Positions 1 to 64,000 of a stretch of DNA of 64,000 nucleotides are shown in pieces; position 1 is the stretch's first letter, and every line of letters begins with the position of its first letter. The notes under the pieces are model-generated. The model was not told the origin of the DNA. It searched no databases and saw only the letters and a list, made by a program, of their open reading frames with translations. Source of the stretch: Rhodanobacter thiooxydans (GTDB lineage Bacteria; Pseudomonadota; Gammaproteobacteria; Xanthomonadales; Rhodanobacteraceae); the NCBI RefSeq assembly GCF_021545845.1, contig NZ_CP088923.1, positions 1,240,001 through 1,304,000 on the forward strand. The letters run 5' to 3'. Both the position numbers and the translations under genes were made by a program.

Positions 1-3000
1 CACGATCTCGCCGTGGTCGAGCAAGGCCACCGACATCCTGCATGGCGCCGGCTTCGACGCGTCCGGCTTCAATCTGCGTCGGGTGGAGCGCGGCCTGGCC
101 TGGCAGGTGGCCGGGCTGCCGCCGGCCGGGGCACCGGACCACGCGCCGATCATGGCGCTGCTGCACGACGCGATGACGCAGTCGGTGCTGCAGCGGATCG
201 AGGACGCGCAGGGCCTGTTCCTTGGCGGTACGCCTGGCGACCTGGTGCACGTGGCGCTCGGCGCCGACCCGCAGGCCGCGCTGGCCGCGGCGAACATACG
301 GCTGGGCCTGGCGCTGGCCGACGACGAGATCGAGTACCTGGTCGACCGCTACGCCGAACTCGGCCGCGACCCTACCGATGCCGAGCTGTTCATGTTCGCG
401 CAGGCCAATTCCGAACACTGCCGGCACAAGGTGTTCAACGCCAGCTGGACGGTGGACGGCGCGGCGCAGGACAACAGCCTGTTCGGCATGATCAAGCACA
501 CCCACCAGTGCTCACCCGCGCATACCTTGTCCGCCTATTCGGACAACGCAGCGGTGATCGAGGGCAGCACCGGCGGGCGCTTCTTCGCCGATCCGGCCGA
601 TGGCGTGTGGCGCGGCCACGAGGAACGCATCGACTACGCGATCAAGGTGGAAACGCACAACCACCCCACCGCGATCGCGCCGTGGCCCGGTGCGGCCACC
701 GGCGCCGGCGGCGAGATCCGCGACGAGGGCGCCACCGGTCGCGGCGGCAAGCCGAAGGCCGGGCTCACCGGCTTCTCGGTGTCCGACCTGCGCATCCCCG
801 GCCTGCCGCGACCGTGGGAAGTGGATCGCCCGCTGCCGCCGCGGATGGCCAGCGCGTTCGAGATCATGCGCGACGGCCCGCTCGGTGCCGCCGCGTTCAA
901 CAACGAATTCGGCCGCGCCTGCCTGGGCGGCTATTTCCGCAGCTACGAGCACGAGACCGCCGAACCCGGCCTGCGCCGCGGCTACGACAAGCCGATCATG
1001 CTGGCCGGCGGGCTGGCCAACCTGCGCCCCGGCCACGTGCTGAAGCACGCGGTGCAGCCGGGCCACAAGGTGATCGTGCTGGGCGGCCCGGCCATGCTGA
1101 TCGGCCTGGGCGGCGGTGCGGCCTCGTCGGTGTCCGGCGGTGCGTCGAGCGCGGAGCTGGATTTCGCCTCGGTGCAGCGCGACAACGCCGAGATGGAGCG
1201 GCGCTGCCAGGAAGTGATCGACGCCTGCTGGCGTCGCGGCGAGGCCAACCCGATCGTCAGCGTGCACGACGTCGGCGCCGGTGGCCTCTCCAACGCGATT
1301 CCCGAACTGCTCAACGACGCTGGCGTGGGCGGCGTGATCGACCTGTCGATGATTCCCTGCGACGACCCGTCGCTGTCGCCGATGCAGGTGTGGAGCAACG
1401 AGTCGCAGGAACGCTACGTGCTGGCGATCGCGCCGGAAAACCTCGCCGAGTTCGAGGCGATGTGCGTGCGCGAGCGCTGCCCGTATGCGGTAGTCGGCGA
1501 CGCCACGGCCGAGCGCCAGTTGGTGCTGACCGACCCGCGCCGCGGACTGACCGTGATCGACCTCCCCATGGACGTGCTGTTCGGCAAGCCGCCGCGGATG
1601 CACCGCGACGCGCAGCGCGGCAAGCCGCGCGTCGACCTGCTGCCGGACCTGACCGGCATCGGCATGGACGAGGCGCTGCTGCGCGTGCTGCGCCTGCCCG
1701 GCGTGGGCAGCAAGAGTTTCCTGATCACCATCGGCGACCGTACCGTTGGCGGCCTGAACGCGCGCGACCCGATGGTCGGCCCGTGGCAGGTGCCGGTGGC
1801 CGATTGCGCGGTGACCCTCGCCGACTTCGACGGCTACGCCGGCGAGGCGATGGCGATGGCCGAGCGCGCGCCGGTGGCCCTGCTCTCCAGCGCCGACGCG
1901 GCGCGGCTGACGGTGGGCGAGGCGATCACCAACCTGGCCGCCGCGCCGATCGCGAGCCTGGGCGAGATCCGGCTCTCCGCGAACTGGATGGCCGCGGTCA
2001 ACCACCCGGGCGAGGATGCCGCGCTGTTCGACGCGGTGAAGGCCGTCGGCATGGAGCTGTGCCCGGAGCTGGAGATTTCGATTCCGGTCGGCAAGGACTC
2101 GCTGTCGATGCAGACCGTATGGAAGGACGGCGACACCGCGCAGCGCACGATATCGCCGGTGTCGCTGGTGGTCACCGGCTTCGCCCGGGTCACCGACGCG
2201 CGCCGCACGCTCACCCCGCAGTTGCGGCTGGACCGCGGTGCGACCGCGCTGTGGCTGATCGACCTGGGCGCGGGCCGCGACCGCCTCGGCGGCTCCGCAC
2301 TGACCCAGGTGTTCAACCGTTCCGGCGGCGTGCCGCCGAACCTGGACGACGCGAAACGACTGCGCGCGCTGTTCGAGCTGGTGCAGGAAGCCAACGCCGG
2401 CGGCCTGCTGCTGGCCTACCACGACCGCTCCGACGGCGGCGTCATCACCACCTTGCTGGAGATGGCGTTTGCCGGCCACTGCGGGCTGGAGATCCACCTG
2501 GATGGCTGGGCCGAGGCGACCTTGCGCGCGCTGTTCAACGAGGAGCTCGGCGCGGTGGTGCAGGTGGCCGAGGCGAACCGCGAGGCGTTCGAGGCGCTGT
2601 TGATCAAGCACGAACTGGCCGGCGTCAGCCACCGTATCGGCCGACCGAAGGAAAAGCTGGGCATCAAGCTGTTCCTGGGCGATGAGACCTTGTTCAAGTG
2701 GCACTGGAGCACGCTGTTCAAGGCCTGGAACGAGACCAGCCATGCGATGCAACGCCTGCGCGACAACCCGCTCACCGCCGACGCGGAGTCGGAGTGGCGG
2801 CTCGACGACGCCGATCCGGGCATCACGCCGAAGCTCAGCTTCGACCCGGCGCAGGACGTCGCTGCAGCGTTCATCGGCCAGGGCGTGCGCCCGCGCGTCG
2901 CGGTGCTGCGCGAGCAGGGCGTCAACGGCCAGGTGGAGATGGCGGCCGCGTTCACCCGCGCCGGCTTCGACGCGGTGGACGTGCACATGTCCGACCTGGC

Positions 3001-3649
3001 CAGCGGCCGGGTGAAGCTGGCCGAGTTCCGCGGCTTCGCCGCCTGCGGCGGCTTCTCCTACGGTGACGTGCTCGGTGCCGGCCGCGGCTGGGCCACCTCG
3101 ATCCTGTACAACGACTACCTGCGCGCCGAGTTCGCCGCGTTCTTCGCCGATCCCACGAAGTTCGCGCTCGGCGTGTGCAATGGTTGCCAGATGCTGTCGC
3201 AGCTGAAGGAGATCATTCCCGGCGCGCAGCACTGGCCGAAGTTCCTGCGCAACGCGTCCGAACAGTACGAGGCACGCCTGTCCACGCTGGAGATCCTCGA
3301 CACGCCGAGCCTGTTCTTCAAGGGCATGGCCGGCTCGCGGATTCCGGTGGCGGTGGCGCACGGCGAGGGCCGGGTGAGTTTTCCGCACACCTGCAGCCCG
3401 TCGAAGTCGAACGGCGCCGTGCGCTTCGTCGACAACCGCGGCAGGCCGACCGAGAGCTTCCCGCTCAACACCAACGGTTCGCCCGGCGGCCTGGCCGGTT
3501 TCACCGCCGCCGACGGCCGCGTGACGATCATGATGCCGCACCCCGAGCGCGTGTTCCGCAGCGTGCAGCTGAGCTGGCATCCGGAACAGTGGGGCGAGGA
3601 TTCACCGTGGATGCGCATGTTCCGCAACGCTCGCGTGTGGTGCGGCTGA
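1..3649 (+). CDS. purL: Phosphoribosylformylglycinamidine synthase (FGAM synthase), 5'-truncated by window edge
   Basis: Fourth step of de novo purine synthesis: converts FGAR, glutamine and ATP to FGAM. The reading frame is already open at base 2 ([12 protein letters not shown]...), so the N-terminus lies upstream of the window. About 1,215 residues are present, close to the large single-chain PurL of proteobacteria (about 1,290). Visible parts are the synthetase core ([32 protein letters not shown]), a second half-repeat ([18 protein letters not shown]), and a C-terminal class-I glutamine amidotransferase. The amidotransferase has the nucleophile in [11 protein letters not shown] and the catalytic His in [10 protein letters not shown]. 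Only the missing start is uncertain. Confidence 0.98.
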
Positions 3650-3678
3650 CCGCCTACCGCGTCGCGAGGCACTGAGTG

Positions 3679-4422
3679 ATGGTCCGGCGTCATTCGCCGG
3701 CATGGCGTGTCGTACTGCCACTACTGGCCTGGCTGATCCTGCTGGCGCTGCTGCCGTGGTGGCTGGGCCTGTCGCTGCTGCTGGCGCTGGCGATCGCGGT
3801 GGCCGTGCTACCGCAGCGGCTGGCCGACGAGCATGCCGCCTTGATCCGGCGCACCCTGCGCTGGGGCCTGCCCGGCATGCTGTTCGCGCTGCAGCGGACG
3901 CTGGGCGGCGACGCCTTCGCCTGGGGCGCGGCCTTGCTGGGTGCGTTGGCCGGTTACACCATGCTGGCCGGGCTGGAGGCGTGGCTCGACCGCGAGCTGC
4001 GTCGCGCGCCGGCGGCGCCATCCGCCGAGTGGCCGGAACTGGCGATGGCGCCGATCGGTCCGGCGGCGGAGATCATCGAGCTGCAGCTGCCGGCATGGCA
4101 GCTCGCCACCGGCGGCCTGCCCGATCCGCTGGGAGGCTGCGTGGCCCACCGCGATGGCGCATACGTTTTCGAGATCGGCGAGCGCATCGCCGGCGCCGAC
4201 GCACCGGTCGCCTTCAGCCCCGGCGGGCGCTGGTTTGCCGCGCAGCTGCGCCACGGCCGCGGCGTGCTGCTGTGGGATCGCCAGCGCGAGCGGCAGCACC
4301 GCCTGCGCGGCTGGCGCCTCGACGGCTGGTACCGCGGCCAGCCGTACCTGGTGCGCCGCGACGGTGACATGCCGCTGGCGCTGTCGACCGTGCTTGGCGG
4401 GGACGACGCGGATGAAAGCTGA
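3679..4422 (+). CDS. Uncharacterised membrane protein
   Basis: A protein of about 247 residues whose first 110 residues hold two or three hydrophobic segments (LLAWLILLALLPWWLGLSLLLALAIAVAVL, then a second block near FAWGAALLGALAGYTMLAG). A soluble C-terminal half follows, rich in charged and aromatic residues. It starts 29 bases after the purL stop on the same strand. A GTG lies directly before the chosen ATG. I do not recognise the family. The C-terminal half (DGAYVFEIGERIAGADAPVAFSPGGRWFAAQL) resembles a short beta-propeller-like stretch, which is only an impression. Confidence 0.75.
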   Translation: MVRRHSPAWRVVLPLLAWLILLALLPWWLGLSLLLALAIAVAVLPQRLADEHAALIRRTLRWGLPGMLFALQRTLGGDAFAWGAALLGALAGYTMLAGLEAWLDRELRRAPAAPSAEWPELAMAPIGPAAEIIELQLPAWQLATGGLPDPLGGCVAHRDGAYVFEIGERIAGADAPVAFSPGGRWFAAQLRHGRGVLLWDRQRERQHRLRGWRLDGWYRGQPYLVRRDGDMPLALSTVLGGDDADES

Positions 4423-4500
4423 AGCCGCCGCGGGCCACGGGTCGCTGGCCATGCCGTGCGGGCTGTTCTCCCTGCGCGCATCTTTGCGCATACTTGCCGG

Positions 4501-5391
4501 ATGAGCACGCCCGCTTCCCAACGATCACCGTTCGCGCCGGCGCTCAGCGTGGTCGTGGTATCCGCCGACAGCGGCCCGAGCTTGCGCGAATGCGTGCGCA
4601 GCGTGCTGGCCAGCACGCTGGCGCTGGAGTTGATCCTGGTCGACAACGATTCGCACGACGGCGTGCCCGAGGCGATCGAGCGCGCGCATGCGCACGACCC
4701 CCGCCTCCGCTTGATCTACAACTCCCGCAACCTGGGCTTCGGCCCGGCGGTGAACCTCGCCGCCAAGCAGGCGTACGGCCAGGCGCTGCTGATCCTCAAC
4801 CCCGATTGCCTGTTGCCACAGGACGACCTGCAGCGATTGCTGGACCTGCTTTCCGGGCGACCCGGAGCGGGCCTGGTCGGCGCCGTGGTGTGCGATGCCG
4901 AGGGCCACCCCGATCCCGCGTCGTGGCGCCGCGACCCGCTGCTGTGGCGCGCGCTCAACAGCCTGTTCGGCCGCGCCGGCGAGAAGATCAACATCGAGCG
5001 CGAGATTCCGGCCGAGGTGGTCGAGGCCGAGGCGGTATCGGGCGCGGTGATGCTGATGCCACGCGCGCTGTTCCAGCGTCTCGGCGGTTTCGACGAGGGC
5101 TATTTCCTGCATTGCGAAGACTTGGACCTGTGCCGCCGCGTGCGCAACCTCGGCTACCAGGTGCTGCTGGCCGGCGACGTGCGCGTGCAGCACGGCAAGG
5201 GCAGCTCCAGCCGGCACCGCCCGGTGTTCGTCAGCCGCCACAAGCACCGCGGCATGTGGCGCTGGTTCCGCAAGCACGACCCGGCCGCGCGCAATCCACT
5301 GGTGGCCTGCGTGGTGTGGCTGGGCATCTGGGGACATTTCCTGCTGCAGATTCCCGGCCAGCTGCTGCGGCGGAAAGCGAGGAGCGAGTGA
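4501..5391 (+). CDS. Family 2 glycosyltransferase (rhamnosyltransferase-like)
   Basis: A 296-residue GT-A fold enzyme that likely transfers a sugar from a nucleotide donor during surface polysaccharide or lipopolysaccharide synthesis. The N-terminus shows the nucleotide-binding pattern LSVVVVSADSG...ELILVDNDSHDG. Next comes NSRNLGFGPAVNLA, the donor-site NPDC (a DxD equivalent), and the acceptor loop GGFDEGYFLHCEDLDLCRR with the E-D pair typical of WbbL-like enzymes. The C-terminus has a hydrophobic stretch (LVACVVWLGIWGHFLLQIPG) that may associate with the membrane. ATG 4501 is chosen because the GT2 fold begins about 15 residues later. The donor sugar cannot be read from sequence. Confidence 0.88.
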   Translation: MSTPASQRSPFAPALSVVVVSADSGPSLRECVRSVLASTLALELILVDNDSHDGVPEAIERAHAHDPRLRLIYNSRNLGFGPAVNLAAKQAYGQALLILNPDCLLPQDDLQRLLDLLSGRPGAGLVGAVVCDAEGHPDPASWRRDPLLWRALNSLFGRAGEKINIEREIPAEVVEAEAVSGAVMLMPRALFQRLGGFDEGYFLHCEDLDLCRRVRNLGYQVLLAGDVRVQHGKGSSSRHRPVFVSRHKHRGMWRWFRKHDPAARNPLVACVVWLGIWGHFLLQIPGQLLRRKARSE

Positions 5392-5482
5392 AGGGAAGCG
5401 GAAAAATGGAGAAGGCAAAAGCGCCTTGCAGTGTCGCTGCTGTTCTCGCACTCCTCGCTTCTCTCTATTCACCTACCGCCCT

Positions 5483-6376
5483 ATGAACGCACGCACCATC
5501 TCCCTTCTTGCCACCCTCGGCCTGCTGGTGATGACCGCCGTGTGGGGCTCCACCTTCGTGCTGATCAAGGACGTGGTCGGGCGCATGCCGGTGGCGGATT
5601 TCCTGGCCGTGCGCTTCGTCATCGCCGCCGTGGCCATGCTGGTGCTGTTCGCGCGGCCGGTGTGGCGGCTCGGCCGGCGGCAGGTGCTGCATGGCCTGCT
5701 GCTGGGCGCGATCTACGGCATCGGCCAGTTGCTGCAGACCTGGGGCCTGTCGCTGATCGCGCCCAGCGTCAGCGGCTTCGCCACCGGCATGTACGTGGTG
5801 TTCACGCCGATCCTCGCGCTGCTGCTGCTCGGCCAGCGCATGGCCGGCGTGGTGTGGCTGGCGGTGGGGCTGTCCACCGCGGGCCTGGCGCTGCTCTCGC
5901 TCAACGGCGTATCGGTGGACCTTGGCGTGTGGCTGACGCTGGCCTCGGCGGCGCTGTATGCGCTGCACATCGTGCTGCTTGGCCAGTGGTCGCGGCAGGG
6001 CGAGGCGTTCGGCTTGTCGGCGGTGCAGATGGTGGCGATCGCCGCGGTCTGTCTGCTCGCCACCGCGCCGCACGGGCCGGTGCTGCCGCCGGATCGCAGC
6101 GCCTGGTTCGCCGTGCTGTACATGGCGCTGATCGCCGGCGCCGGCGCGATGCTGATGCAGACCTGGGCGCAGTCGCACCTGCCGGCCACCCGCGCGGCGA
6201 TCGTGATGACCACCGAACCGGTGTTCGCCGCCGCGTTCGCCGTGCTGCTCGGCAGCGACGTGCTGAGCTGGCGCATGCTCGCCGGCGGCGGGCTGATTCT
6301 GGCGGCGATGTACCTGGTCGAGTTGATGCCGCGGCGCGCGGCACTGTCCGCCGAGGCGGTCCATCACGAGGTGTGA
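5483..6376 (+). CDS. EamA/DMT-superfamily transporter
   Basis: A 297-residue inner-membrane protein with about ten hydrophobic segments arranged as two EamA repeats. The first repeat begins with AVWGSTFVLIKDVVGRMP and LAVRFVIAA; the second ends with TTEPVFAAAFAVLLGSDVLSWRMLAGGGLILAAMYLVEL. Both are signature positions of drug/metabolite exporters. The substrate is unknown. It runs convergently into the DUF2127 gene on the other strand and overlaps its 3' end by 13 bases. The start is placed at the ATG directly before NARTISLLATL, the first membrane segment. Confidence 0.88.
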   Translation: MNARTISLLATLGLLVMTAVWGSTFVLIKDVVGRMPVADFLAVRFVIAAVAMLVLFARPVWRLGRRQVLHGLLLGAIYGIGQLLQTWGLSLIAPSVSGFATGMYVVFTPILALLLLGQRMAGVVWLAVGLSTAGLALLSLNGVSVDLGVWLTLASAALYALHIVLLGQWSRQGEAFGLSAVQMVAIAAVCLLATAPHGPVLPPDRSAWFAVLYMALIAGAGAMLMQTWAQSHLPATRAAIVMTTEPVFAAAFAVLLGSDVLSWRMLAGGGLILAAMYLVELMPRRAALSAEAVHHEV

Positions 6377-6888
6377 GGCCTCGATGCACGTCGTGCTGCG
6401 CGCGTCTGCAGGGCGATGCGCACCAGGTACACCACGATCGCCACGTTGCCGACCAGCGTCGCCAGCTTCAGCCAGCCGAAGCGGTGCAGCGTCTCGTACA
6501 GTTCCAGCGGGATCAGCGAGCCGGTGGCGATCACGGTGAACCATTCGGCCCAGTACTTGCCCAGCCACAGGCCGATGCCCTCGATGCCGAACAGCACCGC
6601 GTAGCCGAGCGCGACCGCACCGACCGCCACGAAGCGGCTGGGCCCGAAATCCTGCAGCAGGCCGACCAGTTTCCAGCGCAGGCCGTTGCTGTCGGTCAGC
6701 GAGAGGTGTTCCAGCCAGTGCACCAGCTGTTCGAAGCTCTGCTGGTGGTCGAGGTGGAACGCCGCCATGGCTACCAGCAGCAGGCAGGCGGTCTTGATGA
6801 TCTCGTAGACCGCGATGACGCGCAGGCCGGCATGGCGCGGTTGGGTTGCGGCCGGCGCGGGAGCAGGGGCGGGTTCGGCAGTGGGCAT
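6364..6888 (-). CDS. DUF2127 family membrane protein
   Basis: About 174 residues with four hydrophobic segments. It matches the DUF2127 pattern: RVIAVYEIIKTACLLL at the start, then long internal text ending ...ALGYAVLFGIEGIGLWLGKYWAEWFTVIATGSLIPLELYE. Function is unknown for the family. A longer upstream reading exists but begins with a low-complexity Arg-rich run encoded by a (GGCGCC)n tract near 6927-6953. The ATG at 6888 (MPTAEPAP) is therefore the more likely start. It is convergent and overlapping with the EamA gene. Confidence 0.82.
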   Translation of the reverse strand: MPTAEPAPAPAPAATQPRHAGLRVIAVYEIIKTACLLLVAMAAFHLDHQQSFEQLVHWLEHLSLTDSNGLRWKLVGLLQDFGPSRFVAVGAVALGYAVLFGIEGIGLWLGKYWAEWFTVIATGSLIPLELYETLHRFGWLKLATLVGNVAIVVYLVRIALQTRAARRASRPHTS

Positions 6889-7073
6889 CGAGTGGCGATC
6901 GGAGTGGTTGGCGCTATTGTCGCCGATCCGGCGCCGGCGCCGGCGCCGGCGCTGTGCGGCGGCCGCGGCGATCGTCCATGCGCCCGTCATGCCGCAAGCT
7001 GCCACACTACGGGTGACGACCGCGCGAGCCGGAGGCGTTCGCGAAGACCGTTTTCTTCTTTCGGAGAGCCGCC
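6889..7073. other. Divergent intergenic region with GGCGCC microsatellite
   Basis: This 185-base spacer separates two divergently transcribed genes and must hold both promoters. It contains a short GGCGCC-type tandem run (about 6927-6953) that could form secondary structure. I could not pick a convincing promoter hexamer pair. Confidence 0.5.
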
Positions 7074-7883
7074 ATGCCCGATCGTGCCGAGGATGCCAGC
7101 TCCGCCGCGGCGACCAGCGGCGAATCCGCGCCGCACGGACCGTCGGCCGTCGGCCTGCATGACGCGAAACTTGCCGGTTGGTATGGCGAGGACAGCGGCG
7201 AGCTGTTCCGCGGCATGCCGATCGGCGCCGGCGACGTGGTGGTGGACGTCGGCTGCGGTGCTGGCGTCAACAGCGTGTTCTGCGCGCGCCATGGCGCCCA
7301 CGTCTACGCCATTGACCGCGAACCGCAGGTGATCCGCGAGCTGCGCGCCCGGTTGAGCGTCGAAGCCCGCGGCGAGTACGCCGCGCTGGTCAGCGATGCG
7401 AATCCGCTGCCGCTGGACGACGGCATCGCCACGCGGGTGGTCTGCACCGAGGTGTTGCAGCATGTCGAGGATCCGCGCCGAATGCTGGCCGAGCTGGTGC
7501 GGGTCGGCGCGCCCGGCGCGCTCTACCTGCTCAGCGTACCTGGCGCGTTGCAGGAGGCGTTGCAGGACAAAGTGTTGCCGCCGGAGTATCGCGAACTGCC
7601 CGGTGGCGCCGTGCGGGTGATCGGCCGCGACGAGTTCGCGCAGTGGGTCGGCGAGGCCGGCCTGACGGTGGTGGAGCACACCCAGCACGGCTTCTTCTGG
7701 TCGATTTGGTGGGCATTGTTCTGGGGTTGCCAGGTGGAGCTGCACGACCCCGCGCACCCGGTGCTGGATCACTGGACCGCCGCCTGGCAGTCCCTGCTGG
7801 AGATGCCGCAGGGGTTGCAGCTCAAGCGGCAGCTGGACGAATTCATGCCGATCAGCCAGATCATCGTGGCGCGCAAGCCCTGA
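7074..7883 (+). CDS. Class I SAM-dependent methyltransferase
   Basis: A 269-residue soluble enzyme with Rossmann-type SAM motifs: motif I VVVDVGCGAGVNSVFCA, the acidic motif II VYAIDREPQ, and the UbiE/Coq5-like VVCTEVLQHVEDPRRMLAELVRVGAPGALYLLSVP. The C-terminal third (HGFFWSIWWALFWGCQVELHDP) is unusual and aromatic, possibly a substrate or membrane-contact region. The start ATG follows a GGAGAG-like ribosome site. The substrate is unknown; small-molecule methylation is the best guess. Confidence 0.85.
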   Translation: MPDRAEDASSAAATSGESAPHGPSAVGLHDAKLAGWYGEDSGELFRGMPIGAGDVVVDVGCGAGVNSVFCARHGAHVYAIDREPQVIRELRARLSVEARGEYAALVSDANPLPLDDGIATRVVCTEVLQHVEDPRRMLAELVRVGAPGALYLLSVPGALQEALQDKVLPPEYRELPGGAVRVIGRDEFAQWVGEAGLTVVEHTQHGFFWSIWWALFWGCQVELHDPAHPVLDHWTAAWQSLLEMPQGLQLKRQLDEFMPISQIIVARKP

Positions 7884-7933
7884 GCGCGGCACTGCGGCGA
7901 ACCGTGGCCGTGCTGTCGGATACTCCCCGTGCG

Positions 7934-7964
7934 CCGGCCCCTCCCGCAACAGGAGAGGGGCCGG
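7934..7964. terminator. Hairpin between convergent genes
   Basis: A perfect 10-bp stem (CCGGCCCCTC / GAGGGGCCGG) with an 11-base loop lies between the convergent methyltransferase and ybdD stops. It lacks a long T-run, so it is either a weak bidirectional terminator or a remnant of the REP-like family seen elsewhere in the window. Confidence 0.5.
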
Positions 7965-7968
7965 GTGC

Positions 7969-8163
7969 TCAGCAGCAGCGTCCGCCAGTGCCCTTGTAGC
8001 GCGCTTCCTGGCGCTCGCGGAAGAACTCCTTGTAACTGGGCACCTCGCGTTCGGGGTGATGCTCGCGCAGGTGCTTCACGTAGATGTCGTAGTCGGGCAC
8101 GCCGCAGCACAGGCGGGCGGTTTGCACCGCCCACTTGCCCACGGAACGGAAGCTCGCATTCAT
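7969..8163 (-). CDS. ybdD: YbdD/YjiX family small protein
   Basis: A 64-residue protein with the DUF466 signature: WAVQTARLCCGVPDYDIYVKHLREHHPEREVPSYKEFFRERQEARYKG...CC. In many proteobacteria this small gene directly follows cstA-type peptide/pyruvate transporters, as here, with a 10-base gap on the same strand. The family's role is not firmly known; the pairing suggests an accessory of the CstA transporter. Length and conserved cysteines are normal for the family. Confidence 0.92.
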   Translation of the reverse strand: MNASFRSVGKWAVQTARLCCGVPDYDIYVKHLREHHPEREVPSYKEFFRERQEARYKGTGGRCC

Positions 8164-8173
8164 CGCGTCGTCC

Positions 8174-10249
8174 TCAGCCGGCCACGCTCGCCAGCGCCAC
8201 GTACGGTTCCTCGTGCGCGGTCGGGTGGTTGGTCTGCCAGCCCCTGATCGCAGCGCGCAGGCAGAAGATCACCATCGCCACGACCAGCGCCATGAACAGG
8301 CCGGTCATCGCCATGTCCACGTAGTTGTTGGTGACGATCTGCTGCATCGCCGCCTGGGTCTTGGCCGGTGCCAGCAACTGGCCCTGCTGCATCGCCGCCG
8401 CGTACTTGTTCGCGGCGGCGGTGAAGCTGATCGGGCCGACCAGTTTCTCGTAGCCGGCGGTGAGCGTGCAGATGATCAGCCACAGCGCCGGGATGCCCGG
8501 CACCCATACGTAGCGCTCGCGCTTGAGCTTCACCACCACCACCGTGGCCAGCATCAGCGCGATCGCGGCCAGCATCTGGTTGGCGATGCCGAACAGTGGC
8601 CACAGCGTATTGATGCCGCCGAGCGGATCGACCGCACCCTGGTACAGGAAGTAGCCCCACAGCACCACGCAGATCGCGGTGGCCAGCAGGTTGCCGGTCC
8701 ACGACTCGGTGGCCTGCAGCGGCTTGTGGATCAGGCCGGCGATCTCCTGGATCATGAAGCGGCCCACGCGGGTGCCGGCGTCCACCGTGGTGAGGATGAA
8801 CAACGCCTCGAACAGGATCGCGTAGTGGTACCAGAACGCCACCATGCCCTCGCCGGGGATGATGTTGTGCAGCAGCTGGGCCATGCCCACCGCCAGCGTC
8901 GGTGCGCCGCCGGCGCGGCTGAGGATGCTGTTCTCGCCGATGTCCTTCGCGGTCCGCATCAACTCGTCCGGAGTCACCACGAAGCCCCACTGGCTGATCG
9001 TGGTGGCGGCCTGCTCCACGGTGGTGCCGATGATCGCACCGGGCGCATTCATCGCGAAGTACACACCCGGGTGCAGCGAGGCGGCGGCGACCAGCGCCAT
9101 GATCGCCACGAACGCCTCCATCAGCATGCCGCCGTAGCCGACCATGCGCGCCTGGCCTTCGTTGGCCAGCAGCTTCGGCGTGGTGCCGGAGGCGATGATC
9201 GAATGCCAGCCGGATACCGCGCCGCAGGCGATGGTGATGAACAGGAACGGGAACAGGTTGCCGGCGAACACCGGGCCGGTGCCGTCGATGAACTTGGTCA
9301 CCGCGGGCATCTGCAGGGTCGGCGCGGCCAGGAAGATCGCCAGCGCCAGCAGCGCGATGGTGCCGATCTTGAGGAAGGTGCTGAGGTAGTCGCGCGGCGC
9401 CAGCAACAGCCACACCGGCAGCACCGAGGCCACGAAGCCGTAGCCGATCAGCCACCAGGCCAGCGTCTTGGCATCCATGTCGAAGATCGGCGCCAGCGCG
9501 GCAGAGTCGGCCACGAACTTGCCGGCCCAGATCGAGGCCAGCAGCAGCACCAGGCCGATGATCGACACTTCCAGGATGCGGCCCGGGCGGAACCAGCGCA
9601 TGTAGCCGCCCATCAGGAACGCGATCGGGATGGTGGCGGCTACGGTGAAGGTGCCCCACGGGCTGTGCGTGAGCGCCTTGACCACCACCAGCGCCAGCAC
9701 CGCCAGCACGATCATCATCAGCACCAGCACGCCGATCATCGCTACGATGCCGGGCATCGGGCCCAGCTCCTCGCGCAGCATGTGGCCGAGCGAGCGCGCG
9801 TCGCGGCGCAGCGACAGGCCCAGGATCATGAAATCCTGCACCGCGCCGGCGAACACCACGCCGAACAGGATCCACAGCGTGCCGGGCAGGTAGCCCATCT
9901 GGGCGGCCAGCACCGGGCCGACCAGCGGGCCGGCGCCGGCGATCGCGGCGAAGTGGTGGCCGAACACCACCCACTTGTCGGTCGGCACGTAGTCCAGGCC
10001 GTCGTTGCGCAGGACCGAGGGTGGTGCGCGGGTCGGGTCCAGCTTCAGCACCGAGTGTTCGATGAACTTGCCGTAGAAGCGGTAGCCGATCACGAAGATC
10101 GCGATCGAGGCGGCTACCAGCCAGATTGCGTTGATCGGCTCGCCCCGGCGCAGGGCCACCACGCCCAGGCAGAACGCGCCGACGATGGCGATGGCGACCC
10201 ACAATATCCTGCTGGCAGGGCTGGGCTTGGGCATGACGGCGGCTTGCAT
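8174..10249 (-). CDS. cstA: CstA-family carbon starvation transporter
   Basis: A 691-residue polytopic inner-membrane protein (about 16-18 hydrophobic segments). It matches the CstA family, which includes E. coli CstA and the pyruvate:proton symporter BtsT. Conserved text includes HHFAAIAGAGPLVGPVLAAQMGYLPG near residues 110-140 and ACGAVSGWHSIIASGTTPKLL mid-protein. The C-terminal region contains NTLWPLFGIANQMLAA. It forms a two-gene unit with ybdD. Likely substrates are pyruvate or peptides; sequence alone does not decide. No LytS/LytR-type regulator is adjacent. Confidence 0.93.
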   Translation of the reverse strand: MQAAVMPKPSPASRILWVAIAIVGAFCLGVVALRRGEPINAIWLVAASIAIFVIGYRFYGKFIEHSVLKLDPTRAPPSVLRNDGLDYVPTDKWVVFGHHFAAIAGAGPLVGPVLAAQMGYLPGTLWILFGVVFAGAVQDFMILGLSLRRDARSLGHMLREELGPMPGIVAMIGVLVLMMIVLAVLALVVVKALTHSPWGTFTVAATIPIAFLMGGYMRWFRPGRILEVSIIGLVLLLASIWAGKFVADSAALAPIFDMDAKTLAWWLIGYGFVASVLPVWLLLAPRDYLSTFLKIGTIALLALAIFLAAPTLQMPAVTKFIDGTGPVFAGNLFPFLFITIACGAVSGWHSIIASGTTPKLLANEGQARMVGYGGMLMEAFVAIMALVAAASLHPGVYFAMNAPGAIIGTTVEQAATTISQWGFVVTPDELMRTAKDIGENSILSRAGGAPTLAVGMAQLLHNIIPGEGMVAFWYHYAILFEALFILTTVDAGTRVGRFMIQEIAGLIHKPLQATESWTGNLLATAICVVLWGYFLYQGAVDPLGGINTLWPLFGIANQMLAAIALMLATVVVVKLKRERYVWVPGIPALWLIICTLTAGYEKLVGPISFTAAANKYAAAMQQGQLLAPAKTQAAMQQIVTNNYVDMAMTGLFMALVVAMVIFCLRAAIRGWQTNHPTAHEEPYVALASVAG

Positions 10250-10419
10250 GGGCGGGCTCTCCTGGGCAGTGCCGCAAGATTCGTACCGTCGGCCGTGGCG
10301 GTCAATCCCGAAACCGGCAAAGCGGCATTAGCCATTGGTCGAATAGCGAAGCCCGCGTCGTCACGCCGTGACGAGGCGGCGACGCTACACTGGCCCCCCC
10401 TGACTACAAGGAATTCGTC

Positions 10420-11214
10420 ATGCGCATCGCGGTTCGCTACGGTTTGCTGAGCCTTGTACTCGCCGTCGCCGCGCTGCCGCTGACGGCCACCGGTTCCGGT
10501 CAGTTCAAGAGCCTGCTGAACAAGGTCAAGCAGTCGACGCAGCCGTCCAGTTCATCGCAGCTCGGCAACAACCTGCCGACCAGCGACATCGCCGCCGGGC
10601 TCAAGCAAGCACTGGCCAAGGGCACCACCAACGCGATCAACAGCCTCGGCCGTGACGGCGGCTTCTGGAACAACAGCAAGGTGCGCATCCCGCTGCCGGG
10701 CAAGCTCGAACGGGCCGGCGAGCTGGCGCGCCAGCTGGGCCAGGGCGCCAAGGTCGACGCGTTCGAGCTGAGCATGAACCGCGCGGCGGAGAAGGCGGTG
10801 CCGCAGGTGGCTGAGATCTTCGGCGACGCGATCCGCAGGATGACGCTGGACGACGCGCGCGGCATCCTCGCCGGCGGCGACCACGCGGCCACCGATTTCT
10901 TCCGCCGCACCGCCGGCGACGCACTGACCGCGCGCATCCACCCGATCGTGGCCAAGGCCACCGACAGCGTCGGCGTCACCCAGAAGTACAAGTCGTTCAC
11001 CGCCGGCAGCATGGGCGGCGAACTCGGTGGCGTGCTCGGCGCACTCGGCGGCGACAATTCGAACAAGGGCGGCAGCCCGCTGGATCTGGACGACTACGTA
11101 ACGGCGAAAACCCTGGACGGCCTGTTCACTACCATCGGCGAGCAGGAGCAGTCGATCCGCCACAACCCCGCCGCACGCACCACCGACCTGCTGAAGAAGG
11201 TGTTCGGCGGTTGA
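10420..11214 (+). CDS. DUF4197 exported protein
   Basis: A 264-residue protein with an N-terminal signal-like segment (MRIAVRYGLLSLVLAVAALPLTATG). The rest is a helical DUF4197 domain with the typical stretches LKQALAKGTTNAINSLGRDGGFWNN, KVRIPLPGKLERA, and MTLDDARGILAGGDHAATDFFRRTAGDAL. The function of the family is unknown; a periplasmic location is inferred from the signal. It is divergent from cstA and transcribed alone. Confidence 0.9.
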   Translation: MRIAVRYGLLSLVLAVAALPLTATGSGQFKSLLNKVKQSTQPSSSSQLGNNLPTSDIAAGLKQALAKGTTNAINSLGRDGGFWNNSKVRIPLPGKLERAGELARQLGQGAKVDAFELSMNRAAEKAVPQVAEIFGDAIRRMTLDDARGILAGGDHAATDFFRRTAGDALTARIHPIVAKATDSVGVTQKYKSFTAGSMGGELGGVLGALGGDNSNKGGSPLDLDDYVTAKTLDGLFTTIGEQEQSIRHNPAARTTDLLKKVFGG

Positions 11215-11349
11215 AGCCGCTTGCGACTTCAACAAATGGGTACGAGGCTTTGCCCGGCTTTCTGCCGTTGAAGCATGGGGCATCGCCGCTTGTACCGGCA
11301 TCGCATCGACCACAGATCACCCAGTAACAGTGTTCAAGGCGAGGTCCTC

Positions 11350-11904
11350 ATGGTCCGTGAAATCCTCAAGATGGGCGACCCGCGCCTGCTGCGCATCGCG
11401 CCGCTGGTGCGCCCCGCGATGCTGGGCAGCGCGGAACTCGATGCGCTGATCGCCGACATGTTCGAGACCATGCAGGCCGCTGATGGGGTCGGCCTGGCCG
11501 CACCGCAGATCGGTGTCGATCTGCAGCTGGTGATCTTCGGCTTCGAGCATTCCGAACGCTACCCGGACGCGCCCGAAGTGCCGCGCACCATCCTGCTCAA
11601 CCCGGTGATCACGCCGCTGTCGCAGGACATGGAGGAGGGCTGGGAAGGCTGCCTGTCGGTGCCCGGCCTGCGCGGCGCGGTGAACCGCTGGACGCTGATC
11701 CGCTACGAAGGCATCGACCCGAAGGGCGCGCGCATCGAACGCACCGCCGAGGGCTTCCACGCGCGCGTGGTGCAGCACGAATGCGACCACCTGATCGGCC
11801 GGCTGTACCCCTCGCGCATCACCGACTTCAGCAAGTTCGGCTACACCGACGTGCTGTTTCCGGGGCAGAACATGGAGACGGCCGATGCGCGCAATGTGGA
11901 ATGA
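11350..11904 (+). CDS. def: Peptide deformylase
   Basis: Removes the N-formyl group from nascent proteins at the ribosome exit, using a metal ion. All three family motifs are present: GVGLAAPQ (about residue 51), EGCLSVP with the metal-binding Cys, and HECDH with two metal His and the catalytic Glu. At 184 residues the length is normal. The chosen ATG gives the canonical start [13 protein letters not shown]. The 3' end overlaps the DUF427 gene by 20 bases, and its last 189 bases are duplicated downstream (see 13451-13639). In this organism another def is probably coupled to fmt elsewhere, which is inference. Confidence 0.95.
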
Positions 11905-12166
11905 CACCGTGCTCGCAGAGAGCAACGATACGGTGGTGGTCGAGGGCAATCACTATTTTCCTGCCGATTCGCTCCGACGCGAGTATTTCCGCGACAGCGA
12001 TCATCACAGTGTCTGTCCGTGGAAGGGCACGGCCAGTTACTACGACCTGGTGGTCGGCGATGCGGTCAATCCGCAAGCGGCCTGGTACTACCCGCAACCG
12101 AAGGATGCCGCCGCGCAGATCAAGGGTCGCGTGGCGTTCTGGCATGGTGTTGAGGTGGTGAGCTGA
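11885..12166 (+). CDS. DUF427 protein, copy 1
   Basis: A 93-residue protein of the DUF427 family, recognised by [21 protein letters not shown], a CPWKG motif, and the C-terminal AWYYPQP...[13 protein letters not shown]. Its start lies inside the end of def in another frame, so translation is probably coupled. The family's biochemical role is unknown. A second copy lies 1,735 bases downstream, with only four amino-acid changes. Confidence 0.9.
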
Positions 12167-12217
12167 CTACCTCGGTGCCGTCGGGTCCAGCATGCCGGTA
12201 CGCATCGCGGCCGACTG

Positions 12218-12252
12218 ATGCCCTTGCGCAGCCAGCGGCTGCACAAGGGCAT
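12218..12252. terminator. Strong bidirectional hairpin terminator
   Basis: A 15-bp stem with one mismatch (TGCCCTTGCGCAGCC against GGCTGCACAAGGGCA) and a 3-base loop sits between the convergent DUF427 gene and the minus-strand membrane protein. Short T-rich sequence follows on the plus side (TTGTTGT). Its placement suggests termination in both directions. Confidence 0.7.
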
Positions 12253-12260
12253 TGTTGTCG

Positions 12261-12992
12261 TCAGTGCTTTTGATCCTGCACGGCCTTGGCTGCCGATTCC
12301 GCGTCGTCGAACCGCCACGCCGGCTTGTTCGTCCCGTCGAGGTTCAGCTGCGCGCGCGGGAGGCCGTCCTTGCCGTTGAGCTTGATGTGGGCGCTGTTGG
12401 TATCGGTGCCCAATTCAATGCCAGTGTCCTTCGCCTTGGGATCGCCGTAGTTGATGATCATCCCGGCGAAGCCTTCCTTGTCGTCGACCATCATGCCGAT
12501 CGCATCATAGGGCGGAGTGGCCCGGTCCAATCCGAACACGGCACGCCCCATGCCCATGTAGCCCATGCCGCCGCGCTCATTGCCCTTCGGGTCGTACAGC
12601 GTCAAGCCGTAGTTGTCGCCATCGCCGATGCGCTTGTAGCTCTCGCCGCCAATGAAGGGTGCGGGCATTTGTCCAAGCGCGAGGCGGTCCGCGCCGGTCG
12701 CGCCGAGGAAGATGATGCCGTCGGAGGCATCGTCCTTGCGCACGCGGTCCTTGCTGGCCGGTACCGGTGCGCCGATCAGGATGCGGTCGTGTCCCTGCGC
12801 ATCGGTGATCACCAGGCCCTGTGCCCGGAGAATCGGGTCCGGTCTGGTCGGTGTGTCTGGCTTGCGCAGCAATGGCACGGCAGCCAGTGCGATCACCGCC
12901 AGCAGGGCGATGATCACCAGCATGCGCAAACGCGCTACTTCCCGTTGCAAGCGATTCCAGTCTTCCACGCGGACGTCGGTCTGTTCGGACAT
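12261..12992 (-). CDS. Uncharacterised single-pass membrane protein
   Basis: A 243-residue protein with a short cytoplasmic N-terminus (MSEQTDVRVEDWNRLQREVARLR), one membrane helix (MLVIIALLAVIALAAVPLL, about residues 24-43) and a Gly/Asp-rich extracytoplasmic domain. That domain has repeated short beta-like motifs (ILIGAPVP, GIIFLGATGADRLALGQMP, GLTLYDPKGNERGGMGYMG). The repeated D-x-x-G pattern suggests a beta-sandwich or solenoid fold, but I cannot name a family. The gene separates the two def-DUF427 copies and faces them on the opposite strand. ATG 12992 was preferred over a longer form with no hydrophobic or conserved content. Confidence 0.7.
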   Translation of the reverse strand: MSEQTDVRVEDWNRLQREVARLRMLVIIALLAVIALAAVPLLRKPDTPTRPDPILRAQGLVITDAQGHDRILIGAPVPASKDRVRKDDASDGIIFLGATGADRLALGQMPAPFIGGESYKRIGDGDNYGLTLYDPKGNERGGMGYMGMGRAVFGLDRATPPYDAIGMMVDDKEGFAGMIINYGDPKAKDTGIELGTDTNSAHIKLNGKDGLPRAQLNLDGTNKPAWRFDDAESAAKAVQDQKH

Positions 12993-13199
12993 GCGTTGTC
13001 TTCCTTTTCCGGGTTGGGAATGCTGGGCCGGGCAGTCGCGACGCGGCATGCCGCGGACGCGCGCAGCTCTCACAGCTTACCGCGGCCGCACGAGTGCTGG
13101 TGCGCGCGGGAACACCGCCTGAACTTGCGGTGGCGTAAGCTGCTTGAGGGCGAATCTCTGCCCGGGAGAAGTTCGGTGAAGAAAGAAGATGAAACGCAC

Positions 13200-13433
13200 A
13201 TGCAGATCGTTTCGGCGGACATCAGCTCGGAATCGCTGACCGGCATGGTGATCTTCCGGCCGCATTGCATGTCCCGTGCGGGGCGCAAGGTGGACGAAGC
13301 CGGCAAGAGCGGCAACTGGTATGCCTTGCGTCCCGCCGAGGTGCGCAGCTTCGCGCGGGCGCTGCTGGATGCGGCCGATACGCTGGATCTGAAAACGAAG
13401 ACGCTGCAGGCGGCGAAGACGGCGACGGGCTGA
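13200..13433 (+). CDS. Small uncharacterised protein
   Basis: A 77-residue reading frame ([21 protein letters not shown]...) with a hydrophilic, well-mixed composition and an Ala/Leu-rich predicted helix at its end ([25 protein letters not shown]). An in-frame GTG at 13176 would add eight residues. It ends just before the duplicated def fragment. I do not recognise a family. Coding looks plausible because composition differs from the antisense frames, but it is not certain. Confidence 0.5.
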
Positions 13434-13450
13434 CCGCTGTGCCGGCGCGC

Positions 13451-13639
13451 GACTCGAAGGGAGCGCGCATCGAACGCACCGCCGAAGGCTTCCACGCCCG
13501 CGTGGTGCAGCACGAGTGTGACCACCTGATCGGTTGGCTGTACCCCTCACGCATCACCGACTTCGGCAAGTTCGGCTATACCGAGGTGCCGTTTCCGGGC
13601 CAGAACATGGAGACGGCTGATGCGCGCGATGTGGAATGA
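13451..13639 (+). pseudogene. Duplicated 3' fragment of peptide deformylase
   Basis: This stretch aligns without gaps to 11716-11904, the last 63 codons of def, and keeps the HECDH metal-binding motif and the final [10 protein letters not shown] segment with a few substitutions. It lacks the GVGLAAPQ and EGCLSVP motifs, so it cannot make an active deformylase. It is the upstream part of a 451-bp tandem duplication (11716-12166 to 13451-13901) that also carries DUF427. Confidence 0.85.
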
Positions 13640-13901
13640 CACCGTTCTCGCAGAGAGCAACGATACGGTGGTGGTCGAGGGCAACCACTATTTCCCCGCC
13701 GACTCGCTCCGGCGCGAGTATTTCCGCGACAGCGATCATCACAGTATCTGTCCATGGAAGGGCACGGCGAGTTACTACGACCTGGTTGTCGGCGATGCGA
13801 TCAATCCGCAAGCGGCCTGGTACTACCTGCAACCGAAAGATGCCGCCGCGCAGATCAAGGGGCGCGTGGCGTTCTGGCATGGTGTCGAAGTGGTGGGCTG
13901 A
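13620..13901 (+). CDS. DUF427 protein, copy 2
   Basis: A 93-residue DUF427 protein, identical to copy 1 except for four residues: V to I in HSICPW, V to I in GDAINP, P to L in WYYLQP, and the last residue S to G. The reading frame is fully intact, so both copies are probably functional or the duplication is recent or homogenised. Its start again lies within the def-derived sequence. That overlap may supply its ribosome-binding context. Confidence 0.88.
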
Positions 13902-14282
13902 CGACCTCGGCTGCCGCGGGCGCAGCACTCGCGGATGATGCAGCACGCCCGAGAGAACATCCCCCGAGGTGGCGGCCCTGCTGGACAGCGTGTTGCTGTG
14001 GCACCTGCTGCATGACGGTTATCTGCTGGCGCTGCCCTTGTGCTGGCTGTGCGGTCGGCTGCTGCCTGGCGCGCTGGCGGCTGAATACCCATCAGTCGCT
14101 TGGCAGCAGGAAGGAATCAGCGAAGCCAGTTGAGTGTTTCGGACAACGTGGCATCGGCGGTGTGCGCCGCAGCTGCAAAATCATCTTTGTTGCCGGCTTG
14201 GCTAGCACGGTACTCACCCACTACGAAGCGAAGTAGAGCAGGACTCCGGGGGTGTTGAGTGCGGCCGCCGCGGAGTGCAAAG
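13902..14282. other. Intergenic region, possible gene remnants
   Basis: This stretch holds no convincing gene. A 54-codon open frame (GTG 13969 to TGA 14133; hydrophobic, LLWHLLHDGYLLALPLCWLCG) could be a small membrane peptide but has no clear ribosome site. Base composition drops in GC toward 14240 and onward, where the next gene's promoter begins. Confidence 0.4.
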
Positions 14283-14321
14283 TTGACAACCGCAAAACCA
14301 TTTTATAAATTGGTTTTGCGG
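14283..14321 (+). promoter_or_regulatory. Promoter with perfect palindromic operator
   Basis: A consensus -35 hexamer TTGACA (14283-14288) is followed by a TATAAA -10-like box (14304-14309), though with a short spacer of about 15 bases. A perfect 11-bp inverted repeat covers and brackets the -10: CCGCAAAACCA at 14290-14300 and TGGTTTTGCGG at 14311-14321. The AT-rich, symmetrical layout over the promoter is that of a repressor operator. The downstream gene's RHH-like N-terminus makes autorepression the simplest reading. The arms could alternatively form an RNA hairpin. Confidence 0.65.
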
Positions 14322-14347
14322 CGTTATGTCGTACTCCGGAGAAAGTC

Positions 14348-14851
14348 ATGCCAACCATCGCACTCTCAAAGGCCCTTCACGAGGAGCTGCAGGCGCTCGC
14401 GGGTGGAGCATTCGTAACAACAGTGCCCGAGGTAATTGAGCAGCTTTTGGAAGCATGGAAGAAAAAGGACGATCACGGCGCCGCAGAAAAGGGCAGGGGG
14501 GGCGAAGACCCATCGGAGTCTCACAGGCTCAGGAGTCCTCGTGAACGCGGCATCGAAGTCGTGTTTGACGGCAACAGAATTTCTGCTGTTTCGGTACCCG
14601 ATTTGTACAGACAAGTCGGCAATGCCTTGCTTGCCGGTGGGTACGCGATAAAAATGAATGAGCTTGATCCGTTCAGTACGAGCAGTAGACGATACTTGTA
14701 CTCGTCGAAGGGTTTGCATCCGACTGGAGCACACTTCGTTCAACCTGTGAAGGTCGGCCCGTTTGTGATGGAAGCGCATAAAGACTACAAGAATGCGTTG
14801 GCCCATCTTGCCAAGCTATGCGGAAAACTTGGCGGCAGTCTCGACTACTGA
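14348..14851 (+). CDS. Orphan protein with ribbon-helix-helix-like N-terminus
   Basis: A 167-residue protein. The first 40 residues (TIALSKALHEELQALAGG, then TVPEVIEQLLEAWKK) follow the strand-helix-helix pattern of ribbon-helix-helix DNA-binding domains such as Arc/CopG or the SeqA N-terminus. A charged linker (about 40-65) leads to a C-terminal domain of about 100 residues (IEVVFDGNRISAVSVPDLY...KVGPFVMEAHKDYKNALAHLAKLCGKLGG) that I do not recognise. GC content and codon use are visibly lower than in the neighbours, suggesting acquisition. Its promoter carries a perfect palindrome. A DNA-binding regulator is inferred from fold pattern only. Confidence 0.7.
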   Translation: MPTIALSKALHEELQALAGGAFVTTVPEVIEQLLEAWKKKDDHGAAEKGRGGEDPSESHRLRSPRERGIEVVFDGNRISAVSVPDLYRQVGNALLAGGYAIKMNELDPFSTSSRRYLYSSKGLHPTGAHFVQPVKVGPFVMEAHKDYKNALAHLAKLCGKLGGSLDY

Positions 14852-14865
14852 CGTTGGACTCAAGA

Positions 14866-15678
14866 TTAACGATGGGCGTTGATCTGAGCGCGCAGCTTCA
14901 GCGTGGCGGTGCGCGCGGTTTCGGCGAAGTTCTCGTCGTGGCCGGCGTAGAGGATCGCACGCGAAGAGCTGATCATCAGGCCGGTACCGTCTGCGTTGGC
15001 GCCGTGTGCCAGCACGGCCGCCACGTCGCCGCCCTGCGCGCCGATGCCGGGTACCAACAGCGGCATGTTGCCGACCAGCGCGCGCACTTTGCCCAGTTCT
15101 TCCGGCCAGGTGGCGCCGGTGACCAGCGCGCAGTTGCCATGGCTGTTCCACTCGCGGGCAACCGTCTCGGCCACGCGCAGATAGAGCGGCATGCCGCCGC
15201 AGTCCAGCGCCTGGAAATCCGCGCCGCCGGGGTTGGACGTGCGGCAGAGCAGAATCACGCCCTTGTCGGTGCGATCGAGGAATGGCTGGATCGAATCGCG
15301 GCCGAGGTACGGGTTCAGCGTCACCGCGTCGGCGCGGTAGCGCTCGAACGCCTCGCTGGCGTAGTGCTGCGCGGTGGAGCCGATGTCGCCGCGCTTGGCG
15401 TCGAGGATCACCGGCACGCCGGGATGCTTCGCGTGGACGTGCGCAATCAGTCGCTCCAGTGCGTCCTCGGCGCGCAGCGCGGCGAAGTGCGCGATCTGCG
15501 GCTTGAACGCGCAGACGAGGTCCGCCGTGGCGTCGACGATGGCGGCGCAGAAGGCGAACACCGCATCGGGCGCGCCGCGCAGGTGCGCGGGGAATTTTGC
15601 CGGTTCCGGATCGAGGCCGACGCAGACCAACGAGTGGTTGCGCTGCCAGGCGGCTTGGAGGGAAGACATGAAGTGCAT
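14866..15678 (-). CDS. pyrF: Orotidine 5'-phosphate decarboxylase
   Basis: Last step of UMP synthesis: decarboxylates OMP. The 270-residue protein is the longer subfamily 2 type. It has the catalytic [18 protein letters not shown] motif (about residues 85-105), the substrate loop [16 protein letters not shown], and [12 protein letters not shown] near the end. The start is set at the ATG giving [11 protein letters not shown]; an internal ATG three codons on is equally possible. A longer upstream reading runs into the REP-like repeat and is rejected. Confidence 0.95.
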
Positions 15679-15689
15679 CGGTGGCTCCG

Positions 15690-15852
15690 TTCCAGGTTCC
15701 CCTTCTCCCTTTGGCGACCTTGGGAGTCCCCTTGTGGGTGAGAAGGTGCCCCGAAGGGGCGGATGAGGGTGCGGGCGGGGCGCTGCGTCCACACCCGGCG
15801 CAAGCCCCGAACCCTCACCCCAACCCTCTCCCGGAGGGAGAGGGGGCCAACG
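15690..15852. repeat. REP-like element, family R1 (inverted pair)
   Basis: Two oppositely oriented copies of a short unit built from CCCTCTCCC...GGGAGAGGG plus a GATGAGGGTGCGGGC / CCCTCACCCCAACCC tail. They fill the gap between pyrF and ettA. Near-identical pairs occur at 21845-21962, 43950-44095 and 47509-47648, always between genes. This is the layout of REP/BIME elements spread by a RAYT-type transposase encoded elsewhere. Confidence 0.75.
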
Positions 15853-17520
<1,668 letters not shown>

Positions 17521-17710
17521 GCAACCTCCGAAAGCGGGCACCGCGCCGCCGGCAAGGCGGCCACGGTAAAGGGAATTCGTCAAACCGCGCATTATAGCGG
17601 TTTGCGGCCCGCTACCGCGGCCAACTGGTGGCTCGGCCGGGCGGTGGTCGCAACCGTGCGGCAGCGCTACACTTTCCGGTTGAACCCGCTCCCCACCTGC
17701 CGAGGCCAGA

Positions 17711-18964
17711 ATGTTTCCGAAGAACTGCACGATCGCCGGTTATGACGACGAACTGGCCAAGGCCATCGCGGACGAGGGCCAGCGCCAGGAAGATCACGTC
17801 GAGCTGATCGCCTCGGAGAACTACGCCAGCCCGCGGGTGATGGAAGCGCAGGGTTCCAAGCTCACCAACAAGTACGCCGAGGGCTACCCGGGCAAGCGCT
17901 ACTACGGCGGCTGCGAGTACGTGGACGTGGCTGAGCGGCTGGCGATCGAGCGGCTGAAGCAGCTGTTCGACTGCGACTACGCCAACGTGCAGCCGCACTC
18001 CGGCTCGCAGGCGAACCAGGCGGTGTATCTGGCGCTGCTACAGCCGGGCGACACCATCCTGGGCATGTCGCTCGCCCACGGCGGTCATCTCACCCACGGC
18101 GCCAAGGTCAACATCAGCGGCAAGCTGTTCCACGCGGTGCAGTACGGCGTCGATGAGAACGGCCTGATCGACTATGACGAGCTGCAGCGCCTGGCCACCG
18201 AACACCAGCCGAAGATGCTGGTCGGCGGCTTCAGCGCCTACTCGCAGGTCATCGACTGGGCGCGCATGCGCCGGATCGCCGATTCGGTCGGCGCGCTGTT
18301 CTTCGTCGACATGGCCCACGTCGCCGGCCTGGTCGCCGCCGGCGTGTATCCGAGCCCGCTGCCGCATGCGCACGTGGTCACCTCGACCACGCACAAGACC
18401 ATGCGTGGCCCACGCGGCGGTTTCATCGTGGCCAAGGGCGCCGGCGAGGAGATCGAGAAGAAGCTGCAGTCGATCGTATTCCCCGGCATCCAGGGCGGCC
18501 CGCTGATGCACGTGATCGCGGCCAAGGCGGTGGCGTTCAAGGAAGCGCTGGAGCCGGCGTTCAAGGAATACCAGACGCAGGTGGTGAAGAACGCCAAGGC
18601 GATGGCGAAGACGTTCATCGAACGCGGTTACAAGATCGTCTCCGGCGGCACCGAGAACCATCTGATGCTGGTCGACATGATCGGCAAGCCGATCACCGGC
18701 AAGGACGCCGAGGCCGCGCTGGGCAAGGCGCACATCACGGTCAACAAGAACGCCGTGCCGAACGACCCGCAAAAGCCGTTCGTCACCTCCGGCCTGCGCG
18801 TGGGCACCCCCGCCGCCACCACCCGCGGCTACAAGGAAGCGGACTGTGTGGAACTGGCCGGCTGGATCTGCGACGTGCTGGATGCGCCGACCGACGCGGC
18901 GGTGATCACCCGCGTGCGCGAGGCAGTGACGGCGCAGTGCAAGAAGTATCCGGTGTATGGCTGA
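17711..18964 (+). CDS. glyA: Serine hydroxymethyltransferase
   Basis: PLP enzyme that interconverts serine and glycine and supplies 5,10-methylene-tetrahydrofolate for purine, thymidylate and methionine synthesis. At 417 residues it is standard length. Motifs seen are [44 protein letters not shown] text, and the PLP lysine motif [16 protein letters not shown] (Lys about residue 229). It sits upstream of nrdR as in many gammaproteobacteria, separated by a repeat. Confidence 0.98.
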
Positions 18965-18967
18965 GAG

Positions 18968-19068
18968 GCCGGGATTCGGGAGACGGGATTCGGGATTCGG
19001 AAGAGTCCCGGTCTCGCGGGCTTCCCGCTTTTCCGAATCCCGAATCCCCAATCCCGAATCCCGCCGCT
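18968..19068. repeat. R3-type repeat: inverted GATTCGGGA runs
   Basis: GGGATTCGGG units on the left and CCCGAATCCC units on the right flank a central GC-rich spacer, giving a long imperfect hairpin between glyA and nrdR. The same heptamer (GAATCCC or its complement) is reiterated at 19614-19642, 23126-23147 and 44855-44940. It could act as a terminator for glyA or as a transcript-stabilising structure. Confidence 0.65.
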
Positions 19069-19070
19069 GA

Positions 19071-19580
19071 ATGCATTGCCCCTTCTGCCAGCACGAAGAC
19101 ACCCGCGTGATCGACTCGCGGCTCACCGAGGACGGCAGCACCGTGCGCCGTCGGCGCGAGTGTCCGCAGTGCGGCGAGCGTTTCAACACGTTCGAGACGG
19201 CCGAGCTGAAGCTGCCGACGGTCGTGAAGAGCGGCGAGCGGCGCGAGACGTTCGACGAGCGCAAGCTGCGGGTAAGTTTCGAGCGCGCGCTGCAGAAACG
19301 GCCGGTGACCAGCGACGCGGTGGACGCGGCGGTACGCGCCATTGTCAACGACCTGCGCCGCAGCGGCGAGCGCGAGGTGCCGTCGCGTCAGGTCGGCGAG
19401 CTGGTGATGCGCGAGCTGAAAAACCTCGACCAGGTCGCCTACGTGCGCTTCGCCTCGGTCTACCGCAAGTTCGAGGACGTGCATGCGTTCCGCGAGGAGA
19501 TCGAGAAACTCGAGCGCGACCTGCCGGGTTTGTCCGAATTGCAGTTGCCCCTGCTAGGCGGCGGCAAGCGCAAACCGTAG
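19071..19580 (+). CDS. nrdR: Transcriptional repressor of ribonucleotide reductase genes
   Basis: A 169-residue NrdR: an N-terminal zinc ribbon (MHCPFC...CPQCGERF, four cysteines in two CxxC pairs) followed by an ATP-cone domain ([27 protein letters not shown]) that senses ATP/dATP. It represses nrd operons by binding NrdR boxes. It lies between glyA and ribD, a common arrangement. Its stop codon overlaps the first bases of the R3 repeat at 19577. The C-terminal tail is a little longer than in E. coli. Confidence 0.97.
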
Positions 19581-19676
19581 GAGCCCGCTGGCGGGCGATG
19601 CTCTTACCGTTACGAATCCCGAATCCCGAATCCCGAATCCCGGCCCCAAGAGCATCGCCCGCCAGCGGGCTCCTAC
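19577..19676. repeat. R3 repeat with perfect 29-bp inverted arms
   Basis: The left arm (19577-19605, starting GTAGGAGCCCGCTGGCGGGC) and right arm (19648-19676) are exact reverse complements. Between them lie four tandem GAATCCC units. The element overlaps the nrdR stop and ends nine bases before the ribD start, so it forms the whole intergenic leader. A sister copy with perfect 27-bp arms is at 23093-23182. It is a small non-coding palindromic element with no room for a transposase. Confidence 0.85.
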
Positions 19677-19685
19677 AATGGACGT

Positions 19686-20777
19686 ATGACATTTTCCGGC
19701 ACTGATCACACCCACATGGCGCATGCCCTGCGCCTGGCCGAGCACGGCCTGTACACCACCCAGCCGAACCCGCGGGTGGGTTGCGTGATCGCGCATGGCG
19801 ACGAGGTGGTCGGCACTGGCTTTCATCGACGCGCTGGCGAGCCGCATGCCGAGGTGTTCGCGCTGCGCGAGGCGGGTGAACGGGCGCGTGGCGCCACCGC
19901 CTACGTGACGCTGGAGCCGTGCGCGCACCACGGGCGCACGCCACCATGCGCCGATGCGCTGGTGGCCGCCGGCGTCGGGCGGGTGGTGATTGCGGCCGAA
20001 GACCCGTTCCCGCAGGTCGACGGCCGCGGCATCGGCAAGCTGCGCGCCGCCGGCATCACCGTCGAACCCGGCCTGATGCGCGAAGCGGCGCTTGCGCTGA
20101 ACTGCGGCTTCTTCAGCCGGATCGAGCGTGGCCGTCCGTTCGTGCGGGTGAAGCTGGCGATGAGCCTGGACGGGCGCACCGCGCTGGCCAATGGCGAATC
20201 GAAGTGGATCACCGGTGCGGCCGCGCGCGCCGACGTGCAGCGCTGGCGCGCGCGCAGCTCGGCAATCCTCACCGGCAGCGGCACCGTGCTGGGCGACGAT
20301 CCGCGGCTCACCGTGCGCTTGCCCGACGACGCGGAGTTCATGCCGCCGCTGCGCGTCGTGCTGGACCGCCGGTTGCGTACGCCGGCCGGCAGCCATGTGC
20401 TGGACGGTTCCGCGCCAACCCTGCTGCTGCACGGGGAGGCGGCTTCCTACAAGGACGACCGCTTCGCGCGGGTCGAGCGGGTGGCGCTGGCCACGCCAGA
20501 CGACGCGCTCGACCTGCGCGAAGCGCTGGTCCTGCTGGCCGGGCGCGGCTGCAACGAGGTTCAGGTGGAGGCCGGCCCGACCCTGTGCGGCGCGCTGTTC
20601 ACCGCCGGCCTGGTCGACGAGCTGCTGCTCTACGTCGCCCCGCTGTTGCTGGGCGACGGCGCGCGCCCGTTGCTGCAGCTGCCCACACTTGACGAGATGG
20701 CGCGGCGCTGGCAACTACGGGTGGTCGACCAGCGCATGCTAGGTGCCGACTGGCGGCTGCAGCTGCGCCCGGCGTGA
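19686..20777 (+). CDS. ribD: Riboflavin biosynthesis deaminase/reductase
   Basis: A bifunctional enzyme of 363 residues. The N-terminal cytidine-deaminase-like domain has the zinc motifs HAEVFAL and PCAHHGRTPPC and converts the pyrimidine product of GTP cyclohydrolase II. The C-terminal reductase (from about residue 150, RPFVRVKLAMSLDGRTAL; later EAGPTLCGALF) uses NADPH to reduce the ribosyl side chain. The start follows an R3 repeat with no good Shine-Dalgarno, so translation may depend on the upstream hairpin context. Confidence 0.97.
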   Translation: MTFSGTDHTHMAHALRLAEHGLYTTQPNPRVGCVIAHGDEVVGTGFHRRAGEPHAEVFALREAGERARGATAYVTLEPCAHHGRTPPCADALVAAGVGRVVIAAEDPFPQVDGRGIGKLRAAGITVEPGLMREAALALNCGFFSRIERGRPFVRVKLAMSLDGRTALANGESKWITGAAARADVQRWRARSSAILTGSGTVLGDDPRLTVRLPDDAEFMPPLRVVLDRRLRTPAGSHVLDGSAPTLLLHGEAASYKDDRFARVERVALATPDDALDLREALVLLAGRGCNEVQVEAGPTLCGALFTAGLVDELLLYVAPLLLGDGARPLLQLPTLDEMARRWQLRVVDQRMLGADWRLQLRPA

Positions 20778-20890
20778 CCCGCCCGGGTGTGCGCCATGGC
20801 GAACGCTGCATTCGCCATGGCGGCACGCGAGCCGGCGTGGCGACGGTGCTAGACTTCGCCAGCCGGCGATGCCGGCAGACATTACATAGC

Positions 20891-21020
20891 GTCTTCAGGG
20901 CGGGGCGAAATTCCCCACCGGCGGTAGGCCCCGGTTTTTACGGTTTGGGGGCGAGCCCGCGAGCGCTCACGGCAACCGCCGTGAGGTCAGCAGATCCGGT
21001 CGAATGCCGGAGCCGACGGT
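20891..21020 (+). ncRNA. FMN riboswitch (RFN element)
   Basis: The conserved RFN core is visible: TTCAGGGCGGGGCGAAATTC, CCCACCGGCGGTA, then GAGCCCGCGAGCG, and the closing GTCAGCAGATCCGGT...CCGGAGCCGACGGT. It binds FMN and reduces expression of the downstream riboflavin genes. It lies in the 420-base gap before ribE. About 60 bases downstream (21080-21097) a perfect GCACGGC-loop-GCCGTGC stem without a T-run may belong to the expression platform. Confidence 0.95.
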
Positions 21021-21079
21021 TGGAAGCGGGCGATCGCTTCCTCACAGTCCGGATAAAGAGAAGACGGCAGGCGGGCGCT

Positions 21080-21097
21080 GCACGGCGCGCGCCGTGC
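21080..21097 (+). promoter_or_regulatory. Stem in the expression platform region of the FMN riboswitch
   Basis: A 7-bp perfect stem (GCACGGC / GCCGTGC) with a 4-base GC loop lies between the riboswitch aptamer and ribE. No U-run follows, so if regulatory it is more likely involved in Rho-dependent or translational control than intrinsic termination. Confidence 0.4.
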
Positions 21098-21197
21098 CTC
21101 ATGCCTTGGGGCGTACTCGCTCAACATGCTGCGGGATACGTTTCATGAAATGCAGTGCATCCATGCGGTTCGCCATCCTCCGGCCGGGGGAGCGCTG

Positions 21198-21839
21198 ATG
21201 TTCACCGGCATCATCCAGTCCGTGGGCCGCGTCGCGCGGCTCGAACCGCGCGGCGGCGACGTGCGGCTGCACGTCGATACCGCCGACCTCGACCTTGGCG
21301 ACGCGCAGCTGGGCGACTCGATCGCCGTCTCCGGCGTGTGCCTCACCGCGATCGCGCTGGAGCCGCATGGCTTCAGCGCCGATGTCTCCAACGAGACCTT
21401 GTCGCTCACTTCGCTGGGCCAGCTGAAGGCCGGTGACCCGGTGAACCTGGAAAAGGCGTTGCGCCTGGCCGACCGCCTTGGCGGGCACCTGGTCTCCGGC
21501 CACGTCGACGGCCTCGGCAAGGTGGTCTCGATCGCGCCGGACGGGCGCTCGCAGCGCTGGACCTTCGAGGTGCCGGCGGCGCTGGCGCGCTACATCGCGG
21601 CAAAAGGTTCGGTCTGCATCGACGGCACCAGCCTCACCGTCAACGAGGTGGCCGGCGACCGCTTCGGCGTCAACCTGATCCCGCACACCGTCGAACACAC
21701 CGCGTTCCACGCCCGCCGCGTGGGCGACGCGGTGAACATCGAGGTGGACGTGGTGGCGCGCTACATCGAGCGGCTGCTGTCGCGGGGCGAGACGCCGAAG
21801 CTGGACGAGGCCTTCCTCAAGCAGCACGGCTTCGCCTGA
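21198..21839 (+). CDS. ribE: Riboflavin synthase, alpha chain
   Basis: Condenses two molecules of 6,7-dimethyl-8-ribityllumazine to riboflavin. The 213-residue protein shows the two internal lumazine-binding repeats. Repeat one begins MFTGIIQSVGRVARLEPRGGDVRLHV and carries GDSIAVSGVCLTA. Repeat two has LGGHLVSGHVDGLGKV and GSVCIDGTSLTVNEV. The start is the ATG giving MFTGII, the canonical N-terminus. It is preceded by the FMN riboswitch and is likely co-transcribed with ribBA. Confidence 0.97.
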   Translation: MFTGIIQSVGRVARLEPRGGDVRLHVDTADLDLGDAQLGDSIAVSGVCLTAIALEPHGFSADVSNETLSLTSLGQLKAGDPVNLEKALRLADRLGGHLVSGHVDGLGKVVSIAPDGRSQRWTFEVPAALARYIAAKGSVCIDGTSLTVNEVAGDRFGVNLIPHTVEHTAFHARRVGDAVNIEVDVVARYIERLLSRGETPKLDEAFLKQHGFA

Positions 21840-21844
21840 TTTGA

Positions 21845-21962
21845 AGCCCCTCTCCCGCCGGGAGAGGGGTTGGGGTGAGGGTCCGTGCGAAGCCACGATA
21901 CCTCGCTCCGCCCGTACCCTCATCCGCCCCTTCGGGGCACCTTCTCCCAATGGGAGAAGGGA
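21845..21962. repeat. REP-like element, family R1 (inverted pair)
   Basis: CCCTCTCCCGCCGGGAGAGGGG with a TTGGGGTGAGGGTCCG tail, then the inverted copy ending in TTCTCCCAATGGGAGAAGG, fills the space between ribE and ribBA. Same family as 15690-15852. As it lies within a presumed operon, its hairpins may affect mRNA processing. Confidence 0.75.
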
Positions 21963-21983
21963 ACCATCACACGGATACACGCC

Positions 21984-23075
21984 ATGGCTTTCAATACCAT
22001 TCCCGAAATCCTCGAAGACATCCGCGCCGGCCGCATGGTGGTGATCCTCGACGACGAGGACCGCGAGAACGAAGGCGACCTGATCATGGCCGCGCAGATG
22101 GTGCGGCCCGAGGACGTGAACTTCATGGTGCGCGAGGCGCGCGGCCTGCTGTGCCTCACGCTGACCGAGCAGCGCACGCGCCAGCTCGGCCTGCGCCCGA
22201 TGGTCAGCGACAACACCTCGGCCTACCACACCAACTTCACCGTCTCGATCGAGGCGGCCGAGGGTGTTACCACCGGCATCTCGGCGCACGACCGTGCACG
22301 CACGATCCAGGTCGCGGTGAAGTCGGACGCGAAGCCGCAGGACCTGTCGCAGCCCGGCCACATCTTCCCGCTCACCGCACAGCCGGGCGGCGTGCTGACC
22401 CGCGCCGGACATACCGAAGCCGGTTGCGACCTGGCCGCACTGGCTGGGCTGGAACCCTCGGCGGTGCTGATCGAGATCCTGCACGAGGACGGTTCGATGG
22501 CGCGCCGGCCGGAGCTGGAGATCTTCGCGCGCAAGCACGGCCTGAAGATCGGTTCCATCGCCGAGCTGATCCGCTATCGCCTCGAAACCGAGAAGACCGT
22601 GCAGCGCGTGCACGAGGAAGCGGTGGAGACCGAGTTCGGTCCGTTCCGGCTGGTGGCCTACCGCGATGCGATCCGTCGCGGCCTGCACTACGCGCTGGTG
22701 CGCGGCAAGGTCGACGATGGCGCGCCGGCACTGACTCGCGTGCACGTGCGCAACACCTTGTCCGACGTGCTGCACCTGAAGCGCGACGACCTCGGCCTCA
22801 CGGTCACTGCGGCATTGCGCCGGATCGCCGACGAGGACCGCGGCGTGCTGCTGGTGCTGTCCGGTGAGGACACGCCCGAAGCGCTGCTGGCCCGGCTCAG
22901 CCGCCAGCCGGGCAAGCAGGCGCCGGAGGAAGCGCAGCAGCAGGAATGGCGCCAGCTCGGCCTCGGCGCGCAGATCCTGGCCGACCTCGGCGTGCACCGC
23001 CTGCGCGTGCTGGGCACGCCGCGCAAGCTGGTGGGGCTGGGCGGTTTCGGGCTCGAAGTGGTCGAATACGTCTAA
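21984..23075 (+). CDS. ribBA: 3,4-dihydroxy-2-butanone 4-phosphate synthase with degenerate GTP cyclohydrolase II domain
   Basis: A 363-residue RibBA-type fusion. The N-terminal RibB domain (about 1-200) is complete, with the acidic active-site loop [16 protein letters not shown], and HTEAGCDLA with the catalytic His. It makes the four-carbon precursor of lumazine. The C-terminal RibA-like domain (about 205-363) contains no cysteine at all, so the three zinc ligands of GTP cyclohydrolase II are absent. This half is probably inactive, and a separate ribA should exist elsewhere. The symbol follows architecture, not activity. Confidence 0.92.
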
Positions 23076-23092
23076 TCCGTTCTCTTCCATGT

Positions 23093-23182
23093 AAGGAGCC
23101 CACTGGCGGGCGATGCTTTTGGGCCGGGATTCGGGATTCGGGATTCGCAAAAGCCAAAGCATCGCCCGCCAGTGGGCTCCTT
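23093..23182. repeat. R3 repeat with perfect 27-bp inverted arms
   Basis: Left arm 23093-23119 (AAGGAGCCCACTGGCGGGCG...) and right arm 23156-23182 are exact complements around GGGATTCGGGATTCGGGATTC. It is the sister of 19577-19676, with one transition in each arm preserved as a compensated pair (CACTGG/CCAGTG versus CGCTGG/CCAGCG). This indicates that the hairpin is maintained or copied as a unit. It ends just before the IS110-type element's left flank. Confidence 0.85.
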
Positions 23183-23419
23183 AGGTCTTGATGTCCGACC
23201 TGTCAGGGTCGAGCATTCCCGACTGATCATCGGGGGAACCGGGTGATGCCGATGCGCTCCTTTGGCTTCGAGCCCGTGACGTAGATGCACACCCCGGTTC
23301 CGATTTCGCTCATCCAGAAGTTTGAACGGTACCCTCGGCCCGCCACTGGCGTGAGCCTGCACACCTAAGGATCAGCCGGATGAGCATGGTGATCGGAACA
23401 AACCATGCGAGGTAAGGCG
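23183..23419 (+). ncRNA. Left-end non-coding region of the IS110-type element; candidate bridge RNA
   Basis: About 235 bases without a gene precede the transposase, against only about 110 bases downstream of it. IS110-group elements of the DEDD recombinase family carry a structured guide (bridge) RNA in this upstream segment, while the IS1111 group carries it downstream. The asymmetry therefore fits an upstream bridge RNA. I did not identify the exact element ends or fold the RNA, so this is inference from position. Confidence 0.4.
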
Positions 23420-24480
23420 ATGACAAACGTTGTGGGAGTGGATGTGGCCAAGGCCACGTTTGATGTGGCCGTTGGTCTGGCCAAGCCGGGCAAATTCCAG
23501 ACACGCGCCAAGGTGGCCAATCGTGAAGAAGGCTTCCAGGAGTTGATGACCTGGTTGGACAAGCACGCGCCGGAAGCGGCGGTGTGCATGGAAGCGACGG
23601 GGATCTATCACGAGGCACTGGCCATCTTCCTGGTACAGCAAGGCAAGACGGTCTACGTGGCCAATCCGGCGCAAGTAAAGTACTTCGGCAAGAGCCAGCT
23701 GACGCGAACCAAGACCGACCGCACAGACGCCAAGCTCATTGCGCAGTTCGCCACCAGTCAGCAGGCCGGCACCCATCCGATGGCGCCGTGGATGCCGCCG
23801 ACAGCGGCCCAGCGCACCTTGCGCGCGCTGGTCGAACGGCTGGACGATCTCAAGGGCATGGAGCGGATGGAAGCGAACCGACTCGACGTCGCCAATGACG
23901 CCGTACGCGACTCGGTGGAAGCGTCGCTCAAGGAACTGCGCAAGCAGATCAAGGCGCTGGAGCAGCGCATCAACAATCACATCGACAAGGATCCCCAGCT
24001 GCGCTACGACGCGGCGTTGATGACGTCCATCCCCGGCATCGCCAAGACCACGTCGGCCTCCCTGCTCGCCGCACTGGGCGACCTGCGACGCTTCGACGCG
24101 CCGGGCAAGCTGGTCGCCTTCGCCGGCCTCAACCCGGCACGGCGCGAGTCGGGCACGCTCAAGGGACAGGTCCGGATCTCCAAAACCGGTGCCCCCGGCT
24201 TGCGCGCCAAACTCTACTTTCCCGCCATCTGCGCCAAGAACCACAACCCCGTGGTTCGTGCCTTCTGCGAACGGTTGCTCGCACGCGGGAAGCTCCCCAT
24301 CGTGACCGTGTGTGCCGCCATGCGGAAGCTCCTGCACCTAGTCTGGGGCGTCATCCATACCAACTCGCTGTTTGATCCTGACTACCCCAGACACCGCCTC
24401 GTTGCCTCTGCGCACGCATCACCTGGATGCTCGCTTGCATAACGCGGAACGAGACGGTATCTACGACAGCAGGTTCGTCA
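23186..24480 (+). mobile_element. IS110-family insertion sequence (boundaries approximate)
   Basis: One transposase gene plus short flanks. IS110 elements lack terminal inverted repeats and usually make no clear target duplication, so the borders given are only estimates: after the R3 repeat on the left, before the ldcA leader on the right. It sits between ribBA and ldcA/ribH and so breaks the riboflavin gene run. The adjacent palindromic repeat may have been its target, as several IS110 relatives insert in REP sequences. Confidence 0.7.
23420..24442 (+). CDS. IS110-family transposase (DEDD recombinase)
   Basis: A 340-residue recombinase. The N-terminal RuvC-like DEDD domain has VVGVDVAKATFDVAV, the acidic VCMEATGIYHEAL, and KTDRTDAKLIAQF. 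A coiled-coil linker follows (LKELRKQIKALEQRINNHI). The C-terminal Transposase_20 domain has the conserved SIPGIAKTTSASLLA and GLNPARRESGTLKGQVRISKTG, containing the serine region proposed for strand exchange. An ATG five codons upstream exists, but a GAGGTAAGG ribosome site favours 23420. The frame is intact, so the element may be active. Confidence 0.93.
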   Translation: MTNVVGVDVAKATFDVAVGLAKPGKFQTRAKVANREEGFQELMTWLDKHAPEAAVCMEATGIYHEALAIFLVQQGKTVYVANPAQVKYFGKSQLTRTKTDRTDAKLIAQFATSQQAGTHPMAPWMPPTAAQRTLRALVERLDDLKGMERMEANRLDVANDAVRDSVEASLKELRKQIKALEQRINNHIDKDPQLRYDAALMTSIPGIAKTTSASLLAALGDLRRFDAPGKLVAFAGLNPARRESGTLKGQVRISKTGAPGLRAKLYFPAICAKNHNPVVRAFCERLLARGKLPIVTVCAAMRKLLHLVWGVIHTNSLFDPDYPRHRLVASAHASPGCSLA

Positions 24481-24556
24481 TTCCGAGGCTATCGTCCTGC
24501 CATGCCGTAACCGCGTCGTCACCGCATAATCGAGCTTTCTTTCAGCGGCCCAGCCC

Positions 24557-25501
24557 ATGCCTGAAACCCGCATCCGCCTGATCGCCCCTTCCGGCTACCC
24601 GCACGATCGCCTGGCGATGGCGCGTGGCGTCGAGCGTTTGCAGGCGGCGGGCTGCCGTGTGGACGGCCTGGAGGTGCTCGAGCGCAGCGAGCTGCGCTAT
24701 GCCGGCAGCGACGCGCAGCGGGCTGCCGACCTCAACGCGCTGGCTACCGCGGACGAGTTGCCGGACATCGCGCTGGCGATCCGCGGCGGCTACGGCGCCA
24801 CGCGTCTGCTGGCGCAGCTGCATTACGACGCCCTGCGCGAATGCCTCAGCGGCAGCAGCACCGTGCTGGTCGGCCACAGCGACTTCACCGCGCTGCAGCT
24901 GGCGCTGCATGCGAAGAGCGGCCTGTGCACGTTCAGCGGCCCGATGCTGGGCGCCGACTTCGGCGCCGAAACGCTCAGTGCATTCACCTGGCAGCACTTC
25001 TGGGGCACCGTGCGTGCGCCCTCGGCGCAAGTCGAATGGGCCACCGCGCCCGACGCCGAGCTCGACGTCCAGGGGCCGCTGTGGGGCGGCAACCTGGCCG
25101 TGCTGTGCAGCCTGCTCGGCACGCCGTATTTCCCGGGCGTCGACGGCCGCGGCATCGACGGCGGCATCCTGTTCGTCGAGGACGTCGGCGAGCCGCCGTT
25201 CCGGATCGAGCGGATGCTGTACCAGTTGCAGCTGTCGGGCGTACTGGGGCGCCAGCGCGCACTGCTGCTGGGCCATTTCAGCCAGTGCCGGCCCAGCAGC
25301 TACGACAACGGCTACGACCTGGCCGACAGCTTCGCGCAGATCCGCCGGGTCAGCGGCGTGCCGGTGCTCGGCGGCCTGCCGATCGGCCACGAGCCGGACA
25401 AGTGCACCCTGCCGTTCGGCGCGCCGGCGCGGCTGCGCGTCGCGGGCGGCGAGGCGCGGCTATCCTTCAGCGGCTATCCGCATTTGCCGCCCGGCGTTTG
25501 A
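24557..25501 (+). CDS. ldcA: LD-carboxypeptidase (peptidase family S66)
   Basis: Cleaves the terminal D-alanine from tetrapeptide stems of murein during cytoplasmic recycling. The 314-residue protein has the S66 layout: RLIAPSGYP at the start, LAIRGGYGATRLL, the nucleophile serine in LVGHSDFTALQ (Ser about 108), the general-base Glu in ILFVEDVGEPPFRIERML, and His in GLPIGHEPDKCTLPFG. No signal peptide is present. Its position between ribBA and ribH, next to an IS, is unusual for this cluster. Confidence 0.93.
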   Translation: MPETRIRLIAPSGYPHDRLAMARGVERLQAAGCRVDGLEVLERSELRYAGSDAQRAADLNALATADELPDIALAIRGGYGATRLLAQLHYDALRECLSGSSTVLVGHSDFTALQLALHAKSGLCTFSGPMLGADFGAETLSAFTWQHFWGTVRAPSAQVEWATAPDAELDVQGPLWGGNLAVLCSLLGTPYFPGVDGRGIDGGILFVEDVGEPPFRIERMLYQLQLSGVLGRQRALLLGHFSQCRPSSYDNGYDLADSFAQIRRVSGVPVLGGLPIGHEPDKCTLPFGAPARLRVAGGEARLSFSGYPHLPPGV

Positions 25502-25504
25502 GCG

Positions 25505-25612
25505 CGGCTCCTCCCCCTGCGTGCAGGGGGAGGTTGGAGGGGGTAAAGCTCTTCTTGAAGATCAAGAGCGAACCCCATCCCAACCCTCCCCTGCGAGCAG
25601 GGGAGGGAGCCT
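25505..25612. repeat. REP-like element, family R2 (inverted pair)
   Basis: CTCCCCCTGCGTGCAGGGGGAGG with a TTGGAGGGGG tail and its inverted mate CCCAACCCTCCCCTGCGAGCAGGGGAGGG lie between ldcA and ribH. Related pairs lie at 50338-50442 and 58859-58965. Each half is a short GC-rich hairpin. Confidence 0.75.
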
Positions 25613-25687
25613 GCGCGAGCAGGCGGAGGGCCAAACCCGTAAAATGCCCGCTCCATATGGGCCGCACGCCCACTCAAGGAAACCGCA

Positions 25688-26149
25688 ATGAAGACCATCG
25701 AAGGCGATTTCGCCACCCCGAAAGGCCGTTTCGCCATCGTCGCCGGTCGCTTCAACGGCTTCGTCGTCGAGCCGCTAGTGGCCGGTGCGCGCGATGCGCT
25801 GCTGCGCCACGGCGTGAAGGACGACGCGATCGAACTGGTGCGCGTGCCAGGCGCGTGGGAAATCGCGCTGGCCGCGCACAAGCTGGCGAATTCGGGCAAG
25901 TACGCGGCGGTGATCGCGCTGGGCGCGGTGATCCGCGGCGCCACCCCGCACTTCGATTTCGTCGCCGGCGAATGTGCCAAGGGCCTGGCCAAGGCTGCGC
26001 TGGATTCCGGCGTGCCGGTGGCGTTCGGCGTGCTGACCACCGACAGCATCGAGCAGGCGATCGAGCGCGCCGGCACCAAGGCCGGCAACAAGGGCGCCGA
26101 CGCTGCGATGGCCGCACTGGAAATGGTCAACCTGTACGGGAAGCTGTGA
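25688..26149 (+). CDS. ribH: 6,7-dimethyl-8-ribityllumazine synthase
   Basis: Penultimate riboflavin step: joins the ribityl-amino-pyrimidine to dihydroxybutanone phosphate. The 153-residue subunit shows the substrate-binding [17 protein letters not shown], the [18 protein letters not shown] loop, and the phosphate loop [16 protein letters not shown] with active-site His. Family members assemble as 60-mers or decamers. It overlaps nusB by one base (TGATG), showing co-transcription. It is separated from ribE/ribBA by the IS and ldcA. Confidence 0.97.
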
Positions 26150-26595
26150 TGCACCACGCCCCGCAAGGCATCGACCTGGCCGCGCGCTCGCGTGCCCGCC
26201 GCCGCGCCTTGCAGGCGCTGTATGCGTGGCAGCTCTCCGGCAGCCACATGAACGCGGTGATCGAGCAGTTCCGCCACGAACAGGACATGGAAGTGGCCGA
26301 CCTCGACTATTTCGAAGATCTGCTGCACGGCGTGGAGAAAAACGTCGACGTACTGGACGCCAGCTTGCGTCCGCACCTCGATCGCGAGGTAGCGCAGGTC
26401 GACCCGATCGAACGCGCCGCGCTGCGGCTGGCCGCCTACGAGCTGAAGTTTCGCCCCGACGTGCCGTATCGCGTGGTGATCAACGAGGCGATCGAGGTGA
26501 CCAAGCGCTTCGGCGCCGACCACGGCCACAGCTATGTCAACGGCGTGCTGGACAAGCTGGCCGGCGACCTGCGCGCGGTCGAGAAGCGCGGCTGA
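26149..26595 (+). CDS. nusB: Transcription antitermination factor NusB
   Basis: An all-helical protein of 148 residues that, with NusE/S10, binds boxA of rRNA leaders and supports processive antitermination. Signature stretches are ARSRARRRALQALYAWQLSG at the RNA-binding N-terminus and DPIERAALRLAAYELKFRPDVPYRVVINEAIEVTKRFG...SYVNGVLDKLA. Translation is coupled to ribH and to the next gene through one-base overlaps. The ribH-nusB order is conserved in proteobacteria. Confidence 0.97.
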   Translation: MHHAPQGIDLAARSRARRRALQALYAWQLSGSHMNAVIEQFRHEQDMEVADLDYFEDLLHGVEKNVDVLDASLRPHLDREVAQVDPIERAALRLAAYELKFRPDVPYRVVINEAIEVTKRFGADHGHSYVNGVLDKLAGDLRAVEKRG

Positions 26596-27137
26596 TGCCG
26601 GGCGCTACGGGGGCGCCGGACGGGCAGGTGCCGGAAATCGAGACCGCGCGGTTGCGCCTGCGCGCGCACCAGGCCGGCGATCACGCCAGCTGCACGGCGA
26701 TCTGGTCGGATCCCGCGGTCACCCGCCACATCGGTGGGCGCCCGTTCACCGCCGAGGAAGTGTGGAAGCGCCTGCTGCAGTATCGCGGGCTGTGGAGCCT
26801 GCTCGGCTACGGCTATTGGGCCGTCGAGGAGAAAGCCAGCGGTCGCTACGTCGGCGACGTCGGTTTCGCCGACTTGGCGCGCGAACTGCAGCCCTCGTTG
26901 CGCGGCATGCTGGAGTGCGGCTGGGTGCTGGCGCCGCAGGTGCACGGCAAGGGCTATGCGAGCGAGGCGGTGGCGGCGATCGCGCCCTGGGCCGACCTGC
27001 AGTTTCCCGACCGGCGCGTGGTGTGCATCATCGCGCCGGAGAACCAGGCGTCGATCCGGGTCGCGGAAAAAGCCGGTTTCCGTCTGTGGCAACCGTCGAC
27101 CTATCACGACAGTCCCACCCTCGTGTTCAGCCGTTGA
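26595..27137 (+). CDS. GNAT-family N-acetyltransferase (RimJ/RimL-like)
   Basis: A 180-residue acetyltransferase with the acetyl-CoA fold: IETARLRLRAHQAGDH at the start, then the CoA pyrophosphate loop in VLAPQVHGKGYASEAVAAIAPWA, and ENQASIRVAEKAGFRL at the end. The family acetylates protein N-termini, ribosomal proteins or small molecules; the target is unknown here. Its ATG overlaps the nusB stop, so it sits within the ribH-nusB-thiL-pgpA operon as an insertion relative to E. coli. Confidence 0.88.
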   Translation: MPGATGAPDGQVPEIETARLRLRAHQAGDHASCTAIWSDPAVTRHIGGRPFTAEEVWKRLLQYRGLWSLLGYGYWAVEEKASGRYVGDVGFADLARELQPSLRGMLECGWVLAPQVHGKGYASEAVAAIAPWADLQFPDRRVVCIIAPENQASIRVAEKAGFRLWQPSTYHDSPTLVFSR

Positions 27138-27157
27138 CCTTGCGTGGGGACTCCCCG

Positions 27158-28126
27158 ATGGAATTCGACCTGATCGAACTGATCCGCCAACATACCGCGC
27201 AAGCGCGCGACGACGTACGCCTCGGCATCGGCGACGACGCCGCCGTGCTGGCGGTGCCAGCGGGGAAGGAACTGGCGGTGGCGATCGACACCCTGGTCGA
27301 GGGCGTGCATTTTCCGCGGGGCACCGCGCCGATGGACATCGGCTGGAAGGCGCTGGCGGTGAATCTGTCCGACCTCGCCGCGATGGGCGCCAGCCCGGCC
27401 TGGGCGCTGCTCGCGCTGACCATGCCCAGCGCGGACACGGCCTTCGTCGAGGGTCTTGCCGAGGGTTTCGCCAGGTTGGCGCAACCGCACCGCCTGGCCC
27501 TGGTCGGCGGCGACACCACCCGCGGGCCGTTGACGATCAGCGTGGCCGTGCACGGCTTCGTGCCGCCGGGCCAGGCGCTCACCCGCGCCGGCGCGCGTGC
27601 CGGCGACGTGGTGCTGGTCACCGGCACGCTGGGCGACGCGGCCGCCGGCCTGCATGGCGTGCAGCATCCGCCGCGCGACGACGACAACCGTGCCGGGCTG
27701 CGCGCGTTCCTGGGCGAGCGGCTGAACCGCCCGACGCCGCGGCTGGCGGCTGGCGCCGCGCTGCGCGGACAGGCCACGGCGTGCATCGACATCTCCGACG
27801 GACTGCTCGCCGACCTCGGCCACATCTGCACGGCCAGTGGCGTCGGCGCGGAAATCGAGGCCGCCTGGCTGCCGCGCTCGTTGGCGCTGCTGGAGCTGTA
27901 CGACGAAACCACCGCGCTGCACTTCGCCCTGAGCGGCGGCGACGACTACGAACTGTGCTTCACCGCGCCGGCCGCCCGTGTCGCCGAACTTCAGGCCGGC
28001 CTGGCCCGGCTCGGTTGCGGCGCCACGAAGATCGGCCGCATCCTGGAGGGCGAAGGCGTGCGCGTGCGTGCCGCCGACGGCTCGTGGCTGGCCACGGACC
28101 GGCCGGGCTGGGAGCACTTCGCGTGA
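27158..28126 (+). CDS. thiL: Thiamine-monophosphate kinase
   Basis: Phosphorylates thiamine monophosphate to the active cofactor thiamine diphosphate. The 322-residue PurM-like protein has the metal and ATP residues in RLGIGDDAAVL, the substrate-binding AIDTLVEGVHF, LAVNLSDLAAMGA, and CIDISDGLLADLGH. The order nusB-thiL-pgpA matches E. coli apart from the GNAT gene. Its stop overlaps the pgpA GTG start. Confidence 0.97.
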   Translation: MEFDLIELIRQHTAQARDDVRLGIGDDAAVLAVPAGKELAVAIDTLVEGVHFPRGTAPMDIGWKALAVNLSDLAAMGASPAWALLALTMPSADTAFVEGLAEGFARLAQPHRLALVGGDTTRGPLTISVAVHGFVPPGQALTRAGARAGDVVLVTGTLGDAAAGLHGVQHPPRDDDNRAGLRAFLGERLNRPTPRLAAGAALRGQATACIDISDGLLADLGHICTASGVGAEIEAAWLPRSLALLELYDETTALHFALSGGDDYELCFTAPAARVAELQAGLARLGCGATKIGRILEGEGVRVRAADGSWLATDRPGWEHFA

Positions 28127-28647
28127 GCGCGAAGAAGACCCTCAGCGCAGGGCAGCGGCGCGCCCTGCTGGCCACGCCGGCCGGCTGGCTGGCGTGCGGC
28201 TTCGGCTCGGGCCTGGCGCCGGTGGCGCAGGGCACGTTCGGCTCGCTGGCCGCGCTGCTGCCGTGGCTGCTGCTGCGCGAGCTGCCGTTGCCGATCTATC
28301 TAATCGTGCTGCTGGCCGGTTTTGGCGTGGGCGTGTGGGCCTGCAACGTGGCCGGCCGTGCGCTTGGCGTCGACGACCACCGCAGCCTGGTGTGGGACGA
28401 ATTCATCGGCCAGTGGATTGCGCTGCTGCCGCTGCTGCTTCCCGCACTGCTGCCGGCCGGCGGATTCGCGTGGTGGATGTTGCTGGCCGGCTTCGTGTTG
28501 TTCCGCCTGTTCGACGTGTGGAAGCCATGGCCGATCCGCTGGCTGGACCGGCGCGTGAAGGGCGGCATGGGCGTGATGATCGACGACGTGGTCGCCGGCG
28601 TGTTCGCCGCGATCGTGCTGGCCCTGGCGCTGTACCCGCAACGCTGA
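28123..28647 (+). CDS. pgpA: Phosphatidylglycerophosphatase A
   Basis: Dephosphorylates phosphatidylglycerol phosphate to phosphatidylglycerol in the inner membrane. The 174-residue protein has four hydrophobic segments and the PgpA motifs GFGSGLAPVAQGTFGSLAAL, DDHRSLVWDEFIGQWIAL, and FRLFDVWKPWPIRWLDRRVKGGMGVMIDDVVAG. The GTG start (GTGA overlap with thiL) is needed because no ATG precedes the conserved GSGLAP region. Confidence 0.95.
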   Translation: MSAKKTLSAGQRRALLATPAGWLACGFGSGLAPVAQGTFGSLAALLPWLLLRELPLPIYLIVLLAGFGVGVWACNVAGRALGVDDHRSLVWDEFIGQWIALLPLLLPALLPAGGFAWWMLLAGFVLFRLFDVWKPWPIRWLDRRVKGGMGVMIDDVVAGVFAAIVLALALYPQR

Positions 28648-28655
28648 CGGTGGTG

Positions 28656-29639
28656 TCAGAGCTTGGAGCCTGTCGGCTTGGCAGTGGCGCCGTTCAGGCA
28701 ACCCAGTCCACGCAGCGTCGCCTCGACCGCCTGGTCCAGCTCCGTATGGGGTTCCGTGCCGAGCAACGCCACCAGTTTGCGATTGTCCAGTTGCAGCGGC
28801 AGTTGCCACAGATAGCGCATCTCACGCAGCTCGCGGAACAGTGCGACCAGCGGTGCGGCCAGCGTGACCAGCCACCACGGGAAGGGGCGCAACGGCAGCT
28901 TCGCGTGGCCGGTGGCGCGCCGGATCGCGGCGGCCATGGCTTGGCCGTCGACCCAGTGGCCGCCGAAATGGAAGCACTCGAACGCAGCCAGTTCGTGCTC
29001 CCGTTCCAGTAGAGCCGCCGCGGTCTCGCCGACATCGGGCAGGTAGGCCCAGGCGTGACGCAGCCCGGGTTCGCCCGGATAATTCACCGCGCGTACTGGC
29101 CGTCCCGGTTTCACCATCGCCGCGAACCAGTTGCTGCTGGCGCGGGGGCCGAAGAAATCGCCGCAGCGCAGGATCAGCGTGCGCACGCCCTCGGCTGCCG
29201 CCTGTTGCAGGCGCTGCTCCATCGCCACCCGGATCGCGCCCTTGCGGGTTAGCGGGTGCTGCGGCGAATCCTCGTGCAGCAGCGGCAATGCGTCCGGACC
29301 GTAGTTGTAGACGTTGCCGGGCAGCATGATGCGTGCGCCGGTGGCGCGTGCGGCGGCGAGCGTGTGCTCGAGCATCGGCAAGGAAAGCTTCTGCCAATTG
29401 CGGTAGCCCGGCGGGTTGACCGCGTGGACGATCACCTTGACGCCATGCGCCGCCTGCGCCACATCGGCAGCGTTCATGGCATCGCCGGCGTGCCATTCGA
29501 TTGGCGCCGAAAGCCCCGGCCTGGAAGCGTCGCGGACCAGGCCGCGCACCTGCCAGCCGCGGCGCAGCAGTGCCGCCGCAATCTCCCCGCCGGCACCGCC
29601 GGTGGCGCCCAGTACCAGAGCCTTGCGTGCAGTGCTCAT
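28656..29639 (-). CDS. NAD-dependent epimerase/dehydratase-like protein (atypical SDR)
   Basis: A 327-residue extended short-chain dehydrogenase fold with the nucleotide motif ALVLGATGGAGGEIAAAL at the N-terminus. Acidic and adenine-contact text follows (IEWHAGDAMNAADV, VIVHAVNPPGY). The usual YxxxK catalytic pair is not obvious: the equivalent region reads MLPGNVYNYG and GAIRVAMEQ, so the enzyme may bind NAD(P) without standard epimerase chemistry. It is convergent with pgpA and its stop lies only 9 bases from the pgpA end. Substrate unknown. Confidence 0.8.
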   Translation of the reverse strand: MSTARKALVLGATGGAGGEIAAALLRRGWQVRGLVRDASRPGLSAPIEWHAGDAMNAADVAQAAHGVKVIVHAVNPPGYRNWQKLSLPMLEHTLAAARATGARIMLPGNVYNYGPDALPLLHEDSPQHPLTRKGAIRVAMEQRLQQAAAEGVRTLILRCGDFFGPRASSNWFAAMVKPGRPVRAVNYPGEPGLRHAWAYLPDVGETAAALLEREHELAAFECFHFGGHWVDGQAMAAAIRRATGHAKLPLRPFPWWLVTLAAPLVALFRELREMRYLWQLPLQLDNRKLVALLGTEPHTELDQAVEATLRGLGCLNGATAKPTGSKL

Positions 29640-29776
29640 TGCGTGCCCCTGAAAGTGACCCGGCACGAATGCCGTGGTCACGAAGGATAATCCGCGATGG
29701 TTGCGCTTTTCCTGCACGAGCGCGTGGCTATCGGCGAGCCGCGGACATAGTTCGCCGTGGCAAGGGATGCGGTCGA

Positions 29777-30784
29777 CTACGCTTCCAGCACGATGCGGTA
29801 GCGCGCCTTGCCGTCGGCAAGATGCTGCAGCGCTTCGTTGACCTTGCTCATCGGGAACATCTCGATCTGCGGGCGGATGTCGTGGCGGGCGGCGAAGTCC
29901 AGCATGCGGGCGATGTCGACCGGCGAGCCGGTGGGCGAGCCAGAGACCTCGCGCTGCTTGCCGATCAGGCTGAACGCCGGCACCGGGATCGGTTCCAGCA
30001 CCGCGCCGACCACGTGCATGCGGCCCTTCGGGGCGAGCGTGCCGAGCAGCGCGTTCCAGTCCATCGGCACGTTGACGGTGACCAGCAGCAGGTCGAGCGA
30101 GCCGGCGATCGCCTTGATCGCGGCGCTGTCGCGGCTGGCGACCACGTGGTGCGCGCCGAAGCTGCGCGCCTCGTCGGCCTTGGCCAGGGTGGAGGTGAAC
30201 GCGGTGACCTCGCAGCCCCACGCGGCGGCGAACTTCACCGCCAGGTGGCCGAGGCCGCCGATACCGACCACGCCGACCCGCGCGGTCGGCTTGATGTCGT
30301 AGGCCAGGAACGGCTTCAGCACGGTGATGCCGCCGCACAGCAGCGGGCCGGCGCTGGCCAGGTCAATGCCTTCGGGCAGCGGGATCGTCCACGCCCAGTG
30401 CGCGCGCAGCTTGTCGGCGAAGCCGCCGTGGTGGCCGCCGATGGTCGCCACCGCCTGCGCGCACAGGTTCTGGTCGCCGGACAGGCACTGGCGGCAATGC
30501 ATGCAGCTTTCCGCAGTCCAGCCGATGCCCACGCGCTGACCGACCGACAAACCTTTCGCCTGCGCGCCCAGCGCGGTGACGCGGCCGACCACTTCGTGCC
30601 CGGGAATGAACGGGTAGCGCGCATTGCCCCACTCGTTGTTGATCATCGACAGGTCGGAGTGGCAGATGCCGCAGTAGTCGACGGCCACCTCGACTTCCTC
30701 GGCGCCCAGCTCGCCCACGTCGAACGTGGCCAGTTTCAGCGGCTGGCCGGCCGCGCTGGCGGCCCAGCCCGTGATCGAGGACAT
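29777..30784 (-). CDS. Zinc-dependent alcohol dehydrogenase (YahK/Ahr-like aldehyde reductase)
   Basis: A 335-residue medium-chain dehydrogenase. The catalytic zinc residues are in YCGICHSDL and PFIPGHEVVGRV. The structural zinc lobe is ESCMHCRQCLSGDQNLC (four cysteines). The Rossmann motif VGVVGIGGLGHLAVKFAA binds NADP(H). The full pattern is that of YahK/YjgB-type broad aldehyde reductases that detoxify or reduce aldehydes. It is transcribed away from the aldo/keto reductase gene. Confidence 0.9.
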   Translation of the reverse strand: MSSITGWAASAAGQPLKLATFDVGELGAEEVEVAVDYCGICHSDLSMINNEWGNARYPFIPGHEVVGRVTALGAQAKGLSVGQRVGIGWTAESCMHCRQCLSGDQNLCAQAVATIGGHHGGFADKLRAHWAWTIPLPEGIDLASAGPLLCGGITVLKPFLAYDIKPTARVGVVGIGGLGHLAVKFAAAWGCEVTAFTSTLAKADEARSFGAHHVVASRDSAAIKAIAGSLDLLLVTVNVPMDWNALLGTLAPKGRMHVVGAVLEPIPVPAFSLIGKQREVSGSPTGSPVDIARMLDFAARHDIRPQIEMFPMSKVNEALQHLADGKARYRIVLEA

Positions 30785-30884
30785 GGCGGACTCCTTCGAT
30801 GAGAGAAAGCTCCAAGGTTACGCCGTTGTGCGGCGCGCGTGGATTGGACATGCTGGAGATCTTTCCCGTCACAGGAGCATCCCC

Positions 30885-31859
30885 ATGCTTTACCGCCGCC
30901 TCGGTACCTCCGGCCTGCAACTTTCCGCGCTGTCGTTCGGCGCCTGGGTCACCTTCGGCAGACAGGTGGGGCGCGCGCAGGCACGCGACCTGCTGGCGCT
31001 GGCGCACGAGCGCGGGGTGAATTTTTTCGACAACGCCGAGACCTACAACAACGGCGTGGCCGAGCAGGTGATGGGCGACGTGCTGGCCGACCTGCGCTTC
31101 CCGCGCGACAGCTGGTGCGTCTCCAGCAAGGTGTTCTTCGGTGCGGTCGACAAGCCGCTGCCGACCCAGCGCGGGCTGTCGCGCAAGCACGTGATGGAAG
31201 CCTGCCACCAGGCGCTGCAGCGCCTGCGCGTGGATTACCTCGACCTGTATTTCTGCCATCGCCCCGATCCGGACACGCCGATCGCCGAGACCGTGGCAGC
31301 GATGGACACGCTGATCCGCCAGGGCAAGGTGCTGTACTGGGGCACCAGCGAATGGCCGGCCGAGGCGATCCATGAGGCACACAAGGTGGCCCGCGAGAAC
31401 CATCTCTACGCGCCGGTGACGGAGCAGCCGCAGTACAACCTGCTGCACCGCGAGCGGGTCGAAGTGGAGTACGCGCCGCTGTACGAGGCCTACGGCATGG
31501 GCACCACGATCTGGTCGCCGCTGGCCTCCGGCCTGCTCAGCGGCAAGTACAACGGCGGCGTGCCGGCTGATTCGCGGCTGGCCCAGCCCGGCTACGAGTG
31601 GCTGCGCGAGAGCGTGCTGGGCCATGGCGACGAGCGCCTGGGCAAGGTGCGCGCCTTGCAGCCGATCGCAGCCGAGCTGGGCAGCAGCCTGGCGCAGCTG
31701 GCGATTGCCTGGTGCCTGCTCAATCCGCACGTCTCCACGGTGATGCTGGGCGCCAGCAAGCGCGAGCAGCTGGAGCAGAACCTGGACGCGCTGGAACTGC
31801 TGCCGCGACTGGACGCGGCGGTGGCGCAGCGGATCCGGCAGGCCGTCGAGACAGCCTGA
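30885..31859 (+). CDS. Aldo/keto reductase (voltage-gated K+ channel beta-subunit-like family)
   Basis: A 324-residue TIM-barrel oxidoreductase of the AKR type: MLYRRLGTSGLQLSALSFGAWVTFG, the catalytic Asp/Tyr in VNFFDNAETYNNGVAEQVMG, catalytic Lys and His regions (SSKVFFG, YLDLYFCHRPDP), and NADPH-binding STVMLGASKREQLEQNL near the end. Such proteins reduce aldehydes with NADPH. The start gives the canonical N-terminus. It is the last gene before the Fur-controlled hemP. Confidence 0.9.
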   Translation: MLYRRLGTSGLQLSALSFGAWVTFGRQVGRAQARDLLALAHERGVNFFDNAETYNNGVAEQVMGDVLADLRFPRDSWCVSSKVFFGAVDKPLPTQRGLSRKHVMEACHQALQRLRVDYLDLYFCHRPDPDTPIAETVAAMDTLIRQGKVLYWGTSEWPAEAIHEAHKVARENHLYAPVTEQPQYNLLHRERVEVEYAPLYEAYGMGTTIWSPLASGLLSGKYNGGVPADSRLAQPGYEWLRESVLGHGDERLGKVRALQPIAAELGSSLAQLAIAWCLLNPHVSTVMLGASKREQLEQNLDALELLPRLDAAVAQRIRQAVETA

Positions 31860-31876
31860 GGGAAGGTGGTTGACAG

Positions 31877-31895
31877 ACAAATGAGAATCATTATC
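31877..31895 (+). promoter_or_regulatory. Fur box upstream of hemP
   Basis: ACAAATGAGAATCATTATC matches the 19-bp Fur consensus GATAATGATAATCATTATC at 15 positions, including the whole right half. It ends 34 bases before the hemP ATG, where Fur-Fe2+ would repress under iron sufficiency. Confidence 0.85.
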
Positions 31896-31929
31896 ATCGA
31901 AAACGTCTCCGCCGCTGCCGGATCTCCCG

Positions 31930-32130
31930 ATGCCCGTCCTGTCCTTGTGCCAACCGCCGTCGTCGCGCCCGATTCTGCGGCCGGTACCATCAACCCCGTC
32001 TTCGGCAGTGGCCCGGCGCATTTCCAGCCAGGCGTTGCTGGAAGGTAAGCGCGAGCTGGTAATCGAGCATCAGGGCAGCGAGTACCACCTGCGGCTGACC
32101 CGCAACGACAAGCTGATCCTGACCAAGTAG
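31930..32130 (+). CDS. hemP: Hemin uptake protein HemP
   Basis: A 66-residue protein whose C-terminal 35 residues (ISSQALLEGKRELVIEHQG, YHLRLTRNDKLILTK) match the HemP family. Members are small, Fur-regulated, and occur with heme transport genes. They support heme uptake in several proteobacteria, by an incompletely known mechanism. The N-terminal 30 residues are proline-rich and not conserved, so the true start could be internal. A strong Fur box directly upstream supports iron control. Confidence 0.9.
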   Translation: MPVLSLCQPPSSRPILRPVPSTPSSAVARRISSQALLEGKRELVIEHQGSEYHLRLTRNDKLILTK

Positions 32131-32219
32131 CGGCGACGCTGGTTCTTCTGGCGTGGCGGGCGATGGCCCGCGCGCCTTCGTCGGGCCGGTGGCCCTCTTC
32201 GTGTCGCTGGAGGCAGGCG

Positions 32220-32795
32220 ATGTTCAGTCCGTGGTGGCGGCAACTGCTGGAGGGATGCCCGCGGGCAACCGACGCGGACGTCTGCCGGCGCCGGCTGCGC
32301 ATGACGCCCGCCGCCCTGGCCGTCTCGCTGCCGGCGCTCGGCAGCGTGCTGTACATGCCGTTGGCCGAGAGCGGCGCGGGCTTGCCGCAGCAGCCGGACG
32401 GCGTGCTGGTGGAGACGCCCAGGCTGGCGCCGCTGCTGCGCGTGCACTGGCTGTCGGCGGTCTGCGAGGTCGCGCCGGACGGGCCGCGCGAATGGATCGA
32501 CGGCATCGACCGCGACGGCCGCCCTTGCGTGCGCCTGCACCTGCTGCCGGATACCGACTACCTGGGCTGGGACCGCCTGCTGGCGAGCGGCGAGCCGCTG
32601 CCCGCGACGGCGCCGGCGCCGGCGCCACATGTGCGGGTGCTCGACGCCTGCCTGCTGCGCTTTCGCCGGCGCCGGCTGGCCGGCTTCGACCTGCTGTGCG
32701 GCGAGGCGGTCACCCGGCTGTCGCCGCTGAGCCGGCAATTGGCCGCACGGATCGCTCGCGCGCACGCCGGGCAGGGCGACCGACAGTTCCGCTAG
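32220..32795 (+). CDS. Uncharacterised protein downstream of hemP
   Basis: A 191-residue soluble protein starting MFSPWWRQLLEGCPRATD. No family recognised. Features are an Ala/Pro hinge near residue 135 (PATAPAPAPHVRV), many aliphatic-aromatic pairs typical of a mixed alpha/beta fold, and four or five cysteines. It follows hemP on the same strand with a 90-base gap and no visible terminator. Co-regulation by the Fur box and a role in iron or heme handling are reasonable inferences but unproven. Confidence 0.65.
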   Translation: MFSPWWRQLLEGCPRATDADVCRRRLRMTPAALAVSLPALGSVLYMPLAESGAGLPQQPDGVLVETPRLAPLLRVHWLSAVCEVAPDGPREWIDGIDRDGRPCVRLHLLPDTDYLGWDRLLASGEPLPATAPAPAPHVRVLDACLLRFRRRRLAGFDLLCGEAVTRLSPLSRQLAARIARAHAGQGDRQFR

Positions 32796-32811
32796 GAAAG
32801 GCCTGAACAAG

Positions 32812-32925
32812 CCGTCATCCCGGCGAGGCGCTTTTCAACAGCCGCAGGCTGGTCAAGCCGGGATCCAGTGCCTCGGCAACGGTTAAAGGCACTGGATTCC
32901 AGCTTTAGCTGGAATGACGGGCAAA
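32812..32925. repeat. Intergenic repeat R4
   Basis: GTCATCCCGGCG...GCCGGGATCCAGTGCC on the left faces GGCACTGGATTCCAGC...GCTGGAATGAC on the right, making nested inverted pairs. Sequences of this type are dispersed in many beta- and gammaproteobacterial genomes. It separates convergent genes and could serve as a bidirectional terminator. Confidence 0.6.
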
Positions 32926-32932
32926 GACTTGA

Positions 32933-35050
32933 TCAGAGCGTCTCTTGGGAACGGCGGCCGGGCGGTTGTCCGTGCGGGCGACGCAGGTCGTCGGCATCCG
33001 CGCTGTGGAAATGCCGCCTGAACGCGACCTCGCCATCGGCCGGCTCCTCCAGTTCGCGTGCGTAGCGGTGGCCGGCGTAGACCGCGTGGGCGATCAGTCC
33101 TGGCGCCTCGGCGTCGCCGATGCAGCGCAGGCTGCTGACGCCGGCATCCATCCACTCGGCTTCGCGGCGGCAGAGTTCCTGGTACAGCGCGTCGTCGGGC
33201 AGGCGGGCGGTGACGGTGACCACCGCGTCGCACGCCAGTTCGCGCTGGCGATGGGTCCACACGTCCTCGACGGTGAGCGCGCTGCCGGCGTAGCCCGTGA
33301 CCTCGTGCGAGACCAGCGCCTCGATGCCGAGTTCGGCCATGCGCTTGCGCACATGGCGGTAATCCAGGGTGTTCAACGTCCACGGCGCGAGGCTGTCCTC
33401 GGGTGTGAGGTGGATTACCTCGCAGCCACGAAGGCGCAGCAGTTCGGCGGCAACGCTGGCGTGGTAGTAGCCGTCGTCGTCGTACACCACTACCTTGCCC
33501 TCCGGCAGGCGGCCGTCCATCAGGTCGTCCACGGTGAACACGCGCGGGTTCTCCGCGAAGCCGGGGATGGCGAAGCCATGGCTGCGACCACAGCCGTCGC
33601 GGCGCCAGTGGCAGCCGGTGGCCAGCACCACGTGTTCAGCGCCGAAGTCGAGCACGTCCTGCGCGGTCAGGGCCGAGTCGAGATAGACGGCTATATTGGA
33701 CAGCTTGTTGATCTGGCCAATGCGCCAGTCGCGCACGCGTGCCCATTCGGCGAGGCCGGGCAGGCGCGACTCGCGGCTGACGCGACCGCCCAGTTCCCTG
33801 CGCGCCTCGGCCAGGCTCACTTCGTAGCCGCGCTGGCCCAGCGCGCGCGCGGCCTCTAGCCCGGCCGGGCCGGCGCCCACCACCAACACGCGTGCCGCCG
33901 AGCGCTTCGGCGCGATGCGTTCCGGGTGCCAGCCCTTGCGCCATTCCTCGCCCATGGTCGGGTTTTGCGTGCAGCGGATCGGCGAGATGGTCATGTCGCC
34001 GGAGACGCAGACGTTGCAGCCGATGCACTCGCGAATGTCGTCGGCGCGTCCTTCCTCGATCTTCTTCGGCAGGAACGGGTCGGCGATCGACGGCCGCGCA
34101 CAGCCGATCATGTCCAGCACACCGCGCTTGAGCTGCGACACCATGGTATCCGGCGAGGTGAAGCGGCCCACGCCTACCACCGGCTTGCTGGTGGCCTTCT
34201 TCACGAACGCGATGAACGGTTCCTGCGCGCCCTCGGCGGCGAAGCGCGAGGGCACCGAGTCGTTGTACCAGGCGGCCAGGTTCACATCCCACAAGTCGGG
34301 CAGCTCGGCCAGCATGCCCACGATGTCCTGCGCCTCGGCCAGTTCCACGCCGCCGGAGCCCAACCCTTCCTCGACGGCGAAGCGCAGCGCCACCGCGCAG
34401 CGGTCGCCCACGGCTTCCTTCGTGTCTTGCAGCACCTCGCGCAGCAGGCGCACGCGGTTCTCCAGCGAGCCGCCGTATTCGTCGCTGCGCTGGTTGCGCC
34501 GGCGTTGCAGGAAGTGCATCGCCAGCGACAGGTCGTGCGCGGCGTAGACATAGATGATGTCCATGCCGGCGCGCTTGCCGCGGATCGCCGCCTCGCGGTG
34601 CCAACGCCGGTACTCGCGGATGTCGTGCAGGGTCATCGCGCGCGCCTGATGCGGATAGCCGTACTTGGTCGGCTGGTGCGAGGGCGCGATCAGCACCTCG
34701 CGCGAATACAGGTTCGATGCGGTGGGGCCGTTGTGGCTCAGCTCCAGCGCGGCCAGCGCGCCGTGCGTGTGCACCTGGTCGCACATCAGCGCCAGCGCGG
34801 GGATGTCGCGGTCGTCCCACAGCCGCGCCTCGACGTAGGGCGTGAGGTCGCCGCTGGGGTGGATCTCGCATTCCTCGGTGGAGACCACCGCCCAGCCGCC
34901 CGCGGCCTTCATCTCGCGCATCGCCGCGTGCGCCAGCGGCATCGCGTGGCCCATGCCGTTGCAGTGCGGCACCTGGAAGAAGCGGTTCTTCGCGGTGACC
35001 GGACCGATCCTCACGGGTTCGAACAGGATGTCGTAGCGTGGATCTCTCAT
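32933..35050 (-). CDS. TMADH-family flavin/iron-sulfur oxidoreductase (N-methyl amine demethylase-like)
   Basis: A 705-residue protein with the three-domain layout of trimethylamine and dimethylamine dehydrogenases, dimethylglycine dehydrogenase DgcA and N-methylproline demethylases. An FMN-binding old-yellow-enzyme barrel comes first (PVRIGPVTAKNRFFQVPHCNG; VKKATSKPVVGVGRF). A 4Fe-4S motif follows, CIGCNVC plus a fourth Cys 12 residues on. Next is an FAD/ADP-type domain (ARVLVVGAGPAGLEAARALGQRG). It probably oxidatively demethylates an N-methyl amine made by the partner Rieske enzyme. ATG 35050 overlaps the permease stop (ATGA). Confidence 0.88.
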   Translation of the reverse strand: MRDPRYDILFEPVRIGPVTAKNRFFQVPHCNGMGHAMPLAHAAMREMKAAGGWAVVSTEECEIHPSGDLTPYVEARLWDDRDIPALALMCDQVHTHGALAALELSHNGPTASNLYSREVLIAPSHQPTKYGYPHQARAMTLHDIREYRRWHREAAIRGKRAGMDIIYVYAAHDLSLAMHFLQRRRNQRSDEYGGSLENRVRLLREVLQDTKEAVGDRCAVALRFAVEEGLGSGGVELAEAQDIVGMLAELPDLWDVNLAAWYNDSVPSRFAAEGAQEPFIAFVKKATSKPVVGVGRFTSPDTMVSQLKRGVLDMIGCARPSIADPFLPKKIEEGRADDIRECIGCNVCVSGDMTISPIRCTQNPTMGEEWRKGWHPERIAPKRSAARVLVVGAGPAGLEAARALGQRGYEVSLAEARRELGGRVSRESRLPGLAEWARVRDWRIGQINKLSNIAVYLDSALTAQDVLDFGAEHVVLATGCHWRRDGCGRSHGFAIPGFAENPRVFTVDDLMDGRLPEGKVVVYDDDGYYHASVAAELLRLRGCEVIHLTPEDSLAPWTLNTLDYRHVRKRMAELGIEALVSHEVTGYAGSALTVEDVWTHRQRELACDAVVTVTARLPDDALYQELCRREAEWMDAGVSSLRCIGDAEAPGLIAHAVYAGHRYARELEEPADGEVAFRRHFHSADADDLRRPHGQPPGRRSQETL

Positions 35051-36369
35051 TCCGGAATGACCTCGGTGGACGGCGCGGCGCGGCGGCGCAGGCGCATCAA
35101 TGCATACAGCGGCAGGCCCGCCGCGATCAGCCCCAGCGCGTACAGGAACGGCTCGTGGCCGATGCCGATGAAGGCGAACACCACGAACAGCACGCAGGTG
35201 ACCCCGGCAAGCAGCGCCCGCCAGGTGGCGCAGGTGGCGCTGCGCCGCCGCCACAGCACGATCAGCGCGAGCGCGCAGCACAGGTAGAGCGGCAGGTTGG
35301 CGGCGGTCACCACCCGGGTGAGGAAGGTGAACGCCGCCACCAGCGATTTGCTGTAGCTCATGGCGATCATCACCGAGGCGAGCGCACCGGTCAGCAGCAG
35401 CGCCACCGCCGGTGCGCCGTGGCGGTTGTTGCGTGCAAGCATTGCCGGCAGCACGCCGTTGTGGGCCATGGTGCAGGTCAACTCGCCCCCCAGCAGGGTC
35501 CAGCCGTTGAGCGCGCCCAGCCCGCTGATCACCACGAACAGCGCCAGCCAGCGCCCGGAGCCGGCGGCGGCAAAGCGGTCCATCAGCAGGGCGAACGGTG
35601 CGCTCGCCTCGGCCAGCTCCGTTTGGTGGATCAGCAACAGCGGCACGGTGGAGACGATGATGTAGATCACCGCGGCCAGCACGGTGCCGGTCATGGTCGA
35701 GCGCGGAATGGTGCGTGCCGGGTCGTCCACCCTTGCCGCCGGCACGCTGGCCGACTCGATGCCGAGCATCGCGAACAGCGCGATGGTGGCGGCCGCGGTC
35801 ACCCCGCCCAGGGTGATCGGCGTGGTGGGCAGGTGCGCGGTGTAGCTTGCCGGCGAGGTCAGCAGCAGCCAGCCGCCGAGCAGGGCGATCGCCAGCATCG
35901 GCAGCAGCTTCAGCGCGGTGGTGACGATCTGCACGCCGCCGCCGGTGCGCACACCGAACAGGTTGATCGCCACCACCGCCCACAGCAGGCCGAGCGCGAA
36001 CAGCGCCGGCTGAAGCGCGCCCAGCGGTGGAAACACCACCGCCATGTAGCCGACCACGCCGGTGGCGAGCGCGGCATTGGTGAGCCACAGCGATACCCAG
36101 TACGCCCACAGCGCCAGGTACGCCGGCAGCTCGCCCAGGGTGCGGCGGATGTAGCCGTAGGGGCCTTCGGCATCGGGCATGGCGCGAGCCAGGTGCGAGA
36201 ACACGCGGGCCAGCACCAGGCAGCCGGCCAGCACGATGATCCAGCCGATCAGCGCGTTGAAGCCGAACGGCGCCAGCGACGCCGGCAGCACGAAGATGCC
36301 CATGCCGATGACGTTGCCCACCACCAGCGCGGTGCAGGTCCAGAAGCCGATCGTGTTGCCGTTGCGCAT
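35047..36369 (-). CDS. APC-family amino acid/amine permease
   Basis: A 440-residue inner-membrane carrier with about 12 hydrophobic segments and the APC signature at the N-terminus (ALVVGNVIGMGIFVLPASLAPFG). GIESASVPAARVDDPARTIPRSTMTGT is the conserved loop between segments 6 and 7. It lies between the Rieske oxygenase and the TMADH-like gene and overlaps the latter by four bases. It therefore probably imports the amine substrate of this pathway. Confidence 0.9.
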   Translation of the reverse strand: MRNGNTIGFWTCTALVVGNVIGMGIFVLPASLAPFGFNALIGWIIVLAGCLVLARVFSHLARAMPDAEGPYGYIRRTLGELPAYLALWAYWVSLWLTNAALATGVVGYMAVVFPPLGALQPALFALGLLWAVVAINLFGVRTGGGVQIVTTALKLLPMLAIALLGGWLLLTSPASYTAHLPTTPITLGGVTAAATIALFAMLGIESASVPAARVDDPARTIPRSTMTGTVLAAVIYIIVSTVPLLLIHQTELAEASAPFALLMDRFAAAGSGRWLALFVVISGLGALNGWTLLGGELTCTMAHNGVLPAMLARNNRHGAPAVALLLTGALASVMIAMSYSKSLVAAFTFLTRVVTAANLPLYLCCALALIVLWRRRSATCATWRALLAGVTCVLFVVFAFIGIGHEPFLYALGLIAAGLPLYALMRLRRRAAPSTEVIPE

Positions 36370-36424
36370 GTCGGCTTCCGCCAGGTTTCGGTTCAGGACT
36401 GTGGCCGGAGCGGGCGGCGCGGGC

Positions 36425-37495
36425 TCATGCGGATTCGCCGGCGGGACTGGCGTAGGCCGCGCGCAGCAGGTTCTGGAAATGCCAGACGCCGCCCTCGCGC
36501 TTCGGACACAGCCGGCCGGGAATGTAATGGCCGGAGGCCAGGCCCTGCTGCACCGCCTCGCAGATCGCGATGTCCTCGTGCTGCACCTCGTCGCTGAAGG
36601 CCTGGTCGGCGGCGATGCGCGCCTGCGCGCTCTCGTCCTGCGCGTAGTAGTAGTCGAACACGATGCGGCAACGGTTCGGCCCCAGCGGCAGGATGCGGTT
36701 GGTCTGCAGCCGGCCGGGCATGATGTTGAGCATCACGTTGGGGTAGATGAAGTAGTAGAACGCCTGGCCGTCGCCGTAGATGTCGGCGCTGTTGCGCAGC
36801 GGCGAGGATTGCAGCGAATGCCACGCGAACAGCTCGGTGTCGTAGGCGCGGTAGTCGAGCACCCGTGACAGGCCGGGATGCACGTGCGGCAGGTGGTAGC
36901 CCTCGAGGTAATTGTCGACGTAGACCTTCCAGTTGCAGTCGATGTCGTAGTTGTCGCGGCGCAGGTAGCGCATCGCCGACAGGTCGATCGGCGCGATACG
37001 CTCGGCGATGCCGCCGTAGACCTCCTCGAACGCCGGTACCCCCGGATCGAGCGCCACGAACACCAGGCCCTGCCATTCGTGCACGCGCAGCGGCGGCAGG
37101 CGGATGTCCTCGACCCTGAAATCGCAGGCGTCCTGCATCTCCGGCGCGCTGCGCAGCTGGCCTTCCAGCGTGTAGGTCCAGCCGTGGTACTTGCAGTGCA
37201 GGGCGCGCGCGCCCTTGCCGTCGCACAGCGCCAGCGGCCCGGCGCGGTGGCGGCACACGTTGGGGAAGGCGCGCAGCACGCCGTCGGCGCCGCGCACCAG
37301 CAGGATCGGCACGCCGGCAATCTGGCTGACCGCATGGTCGCCCGGCCCGGCCAACTGCCCCTGCTGCGCCACCAGCTGCCAGCTGCGCGCGAACACCGCG
37401 CGCTGTTCCATGGCCAGCATCGCGTCGCCGGCGTAGTAGCGGGCGGGCAGGGCGTGCGCGCGCTGGAGTTCCTCGACCACGGTGTCGTCAGGCAT
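36425..37495 (-). CDS. Rieske non-heme iron oxygenase, large subunit (choline/glycine betaine/stachydrine type)
   Basis: A 356-residue ring-hydroxylating-type oxygenase. The N-terminal Rieske domain has CRH...CKYH (2Fe-2S ligands, about residues 78-100). The C-terminal catalytic domain has the mononuclear iron motif VDNYLEGYHLPHVHPG, with conserved Asp/Glu and two His. Length and motifs match GbcA, choline monooxygenase and stachydrine demethylase rather than aromatic dioxygenases. No reductase is adjacent, so electrons must come from another locus. It is the first gene of the operon; ATG 37495 removes an unconserved upstream extension. Confidence 0.87.
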   Translation of the reverse strand: MPDDTVVEELQRAHALPARYYAGDAMLAMEQRAVFARSWQLVAQQGQLAGPGDHAVSQIAGVPILLVRGADGVLRAFPNVCRHRAGPLALCDGKGARALHCKYHGWTYTLEGQLRSAPEMQDACDFRVEDIRLPPLRVHEWQGLVFVALDPGVPAFEEVYGGIAERIAPIDLSAMRYLRRDNYDIDCNWKVYVDNYLEGYHLPHVHPGLSRVLDYRAYDTELFAWHSLQSSPLRNSADIYGDGQAFYYFIYPNVMLNIMPGRLQTNRILPLGPNRCRIVFDYYYAQDESAQARIAADQAFSDEVQHEDIAICEAVQQGLASGHYIPGRLCPKREGGVWHFQNLLRAAYASPAGESA

Positions 37496-37746
37496 GGGTG
37501 GATTCAGTCCCCGGGTGGGTGGACGCGACACAGCCGTGTTCCGGAGCTTCCGTGTCCCGCCTGCCGTCCCGCGCCCGCAATGGCGTTCGTCGATCCAGCC
37601 TAGCGCCTCCGACGAAGCGGGGGCAACCGGTGCGGGCAAGCGGCGTGATTTGCCGACGCCTACTATCTACCGCCCGGAATCGGTTGTAGATTGCGACGAT
37701 TCCCACAGGAGCTGCAGTCGTCCATGCCACGCGCCGTACCTCGGCT

Positions 37747-39819
37747 GTGCCGCCGCCCGAGACTCGACCCCCGCCGGCGTGGTGCGTCGTCGCGGCGGAG
37801 GCGGCCGTGACGAGCGCGCCAGCCATCGGCACGCTGGAACAGGCGCTGGCCCATGCCGCACGCCTGCTGGAGCGGGATCCCGCGCTGGCCATCGGACAGC
37901 TCGATGAGATACTGCAGGCGGCTGCGGGCCACCCGGTGGCCCTGCAGCTGCTCGCTGCCGCGCGCTCGCTGCAGGGAGACCTGCAGGGCGCGCTCGACAT
38001 CCTGGTTCCGCTGGCGCAGGCGCAGCCGGCGTGGGCCATGGTCCATGCCGACCTCGGGCTGGCCCTGGGCCGTTGCGGGCGCGGGCAGGAGGCGATCGCC
38101 GCACTGCGCCGCGCGGTGGCGCTGAAGCCCGACCTGCCGCAGGCCTGGCGTGCGCTCGGCGACCACCTGATGGCGGCCGGCGAGCAGGCGGCGGCGGATG
38201 CGGCGTACGCCAGCCACGTGCGCTACTCCACCCGCGACCCGCGCCTGCTGGCCGCTGCCGTCGCCCTGGTCGAGAACCGCATCCCCGAGGCCGAGACGCG
38301 GCTGCGCGAGCACCTGAAGCAGGCGCCGACCGACGTGGCGGCGATCCGCATGTTCGCCGAGGTCGCCGCCCGGCTGGGCCGCAACGAAGACGCCCTGCAC
38401 CTGCTCGAGCGCTGCCTGGAGCTGGCCCCGGGCTTCCACGAGGCACGCCGCAATTACGCGCTGCTGCTGCATCGCGCCAACCGGCCGGAACAGGCGCTGG
38501 CCGAGCTCGCGCGCCTGCTGGCGGCCGATCCGGAGGATGCCGGCAGCCGCAACCTCAAGGCGGCCGTACTGTGCCGCACCGGCGATTACGAGCAGGCGAT
38601 CGGCATCTACGCCGCGCTGCTGGAGCGGCATCCGGACCAGCCGAAACTGTGGGTGAGCCAGGGTCACGCGCTGAAGACCGCCGGGCATACCGAGCGCGCC
38701 ATCGCCGCGTATCGCCGCAGCCTGGAGCTGGAACCGTCGTTCGGCGAGGTCTGGTGGAGCCTGGCCAACCTGAAGACCTTCCGCTTCGGCGCCGACGAGC
38801 TGGCCGCGATGCGCGCGCAACTGGCACGCACGGACCTGGCCGAGGACGACCGCCTGCACCTGGAGTTCGCCATCGGCAAGGCGCTGGAGGATGCCGGTGA
38901 GTACGAGTCGTCGTTCCGGCATTACGCGCAGGGCAACGCGATCCGTCGCGGGCAGGTGCACTACAGCGCCGACGACACCAGCGCGCGCGTGCGCTACATC
39001 TGCGCGCACTACACGCGCGAATTCTTCGCCGCGCGTGCCGGTGCCGGCAGCCCGGCGCCGGACCCGATCTTCGTGGTCGGGCTGCCGCGGGCCGGCTCCA
39101 CCCTGATCGAGCAGATCCTGTCCAGCCACAGCCAGGTCGAGGGCACGATGGAGCTGCCCGAGGTCACCTCGATCGCGCGCCTGCTGCGTATGCAGGGCGA
39201 TGCCGATGAGGCGATGCCCTACCACGGCGCGCTGGCGGCGCTCGATGCCGACGCGCTGCGTGCGCTTGGCGAGCGCTATCTCGAGCACACACGCATCCAG
39301 CGCAAGACCGCGGCACCGTTGTTCATCGACAAGATGCCGAACAACTTCATGCACATCGGCCTGATCCAGCTGATGCTGCCCAAGGCGAAGATCATCGACG
39401 CGCGCCGGCACCCGCTGGCCTGCGGCTTCTCAGCCTTCAAGCAGCACTTCGCGCGCGGGCAGGGCTTCAGCTACGAGCTGGCGGACATCGGGCGCTACTA
39501 CCGCGATTACGTGGCGCTGATGGCGCATTTCGACGCCGTGCTGCCCGGGCGCATCCACCGTGTGGTGTACGAACGCATGGTCGAGGACACCGAGGGCGAG
39601 GTGCGCCGCCTGCTCGACTATTGCGGCCTGCCGTTCGAGGCATCGTGCCTGCGGTTCTTCCAGAACCCGCGGCCGGTGCGCACGGCCAGTTCGGAACAGG
39701 TGCGCCAGCCGATCTACCGCGAGGGGGTGGATCACTGGCGCCACTACGCTGCATGGTTGGGGCCGCTCGCATCGCCGCTGGGGCCGGTGCTGCAGCGCTA
39801 CCCCGACGTACCGGTATAG
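37747..39819 (+). CDS. TPR-repeat sulfotransferase
   Basis: A protein of 670-690 residues. The N-terminal 400 residues hold about nine tetratricopeptide repeats (for example GHPVALQLLAAARSLQGDLQGAL, AWRALGDHLMAAGEQAAADAAY). The C-terminal third is a PAPS-dependent sulfotransferase with the phosphate loop FVVGLPRAGSTLIEQILSSH and the 3'-phosphate region KIIDARRHPLACGFSAF. Such fusions are common near TonB receptors in this group. No signal peptide is evident. GTG 37747 or GTG 37807 could be the start; the second leaves a cleaner N-terminus. The acceptor is unknown. Confidence 0.85.
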   Translation: MPPPETRPPPAWCVVAAEAAVTSAPAIGTLEQALAHAARLLERDPALAIGQLDEILQAAAGHPVALQLLAAARSLQGDLQGALDILVPLAQAQPAWAMVHADLGLALGRCGRGQEAIAALRRAVALKPDLPQAWRALGDHLMAAGEQAAADAAYASHVRYSTRDPRLLAAAVALVENRIPEAETRLREHLKQAPTDVAAIRMFAEVAARLGRNEDALHLLERCLELAPGFHEARRNYALLLHRANRPEQALAELARLLAADPEDAGSRNLKAAVLCRTGDYEQAIGIYAALLERHPDQPKLWVSQGHALKTAGHTERAIAAYRRSLELEPSFGEVWWSLANLKTFRFGADELAAMRAQLARTDLAEDDRLHLEFAIGKALEDAGEYESSFRHYAQGNAIRRGQVHYSADDTSARVRYICAHYTREFFAARAGAGSPAPDPIFVVGLPRAGSTLIEQILSSHSQVEGTMELPEVTSIARLLRMQGDADEAMPYHGALAALDADALRALGERYLEHTRIQRKTAAPLFIDKMPNNFMHIGLIQLMLPKAKIIDARRHPLACGFSAFKQHFARGQGFSYELADIGRYYRDYVALMAHFDAVLPGRIHRVVYERMVEDTEGEVRRLLDYCGLPFEASCLRFFQNPRPVRTASSEQVRQPIYREGVDHWRHYAAWLGPLASPLGPVLQRYPDVPV

Positions 39820-39871
39820 GAGTGATGGCTTTAATCCGATGGATTGTCTGGACTTTCGAGGGGAGGGGTTT

Positions 39872-42409
39872 ATGCACACGACAAGATTCAAGAAGACCGC
39901 GCGGACGCCGCGATCCGGACTGGTCAGGTTGCCGCTGGCGGCAGCGATCTGCCTGGCGATGGCCGCGCCGGCCTTCGCCCAGGATACCGGGCAGGCCGAG
40001 GCGTCAAATGCACCGGCGGCGAAGCCGAAGACCACCACGCTGAGCGTGGTCAACGTAACTGCGCAGAAGCGCACCGAAAACCTGCAGAAGGTGCCGATCA
40101 GCATCGGCGTGCTGGAGAACGACCAGCTCGAGGCGCTGCACGTGCAGAACTTCAACGACTACGTGAAGTACCTGCCCAGCGTCACCTTCCAGCAGGGCGG
40201 CGGCGGCATCGCCACCGGCCCGGGCTTCGCCACCATCTATATGCGCGGCGTGGCCAGCGGCGGCAACACCAACCACTCCGGCTCGCAGCCGAGCGTGGGC
40301 GTGTACCTGGACGACCAGCCGGTCACCACGATCCAGGGCCCGCTCGACATCCACATGTACGACATCGCGCGCATCGAGGTGCTGGCCGGGCCGCAGGGCT
40401 CGCTGTACGGCGCCAGCGCCGAGGCAGGCGCGCTGCGCATCATCACCAACAAGCCTGACCCGCGCGGCTTCGCGGCGAACTACACCGTCGGCATCAACAA
40501 GGTGGCACACGGCGGCATCGGCTACTCCGCCGAGGGCATGCTCAACATCCCGCTCAGCCCCAGCGCGGCGGTGCGCCTGGTCGGCTGGCGCGAGCACGAC
40601 GCCGGCTACATCGACAACAAGCCCGGTTCGCGCACCTTCCCGGTGTCCGGCATCACCGTCAGCAACGCCGACAACTGCAAGCCCGGCCCGATGCAGGAGT
40701 GCTTCGGGCATGCCCGCAAGCACTACAACGACGCCAACACCAACGGTGCCCGCGCCGCGCTGAAAGTCGACCTCGACGACAACTGGTCGATCAGCCCGAC
40801 CCTGATGGGGCAGCAGACGATCTCGCACGGCACCTTCGCCAGCGATCCGGCGATCGGCGATCTGGCGGTCACCCACTTCTACCCCGAGCGGGTCAACGAC
40901 CGCTGGTGGCAGGGTGCGCTGACCGTGCAGGGCAAGATCGGCAACTTCGACCTGACCTACGCCTACGCGCATCTCAAGCGCAACCAGGAGGAGCAGACCG
41001 ACTACAACGACTACTCGTTCTGGTACGACACCCTGCTTTCCTACGGCGCCTATCTCCACGACAACAGCGGCGCACTGATCAACCCGTCCGAGTACATCAG
41101 CGACCGCGACAGCTACACCATCAGCAGCCACGAGCTGCGCATCGTCTCGCCCAGCGAGGACCGCCTGCGCCTCACCGCCGGCGCGTTCTGGCAGAAGCAG
41201 AAGCACGACATCATGCAGGACTACCAGATCAACAACCTGGCCACCTCGCTGTCGGTGGCGGGCTGGCCGAACACGATCTGGCTGACCCGGCAGATGCGCT
41301 ACGACTACGACAAGGCCGTGTTCGGCGAACTGTCCTACGACATCATTCCTGAAACACTCACCGCCACCGTCGGCGGGCGCTACTTCCGCAGCGCCAACCA
41401 GCTGTACGGTTTCTACGGCTTCAGCAAGGGCTTCGCACCGGGCTCCAGCTACGGCGAGGCCGGCTGCATCTCGCCGCAGCCGTTCCTCGGCGCGCCGTGT
41501 CTGGACTTCAACAAGCGCGTGCGGCAGAGCGGTTCGCTGGGCAAGTTCAACCTGACCTGGAACATCTCGCCCACCAAGATGGTCTACGCCACCCGCTCCG
41601 AGGGCTACCGCCCCGGCGGCGTCAACCGCGCCGGCCAGCTGCCGCCGTACCAGGCGGACTTCCTCACCAACCTGGAACTGGGCTGGAAGACCTCCTGGTT
41701 CGACAACCGGCTGTCGTTCAACGGTGCGGTGTTCCGCGAGAGGTGGAACGACTTCCAGTTCAACATCCTCGGCGCCAACGGCCTCACCCAGATCAAGAAC
41801 GCCAACTCCGCGCGTATCGACGGCCTGGAGTCGCAGTTGGTCTGGCAGGCGACCTACAACCTGAACATCAGCACCGGCATCGCGCTGTACGACGCCAAGC
41901 TGACTGCGAACTACTGCGGCTTCACTGACGCTGGCGGCCGCGCGGTCACCTACTGTCCGCCCGGTTCGATCAACCAGTCCACCGGCGCCGTGGTGAACGG
42001 GCCGCTGGCGCCGAAGGGTACGCGGTTGCCGATCACGCCCCGCTTCAAGGGCAACCTGGTCGCACGCTACACGTTCAGCCTGGGCGGCAACGATGCCTTT
42101 GTGCAGGGCGCGCTGGTGCACGTGGGCAAGCGCACCACCGACCTGCGGCTGCTCGAGCGCAGCCTGCTCGGCAACCTGCCCGCATACAACTCGGTCGATC
42201 TGTCCGCAGGCATGCAGAAGGGCAACTGGTCGCTGGACGTCTACGTCGACAACGTGTTCGACAAGCGGGCGGCATTGTACAAGTTCACCGAGTGCGGCGT
42301 GACCGTGTGCGGCGCCCACAACGTGGTCGCGCAGTACCCGAACGGGCAGGTGTACACCGGCTTCAGTGTGCCGCGCACGTTCGGCATCCGCTTCAAGCAG
42401 GAGTTCTAG
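39872..42409 (+). CDS. TonB-dependent outer membrane receptor
   Basis: An 845-residue receptor with signal peptide (LAAAICLAMAAPAFAQ, cleavage near residue 37) and a TonB-box-like VVNVTAQKR. The plug domain (VPISIGVLENDQLEAL...YMRGVASGG...VGVYLDDQPV; IEVLAGPQGSLYGASAEAGALRIITNKP) precedes a 22-strand barrel ending in the C-terminal aromatic GFSVPRTFGIRFKQEF. It imports a large ligand across the outer membrane using TonB energy; its ligand is unknown. It lies 52 bases after the sulfotransferase and is probably co-transcribed with it. Confidence 0.93.
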   Translation: MHTTRFKKTARTPRSGLVRLPLAAAICLAMAAPAFAQDTGQAEASNAPAAKPKTTTLSVVNVTAQKRTENLQKVPISIGVLENDQLEALHVQNFNDYVKYLPSVTFQQGGGGIATGPGFATIYMRGVASGGNTNHSGSQPSVGVYLDDQPVTTIQGPLDIHMYDIARIEVLAGPQGSLYGASAEAGALRIITNKPDPRGFAANYTVGINKVAHGGIGYSAEGMLNIPLSPSAAVRLVGWREHDAGYIDNKPGSRTFPVSGITVSNADNCKPGPMQECFGHARKHYNDANTNGARAALKVDLDDNWSISPTLMGQQTISHGTFASDPAIGDLAVTHFYPERVNDRWWQGALTVQGKIGNFDLTYAYAHLKRNQEEQTDYNDYSFWYDTLLSYGAYLHDNSGALINPSEYISDRDSYTISSHELRIVSPSEDRLRLTAGAFWQKQKHDIMQDYQINNLATSLSVAGWPNTIWLTRQMRYDYDKAVFGELSYDIIPETLTATVGGRYFRSANQLYGFYGFSKGFAPGSSYGEAGCISPQPFLGAPCLDFNKRVRQSGSLGKFNLTWNISPTKMVYATRSEGYRPGGVNRAGQLPPYQADFLTNLELGWKTSWFDNRLSFNGAVFRERWNDFQFNILGANGLTQIKNANSARIDGLESQLVWQATYNLNISTGIALYDAKLTANYCGFTDAGGRAVTYCPPGSINQSTGAVVNGPLAPKGTRLPITPRFKGNLVARYTFSLGGNDAFVQGALVHVGKRTTDLRLLERSLLGNLPAYNSVDLSAGMQKGNWSLDVYVDNVFDKRAALYKFTECGVTVCGAHNVVAQYPNGQVYTGFSVPRTFGIRFKQEF

Positions 42410-42445
42410 GCGGGGTAGTTCTTCCTGCCTGGCATGGACGACCAC

Positions 42446-42480
42446 GCAAGGCCCCGGTTCGCGCCGGGGCCTTGCGCGTT
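42446..42480 (+). terminator. Intrinsic terminator after the TonB receptor
   Basis: A perfect 12-bp stem (GCAAGGCCCCGG / CCGGGGCCTTGC) with a 6-base loop is followed by GCGTTT. It lies 36 bases past the receptor stop and isolates it from the next operon. Confidence 0.75.
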
Positions 42481-42528
42481 TCGGCGATGGCGTCCGCGAC
42501 TGGCCGGAGCATGTTCGTCCGGTTGTCC

Positions 42529-42552
42529 GTGCGGTGTCCGCGGACACCGCAC
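42529..42552. promoter_or_regulatory. 24-bp perfect palindrome, candidate sigma-54 activator binding site (UAS)
   Basis: GTGCGGTGTCCG is followed directly by its exact reverse complement. A further TGTCCG half-site lies at 42524-42529, 11 bases from the one inside the palindrome. The centre is about 73 bases upstream of the -24 element, a normal position for an enhancer-type activator site. The response regulator at the end of the operon is the obvious candidate to bind it. Confidence 0.75.
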
Positions 42553-42612
42553 CGCTGCCGAGCGTGCGCGCCAAGCCATTGAAACGCGTCTGATTATTGC
42601 GGCATCTCCGAG

Positions 42613-42628
42613 TGGCACGCGGATTGCA
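42613..42628 (+). promoter_or_regulatory. Consensus sigma-54 (-24/-12) promoter
   Basis: TGGCACG, four bases, TTGCA: an exact match to the sigma-54 consensus (TGGCACG-N4-TTGCW), with correct GG/GC spacing. It lies about 45 bases before the adaptor start codon. Transcription from it would need an AAA+ activator, which the operon itself encodes at 53178. Confidence 0.9.
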
Positions 42629-42673
42629 GCGACCGCTGTGCAACCGCGCTGTACGCGGTGGGGAACGGCATTG

Positions 42674-43945
42674 ATGATCCGCGACACTTCCGCACAGGAC
42701 CGACTGGTCGAGGTCAAACCCAACCGCAAGCGCCAGCTGATCCTGCTGGGCGCCGGCGTGCTCGTGCTGGCGCTGCTGGCCTGGCTGGCGCCGGGCGTGG
42801 GCCGGCTGTTCTCGGCGTCCGCATCGGTCAGCAGCTCGCGGCTGGCCTTCGCCACCGTCGAACGCGGCCCGTTCGTGCGCGACATCGCCGCCGAGGGCAA
42901 GGTGGTGGCGGCGGTCAGCCCCACCCTGTACGCCACCTCCGGCGGCGCGGTGGCGCTGAAGGTGCATGCCGGCGACACGGTGAAGGTGGGCCAGGTGCTG
43001 GCCACCATCGTCAGCCCGGAGCTGACCAACAAGCTGGCGCAGGAACAAAGCAACGCCGACGCGATGGAAGTGGGGTACCGGCGCGCGCAGATCGACGCGC
43101 GCAAGCAGCGTTCCGCGCTGCAGGAAACCTACGACAACGCCACCATCGACCAGACCACCGCCGAGCGCAACCTCGATCGCTACCAGAAGGCGTATGCCAA
43201 GGGCGCGGTATCCAACATGGACGTGGACAAGGCCAAGGACGCGCTGGACAAGTCGAAAATCGCCACCACGCATGCCAAGGCCAACCTTGGCCTGGACAAC
43301 GACAGCCTCAACTTCGACATCCAGTCGAAGAAGCTCGCGCACCAGCGCCAGCTGCTGCTGGTCAAGGACCTGCAACGCCAGGTCGACGACCTCGACGTGA
43401 AGTCGCCGGTGGACGGCCAGGTCGGCCAGCTGTTCATCGCCGAGCGCGCCACCGTGGCCAAGGACGCGCAGCTGCTCAGCGTGATCGACCTGTCCGCGCT
43501 GCAGGTGGAGATGCAGGTGCCGGAAAGCTTCGCCCGCGACCTGGGCATCGGCATGGCCGGCGAGATCAGCGGCAACGGCCATACCTGGAAGGGCCTGGTC
43601 AGCGCGATCTCGCCGGAAGTGGTCAACGGCCAGGTCGCCGCGCGGCTGCGCTTCGACGGCGACACGCCGAAGCAGCTGCGGCAGAACCAGCGCCTGTCGG
43701 TGCGCGTGCTGCTGGACAGGCGCGACGACGTGCTGACCGTGCAGCGTGGCTCGTTCGTCGACGAATCCGGCGGCAGCTATGCCTACCTGGTGCGCGACGG
43801 CATCGCCAAGAAAACCCCGATCCGCGTCGGCGCCTCCAGCATCGACAAGGTGGAGATCCTCGACGGCCTGAAGGAAGGCGAGCGCATCGTGATCTCCGGC
43901 ACCGACAGCTTCAAGGGCGCGACCACGGTCGCGATCAGCAACTGA
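42674..43945 (+). CDS. HlyD/RND-type periplasmic adaptor of a MacAB-like exporter
   Basis: A 423-residue membrane-fusion protein. One N-terminal membrane anchor (LILLGAGVLVLALLAWLAPG, about 19-38) precedes split lipoyl domains (VVAAVSPTLYATSGGAVALKVHAGDTVKVGQVLATI and VKSPVDGQVGQLFIAERATVAK). Between them is a long coiled-coil hairpin, residues about 115-240. Beta-barrel and membrane-proximal domains end the protein. It would bridge the inner-membrane ABC complex to an outer-membrane channel (TolC type, not in this window). First gene of the sigma-54 operon. Confidence 0.9.
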   Translation: MIRDTSAQDRLVEVKPNRKRQLILLGAGVLVLALLAWLAPGVGRLFSASASVSSSRLAFATVERGPFVRDIAAEGKVVAAVSPTLYATSGGAVALKVHAGDTVKVGQVLATIVSPELTNKLAQEQSNADAMEVGYRRAQIDARKQRSALQETYDNATIDQTTAERNLDRYQKAYAKGAVSNMDVDKAKDALDKSKIATTHAKANLGLDNDSLNFDIQSKKLAHQRQLLLVKDLQRQVDDLDVKSPVDGQVGQLFIAERATVAKDAQLLSVIDLSALQVEMQVPESFARDLGIGMAGEISGNGHTWKGLVSAISPEVVNGQVAARLRFDGDTPKQLRQNQRLSVRVLLDRRDDVLTVQRGSFVDESGGSYAYLVRDGIAKKTPIRVGASSIDKVEILDGLKEGERIVISGTDSFKGATTVAISN

Positions 43946-43949
43946 CGAT

Positions 43950-44095
43950 TCTCCCTTCTCCCTCCGGGAGAAGGTGCCCGAAGGGCGGATGAGGGTGCGG
44001 GGCTTGCGCGGATTTCCCGCAAGCCCCGCACCCTCTCCCCAACCCCTCTCTCCCACAAGGGGACTTCCTTCGGTCGCCAAAGGGAGAGGGGCTCC
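43950..44095. repeat. REP-like element, family R1 (inverted pair)
   Basis: TTCTCCCTCCGGGAGAAGGTGCCCGAAGGGCGGATGAGGG and its inverted mate CCCTCTCCCCAACCCCTCTCTCCC... lie between the adaptor and ATPase genes. Same family as 15690-15852. Confidence 0.75.
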
Positions 44096-44123
44096 AAGAT
44101 CACCACCACCAAAGGACGCAACC

Positions 44124-44846
44124 ATGCTGAAGATGACCCACCTGTCCAAGGTCTACCGCACCGAAGTGGTGGAGACCTATGCGCTGCGCGATTTCAACAT
44201 CGACGTGAAGGAAGGCGAGTTCGTCGCCGTCACCGGCCCGTCCGGTTCCGGCAAGACCACCTTCCTGACCATCGCCGGTCTGCTGGAAACGTTCTCGGGC
44301 GGCGAGTACCACCTGGACGGCATCGAGGTGAGCAACCTCAACGACAACGCCCGCTCGAAGATCCGCAACGAGAAGATCGGTTTCATCTTCCAGGCGTTCA
44401 ACCTGATCCCCGACCTCAACGTGTTCGACAACATCGAGGTGCCTTTGCGCTACCGCGGCATGAAGGCGGCCGAGCGCAAGCAGCGCATCATGGATTCGCT
44501 TGAGCGCGTCGGCCTGGCCTCGCGCGCCAAGCACTATCCGGCCGAACTCTCCGGCGGCCAGCAGCAGCGCGTGGCGATCGCCCGCGCGCTGGCCGGTTCG
44601 CCGCGCCTGCTGCTGGCGGACGAACCGACCGGCAACCTGGACACCCAGATGGCGCGCGGCGTGCTGGAGCTGCTGGAGGACATCCACCGCGAGGGCGCCA
44701 CCATCGTGATGGTCACGCACGACCCGGAACTGGCTGCACGCGCCCAGCGCAACGTGCACATCATCGACGGCCAGGTGGTGGACCTGTCGGAAGACCCGCG
44801 TTTCCACACTGTGCATGCGGTCGTCGCCGACGAGGCGCACGGCTGA
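44124..44846 (+). CDS. ABC transporter ATP-binding protein (MacB/LolD type)
   Basis: A 240-residue ATPase: Walker [11 protein letters not shown]-loop [26 protein letters not shown], signature [15 protein letters not shown], Walker [13 protein letters not shown], and H-loop MVTHDPELA. It belongs to the group that pairs with FtsX-like permeases and works by mechanotransmission. It is the only ATPase in the operon, so it presumably serves all six permeases. The start is the ATG giving [13 protein letters not shown] after a GGACG ribosome site. Confidence 0.94.
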
Positions 44847-44854
44847 GTAGCAGG

Positions 44855-44940
44855 TATTCGGGATGGGGGATTCGTTGAGAGCACAAGCTCGCGAGACCGC
44901 CGCTTCTCCAAATCCCGAATCCCCCATACCGGATTCCGGA
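44855..44940. repeat. R3-type imperfect inverted repeat
   Basis: ATTCGGGATGGGGGATTCG on the left and CAAATCCCGAATCCCCCAT on the right pair around an unrelated spacer. It lies between the ATPase and the first permease of the operon. Confidence 0.6.
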
Positions 44941-44948
44941 ACTCGAGC

Positions 44949-46259
44949 ATGTTCGCTTATTACCTCCAACTCGGCCTGCGCAGCCTGCGGCGCAACCCCG
45001 CCCTCACCGCCCTGATGGTGATGGCGATCGGCGTCGGCGTGGCCGCGTCGATGATCACCTGGTCGGTGTTCCGCGCGGTGTCGGGTGATCCGATTCCAGA
45101 CAAGTCCGCGCAGTTGTTCATCTCACAGATCGACGGCTGGGGGCCGCAGCAGAACCTCAAGGGCGAGCCGCCGGATGCATTGAGCTATACCGATGCGATG
45201 GCCTTGATGCGGGCACATGCGGCGAAGCGGCAGACGCTGCTTTACCCGTTGCGGCTGACGGTGCCGCCGGGCGGCGGCCGCAGCCTGCCGGTGGCGGCGG
45301 AGGGCTATGCGGTATATGGCGATTTCTTCCCGATGTTCGAGGTGCCATTCCAGTACGGCAACGGTTGGAGCGCGGCCGACGACGAGAGCCGTGGCGCCGC
45401 GGTGGTGCTCAGCGCGGAATTCAACCAGAAGCTGTTCGGTGGCGCCGACAGCGTGGGGCGCGAGATCACGCTGAATGGGCATGACTACCGCATCGTCGGC
45501 GTGACCAGGCACTGGAACCCCAAGCCGCGCTTCTTCGATTTGTTCAGCAGCAGCGGCTTCGTGGATGCCACGGATTTCTATCTGCCGTTCACCCGCGCGC
45601 TGGATCTGCAGATCAACAGTGCGGGCAGCAACAGCTGCCGCGGAAAATTGAACTTCACCGGCTGGGACGGCTGGCTGCACAGCAATTGCGTGTGGGTCAC
45701 GCCGTGGGTGGAACTGGACAGCGCAGCGGATGTTGCACACTACCGCCAATTCCTCGAGGGCTATGCCGCCGATCAGCAGCGGGCCGGGCGTTTCGCGTGG
45801 ACGCCGAACGTGCGCCTGCGCGACGTGACGCAATGGCTCGCGCACGAGCATGTGGTGCCGCCGGAAAGCCGCATTTCGCTGATCGTCGCGCTGGGCTTCT
45901 TCGCGATCTGCCTGGTCAACACCATTGGCCTGCTGCTGGCCAAGTTCCTGCGTCGTGCCGGCGAGATCGGCGTGCGCCGCGCGCTGGGTGCCTCGCGCCG
46001 GGAAATCTACGCGCAATACCTGCTTGAAGCGGCCACGGTGGGGCTGGCCGGTGGCGTGCTGGGCCTGCTGCTCACTGCGGCAGGGGTTACCGGCGTGGGC
46101 CTGCTGTTTCCCCCGCAGATCGCGCGGCTGGCGCAGCTGGACTTTTCGCTGGTGGCGCTGACCCTGGCGGTCGCGATCTTCGCCACCGTGGCGGCGGCGT
46201 TCTACCCGGCCTGGCGCGCGGCACAGGTGCAGCCGGCCTGGCAATTGAAATCCAACTGA
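44949..46259 (+). CDS. FtsX/MacB-type permease, module A copy 1
   Basis: A 436-residue protein with the MacB topology: membrane helix 1 ([26 protein letters not shown]), a large periplasmic MacB_PCD domain (about 45-310), then three helices in the FtsX domain ([41 protein letters not shown]...). It ends in PAWQLKSN. It pairs with the module B gene ten bases downstream. Probably forms half of a heterodimeric permease driven by the single ATPase. The periplasmic domains of the A copies share motifs such as [12 protein letters not shown] and NQKLFGGA. Confidence 0.9.
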
Positions 46260-46269
46260 GGCGATGGCG

Positions 46270-47502
46270 ATGCAGATCAAACCCATCCTCGCCGCGCTGC
46301 GCCACCACAAGGCCGGCACCGTGCTGCTTGCGCTGCAGATCGCGCTGACCCTGGCGATCGTGTGCAACGCCCTGTTCATCATCCACCAGCGGTTGGCGCA
46401 TCTGTCCCAGCCCAGCGGTGTGGACGAAGCCAACCTGTTCGTGATCTACAGCGAATGGGCGGGGCCGACAACCCCGTCGCAGATCGATGCGCAGGTGCAG
46501 GCCGACCTTTACGCGCTGCGGCAACTTCCCGGCGTGCGCGATGCGGCGCCCGCCAGTTCCTACCCGTTGAGCGGCGGTGGCGACGACATTCCCGCCAGCC
46601 TCACTCCGGATCAGCTCCAATGGACTGCCGACCCGGCGATATACGCAAGCGACGAACACCTGATCGATACGCTGGGGCTGAAGCTGATCGCCGGACGCAA
46701 TTTCCGCGCCGACGAAATCGGCCGGATGGGTTCGCGCGATTTCACCAATCCGCCCGAGGTCATCGTAACCAAGGCGCTGGCCGATCGCATGTTCCCCGAC
46801 GGCACGGCACTGGGCAAGCCGATCTACCTGATGAGCAGCACTCCCAGCACCATCATCGGCATCGTCGATCGCCTGCAACGGCAAAACGTGGGCACCTGGA
46901 CGAGGGCTTACGCCTATCAGGTCGTGCTGTGGCCGAAGCGTCCGAATTTTCCACAAGGGGTGTTCTACCTCGTGCGTGCGAAGCCGGGCCAGCTTGCCGC
47001 CGCGATGCGCCAGGCGCCCAAGGCGCTGTATGCGCAAAGCCGCATGCGCATCATCGATCCCAAGGACGGGTTGCTGAGTTTCGCCGAGGTGCGCCGGCGC
47101 ATCTACGACAGCGACCGTGGCATGGCGATCCTGATGGGCATCATCAGCGTGGTGCTGCTGGCGATCACGGCCGCCGGCATCGTGGGCCTGACCAGCTTCT
47201 GGGTCGGCCAGCGGCGCAAGCAGATCGGCGTGCGTCGCGCGCTGGGCGCCACCCGCGGCGACATCCTCAATTACTTCCTCACCGAGAACCTGCTGATCGG
47301 CCTCGGCGGGGTGCTCGTCGGGGCGGTGCTGGCGATTGGCATCAACCTGTGGATGGTGACCCAGTTCGAGATGGCGCGACTGTCGCTGGCCTATGTGGTG
47401 GCCGGCGTGGTCGCGTTGCTGCTGCTCGGTCAGGGCGCGGTGCTCGCGCCGGCGTTGCGCGCCTCCCGCGTTTCGCCGGTGGAGGCGACGCGCAGCGTGT
47501 GA
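46270..47502 (+). CDS. FtsX/MacB-type permease, module B copy 1
   Basis: A 410-residue permease with the B-type N-terminus QIKPILAALRHHKAGTVLLALQIALTLAIVCN and a smaller periplasmic domain. The C-terminal FtsX domain has [55 protein letters not shown]. It ends in VEATRSV. An ATG two codons upstream exists, but the GAGG ribosome site and the paralogues favour 46270. It differs from A-type genes in its short lead helix and C-terminal signature. Confidence 0.9.
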   Translation: MQIKPILAALRHHKAGTVLLALQIALTLAIVCNALFIIHQRLAHLSQPSGVDEANLFVIYSEWAGPTTPSQIDAQVQADLYALRQLPGVRDAAPASSYPLSGGGDDIPASLTPDQLQWTADPAIYASDEHLIDTLGLKLIAGRNFRADEIGRMGSRDFTNPPEVIVTKALADRMFPDGTALGKPIYLMSSTPSTIIGIVDRLQRQNVGTWTRAYAYQVVLWPKRPNFPQGVFYLVRAKPGQLAAAMRQAPKALYAQSRMRIIDPKDGLLSFAEVRRRIYDSDRGMAILMGIISVVLLAITAAGIVGLTSFWVGQRRKQIGVRRALGATRGDILNYFLTENLLIGLGGVLVGAVLAIGINLWMVTQFEMARLSLAYVVAGVVALLLLGQGAVLAPALRASRVSPVEATRSV

Positions 47503-47508
47503 TTCTGG

Positions 47509-47648
47509 TTTTTCCCCCCTCTCCCTTTGGGAGAGGGGCGGGGGAGAGGGTACGGGCGGAGCGCGGCGCCGCGCGTTGCCGGACCCTCACCCCAACCCAT
47601 CTCACCCGCAAGGGGGCTCCCTCAGGGTCGCCGACGGGAGAGGGGCTC
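47509..47648. repeat. REP-like element, family R1 (inverted pair)
   Basis: CCCTCTCCCTTTGGGAGAGGGG...GAGGGTACGGGCGGAGC and its inverted mate fill the gap between permease modules 1 and 2. Same family as 43950-44095. Confidence 0.75.
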
Positions 47649-47666
47649 AAACGACGGAGAGACGAA

Positions 47667-48980
47667 ATGTTCAGCTACTACCTCGAACTGGCCTTGCGCA
47701 GCCTGAAACGCAGCCCCGGTCTCACCGCCCTGATGGTGCTGGCGATCGGCTTCGGCGTGGCCGCGTCGATGACCAGCTGGTCGGTGTTCCGCGCGGTGTC
47801 GGGCGATCCGATTCCGTGGAAGTCCGCGCAGCTGTTCGTGCCGCAGATCGACAACTGGGGACCGAACGGACGCAGCAGCGACGGCGAGCCGCCGAACGCG
47901 ATGGACTACGCCGACGCGATGGCGCTGATGCGCGGCCATCGCGCCAAGCGGCAGTCGGCGATGTACCAGATCTCGCCGTCGGTGGTGCCGGCCGAGACCG
48001 GCAAGCATCCGCTGAACGTCAGTGGCCATGCCGTCTACGGTGAGTTCTTCCCGATGCTGGACGTACCGTTCAAGTACGGCAGCGGCTGGAGCGCGAGCGA
48101 CGACGAGAGCCGCGCGCCGGTGGCGGTGATCAGCAGCAAGCTCAACCAGAAGCTGTTCGGCGGGGCAGCCAGCGTGGGCCGGTCGGTCGACATCGATGGC
48201 AGGGATTACCGGGTGGTCGGCGTGCTCGACGACTGGAACCCGCAGCCGCGCTTCTACGACGTGGTCAACAGCGGCGGCTTCTCGGTCAACGGCGACGATG
48301 TGTTCCTGCCATTCCTCACTGCGATCCAGACGGGCATGTCGAACGACGGCAACACCAACTGCAACGCGGTGCCCAAGGAGTCGGGCTTCGTCGGCCTGCA
48401 GCGCTCCGAATGCGTGTGGATCGCCTTCATGGCCGAGCTGGACACCGGAGCGGTGGCCGCCTACCGCGACTACCTCGACGGTTACGCACGCGACCAGCAG
48501 CGCGCCGGGCGCTTCGCCTGGGCGCCGAACGGCCGCCTGCGTGACCTGCGTGCGTGGCTGGACAACCAGCACGTGGTGCCCAGCGACACCAAGGTCTCGT
48601 TGCTGGTGGCGCTGGGCCTGCTGCTGGTGTGCCTGGTGAACACGGTGGGCCTGCTGCTGGCGAAGTTCCTGCGCCGCAGCAGCGAGATCGGCGTGCGCCG
48701 CGCGCTGGGTGCGCCGCGTGCGGCGATCTACACGCAGTTCATCACCGAGGCCGGCATCGTCGGCCTTGCCGGCGGCGTGCTGGGCCTGCTGCTCACCGGC
48801 GTGGGCGTGGCCAGCGTGGGCTGGGTGTTGCCGAAGGACATCGCCGCGCTGGCGCGGGTGGACCTGTCGCTGCTGCTGCTCACCCTGCTGGTGGCCGTGA
48901 TCGCCACGGTGCTGGCCGGCCTGTATCCCACCTTCCGCGCCTCGCGCGTGCAGCCTGCCTGGCAGCTGAAGAGCAATTAG
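47667..48980 (+). CDS. FtsX/MacB-type permease, module A copy 2
   Basis: A 437-residue paralogue of the 44949 gene, with FSYYLELALRSLKRSPGLTALMV at the start and the shared [21 protein letters not shown]. Also shared are [48 protein letters not shown] and the ending QPAWQLKSN. The periplasmic domain diverges more than the membrane parts, which suggests selection for different cargo or partner contacts. The start is set by alignment to the other A copies. Confidence 0.9.
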   Translation: MFSYYLELALRSLKRSPGLTALMVLAIGFGVAASMTSWSVFRAVSGDPIPWKSAQLFVPQIDNWGPNGRSSDGEPPNAMDYADAMALMRGHRAKRQSAMYQISPSVVPAETGKHPLNVSGHAVYGEFFPMLDVPFKYGSGWSASDDESRAPVAVISSKLNQKLFGGAASVGRSVDIDGRDYRVVGVLDDWNPQPRFYDVVNSGGFSVNGDDVFLPFLTAIQTGMSNDGNTNCNAVPKESGFVGLQRSECVWIAFMAELDTGAVAAYRDYLDGYARDQQRAGRFAWAPNGRLRDLRAWLDNQHVVPSDTKVSLLVALGLLLVCLVNTVGLLLAKFLRRSSEIGVRRALGAPRAAIYTQFITEAGIVGLAGGVLGLLLTGVGVASVGWVLPKDIAALARVDLSLLLLTLLVAVIATVLAGLYPTFRASRVQPAWQLKSN

Positions 48981-49025
48981 TGCGCTGTCCCTGCGCGTGA
49001 AAGCGGCCATCCGTGGCCGCACTCC
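48981..49025. repeat. R5 repeat after module A copy 2
   Basis: The 45 bases directly after the stop codon (TGCGCTGTCCCTGCGCGTGA..., including GCGGCCATCCGTGGCCGC) are almost identical to the 45 bases after module A copy 3 (51768-51812). The shared spacer shows that modules 2 and 3 arose by duplication of an A-spacer-B block. It can form a short hairpin. Confidence 0.75.
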
Positions 49026-49073
49026 CCAGACAAAGCAGGCTCAATCGTTAGATCTACGCAAGGAACAAGGCTC

Positions 49074-50330
49074 ATGAAACTGCACCCCATCCTCGCCGCG
49101 CTGCGCAAGCACAAGGCCGGCACCGTACTGATCGCGCTGCAGATCGCGCTGACCCTGGCGATCGTGTGCAACGCCGTGTTCATCATCGGCCAGCGGATCG
49201 AGCGGGTGAACCGGCCCACCGGGCTGGACGAGGGCAACCTGTTCCTGGTCAGTCAGCAGTGGGTGGGCGCGCCCAGCGCCGACACGCCAGAGGGCGTGGA
49301 GAAACTGGACGCGATGCAGCGCGAGGACCTCGCCGCGCTGCGCCAGCTGCCGGACGTGGTGTCGGTGGCGCCGATCAACTCGATACCGCTGCTCAACTCT
49401 TCCTGGACCGGTACGGTATCGCTCAAGCCGGACATCAAGCTGGGCGGCCAGGGCAATACCCGCACCGCGTACTACTTCACCGACGATCAGGCGCTCTCCA
49501 CGCTGGGGCTGCGGCTGGTGGCCGGCCGCGCCTTCACCGCCAGCGAGGTGCAGCACCAGGGCTTCCGCGACCAGCGCGAGCGGCCGATCGCCATCATCAC
49601 CCAGCAACTGGCGGACAAGCTGTTCCCGCAGGGCAGTGCGGTCGGCAAGGTAATGTATACCGACGGCGGCAGCGCCCCCACCACCGTGGTCGGCGTGGTG
49701 GAACGCATGCAGATCCCCGCCACCGGCAGCTGGGGCAACGACTTCGCATGGCACTCGACGCTGATCCCGACCCGGCTGGACGCAAACTTCTCGCGCTACG
49801 CGGTGCGCACCAAGCCGGGTCGGCTGGACGCGGCGATGCGCGTGGTCGCGCCGACGCTGTACAAGGTGAACCCGATGCGTGTGCTCGACGACGACAGCGT
49901 GCGCCCGTTCGACGAAATCCGCGCCAAGGCCTACCGGGCCGACCGCGGCATGGCGATCCTGATGGGCGTGGTCGCGCTGATCCTGCTGTGCGTCACCGCC
50001 GCCGGCATCGTCGGCCTCACCAGCTTCTGGGTCGGCCAGCGCCACCGGCAGATCGGCGTGCGGCGCGCGCTGGGCGCGCGCAAGGTGGACATCCTGCGCT
50101 ACTTCCAGATCGAGAACCTGCTGATCGCCGGCGCCGGCGTGGTGATCGGCGTGCTGTTGGCGGTGGGCCTGAACCTGTGGCTGATGAGCCATTACGAGAT
50201 AAGCCGCATCCCCGTGCTGTACGTGCTGACCGGCGTGCTGGCGATGCTGGCGATGGGCCAGGCCGCCGTGTTCGTGCCGGCCCGGCGCGCGTCCAACGTG
50301 CCGCCGGTGGAAGCGACGCGGGCGGCGTGA
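49074..50330 (+). CDS. FtsX/MacB-type permease, module B copy 2
   Basis: A 418-residue paralogue of 46270, starting KLHPILAALRKHKAGTVLIALQIALTLAIVCN. The FtsX domain reads [59 protein letters not shown], ending VEATRAA. Its nearest relative is module B copy 1 (long shared N-terminal helix). Periplasmic text differs, including PINSIPLLNSSWTGTVSLK. Confidence 0.9.
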   Translation: MKLHPILAALRKHKAGTVLIALQIALTLAIVCNAVFIIGQRIERVNRPTGLDEGNLFLVSQQWVGAPSADTPEGVEKLDAMQREDLAALRQLPDVVSVAPINSIPLLNSSWTGTVSLKPDIKLGGQGNTRTAYYFTDDQALSTLGLRLVAGRAFTASEVQHQGFRDQRERPIAIITQQLADKLFPQGSAVGKVMYTDGGSAPTTVVGVVERMQIPATGSWGNDFAWHSTLIPTRLDANFSRYAVRTKPGRLDAAMRVVAPTLYKVNPMRVLDDDSVRPFDEIRAKAYRADRGMAILMGVVALILLCVTAAGIVGLTSFWVGQRHRQIGVRRALGARKVDILRYFQIENLLIAGAGVVIGVLLAVGLNLWLMSHYEISRIPVLYVLTGVLAMLAMGQAAVFVPARRASNVPPVEATRAA

Positions 50331-50337
50331 CGCTTTT

Positions 50338-50442
50338 ACTCCCTCCCCTGCAACGCAGGGGAGGGTTGGGGAGGGGTGCCTTTGATCTTTGAGGCAAGAG
50401 CACCCCTTCCCGACCTCCCCCTGCAAGCAGGGGGAGGAGATG
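50338..50442. repeat. REP-like element, family R2 (inverted pair)
   Basis: CTCCCCTGCAACGCAGGGGAGGG and inverted CTCCCCCTGCAAGCAGGGGGAGG, with GGGGAGGGGTGCC / CACCCCTTCCCGACC tails, lie between modules 2 and 3. Same family as 25505-25612. Confidence 0.75.
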
Positions 50443-50459
50443 CTCCAAGGAGATGTGGA

Positions 50460-51767
50460 ATGTTCGGTTACTACCTCGACCTTGCCCTGCGCAGCCTGAA
50501 GCGCAACAGGGCGCTCACCGCGCTGATGGTGCTGGCGATCGCGCTGGGCATCGGCGCGTCGATGACCACGCTCACCGTGCTGCACGTGCTGTCGGGCGAT
50601 CCGCTGCCAGGGCGCAGCGGCACGCTGTACTACCCGCAGGTCGATCCGCGAGACAACAGCGGCATCATGCCGGGCAAGGAGCCGCCTATGCAGCTCACGG
50701 AGATCGACGGCTTCAACCTGCTGCATGCGAGGCGGGCGGATCGCCAGGCCTTGATGACGGGTGGTGCGGTGCCGATCCAGCCGGATTCCGCCGCGATCGA
50801 TCCGTTCTACGTGGAGGCGCGCTACACCACGACGGATTTCTTCGCGATGTTCGGGGCGCCGTTCCGCTATGGCCGCGGCTGGAGCGCGGCCGACGACGAG
50901 GCCAAGGCGCGCGAGGTGGTGATCAGCAGCGAGTTGAACGAGCGCCTGTTCGGCGGCGCCAACAGTGTGGGCCGCACCTTGCTCGTGGCCGGCAGCCTGT
51001 TGCGCATCGTGGGCGTGCTCGACGACTGGACGCCCAGCCCGCACTTCTACGACCTCAACACCGGCTCCTACGGTTATGCCGAACAGGTGTTCATCCCGCT
51101 GCAGACGATGCTGGACATGCACCTGGATCACAACGGTTCCACCGACTGCTGGGGCAACGGTACCGGCGGCGTGGGGACCATCTATCCCGCGCCGAGCTGC
51201 GTGTGGATGCAGTTCTGGGTACAACTGGACACGCCGGCCAAGGCGGCCGACTACAGGGAGTTCCTGGTCCATTACTCCGGGCAGCAGAAGGCGCTGGGAC
51301 GTTTCATGAAGGCGCCGAACGTGCGCCTGCGCAATCTGATGCAGTGGCTGGCCTACCAACAAGTGGTGCCCGACGACGTACGCCTGCAGGCCGGGATGGC
51401 GTTCGGCTTCCTGCTGGTGTGCCTGGTCAACACGGTGGGCCTGATGCTGGCGAAGTTCCTGCGTCGCGCCAACGAACTCAGCGTGCGGCGCGCGCTGGGC
51501 GCCTCGCGGCGCGCGCTGTTCGCGCAGCTGCTGATCGAGTCGGGCGTGGTGGGGCTGACGGGCGGCATGGGCGGCCTGCTGCTGGCCCTGCTCGGCCTGT
51601 GGGTGGTGCGCCAGCGGCCTTCCGACTATGCCGCGCTGGCGCACCTCGATCCCGCCATGCTGCTGACCACTTTCCTGCTGGCGCTGGGCGCGAGCCTGCT
51701 GGCCGGCCTGCTGCCGGCCTGGCGCGCCTGCCAGGTGGCGCCCGCGCTCCAGTTGAAAAGCAATTAG
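50460..51767 (+). CDS. FtsX/MacB-type permease, module A copy 3
   Basis: A 435-residue paralogue of 44949 and 47667, starting FGYYLDLALRSLKRNRALTALMV. Shared text includes SAADDEAKAREVVISSELNERLFGGANSVGR and [40 protein letters not shown]. It is the most diverged of the three A copies; its end reads APALQLKSN rather than QPAWQLKSN, and the early motif is VLHVLSGDPLPG. The start is set by alignment to the paralogues. Confidence 0.9.
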   Translation: MFGYYLDLALRSLKRNRALTALMVLAIALGIGASMTTLTVLHVLSGDPLPGRSGTLYYPQVDPRDNSGIMPGKEPPMQLTEIDGFNLLHARRADRQALMTGGAVPIQPDSAAIDPFYVEARYTTTDFFAMFGAPFRYGRGWSAADDEAKAREVVISSELNERLFGGANSVGRTLLVAGSLLRIVGVLDDWTPSPHFYDLNTGSYGYAEQVFIPLQTMLDMHLDHNGSTDCWGNGTGGVGTIYPAPSCVWMQFWVQLDTPAKAADYREFLVHYSGQQKALGRFMKAPNVRLRNLMQWLAYQQVVPDDVRLQAGMAFGFLLVCLVNTVGLMLAKFLRRANELSVRRALGASRRALFAQLLIESGVVGLTGGMGGLLLALLGLWVVRQRPSDYAALAHLDPAMLLTTFLLALGASLLAGLLPAWRACQVAPALQLKSN

Positions 51768-51812
51768 TGCGCTTTCCCTGCGCGTGGAAGCGGCCATCCA
51801 TGGCCGCACTGC
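51768..51812. repeat. R5 repeat after module A copy 3
   Basis: Near-identical to 48981-49025 and in the same place relative to the A stop codon. Here the core palindrome GCGGCCATCCATGGCCGC has perfect 8-bp arms. Confidence 0.75.
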
Positions 51813-51853
51813 TCAAGAAAAGCCGCTCCGATCAGGGGCATGGGACAAGACTC

Positions 51854-53089
51854 ATGGAACTGCGACCGATACTTTCCACGCTGCGACGGCACAAGATCAC
51901 CTCGTGGCTGCTGATCCTGGAGATCGCGCTGACCTGCGCGATCGTATGCAACGCGGTGTTCATGATCGGCCACCGGCTGCAACACATGCACATGTCCAGC
52001 GGCATCGACGAGCATGCACTGGTAAAGATCCAGCTGGCCCAGATCGCACCCACGCCCGACATCTTCGTCCGGGCGAGGGAAGACCTTGCCGTGTTGCGGC
52101 AGGTGCCGGGCGTGCAGGCGGCGGCGCTGACCAACCAGTTGCCGATGGAGGGCTCCTCGTCGAACGCCAGCCTCAAGCTGGATCCGGCGCAGCGCGAGCC
52201 CACGCTCAGCGCCGGCACCTACTTCGGCGAGGACCTGCCGCAGACCATGGGCGCGCGGCTGGTGGCCGGGCGCAACCTGCAGCCGGACGAGATCGTCAAT
52301 GCGGATGTGGTGGTCAAGGCGCTGGCCAGCGGCAACACCAAGGGCCTGCCTGCCGCGGTCACGGTGATCACCCAGGCGCTGGCCGACCGCCTTTGGCCGG
52401 GGCAGAGCCCGCTGGGCAAGACGATCTACCTTACCGACCAGGTGGGCGTGCGGGTGGTCGGCGTGCTGGCCGACCTGGCGCGTGCCAACGCCTACAACGA
52501 CGCCACCGCGCATTACTCGGTCGTCCTGCCGCTGTTCATGGGCGTGGGCAGGAACCAGAGCTATGTCGTCCGCACCCGGCCGCAGGATCGCGAAGTCGTT
52601 CTCAAGGCCGCCGTGGCCGCGCTGAAGAAGGCCGATCCGGAACGGGTGGTGACCCAGCAGCGCACCTACGACGAGCTGCGCGGGAAGTTCTTCGCCAACG
52701 ACCGAGCGATGGCCGGCATCCTGGTGGGCGTGATCGTGGCGCTGCTCATCGTCACCGCGCTGGGCATCGCGGGCCTGGCCAGTTTCTGGGTGGCGCAGCG
52801 CCGCCGCACCATCGGCGTGCGCCGCGCGCTGGGCGCCACCCGCGGCGACATCCTGCGCTACTTCCAGACCGAGAACTTCCTGATCGTCACGGGCGGCATC
52901 GTGCTGGGCATGCTGCTGGCCTTCGCACTGAACCTGGTGCTGATGCAGCACTACGAGTTGCCGCGATTGCCGCTGTATTACCTGCCGATCGGTGCGCTGC
53001 TGCTGTGGGGGCTGGGACAGCTGGCGGTGCTCGGCCCGGCAATGCGCGCCGCGGCGGTGCCGCCGGTGGTGGCGACGAGGTCGATATGA
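51854..53089 (+). CDS. FtsX/MacB-type permease, module B copy 3
   Basis: A 411-residue paralogue of the other B genes, starting ELRPILSTLRRHKITSWLLILEIALTCAIVCNAVFMIGHRL. The FtsX domain ([54 protein letters not shown]) is well kept; it ends VVATRSI. It is the last transporter gene; the response regulator begins 88 bases later on the same strand. Confidence 0.9.
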   Translation: MELRPILSTLRRHKITSWLLILEIALTCAIVCNAVFMIGHRLQHMHMSSGIDEHALVKIQLAQIAPTPDIFVRAREDLAVLRQVPGVQAAALTNQLPMEGSSSNASLKLDPAQREPTLSAGTYFGEDLPQTMGARLVAGRNLQPDEIVNADVVVKALASGNTKGLPAAVTVITQALADRLWPGQSPLGKTIYLTDQVGVRVVGVLADLARANAYNDATAHYSVVLPLFMGVGRNQSYVVRTRPQDREVVLKAAVAALKKADPERVVTQQRTYDELRGKFFANDRAMAGILVGVIVALLIVTALGIAGLASFWVAQRRRTIGVRRALGATRGDILRYFQTENFLIVTGGIVLGMLLAFALNLVLMQHYELPRLPLYYLPIGALLLWGLGQLAVLGPAMRAAAVPPVVATRSI

Positions 53090-53177
53090 AAGGCGGCTCC
53101 GCGGGTATACGCATGACCATAGTCATGGCAACCTTTCCGGCCGGGGCGGCATCCATTGCCGCATGTGCAGAAAGAAG

Positions 53178-54527
<1,350 letters not shown>

Positions 54528-54678
54528 GCGGCCGCCCACCGTGACGCCTGCCCCCGAGCCAGAGGCATAGACAGATGGCCGTCCGCACCCTGCAACAGAA
54601 ACCTTATGCGCCGCGCGATGCCTTCGGCGGACGAGGGGTGCCCCCGGGCCGGCCTTCCCCGCTCGAGGAGAACAGCCG

Positions 54679-56058
54679 ATGTGGCGTCGCCTGAATTCGC
54701 TGCAGGGGCGCCTGACCCTGCTGCTGGCGGTGGCCGGCCTGGCCGGCGCGCTGGTCTACGCCGGCGTCACCCAGTGGCCGCTGCCGCAATTGTTGGTGTG
54801 GCTGCGCAGGGACCTGGCGCTGTCGATCCGCGCGCCGATGCAGCTGGGCGTCTACGGCGGCCTGCTGGCCAGCGTGGTGGTGCTGCTGCCGCTGGCGTTC
54901 TGGCTGGCCGGCCGGGTGATGGCGCCGGTGAGTCGGCTGCTGCGCGCGCTGGAGGGCGCGGTGGCCAGTTACCGCGACGGCGATTTCAGCTTCTCGATCG
55001 CGATCCACCGGCGCGACGAGCTGGGCGAGCTGATCCGCATGCACAACGCGCTGGGCCAGACCCTGCGCGAGCAGCGCCAGCACCTGGTGCAGCGCGAGCT
55101 GCTGCTCGACACGGTGGTGCAGAACACCCCGGTGGCGCTGGTGCTGACCGATGCGATCGGCAAGGTGGCCTACGCGAACATCGCCTCGCGGCACCTGTTC
55201 AACGAAGGCCGCAGCCTGGTCGGGCTGGATTTCGCCGAGCTGCTGGCCGAAGCGCCCGAGGCGTTGCGCAAAGCGGTGGAAAGCGGCGAGGATGCCCTGC
55301 TCAGCGTGGAGATGGATGGCAGCGAGGAAACCTTCCACCTGTCGCAGCGGGCGTTCCGGCTGCAGGGCCGACCGCACCGGCTGCACCTGTTCCGGCGCAT
55401 GACGCGCGAGCTATCGCGGCAGGAGGTGGCGACCTGGAAGCGGGTGATCCGGGTGATCAGCCACGAGCTCAACAACTCGCTGGCGCCGATCACCTCGTTG
55501 GCGCATTCCGGTGCCGAGCTGGCGCGCCGCGGCCAGCTGGAGCGCTTGCCCGGCGTGTTCGCCACCATCGGCGAGCGCGCGCTGCACCTGCACCGCTTCA
55601 TCGCCGGCTACGCCAGCTTCGCCAAGCTGCCCACGCCGCAGCCGGCGGACGTCGCGTGGAAGCCGTTCCTCGACGGGCTGGCGCTGCATTGCCAGTACTG
55701 CCTGGCGACGCCGGTACCGCTGCGGCCGGGGCATTTCGATGCGGTGCAGATCGAGCAGGTGCTGATCAACCTGATCAAGAACGCGCACGAGTCGGGCGGG
55801 CCGGCCGACGAGGTCACGCTGTCGATCGTGGAGGTCGGCAGCGAGCTGCGCATCGAGGTGGCCGACCGCGGCCCCGGCATGAGCGAGACGGTGCTGGCGC
55901 AGGCGCTGTTGCCGTTCTATTCGACCAAGCGTTCCGGCACCGGCCTGGGCCTGGCGCTGGCGCGCGAGATCACCGAGGCGCACGGCGGCCGCGTACTGCT
56001 GGCCAACCGCGAGGGCGGCGGCCTGCGGGTAAGCCTGCGCCTGCCGCAGCCGCGCTAG
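54679..56058 (+). CDS. Sensor histidine kinase (NtrB/NtrY-like)
   Basis: A 459-residue membrane kinase. Two N-terminal membrane helices (about 10-29 and 57-78) enclose a short periplasmic loop of only about 25-30 residues, so the signal is probably sensed in or near the membrane. HAMP (80-130) and a PAS-like region (about 140-235) follow. The H-box is VISHELNNSLAPI with His262. The ATPase boxes are NLIKNAHESGG, DRGPGMSE and GTGLGLALAREI. It lies downstream of the response regulator and presumably phosphorylates it. Confidence 0.92.
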   Translation: MWRRLNSLQGRLTLLLAVAGLAGALVYAGVTQWPLPQLLVWLRRDLALSIRAPMQLGVYGGLLASVVVLLPLAFWLAGRVMAPVSRLLRALEGAVASYRDGDFSFSIAIHRRDELGELIRMHNALGQTLREQRQHLVQRELLLDTVVQNTPVALVLTDAIGKVAYANIASRHLFNEGRSLVGLDFAELLAEAPEALRKAVESGEDALLSVEMDGSEETFHLSQRAFRLQGRPHRLHLFRRMTRELSRQEVATWKRVIRVISHELNNSLAPITSLAHSGAELARRGQLERLPGVFATIGERALHLHRFIAGYASFAKLPTPQPADVAWKPFLDGLALHCQYCLATPVPLRPGHFDAVQIEQVLINLIKNAHESGGPADEVTLSIVEVGSELRIEVADRGPGMSETVLAQALLPFYSTKRSGTGLGLALAREITEAHGGRVLLANREGGGLRVSLRLPQPR

Positions 56059-56107
56059 CCGTCGGCTCGCCTATACTCGAACCTTCTTCAAGGAATGGGG
56101 GTAGGCA

Positions 56108-57052
56108 ATGGGACAGCTTCTCGCGTTGGTCATCGTGGCCGTCGTCGTCATCGGCGTGGCCAAGCTGGTGCGCATCGTGCCGCAGGGCTTCGAGTGGACG
56201 GTGGAGACATTCGGCAAGTACACCCGCACGCTCAGCCCCGGGCTGCATTTCCTGGTCCCGATCTATCAGGCGGTGGGGCGCAAGATGAACATGATAGAGC
56301 AGGTGCTGGACGTGCCCAGCCAGGACGTGATCACCAAGGACAACGCGGTGGTGCGCGTCGACGGCGTGGTGTTCTACCAGGTGCTGGACGCGGCCAAGGC
56401 GGCCTATGAGGTGGCCAACCTGGAAGGCGCTGCGCTGGCGCTGATCATGACCAACATTCGCACCGTGCTCGGTTCGATGGACCTGGATGAATCCTTGAGC
56501 CAGCGCGACGCGATCAACGCCAAGCTGCTCAGCGTGGTGGACGAGGCGACCCACCCGTGGGGCGTCAAGGTCAACCGCATAGAGATCAAGGACATCTCGC
56601 CGCCGCGCGACCTGGTCGATGCGATGGCGCGGCAGATGAAGGCCGAGCGCGAGAAGCGCGCCAATATCCTCGACGCCGAGGGCTTCCGCCAGGCGGCGAT
56701 CCTCAAGGCCGAGGGCGAGAAGCAGTCGGTGATCCTGGCCGCCGAGGGCGAGAAGGAAGCCGCGTTCCGCGCTGCCGAGGCGCGCGAGCGTTCGGCCGAG
56801 GCCGAGGCGAAGGCGACCACGATGGTGTCCGACTCGATCGCCAACGGCAACGTCAACGCGCTGAACTACTTCGTCGCCAACAACTACGTCGAGGCGCTGA
56901 AGGCGATGGCTGCCTCGCCGAACCAGAAGATGCTGCTGCTGCCGATCGAGGCCACCGGCGTGATCGGCGCGCTGGCCGGCATTGGCGAGCTGGCGAAGGA
57001 ATCGCTGGGCCAGCAGCAGAAGGCCGCGGCCGTCCAGCCGCCGCTGCGCTGA
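56108..57052 (+). CDS. qmcA: SPFH/band 7 membrane-associated protein (QmcA/stomatin-like)
   Basis: A 314-residue protein with one N-terminal membrane helix (LLALVIVAVVVIGVAKLV). The SPFH domain (IVPQGFEWTVETFGKYTRTLSPGLHFLVPIYQ...) is followed by a long Ala/Glu-rich coiled coil (MKAEREKRANILDAEGFRQAAILKAEGEKQSVILAAEGEKEAAFRAAEARERSAEAEAKA). Members oligomerise into membrane microdomains and influence protease (FtsH) activity. It is followed by an nfeD-like gene, the classic stomatin-NfeD pair. Confidence 0.93.
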   Translation: MGQLLALVIVAVVVIGVAKLVRIVPQGFEWTVETFGKYTRTLSPGLHFLVPIYQAVGRKMNMIEQVLDVPSQDVITKDNAVVRVDGVVFYQVLDAAKAAYEVANLEGAALALIMTNIRTVLGSMDLDESLSQRDAINAKLLSVVDEATHPWGVKVNRIEIKDISPPRDLVDAMARQMKAEREKRANILDAEGFRQAAILKAEGEKQSVILAAEGEKEAAFRAAEARERSAEAEAKATTMVSDSIANGNVNALNYFVANNYVEALKAMAASPNQKMLLLPIEATGVIGALAGIGELAKESLGQQQKAAAVQPPLR

Positions 57053-57062
57053 GGGCGCCGCC

Positions 57063-57509
57063 ATGGGGGAGTTTTCGACGCATTACCTGTGGTGGATCCT
57101 GGCCCTGCTGCTGATCGCCGGCGAGCTGTTGCTGCCGGGCTATTTCCTGCTGTGGATCGGCCTGGCCGCGGCGGCGATGGGCGTGGTGCTGTGGCTCGAC
57201 CCCGCCTTGGGCGCGCTGGCGCAGGCGGTGCTGTTCGGGCTGCTCGCGTTCGCCTCCTGCGTGGGCTACGCGCGCTGGCTGCGGCCGCGGCTGGAGCGGC
57301 GCGCGGCCGGTGACGAGCGGCTGAACCGTCGTGCCGAGCAGATGATCGGGCAGCGCTACGAGCTGATCGAACCGATCGTCAATGGCCGCGGCAAGGCGCG
57401 CGTGGGCGACGGCCAGTGGCTGGTCAGCGGGCCGGACCTGCCGCGCGGCACCACGGTGGAGGTGGTCGCGGTCGACGGCACCACGCTCAAGGTGCGCGCC
57501 GCCGCATGA
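57063..57509 (+). CDS. NfeD-like membrane protein
   Basis: A 148-residue protein with three membrane segments (WWILALLLIAGELLLPGYFLLWIGLAAAAMGVVLWL and AQAVLFGLLAFASCVGYARW). A C-terminal OB-fold (IVNGRGKARVGDGQWLVSGPDLPRGTTVEVVAVDGTTLKV) follows. This is the short NfeD form lacking the ClpP-like protease domain, which partners SPFH proteins. The gene starts ten bases after the SPFH stop and overlaps the ThrE start by four bases. Confidence 0.92.
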   Translation: MGEFSTHYLWWILALLLIAGELLLPGYFLLWIGLAAAAMGVVLWLDPALGALAQAVLFGLLAFASCVGYARWLRPRLERRAAGDERLNRRAEQMIGQRYELIEPIVNGRGKARVGDGQWLVSGPDLPRGTTVEVVAVDGTTLKVRAAA

Positions 57510-58786
57510 GCGCCGGCGAGGCCATCGACCGCGAGCAGTTCGCCACCACGGCGCTGACCACGCGCATCGCTTTCGTGCTGGAGCTGGCGCGGCGGCTGCA
57601 CCAGTACGGCACCTCGGCGCCGCGGCTGGAAATGGCCATTGCCGGTGCGGCGCAGCGGCTGGGGATGTCGGCCGACGTGTGGTCCAGCCCCACCGCGATC
57701 ATCATCTCGTTCGCCGACCTCGCCCAGGGCGAGGAAGGCGTGGCACAGACTACCCAGGTGATGCGGCTGGCGCCGGGCGAGGTGAATCTGGAGCGGTTGT
57801 GCCAGGCCGACGACATCGCCGACCGCGCGATCGCCGGCGAACTGGGCCTGCGCGAGGGTTTCCGCCGCTTGCGCGAGCTGGGCCGGCCCGACACGCGGCG
57901 CGAGAAGATCGGCTCGATCGCCAGCTACGGGCTGTCCGCGGCCAGCATCGCGGCGTTGTTCCTGCACAGCGCCTGGGTGGACCTGGTGGTGGCCGGCGCG
58001 ATCGGCGCCGGCATCGGCTGGATCACCCTGCTCGCCGGCAGCCGGCCGCGACTGGCGGTGGCCAGCGATGCGATCTGCGCGCTGGTAGCCACCACCGTGG
58101 CGATCGTGGTGAGCGCGTTCGTGGTGCCGCTGGCGATCAAGTCGGTAGTGCTGGCCAGCCTGATCATCCTGGTGCCGGGCATGTCGCTGACCAACGCCGT
58201 GCGCGAGATCTCCAGCGGGCACCTGGTTTCCGGCACGGCGCGCATGGGCGGCGCCATGTCGACCTTGCTCAAGCTCACCTTCGGCACCATCGCGGCGACC
58301 CAGCTGTGCGCCGCCGTGGGCATCACCGCGCGCGACTTCGCACTGCCGGCGCTGCCGGCATGGACCGACTATCCGGCGCTGCTGGTCGCGGCGGTCGCGT
58401 TCGCCATCCTGTTCCGCGCGGCGCGGCGCGACTGGCCGGTGGTGATCGTGGCGGTGGTGCTCGGCTACCTGGCCACGCGCTGGGGCGGGGCGATCTCCGG
58501 CTCGCTGCCGGGCGCGCCGGTGGGGGTGTTCCTGGGCGGGCTGCTGCTCGGCGCGCTGGCGAACGTGTACGCGCGCTTTGCGCATCGCCCAGGCGCGGTC
58601 GTCCGCGAGCCGGGCATCCTGCTGCTGGTGCCGGGCAGCGTGGGCTTCCGCAGCGTATCGCTGCTGCTCGAACGCGATACCACGCCGAGCCTGGACACCG
58701 GCCTGCTGCTGGTGACCCTGCTGGTGTCGCTGGTTGCCGGGCTGATGTTCGGCGATCTGCTGGTATCGCCGCGCAGGTCCCTGTAA
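57506..58786 (+). CDS. ThrE-family threonine/serine exporter
   Basis: A 426-residue carrier with both halves typical of ThrE. The N-terminal domain (about 1-260) has LELARRLHQYGTSAPRLE and the conserved SPTAIIISF, plus five membrane segments (LIILVPGMSLTNAVREISSGHLVSG). A second five-segment domain (LPAWTDYPALLVAAVAFAILF...GFRSVSLLLE) follows. It likely exports small amino acids using the proton gradient. Translation is coupled to nfeD through ATGA overlap. The frame begins inside the nfeD end, and this ATG gives the expected N-terminus. Confidence 0.9.
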   Translation: MSAGEAIDREQFATTALTTRIAFVLELARRLHQYGTSAPRLEMAIAGAAQRLGMSADVWSSPTAIIISFADLAQGEEGVAQTTQVMRLAPGEVNLERLCQADDIADRAIAGELGLREGFRRLRELGRPDTRREKIGSIASYGLSAASIAALFLHSAWVDLVVAGAIGAGIGWITLLAGSRPRLAVASDAICALVATTVAIVVSAFVVPLAIKSVVLASLIILVPGMSLTNAVREISSGHLVSGTARMGGAMSTLLKLTFGTIAATQLCAAVGITARDFALPALPAWTDYPALLVAAVAFAILFRAARRDWPVVIVAVVLGYLATRWGGAISGSLPGAPVGVFLGGLLLGALANVYARFAHRPGAVVREPGILLLVPGSVGFRSVSLLLERDTTPSLDTGLLLVTLLVSLVAGLMFGDLLVSPRRSL

Positions 58787-58858
58787 AACAGAGGCAGCCG
58801 AAGACGTATTCCTCCGGCCGCCTTGTCCATCAAGACGACGAACCCGCTCGGCACGCTT

Positions 58859-58965
58859 GCCTCCTCCCCTGCAACGCAGGGGAGGAATGAGGAGGGGTTG
58901 CTCTTGGTTTAGACAAGATCAAAAGCTACCCCCTCCTGACCTCCCCCTGCCTTGCAGGGGGAGGA
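58859..58965. repeat. REP-like element, family R2 (inverted pair)
   Basis: CCCCTGCAACGCAGGGGAGG...GAGGGGTTGCTC with the inverted mate ACCCCCTCCTGACC...CCCTGCCTTGCAGGGGGAGG. It lies after thrE and before the terminator. Same family as 50338-50442. Confidence 0.75.
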
Positions 58966-59012
58966 ACCGGTATGTGTCGGCTGCATCAAACGGATGCGGC
59001 ATTGCCTCAAGT

Positions 59013-59046
59013 CAAAAAAAACGCCGGCACAAAGCCGGCGTTTTTG
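59013..59046. terminator. Bidirectional intrinsic terminator
   Basis: AAAAAAAACGCCGGC, a 5-base ACAAA loop, then GCCGGCGTTTTTG gives a stable stem with T-runs on both strands. It sits between convergent thrE and the H-NS gene and can end both transcripts. Confidence 0.93.
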
Positions 59047-59063
59047 TTGCAGTGGAACGGCAA

Positions 59064-59387
59064 TCAGACCGCCAGATCCTTTTCCTTCTTGCCGGCCTTC
59101 AGCGCGTCGTTGAACCAGTGCGGGCGCTTGCCGCGGCCGGACCAGGTCTGCGCGGGGTTGGCCGGGTTGCGGTATTTCGGCGGAACCGTTCCGGTGCTGC
59201 GTTTGGCCTTGCCGCGCGCGCCGCCGAAGATGTCCTCGAAGGCATAACCCTCGGCCTTGATCAGCGCATGCACTTTCTCGCGCAGCTTGACGACTTTTTC
59301 CTTGCGCAATTCATTCTGGCGCAGCTGGGCCTTGCTGATCAGGTCGGTGAGCTGGTTGTGATTCAGGTTCTTGATGTCGACGGCCAT
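59064..59387 (-). CDS. H-NS family nucleoid protein
   Basis: A 107-residue DNA-binding protein. The N-terminal half is a charged coiled coil for oligomerisation (LTDLISKAQLRQNELRKEKVVKLREKVHALIKAEG). The C-terminal half has the H-NS DNA-binding motif PKYRNPANPAQTWSGRGKRPHW with the AT-hook-like loop. This short form is typical of Xanthomonadales. ATG 59387 gives the canonical AVDIKNLNHNQL start. The upstream 200 bases are more AT-rich than the surroundings, as often found at autoregulated hns genes. Confidence 0.93.
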   Translation of the reverse strand: MAVDIKNLNHNQLTDLISKAQLRQNELRKEKVVKLREKVHALIKAEGYAFEDIFGGARGKAKRSTGTVPPKYRNPANPAQTWSGRGKRPHWFNDALKAGKKEKDLAV

Positions 59388-59610
59388 GATTGACTCCCGG
59401 TAAGTATCGGTATTAAGCGGTCTGGCGATGGTTTGGCCATTATCGGGAACAAAGCCCGACGCACTGGAAATTGTTGCAGTGGGCATTCTCGCTGATTTGC
59501 AGAATTGTTGTAAAGCGCAACACCACACGTGGACGATAGCTTCACATTAAGGGCGATTAATGTGCGGATGGTCGCGAGTTAGTCCGTCCGGTGGTTTCAT
59601 CGCGGCAATA
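59388..59610. other. AT-richer promoter region of the H-NS gene
   Basis: About 220 non-coding bases with stretches such as GAATTGTTGTAAAG and TTCACATTAAGGGCGATTAATG that stand out against the GC-rich background. It is a likely target for H-NS itself. No hexamer pair is clear enough to assign a start of transcription. Confidence 0.45.
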
Positions 59611-59637
59611 TAAAAACGGCCGCACTGGGCGGCCGCT
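59611..59637 (-). terminator. Intrinsic terminator of proS
   Basis: Read on the minus strand: CGGCCGC, loop CCAGT, GCGGCCG, then TTTTTA. The stem lies 25 bases past the proS stop. Confidence 0.85.
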
Positions 59638-59661
59638 TTGGCTAATGCGAATCCGGCTGGC

Positions 59662-61359
59662 TCAGCCGAGCAGGGCGAACAATTGCTCCTCGTTCAGCGA
59701 GCGGCTTTCGGCGTCTCCGCGCGCGCGATATTCCAGCGTGCCCGCGGCGAACCCGCGCTCGCTGACCACCACGCGGTGCGGAATGCCGATCAGCTCTATG
59801 TCGGCGAACATGCTGCCGGCACGCACGCCGCGGTCGTCCAGCACCGCCTCGATGCCGCGCTGGCCCAGCGTCTGGTACAGCGCCTCGGCCGCTGCGCTGA
59901 CGGCCGGCGAGTTCTTCGGGTTGATCACGCACACCGCCACCCGCCACGGCGCCATCGCTTCGGGCCAGAGGATGCCGGCGTCGTCGTGGCGCTGCTCGAT
60001 GGCGGCGGCGACGATGCGGCTGACGCCGATGCCGTAGCAGCCCATGGTCATCACCTGCGGCTTGCCGGTTTCGTCCACCACGGTGGCGCCGAGCGCCTCG
60101 GCGTACTTGGTGCCCAGCTGGAACACGTGGCCGACCTCGATGCCGCGGGCGAGGTGCAGCACGCCCTGGCCGTCGGGCGACAGGTCGCCCTCGACCACGT
60201 TGCGCAGGTCGGCGACGCGGGTGATGCGCGCATCGCGCTCCCAGTTTGCGCCGGTGAAGTGCGTACGGTCGGCATTGCCGCCGCAGACGAAGTCGGTCAG
60301 CACGGCAGCGTCGCGGTCGACGACCAGCGGGATCGACGCCGGCAGGCCGACCGGGCCGATGAAACCGGGGCGCGTGCCGGTGGCGGCGAGGATTTCCTCC
60401 TCGCTGGCGAGCACCGGCTCGCCCGGCAGTTCGGCCAGCTTGCCGGCCTTGACCTCGTTGACCTCGTGGTCGCCGCGCAGGCACAGCGCGACCAGGCCGT
60501 CGCGGCCGCGTAGCAGCAGGGTCTTTACGCATTGCTGCGGGCTGACCTTGAGGAAACCGGCGACGTCGCCGATGGTTTTCTGGGTGGGCGTGTCGACCCG
60601 CTGCAGGGCGGCGGCGGGAGCGGGACGTGCGGTGGTCGGCGCCAGTGCCTCGGCCTTTTCGAGATTCGCGGCGTAATCGGAGCCGTCGGAAAACGCGATG
60701 GCATCCTCGCCGGAATCGGCCAGCACCTGGAATTCGTGGCTGGCATTGCCGCCGATCGCGCCGGTATCGGCCTGCACCGCGCGGAAGGTCAACCCCAGGC
60801 GGGTGAAAATGCGCACGTAAGCCTGGTACATGGCGGCGTAGGTTTCGGCCAGCGAGTCCTGGCTCAGGTGGAACGAATAAGCGTCCTTCATCAGGAATTC
60901 GCGCGCACGCATCACGCCGAAACGCGGGCGGATCTCATCGCGGAACTTGGTCTGGATCTGGTAGAAATTGACCGGCAGCTGCTTGTAGCTTTTCAGCTCG
61001 TTGCGGGCGAAATCGGTAACCACTTCCTCATGGGTCGGGCCGTAGCAGAATTCCTGGCCCTTGCGATCCTTGATTTTCAGCAGCTGGCCGCCGAATTTCT
61101 CCCAGCGGCCGGTTTCTTCCCACAATTCCCTCGGCTGCACCGAAGGCATCAGCATTTCGATCGCGCCGGCGCGATCCATTTCCTCGCGCACGATGTTTTC
61201 CACCTTGCGCAGCACGCGCAGGCCCAGCGGGCTCCAGGTGTACAGGCCGGAGGCGAGCTTGCGGATCATGCCAGCGCGCAGCATCAGCTGGTGGCTGGCG
61301 ATTTCGGCGTCGGCGGGGACTTCCTTGACGGTGGCCAGGTGGAATTGGCTGAGGCGCAT
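59662..61359 (-). CDS. proS: Prolyl-tRNA synthetase
   Basis: Charges tRNA-Pro. The 565-residue bacterial-type enzyme has class II motif 1 ([29 protein letters not shown]), motif 2 ([27 protein letters not shown]) and motif 3 ([12 protein letters not shown]). The INS editing domain between motifs 2 and 3 (about 240-380) has TVPTQKT-like text and [10 protein letters not shown]. It hydrolyses mischarged Ala-tRNA-Pro. The C-terminal anticodon-binding domain is complete. It has its own terminator. Confidence 0.97.
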
Positions 61360-61437
61360 GCGGGCGGTTCCGGCGTGGTGAAGACGCTTATTGTAGCGGC
61401 CCGCCGATACCCTCGCCGGACGGTGTGGCCGCAGCGG

Positions 61438-61854
61438 TCAGCCCCTGCAGTACTGGTCGTACTGCGCCTGGGTCGAGGCGGTCTGCTGCTTGCGCTGGTC
61501 GCCTTCCAGCGCTACGGATTTGCCGTTCTGCTGCATTACCACCGGGCCGCCAGCCTGCAATGCGGCGAGGTTGGTCTTCAGCGCCTCGCACAGCCTGCCG
61601 CGGTTTTCCGGCGTGTCGGCCACCGGCTTGGCGGGCTGGGCCGGGGTTTCGTTGTCGGGCGCCGTCCCGGCGGGGGCCGGCGCGACCAGCGGTGCCGACG
61701 TGCCGGTGGTGGTGATCTTCACGTACTTCGTGCCCTGCGTCGGCGCCGCTTCGGAGTAGTGCACGGTGCCGCTCGCATCCGTCCACTTGTAGACCTGGGC
61801 GGCGGCCAGCGGGGCCAGCAGCAGCAGCGCCACGGCAAGCAGCGAACGATGCAT
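61438..61854 (-). CDS. DUF4124 exported protein
   Basis: A 138-residue protein with signal peptide (MHRSLLAVALLLLAPLAAAQ) and the DUF4124 hallmark directly after cleavage: VYKWTDASGTVHYSEAAP. A Pro/Ala-rich linker and a short C-terminal helical region with two cysteines (RLCEALKTNLAAL; QYDQYCRG) follow. Periplasmic; function of the family unknown. A longer upstream start (61866 or 61899) is possible but spoils the signal peptide. Confidence 0.85.
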   Translation of the reverse strand: MHRSLLAVALLLLAPLAAAQVYKWTDASGTVHYSEAAPTQGTKYVKITTTGTSAPLVAPAPAGTAPDNETPAQPAKPVADTPENRGRLCEALKTNLAALQAGGPVVMQQNGKSVALEGDQRKQQTASTQAQYDQYCRG

Positions 61855-61964
61855 GGTGTTCTCCATTTTGCGGGAAATGCCGGTGCACCTTGTTATCACT
61901 CCGGCCTGCCGGACTCAAGCAGCCGATGGTTTACACTGCGCGCATCCCGTCACGGTCTTGATTC

Positions 61965-62747
61965 ATGAGCGAGCCCCTGCCCGTACGCCCGCCCCGTCAC
62001 CGGGGTATTTACCTGTTGCCGAACCTGTTCACCACGGGGGCGATGTTCGCCGGTTTCTACGCGATCATCGCCAGCATCGGCGGGCGTTATACCGAGGCCG
62101 CGGTGGCGGTGTTCATCGCTGCGCTGCTGGACGGCATGGATGGCCGCGTGGCGCGCATGACCGGCACCCAGACCGAGTTCGGCGTGCAGTACGACTCGCT
62201 GTCCGACCTGGTCAGTTTCGGCTTGGCGCCGGCACTGGTGATGTACACGTGGTCGCTGTCGACGCTGCGCGATTTCGGCCCGCTGTGGGGCAAGCTGGGC
62301 TGGGCTGCCGCATTCATCTACGCCGCCTGCGCCGCGCTGCGGCTGGCGCGCTTCAACACCCAGGTGGGCGTGGCCGACAAACGCTATTTCCAGGGGCTGG
62401 CCAGCCCGGCGGCGGCGGCGGTGTGCATGTCGTTCGTGTGGAGCGTGGACAAGTTCGGCCTGGCCGGCAGCGACTTCAGTTTCGTCACGGCAGTGCTGGC
62501 GGTGGTGGTCGGCCTGCTGATGGTCAGCCGCTTCCGCTATTTCAGCTTCAAGTCGCTGCCGATGGGCGACCGCCAGCGCGTGCCGTTCGTGTGGATGGTG
62601 GCGGCGGTGCTGCTGCTGGCGCTGCTGATCCTGGATACGCCGCGCGTGTTGTTCGTCGGCTTCACGGTCTATCTGTTGTCCGGCCCGGTGTGGACGATCT
62701 GGGGCCTGGCCACGCATCGGCGCCGGGTGCGGCGCGGCGCGACATGA
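61965..62747 (+). CDS. pssA: CDP-diacylglycerol-serine O-phosphatidyltransferase
   Basis: Makes phosphatidylserine, precursor of phosphatidylethanolamine. The 260-residue polytopic enzyme carries the CDP-alcohol phosphatidyltransferase signature DGxxAR-x8-GxxxDxxxD (LLDGMDGRVARMTG and TEFGVQYDSLSD). It has six or more membrane helices, which marks the integral-membrane type II PssA rather than the E. coli peripheral type. It overlaps the next gene by four bases. Confidence 0.95.
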   Translation: MSEPLPVRPPRHRGIYLLPNLFTTGAMFAGFYAIIASIGGRYTEAAVAVFIAALLDGMDGRVARMTGTQTEFGVQYDSLSDLVSFGLAPALVMYTWSLSTLRDFGPLWGKLGWAAAFIYAACAALRLARFNTQVGVADKRYFQGLASPAAAAVCMSFVWSVDKFGLAGSDFSFVTAVLAVVVGLLMVSRFRYFSFKSLPMGDRQRVPFVWMVAAVLLLALLILDTPRVLFVGFTVYLLSGPVWTIWGLATHRRRVRRGAT

Positions 62748-63232
62748 ACGCCGCCGCACGCCAGCACGCCGACGCCGCGCATCGCGCCCGCGTGCTGCGT
62801 GCGCTGGGTGTGACGCCGTGGCAGCGGCGGAGTGCGCCGGCGGTTGCCGTCGCGGGGGCTGGGCAGGACGCGCCAGCCGCGGCGGCGGGCGTGGCCTGCG
62901 TGGTGGTGTTGCCGCAGGGCTGCAGCGCGCGCGAACTGGACTTGCTCGGTCGCGCGCTGGCTACCTGCGGCGCCGCGCTGGCGCGTGCTGCACGGGTTAC
63001 CGCCAGCGATGGCCAGTTGGCCGCCGGCGTGCCCGAGGCACGCGCCTATCTGGTGTTCGGCGAGGCGCAGGCGCACGCGCTGGGCCGCGCGCTGCCGGCT
63101 GCGGCGCTACGCCAGGCGCAGATCGTGCTGGCCGACGAGCCGGCGCTGGTGCTGACCAGTGCCGGCGCCAAGCGGCGCCTGTGGAACGCGTTGCGCAGCG
63201 TGCGCCGCGCACTGGCCGCGGCCGGCGGCTGA
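62744..63232 (+). CDS. Candidate DNA polymerase III psi subunit (HolD-like)
   Basis: A 162-residue soluble protein immediately upstream of rimI, the place holD has in E. coli. Its N-terminus, LRALGVTPWQRRSAP with Trp26, resembles the clamp-loader-binding N-terminus of psi (QLGITQWSLRRP). Its end, SAGAKRRLWNALRSVRRAL, resembles the psi C-terminal helix (...ARAALWQQI...). The Ala-rich middle is not recognisable by eye. If correct it would link the clamp loader through chi to SSB. Assignment rests on synteny plus two short motifs, so it is a proposal rather than an identification. Confidence 0.55.
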   Translation: MNAAARQHADAAHRARVLRALGVTPWQRRSAPAVAVAGAGQDAPAAAAGVACVVVLPQGCSARELDLLGRALATCGAALARAARVTASDGQLAAGVPEARAYLVFGEAQAHALGRALPAAALRQAQIVLADEPALVLTSAGAKRRLWNALRSVRRALAAAGG

Positions 63233-63237
63233 AGGTC

Positions 63238-63708
63238 ATGGCCGCGGTGGTCAAGCCGGTGATCCAGGTGCGCGGCATGCGGGCCGAGGATCTGGAAGCG
63301 GTCAGCGTACTGGAAAACCTGTCTTACGAATTCCCGTGGTCGGCGGGCATCTTCGGCGACTGCCTGAAGGCGGGACACCCGTGCTGGGTGCTGTGCGTGG
63401 ACGGCGTGGTCGCCGGCTACGGCGTTCTGTCGACAGGCGCGGGCGAAGCGCATGTGCTGAACCTGTGCATCGGGCCGGATTACCGCGGCCGCGGCCTGGG
63501 CCGGCACCTGCTGGGCCGGTTGCTGGACATTGCGCGCTGGAATGGTGCCGGGCGGGTCTTCCTCGAGGTGCGGCCGTCGAATCCGCTGGCCAAGGCGTTG
63601 TACGAATCGGTGGGTTTCCACGAGATCGGCCGCCGGCCGCGCTACTACCCCGCACGCCACGGACGCGAGGACGCGATCGTGATGGTGCTGGAGCCCGGGA
63701 CTCCCTAG
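63238..63708 (+). CDS. rimI: Ribosomal protein S18 alanine N-acetyltransferase
   Basis: A 156-residue GNAT enzyme that acetylates the N-terminal Ala of ribosomal protein S18. It shows the RimI pattern: IQVRGMRAEDLEAVSVLENLSYEFPWSAGIFGDCL at the start, HVLNLCIGPDYRGRGLGRHLLGRLL as the acetyl-CoA loop, and FLEVRPSNPLAKALYESVGFHEIGRRPRYYP near the end. ATG 63238 follows the previous stop closely. Downstream lies a methyltransferase gene. Confidence 0.95.
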   Translation: MAAVVKPVIQVRGMRAEDLEAVSVLENLSYEFPWSAGIFGDCLKAGHPCWVLCVDGVVAGYGVLSTGAGEAHVLNLCIGPDYRGRGLGRHLLGRLLDIARWNGAGRVFLEVRPSNPLAKALYESVGFHEIGRRPRYYPARHGREDAIVMVLEPGTP

Positions 63709-63774
63709 CCGGCTGCGCCCGGCAGGCGCTGCAAGCGGGCCCGCCATGCAAACGCGATGGTGGCGGGTGTTAGC

Positions 63775-64000
63775 ATGCCGCCCGCATTCCATGCCGGAGT
63801 CTCTTCAGTGCAAGGGCAGTTTTCGACCGACTGGTTCCACCACAACATTCCGCATTGGGAGCAGTGGCTTGCTTCGTTGCGCGGCAAACCGGGCCTGCGC
63901 GCGCTGGAGATCGGCAGTTTCGAGGGGCGCTCGACCGCCTGGCTGTGCGAGAACATCCTGACCGCCGCGGACAGTTCGATCGACTGCCTAGACTTCTTCC
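63775..64000 (+). CDS. Class I SAM-dependent methyltransferase, 3'-truncated by window edge
   Basis: The frame starting at ATG 63775 (or GTG 63808, giving VQGQFSTDWFHHN) runs off the window. It shows WLASLRGKPGLRALEIGSFEGRSTAWLCENIL, with the glycine-rich SAM motif I (EIGSFEGRS), then an acidic strand (SSIDCLDFF). The form matches Methyltransf_24-type enzymes. Too little is present to suggest a substrate. Confidence 0.75.
   Translation, partial: MPPAFHAGVSSVQGQFSTDWFHHNIPHWEQWLASLRGKPGLRALEIGSFEGRSTAWLCENILTAADSSIDCLDFF

What the first reader, a model, noticed from the sequence alone, without database searches (positions are those of the whole stretch)
44949..53089. Six permeases as three tandem copies of a two-gene A/B module, served by one ATPase and one adaptor
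Genes at 44949, 47667 and 50460 share one N-terminal signature (xYYLxLxLRSL) and end in LKSN. Genes at 46270, 49074 and 51854 share another (PILxxLRxHK) and end in xATRxx. They strictly alternate A-B-A-B-A-B. Only one HlyD-type adaptor and one MacB-type ATPase precede them. MacB systems normally have one permease; here the periplasmic domains differ most between copies. Either several A/B heterodimers share one ATPase with different cargoes, or a larger mixed complex forms. I know of no characterised function for this layout.
Basis: partly seen in the sequence, partly recalled or inferred. Interest (0 to 1): 0.75.

Follow-up and report, generated by a model that had tools for sequence, protein, structure and literature searches.

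The report
One ATPase serving many paired permeases
This bacterium carries a pump operon with one motor and one connector but three different two-part membrane pumps, and relatives carry up to eleven, which suggests a plug-in exporter whose interchangeable parts handle different molecules.

Summary
Six intact permease genes alternate A-B-A-B-A-B behind one adaptor and one ATPase. A and B are the split N- and C-terminal halves of an ADOP-type (TIGR03434) duplicated MacB-fold permease: A groups with N-halves and B with C-halves of fused ADOPs at 99% support. The minimal operon adaptor-ATPase-A-B, once each, is found in 14 of 16 regions from other families of the order and in 3 of 3 from outside it. 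In Rhodanobacteraceae only A-B is multiplied: 37 complete operons hold 2 to 11 modules and one ATPase each. A and B of a module evolve together (r 0.88; 0.04 when shuffled within loci). The ATPase-facing segment is the most conserved between modules, the periplasmic domain the least. A sigma-54 site precedes the adaptor in 63 of 66 loci.

Best reading: an inducible tripartite type VII ABC exporter in which one ATPase and one adaptor serve several alternative A/B heterodimers with different periplasmic (cargo) domains. Sharing and cargo are inferred, not shown; comparable arrays of fused permeases often have a second ATPase (8 of 18). A new variant of a known kind.

The parts
42613..42628 (+). 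sigma-54 -24/-12 promoter-like site TGGCACGCGGATTGCA, 62 nt before the adaptor match
   Evidence: only match to the strict pattern in the 64-kb window, both strands; a TGGCA-N6-TTGC site is present in 63 of 66 loci with a full adaptor
42674..43945 (+). periplasmic adaptor (HlyD/MacA/DarC type)
   Evidence: Pfam HlyD_D23 and HlyD_3, NCBIfam RND_mfp over cut-off
44124..44846 (+). ABC ATPase (DarD/LolD/MacB-NBD type); Walker A, LSGGQ, Walker B and H-loop readable in the sequence
   Evidence: Pfam ABC_tran; best NCBIfam match DarD, 258 bits, below its 375-bit cut-off
44949..46259 (+). permease A1 (class a), N-half type
   Evidence: MacB_PCD + FtsX; ADOP profile positions 5-401; AlphaFold model nearest MacB 5gko
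46270..47502 (+). permease B1 (class a), C-half type
   Evidence: MacB_PCD + FtsX; ADOP profile positions 411-801; AlphaFold model nearest MacB 5gko
47667..48980 (+). permease A2 (class c), N-half type
49074..50330 (+). permease B2 (class c), C-half type
50460..51767 (+). permease A3 (class b), N-half type; groups in the tree with single-module operons L163 and L165 of a sister family
51854..53089 (+). permease B3 (class b), C-half type; same grouping as A3
53181..54527 (+). sigma-54-dependent response regulator
   Evidence: Response_reg + Sigma54_activat + HTH_8; a relative closes each of the 37 operons counted as complete (by definition)
54679..56058 (+). sensor histidine kinase (HAMP, HATPase_c)

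Best explanation
The operon encodes a modular tripartite ABC exporter of the MacB (type VII) kind. Each A/B gene pair makes one 4+4-helix permease heterodimer, the split form of an ADOP duplicated permease. The dimer binds two copies of the single ATPase through the conserved cytoplasmic coupling helices. It docks to a hexamer of the single adaptor, which leads to a TolC-type channel (encoded in the operon in some relatives, elsewhere in the genome here). ATP-driven closing of the two periplasmic domains pushes periplasmic molecules outward, as in MacB mechanotransmission. The three A/B pairs are alternative permeases with different periplasmic domains and so probably different cargoes, most likely toxic peptides or antibiotics. 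The downstream kinase and sigma-54 regulator switch on the whole set from the sigma-54 promoter in front of the adaptor. Shown here: gene layout, homology, split-half identity, one-module minimal operon, one ATPase and adaptor per complete array, co-inheritance of A and B by module, and region-wise conservation. Inferred: heterodimer formation, stoichiometry, sharing of the ATPase and adaptor, cargo, and induction.
For: A hits the first half and B the second half of ADOP; A joins fused N-halves and B joins fused C-halves at 99% support, so one A plus one B corresponds to one fused permease. One-module operons: 14 of 16 regions from other families of the order (L166 has four modules, L177 two) and 3 of 3 regions from outside the order. 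In 37 complete arrays the number of modules is 2-11 while the ATPase stays at one; the other 31 adaptor-bearing loci show one ATPase as far as the sequence held goes. A/B mirror-tree r 0.884 against 0.044 +/- 0.021 for 200 within-locus shuffles over 270 modules; within classes a-c partial r 0.95, 0.87 and 0.86 after removing adaptor+ATPase distance. Median identity between modules of a locus: coupling segment 0.76 (A) and 0.74 (B), periplasmic domain 0.42 and 0.30. A-B pairs seen without an adaptor keep the coupling segment (A 21-24 of 26 residues, B 20-23 of 24, six pairs), and 9 of 9 genomes searched have a single close adaptor. A TolC-type gene lies inside the operon in 8 of 20 extended arrays (family checked for one). 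Both models are nearest MacB. Sigma-54 site in 63 of 66 loci.
Against: No interaction, transport or expression was measured. Co-inheritance of A and B could follow from physical linkage alone, and it is weaker in class d (r 0.61, n 32) and class e (r 0.34, n 16). The excess periplasmic divergence at matched membrane identity is modest (A 0.47-0.48 against 0.52-0.54; B 0.32-0.37 against 0.41-0.46), and the classes were defined on whole sequences. Eight of 18 arrays of fused permeases elsewhere in the order hold a second ATPase, near the array's end, a place not seen in the 31 loci that were not followed to the regulator. The own genome has other ATPases of this type at 46% and 43% identity that could help. 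L026 carries an array of at least 10 modules without adaptor or ATPase in the 10 kb upstream. No biosynthetic gene points to a cargo.
Confidence: 0.62

Rival explanations
1. A larger mixed complex: several different A and B subunits assemble together around one adaptor ring and ATPase set, with obligatory cooperation between modules.
For: All modules of an array lie in one operon-like run with one adaptor and one ATPase.
Against: One A and one B stand alone with adaptor and ATPase in relatives; fused ADOPs join one N- and one C-half; module number varies from 2 to 11 among complete arrays; A and B pair by module, not across modules.
Confidence: 0.08
2. Dosage or drift: the modules are redundant copies kept for amount of pump, or are decaying duplicates.
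For: Copy number differs among close relatives; a few copies are broken (L012) or a B lacks its A (L013, L017, L019).
Against: Window copies are only 42-60% identical and all open; module classes recur as groups across genera in a similar order, not homogenised as dosage copies would be.
Confidence: 0.15
3. Not an exporter: a mechanotransmission or sensing system (as in FtsEX or BceAB), in which modules act on envelope enzymes or signal to the kinase next door.
For: The two-component system closes the operon; the type VII family includes members that do not transport across the membrane in which they sit or that work with a two-component system (PMC5985334, passages); a DUF885 gene with an apparent signal peptide is found at 23 of 78 loci.
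Against: A HlyD/MacA-type adaptor comes before the ATPase, and a TolC-type channel gene is in the operon in 8 of 20 extended arrays, which points to export across the outer membrane.
Confidence: 0.13

Closest known systems
ADOP family duplicated permease (NCBIfam TIGR03434)
   Same: Two MacB/FtsX-type units in the order A then B; same half-by-half homology; tandem arrays of the fused form in other families of the order
   Different: Here the halves are separate genes and none reaches the ADOP cut-off. The arrays are headed by an adaptor and an ATPase; as I recall, the family was called orphan because its members were not found beside ATPases, but 18 of the 19 fused-ADOP regions that I fetched also have them
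MacAB-TolC
   Same: Permease fold (nearest PDB match 5gko for both models), adaptor, TolC-type exit, probable mechanotransmission
   Different: ATPase is a separate gene, permease is probably an A/B heterodimer, and there are several permeases per ATPase
DarBCD (darobactin exporter)
   Same: Adaptor, separate ATPase and a 777-aa permease model; DarD is the best NCBIfam match of the ATPase
   Different: All matches are far below the equivalog cut-offs; the permease here is split and multiplied; darobactin biosynthesis genes were not searched for
LolCDE
   Same: Heterodimer of two 4-helix permeases on two copies of one separate ATPase (PMC8277102, passages)
   Different: Lol profiles match weakly; Lol has, as I recall, no HlyD-type adaptor or TolC exit and no set of alternative permease pairs
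Multitask ATPases of importers (MsmK, MsmX) and shared ECF modules
   Same: One energising ATPase shared by several membrane partners
   Different: Those are importers (PMC7658222, PMC4519317, PMC5730181: starts of abstracts in the listing; ECF recalled); here an exporter is proposed

Membership tests
Type VII (MacB/FtsX) ABC superfamily | 4-helix FtsX-type permease with extracytoplasmic domain between helices 1 and 2 | tested here: met
   FtsX and MacB_PCD over cut-off in all six; models of A1 and B1 with long helix 1, periplasmic domain and further long helices, nearest MacB
ADOP TIGR03434 | single polypeptide with two permease units over the 622.3-bit cut-off | tested here: not met
   each protein matches one half at 169-190 bits; separate genes
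ADOP TIGR03434 | half-by-half homology, first unit then second unit | tested here: met
MacB (NF007826) | ATPase domain fused to the permease, 966-bit cut-off | tested here: not met
   separate ATPase gene; best 212 bits (ATPase) and 63 bits (permease B2)
MacB (NF007826) | homodimeric permease working with MacA and TolC | not testable with these tools
   no complex prediction on hand; comparative evidence favours A/B heterodimers
DarBCD | equivalog scores of DarB, DarC, DarD | tested here: not met
   DarD 258 of 375 bits, DarC 82 of 450, DarB 19 and 22 of 700 in B1 and B3 only
DarBCD | neighbouring darobactin biosynthesis genes | not tested
   not searched for
LolCDE | LolC/LolE model scores over cut-off | tested here: not met
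   TIGR02212 24-30 of 362 bits in four of six permeases, not listed for A3 and B3; other Lol permease models at most 32 bits

The most novel reading that the evidence does not exclude
A plug-in exporter: one energising core (ATPase plus adaptor) serves in cis and in trans a genome-wide repertoire of up to a dozen or so interchangeable A/B permease heterodimers, including pairs elsewhere in the genome, each with its own cargo. It would be the export counterpart of shared-ATPase importers, with the repertoire expanded and trimmed species by species.
Probability: 0.42. Interest if true: 0.8.

Novelty: new variant of a known kind. Interest (0 to 1): 0.62.

Why it matters
Exporters of this class are described as having one permease, homo- or heterodimeric or fused, per ATPase (PMC5985334, passages). 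Operons with up to 22 permease genes for one ATPase and one adaptor would show how efflux specificity can be multiplied by swapping only the membrane and periplasmic part. They would also suggest a function for a large family (ADOP) for which I found no characterised member. The one-module relatives and the 2- to 11-module arrays make the question directly testable.

Tried and rejected
Literature: ten searches listed no paper that, by title and start of abstract, describes this arrangement; TIGR03434 gave none, and 'adop' matched ordinary words such as 'adopt'. Only passages of PMC5985334, PMC8277102 and PMC9723581 were seen. The library lacks most subscription papers, so absence is weak evidence.

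Cargo from neighbours: upstream is a TonB-dependent receptor and downstream a Band 7 protein; neither points to a cargo. A search with the strict sigma-54 motif gave 6 sites in the own genome against 1 for the reversed-pattern control; looking by eye at ORFs around five of them showed no common theme. A loose sigma-54 pattern found no site in the 1.2 kb before the own separate A-B pair.

Fast-evolving periplasmic domains alone would not show specialisation, so paralogues were compared with same-class pairs at matched membrane identity; the excess is there but modest, and partly circular.

Considered and dropped: the A/B split as a sequencing error (270 complete modules show it); a second ATPase in the window's operon (none).

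Not done: complexes could not be predicted.
Full report
CHECK OF THE OBSERVATION. A-A identity is 47-60%, B-B 42-52%, A-B 20-26%. All six carry MacB_PCD and FtsX domains over Pfam's cut-offs. One adaptor and one ATPase precede them; a sigma-54 response regulator and a histidine kinase follow.

WHAT A AND B ARE. NCBIfam's ADOP model (TIGR03434, a duplicated permease of 803 positions) matches A proteins over positions 5-401 and B proteins over 410-802, at 169-190 bits against a whole-protein cut-off of 622.3. In a tree of 60 rows, 16 A and 14 N-halves of fused ADOPs form one side and 16 B and 14 C-halves the other; each of the four groups is one side of a branch with 99-100% SH-aLRT support (quick method, no bootstrap; 14 of 72 fused ORFs drawn at random by the script; one N-half has a long branch and one an odd letter make-up). 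A module is thus the split form of one fused permease, and the A/B duplication is older than the split or fusion. AlphaFold models of A1 (mean pLDDT 82.3) and B1 (92.5) are nearest MacB 5gko in the PDB.

DISTRIBUTION. A genome-contig scan with the A alignment confirmed 329 stretches and kept 80, in 76 loci; the named isolates are mainly Rhodanobacter, Dyella, Luteibacter, Frateuria and Fulvimonas. Adjacent permease hits over these loci and the window: AB 275, BA 221, BB 3, AA 2. Nineteen of the 76 loci were extended and one further array added. Of these 78 (76, the window, L149), 68 have the adaptor in the sequence held; 37 of the 68 reach the response regulator. The 37 have one ATPase each, and the other 31 show one as far as they go. 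L022's adaptor is in two pieces. The 37 hold 2 (8 loci), 3 (4), 4 (7), 5 (6), 6 (3), 7 (5), 8 (2) or 11 (2) B genes, with equal A and B in 35 (L012 has broken A pieces, L013 a B without an A; L046 is undercounted by one because a stretch was not fetched). The two 11-module operons are in Rhodanobacter glycinis MO64 and Fulvimonas sp. R45. L026 has an array of at least 10 modules without adaptor or ATPase in 10 kb upstream; that genome's adaptor, ATPase and TolC-type gene sit on another contig with one module near the contig end.

ANCESTRAL STATE. In the order-wide search 121 of 121 genomes match ADOP at E <= 0.001, but so do 13 of 14 control genomes; the useful figure is 38 of 121 with a match over the cut-off, against 0 of 14 controls (in nearly all genomes only seven candidates were scored). 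Nineteen regions rich in fused ADOPs were chosen and fetched; 18 hold an adaptor-ATPase pair (L112 continues L097), in L106 with one permease before it and in L109 with regulator and kinase on the other side. Eight of the 18 hold a second ATPase near the end. With the A alignment, 17 of 20 genomes of other families chosen by me match at 1e-20. Of the 20 regions fetched next, 16 come from other families of the order: 14 have one module, L166 four and L177 two; L170 and L181 show no regulator. In a draw of 229 genomes of the class, 6 match at 1e-60, own genome included, 3 of them outside the order. All 3 show adaptor-ATPase-A-B once, one with regulator and kinase.

A AND B AS PARTNERS. Over 270 complete modules the A and B distance matrices correlate at 0.884; shuffling B among modules of the same locus gives 0.044 +/- 0.021, maximum 0.107 in 200 shuffles. 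The nearest module in another locus is the same for A and B in 165 of 270. Mapping modules between loci agrees in 16573 of 18410 cases (90%; about 29% by chance). Within classes a-e, r is 0.95, 0.92, 0.89, 0.61 and 0.34; given adaptor+ATPase distance, 0.95, 0.87, 0.86, 0.56 and 0.31. Linkage could explain this without contact, but the fused homologues make contact the natural reading.

MODULE CLASSES AND REGIONS. Clustering at a cut-off chosen by me gives recurring classes (a 105, b 63, c 42, d 33, e 18 of 270); by hand count the first complete module seen is class a in 71 of 78 listed rows; the window is a-c-b. Between classes within a locus (344 pairs; region limits set by me) median identity in A is 0.76 in the coupling segment, 0.61 at the N-terminus and helix 1, 0.56 in helix 2, 0.47 in helices 3-4 and 0.42 in the periplasmic domain; in B 0.74, 0.59, 0.61, 0.54 and 0.30. 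At matched membrane identity, paralogues have lower periplasmic identity than same-class pairs (A 0.47-0.48 against 0.52-0.54; B 0.32-0.37 against 0.41-0.46; bins of 15 to 1198 pairs).

SHARING IN TRANS. The own genome has one further A-B pair at C1:1168144-1170698 with no adaptor or ATPase found in the 20 kb fetched. Its coupling segments match the consensus at 21 of 26 (A) and 23 of 24 (B); five other pairs seen without an adaptor have 21-24 and 20-22 (L072 is cut 0.7 kb upstream, so its state is not known). Nine of nine genomes searched have a single adaptor match at 1e-30, and the 28 genomes searched hold 3-14 A matches at 1e-40. This fits, but does not show, service in trans.

REGULATION AND EXIT CHANNEL. 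TGGCA-N6-TTGC stands 49-65 nt before the adaptor match in 63 of 66 loci with a full adaptor, window included; L030, L034 and L041 lack it. By my estimate fewer than one such site is expected in that much sequence. The strict form occurs 6 times in the own genome. Twelve loci have a gap of about 1.4-1.6 kb between ATPase and A1. The four translated give alike proteins, and the one tested is an outer membrane efflux protein (PF02321). A search with it finds the gene in 8 of 20 extended arrays and in L173; unextended loci were not scanned for it. The window has none there, but the genome has 33 OEP domain matches elsewhere.

MECHANISM. MacB-type permeases bring their periplasmic domains together on ATP binding and drive periplasmic substrates through MacA and TolC; LolCE is a heterodimer on one ATPase pair, and YbbP and BceB are fused forms (PMC5985334, passages; PMC8277102, passages). 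The operon supplies these parts except the channel. That the cargo is toxic peptide or antibiotic is a guess from the family. Weak hints: a DUF885 gene is found at 23 of 78 loci (15 in the first set, 8 in the extended set; not at the window's operon), a subclass B3 metallo-beta-lactamase gene sits inside one array (L023), and MacB-type pumps adjoin biosynthetic clusters in an Acidobacteria genus (PMC9723581, passages).

NOVELTY. No description of the arrangement was found in the ten searches named in Tried and rejected. It is a new variant of the MacB/ADOP kind. The boldest reading, a shared-core exporter with exchangeable permease pairs, remains open.

Noticed in passing
window 43946-44123, 47503-47666, 50331-50459; 48981-49073 and 51768-51853: Intergenic spaces of the operon hold palindromic repeat elements; a 22-nt hairpin shared by the A2-B2 and A3-B3 spaces occurs 6 times in the genome, so it is a dispersed repeat and not only a trace of module duplication.
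   Followed up: partly
window 20887-21069 (+): FMN riboswitch over the Rfam gathering score.
   Followed up: no
L023, between B1 and A2: A subclass B3 metallo-beta-lactamase gene (NF033105, over its cut-off) sits inside the permease array.
   Followed up: partly
L042, L035, L034, L075 and others, between last B and the response regulator: A DUF885 gene with an apparent signal peptide (by eye) is found at 23 of 78 loci; in the window's genome the best relative lies elsewhere (C1:44850-46388).
   Followed up: partly
L096, L098, L099, L100, L108, L111, L113, L114: Arrays of fused ADOPs hold a second ATPase gene near their end, scoring lower with the window's ATPase profile than the first; whether it pairs with the first is unknown.
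   Followed up: no
L115 (own genome C1:1160000-1179900): The separate A-B pair has a sigma-54-type response regulator gene on the opposite strand just downstream; the ORF upstream looks like a response regulator by eye, not tested.
   Followed up: partly
G000 contig C2 80137-88330 and C1 2429466-2437659: Identical OEP match scores on C1 and C2 suggest a stretch duplicated between the two contigs.
   Followed up: no
L033: A contig titled Candidatus Eremiobacteraeota carries a Rhodanobacteraceae-like array (74% identity to A1); it may be a misbinned contig.
   Followed up: no
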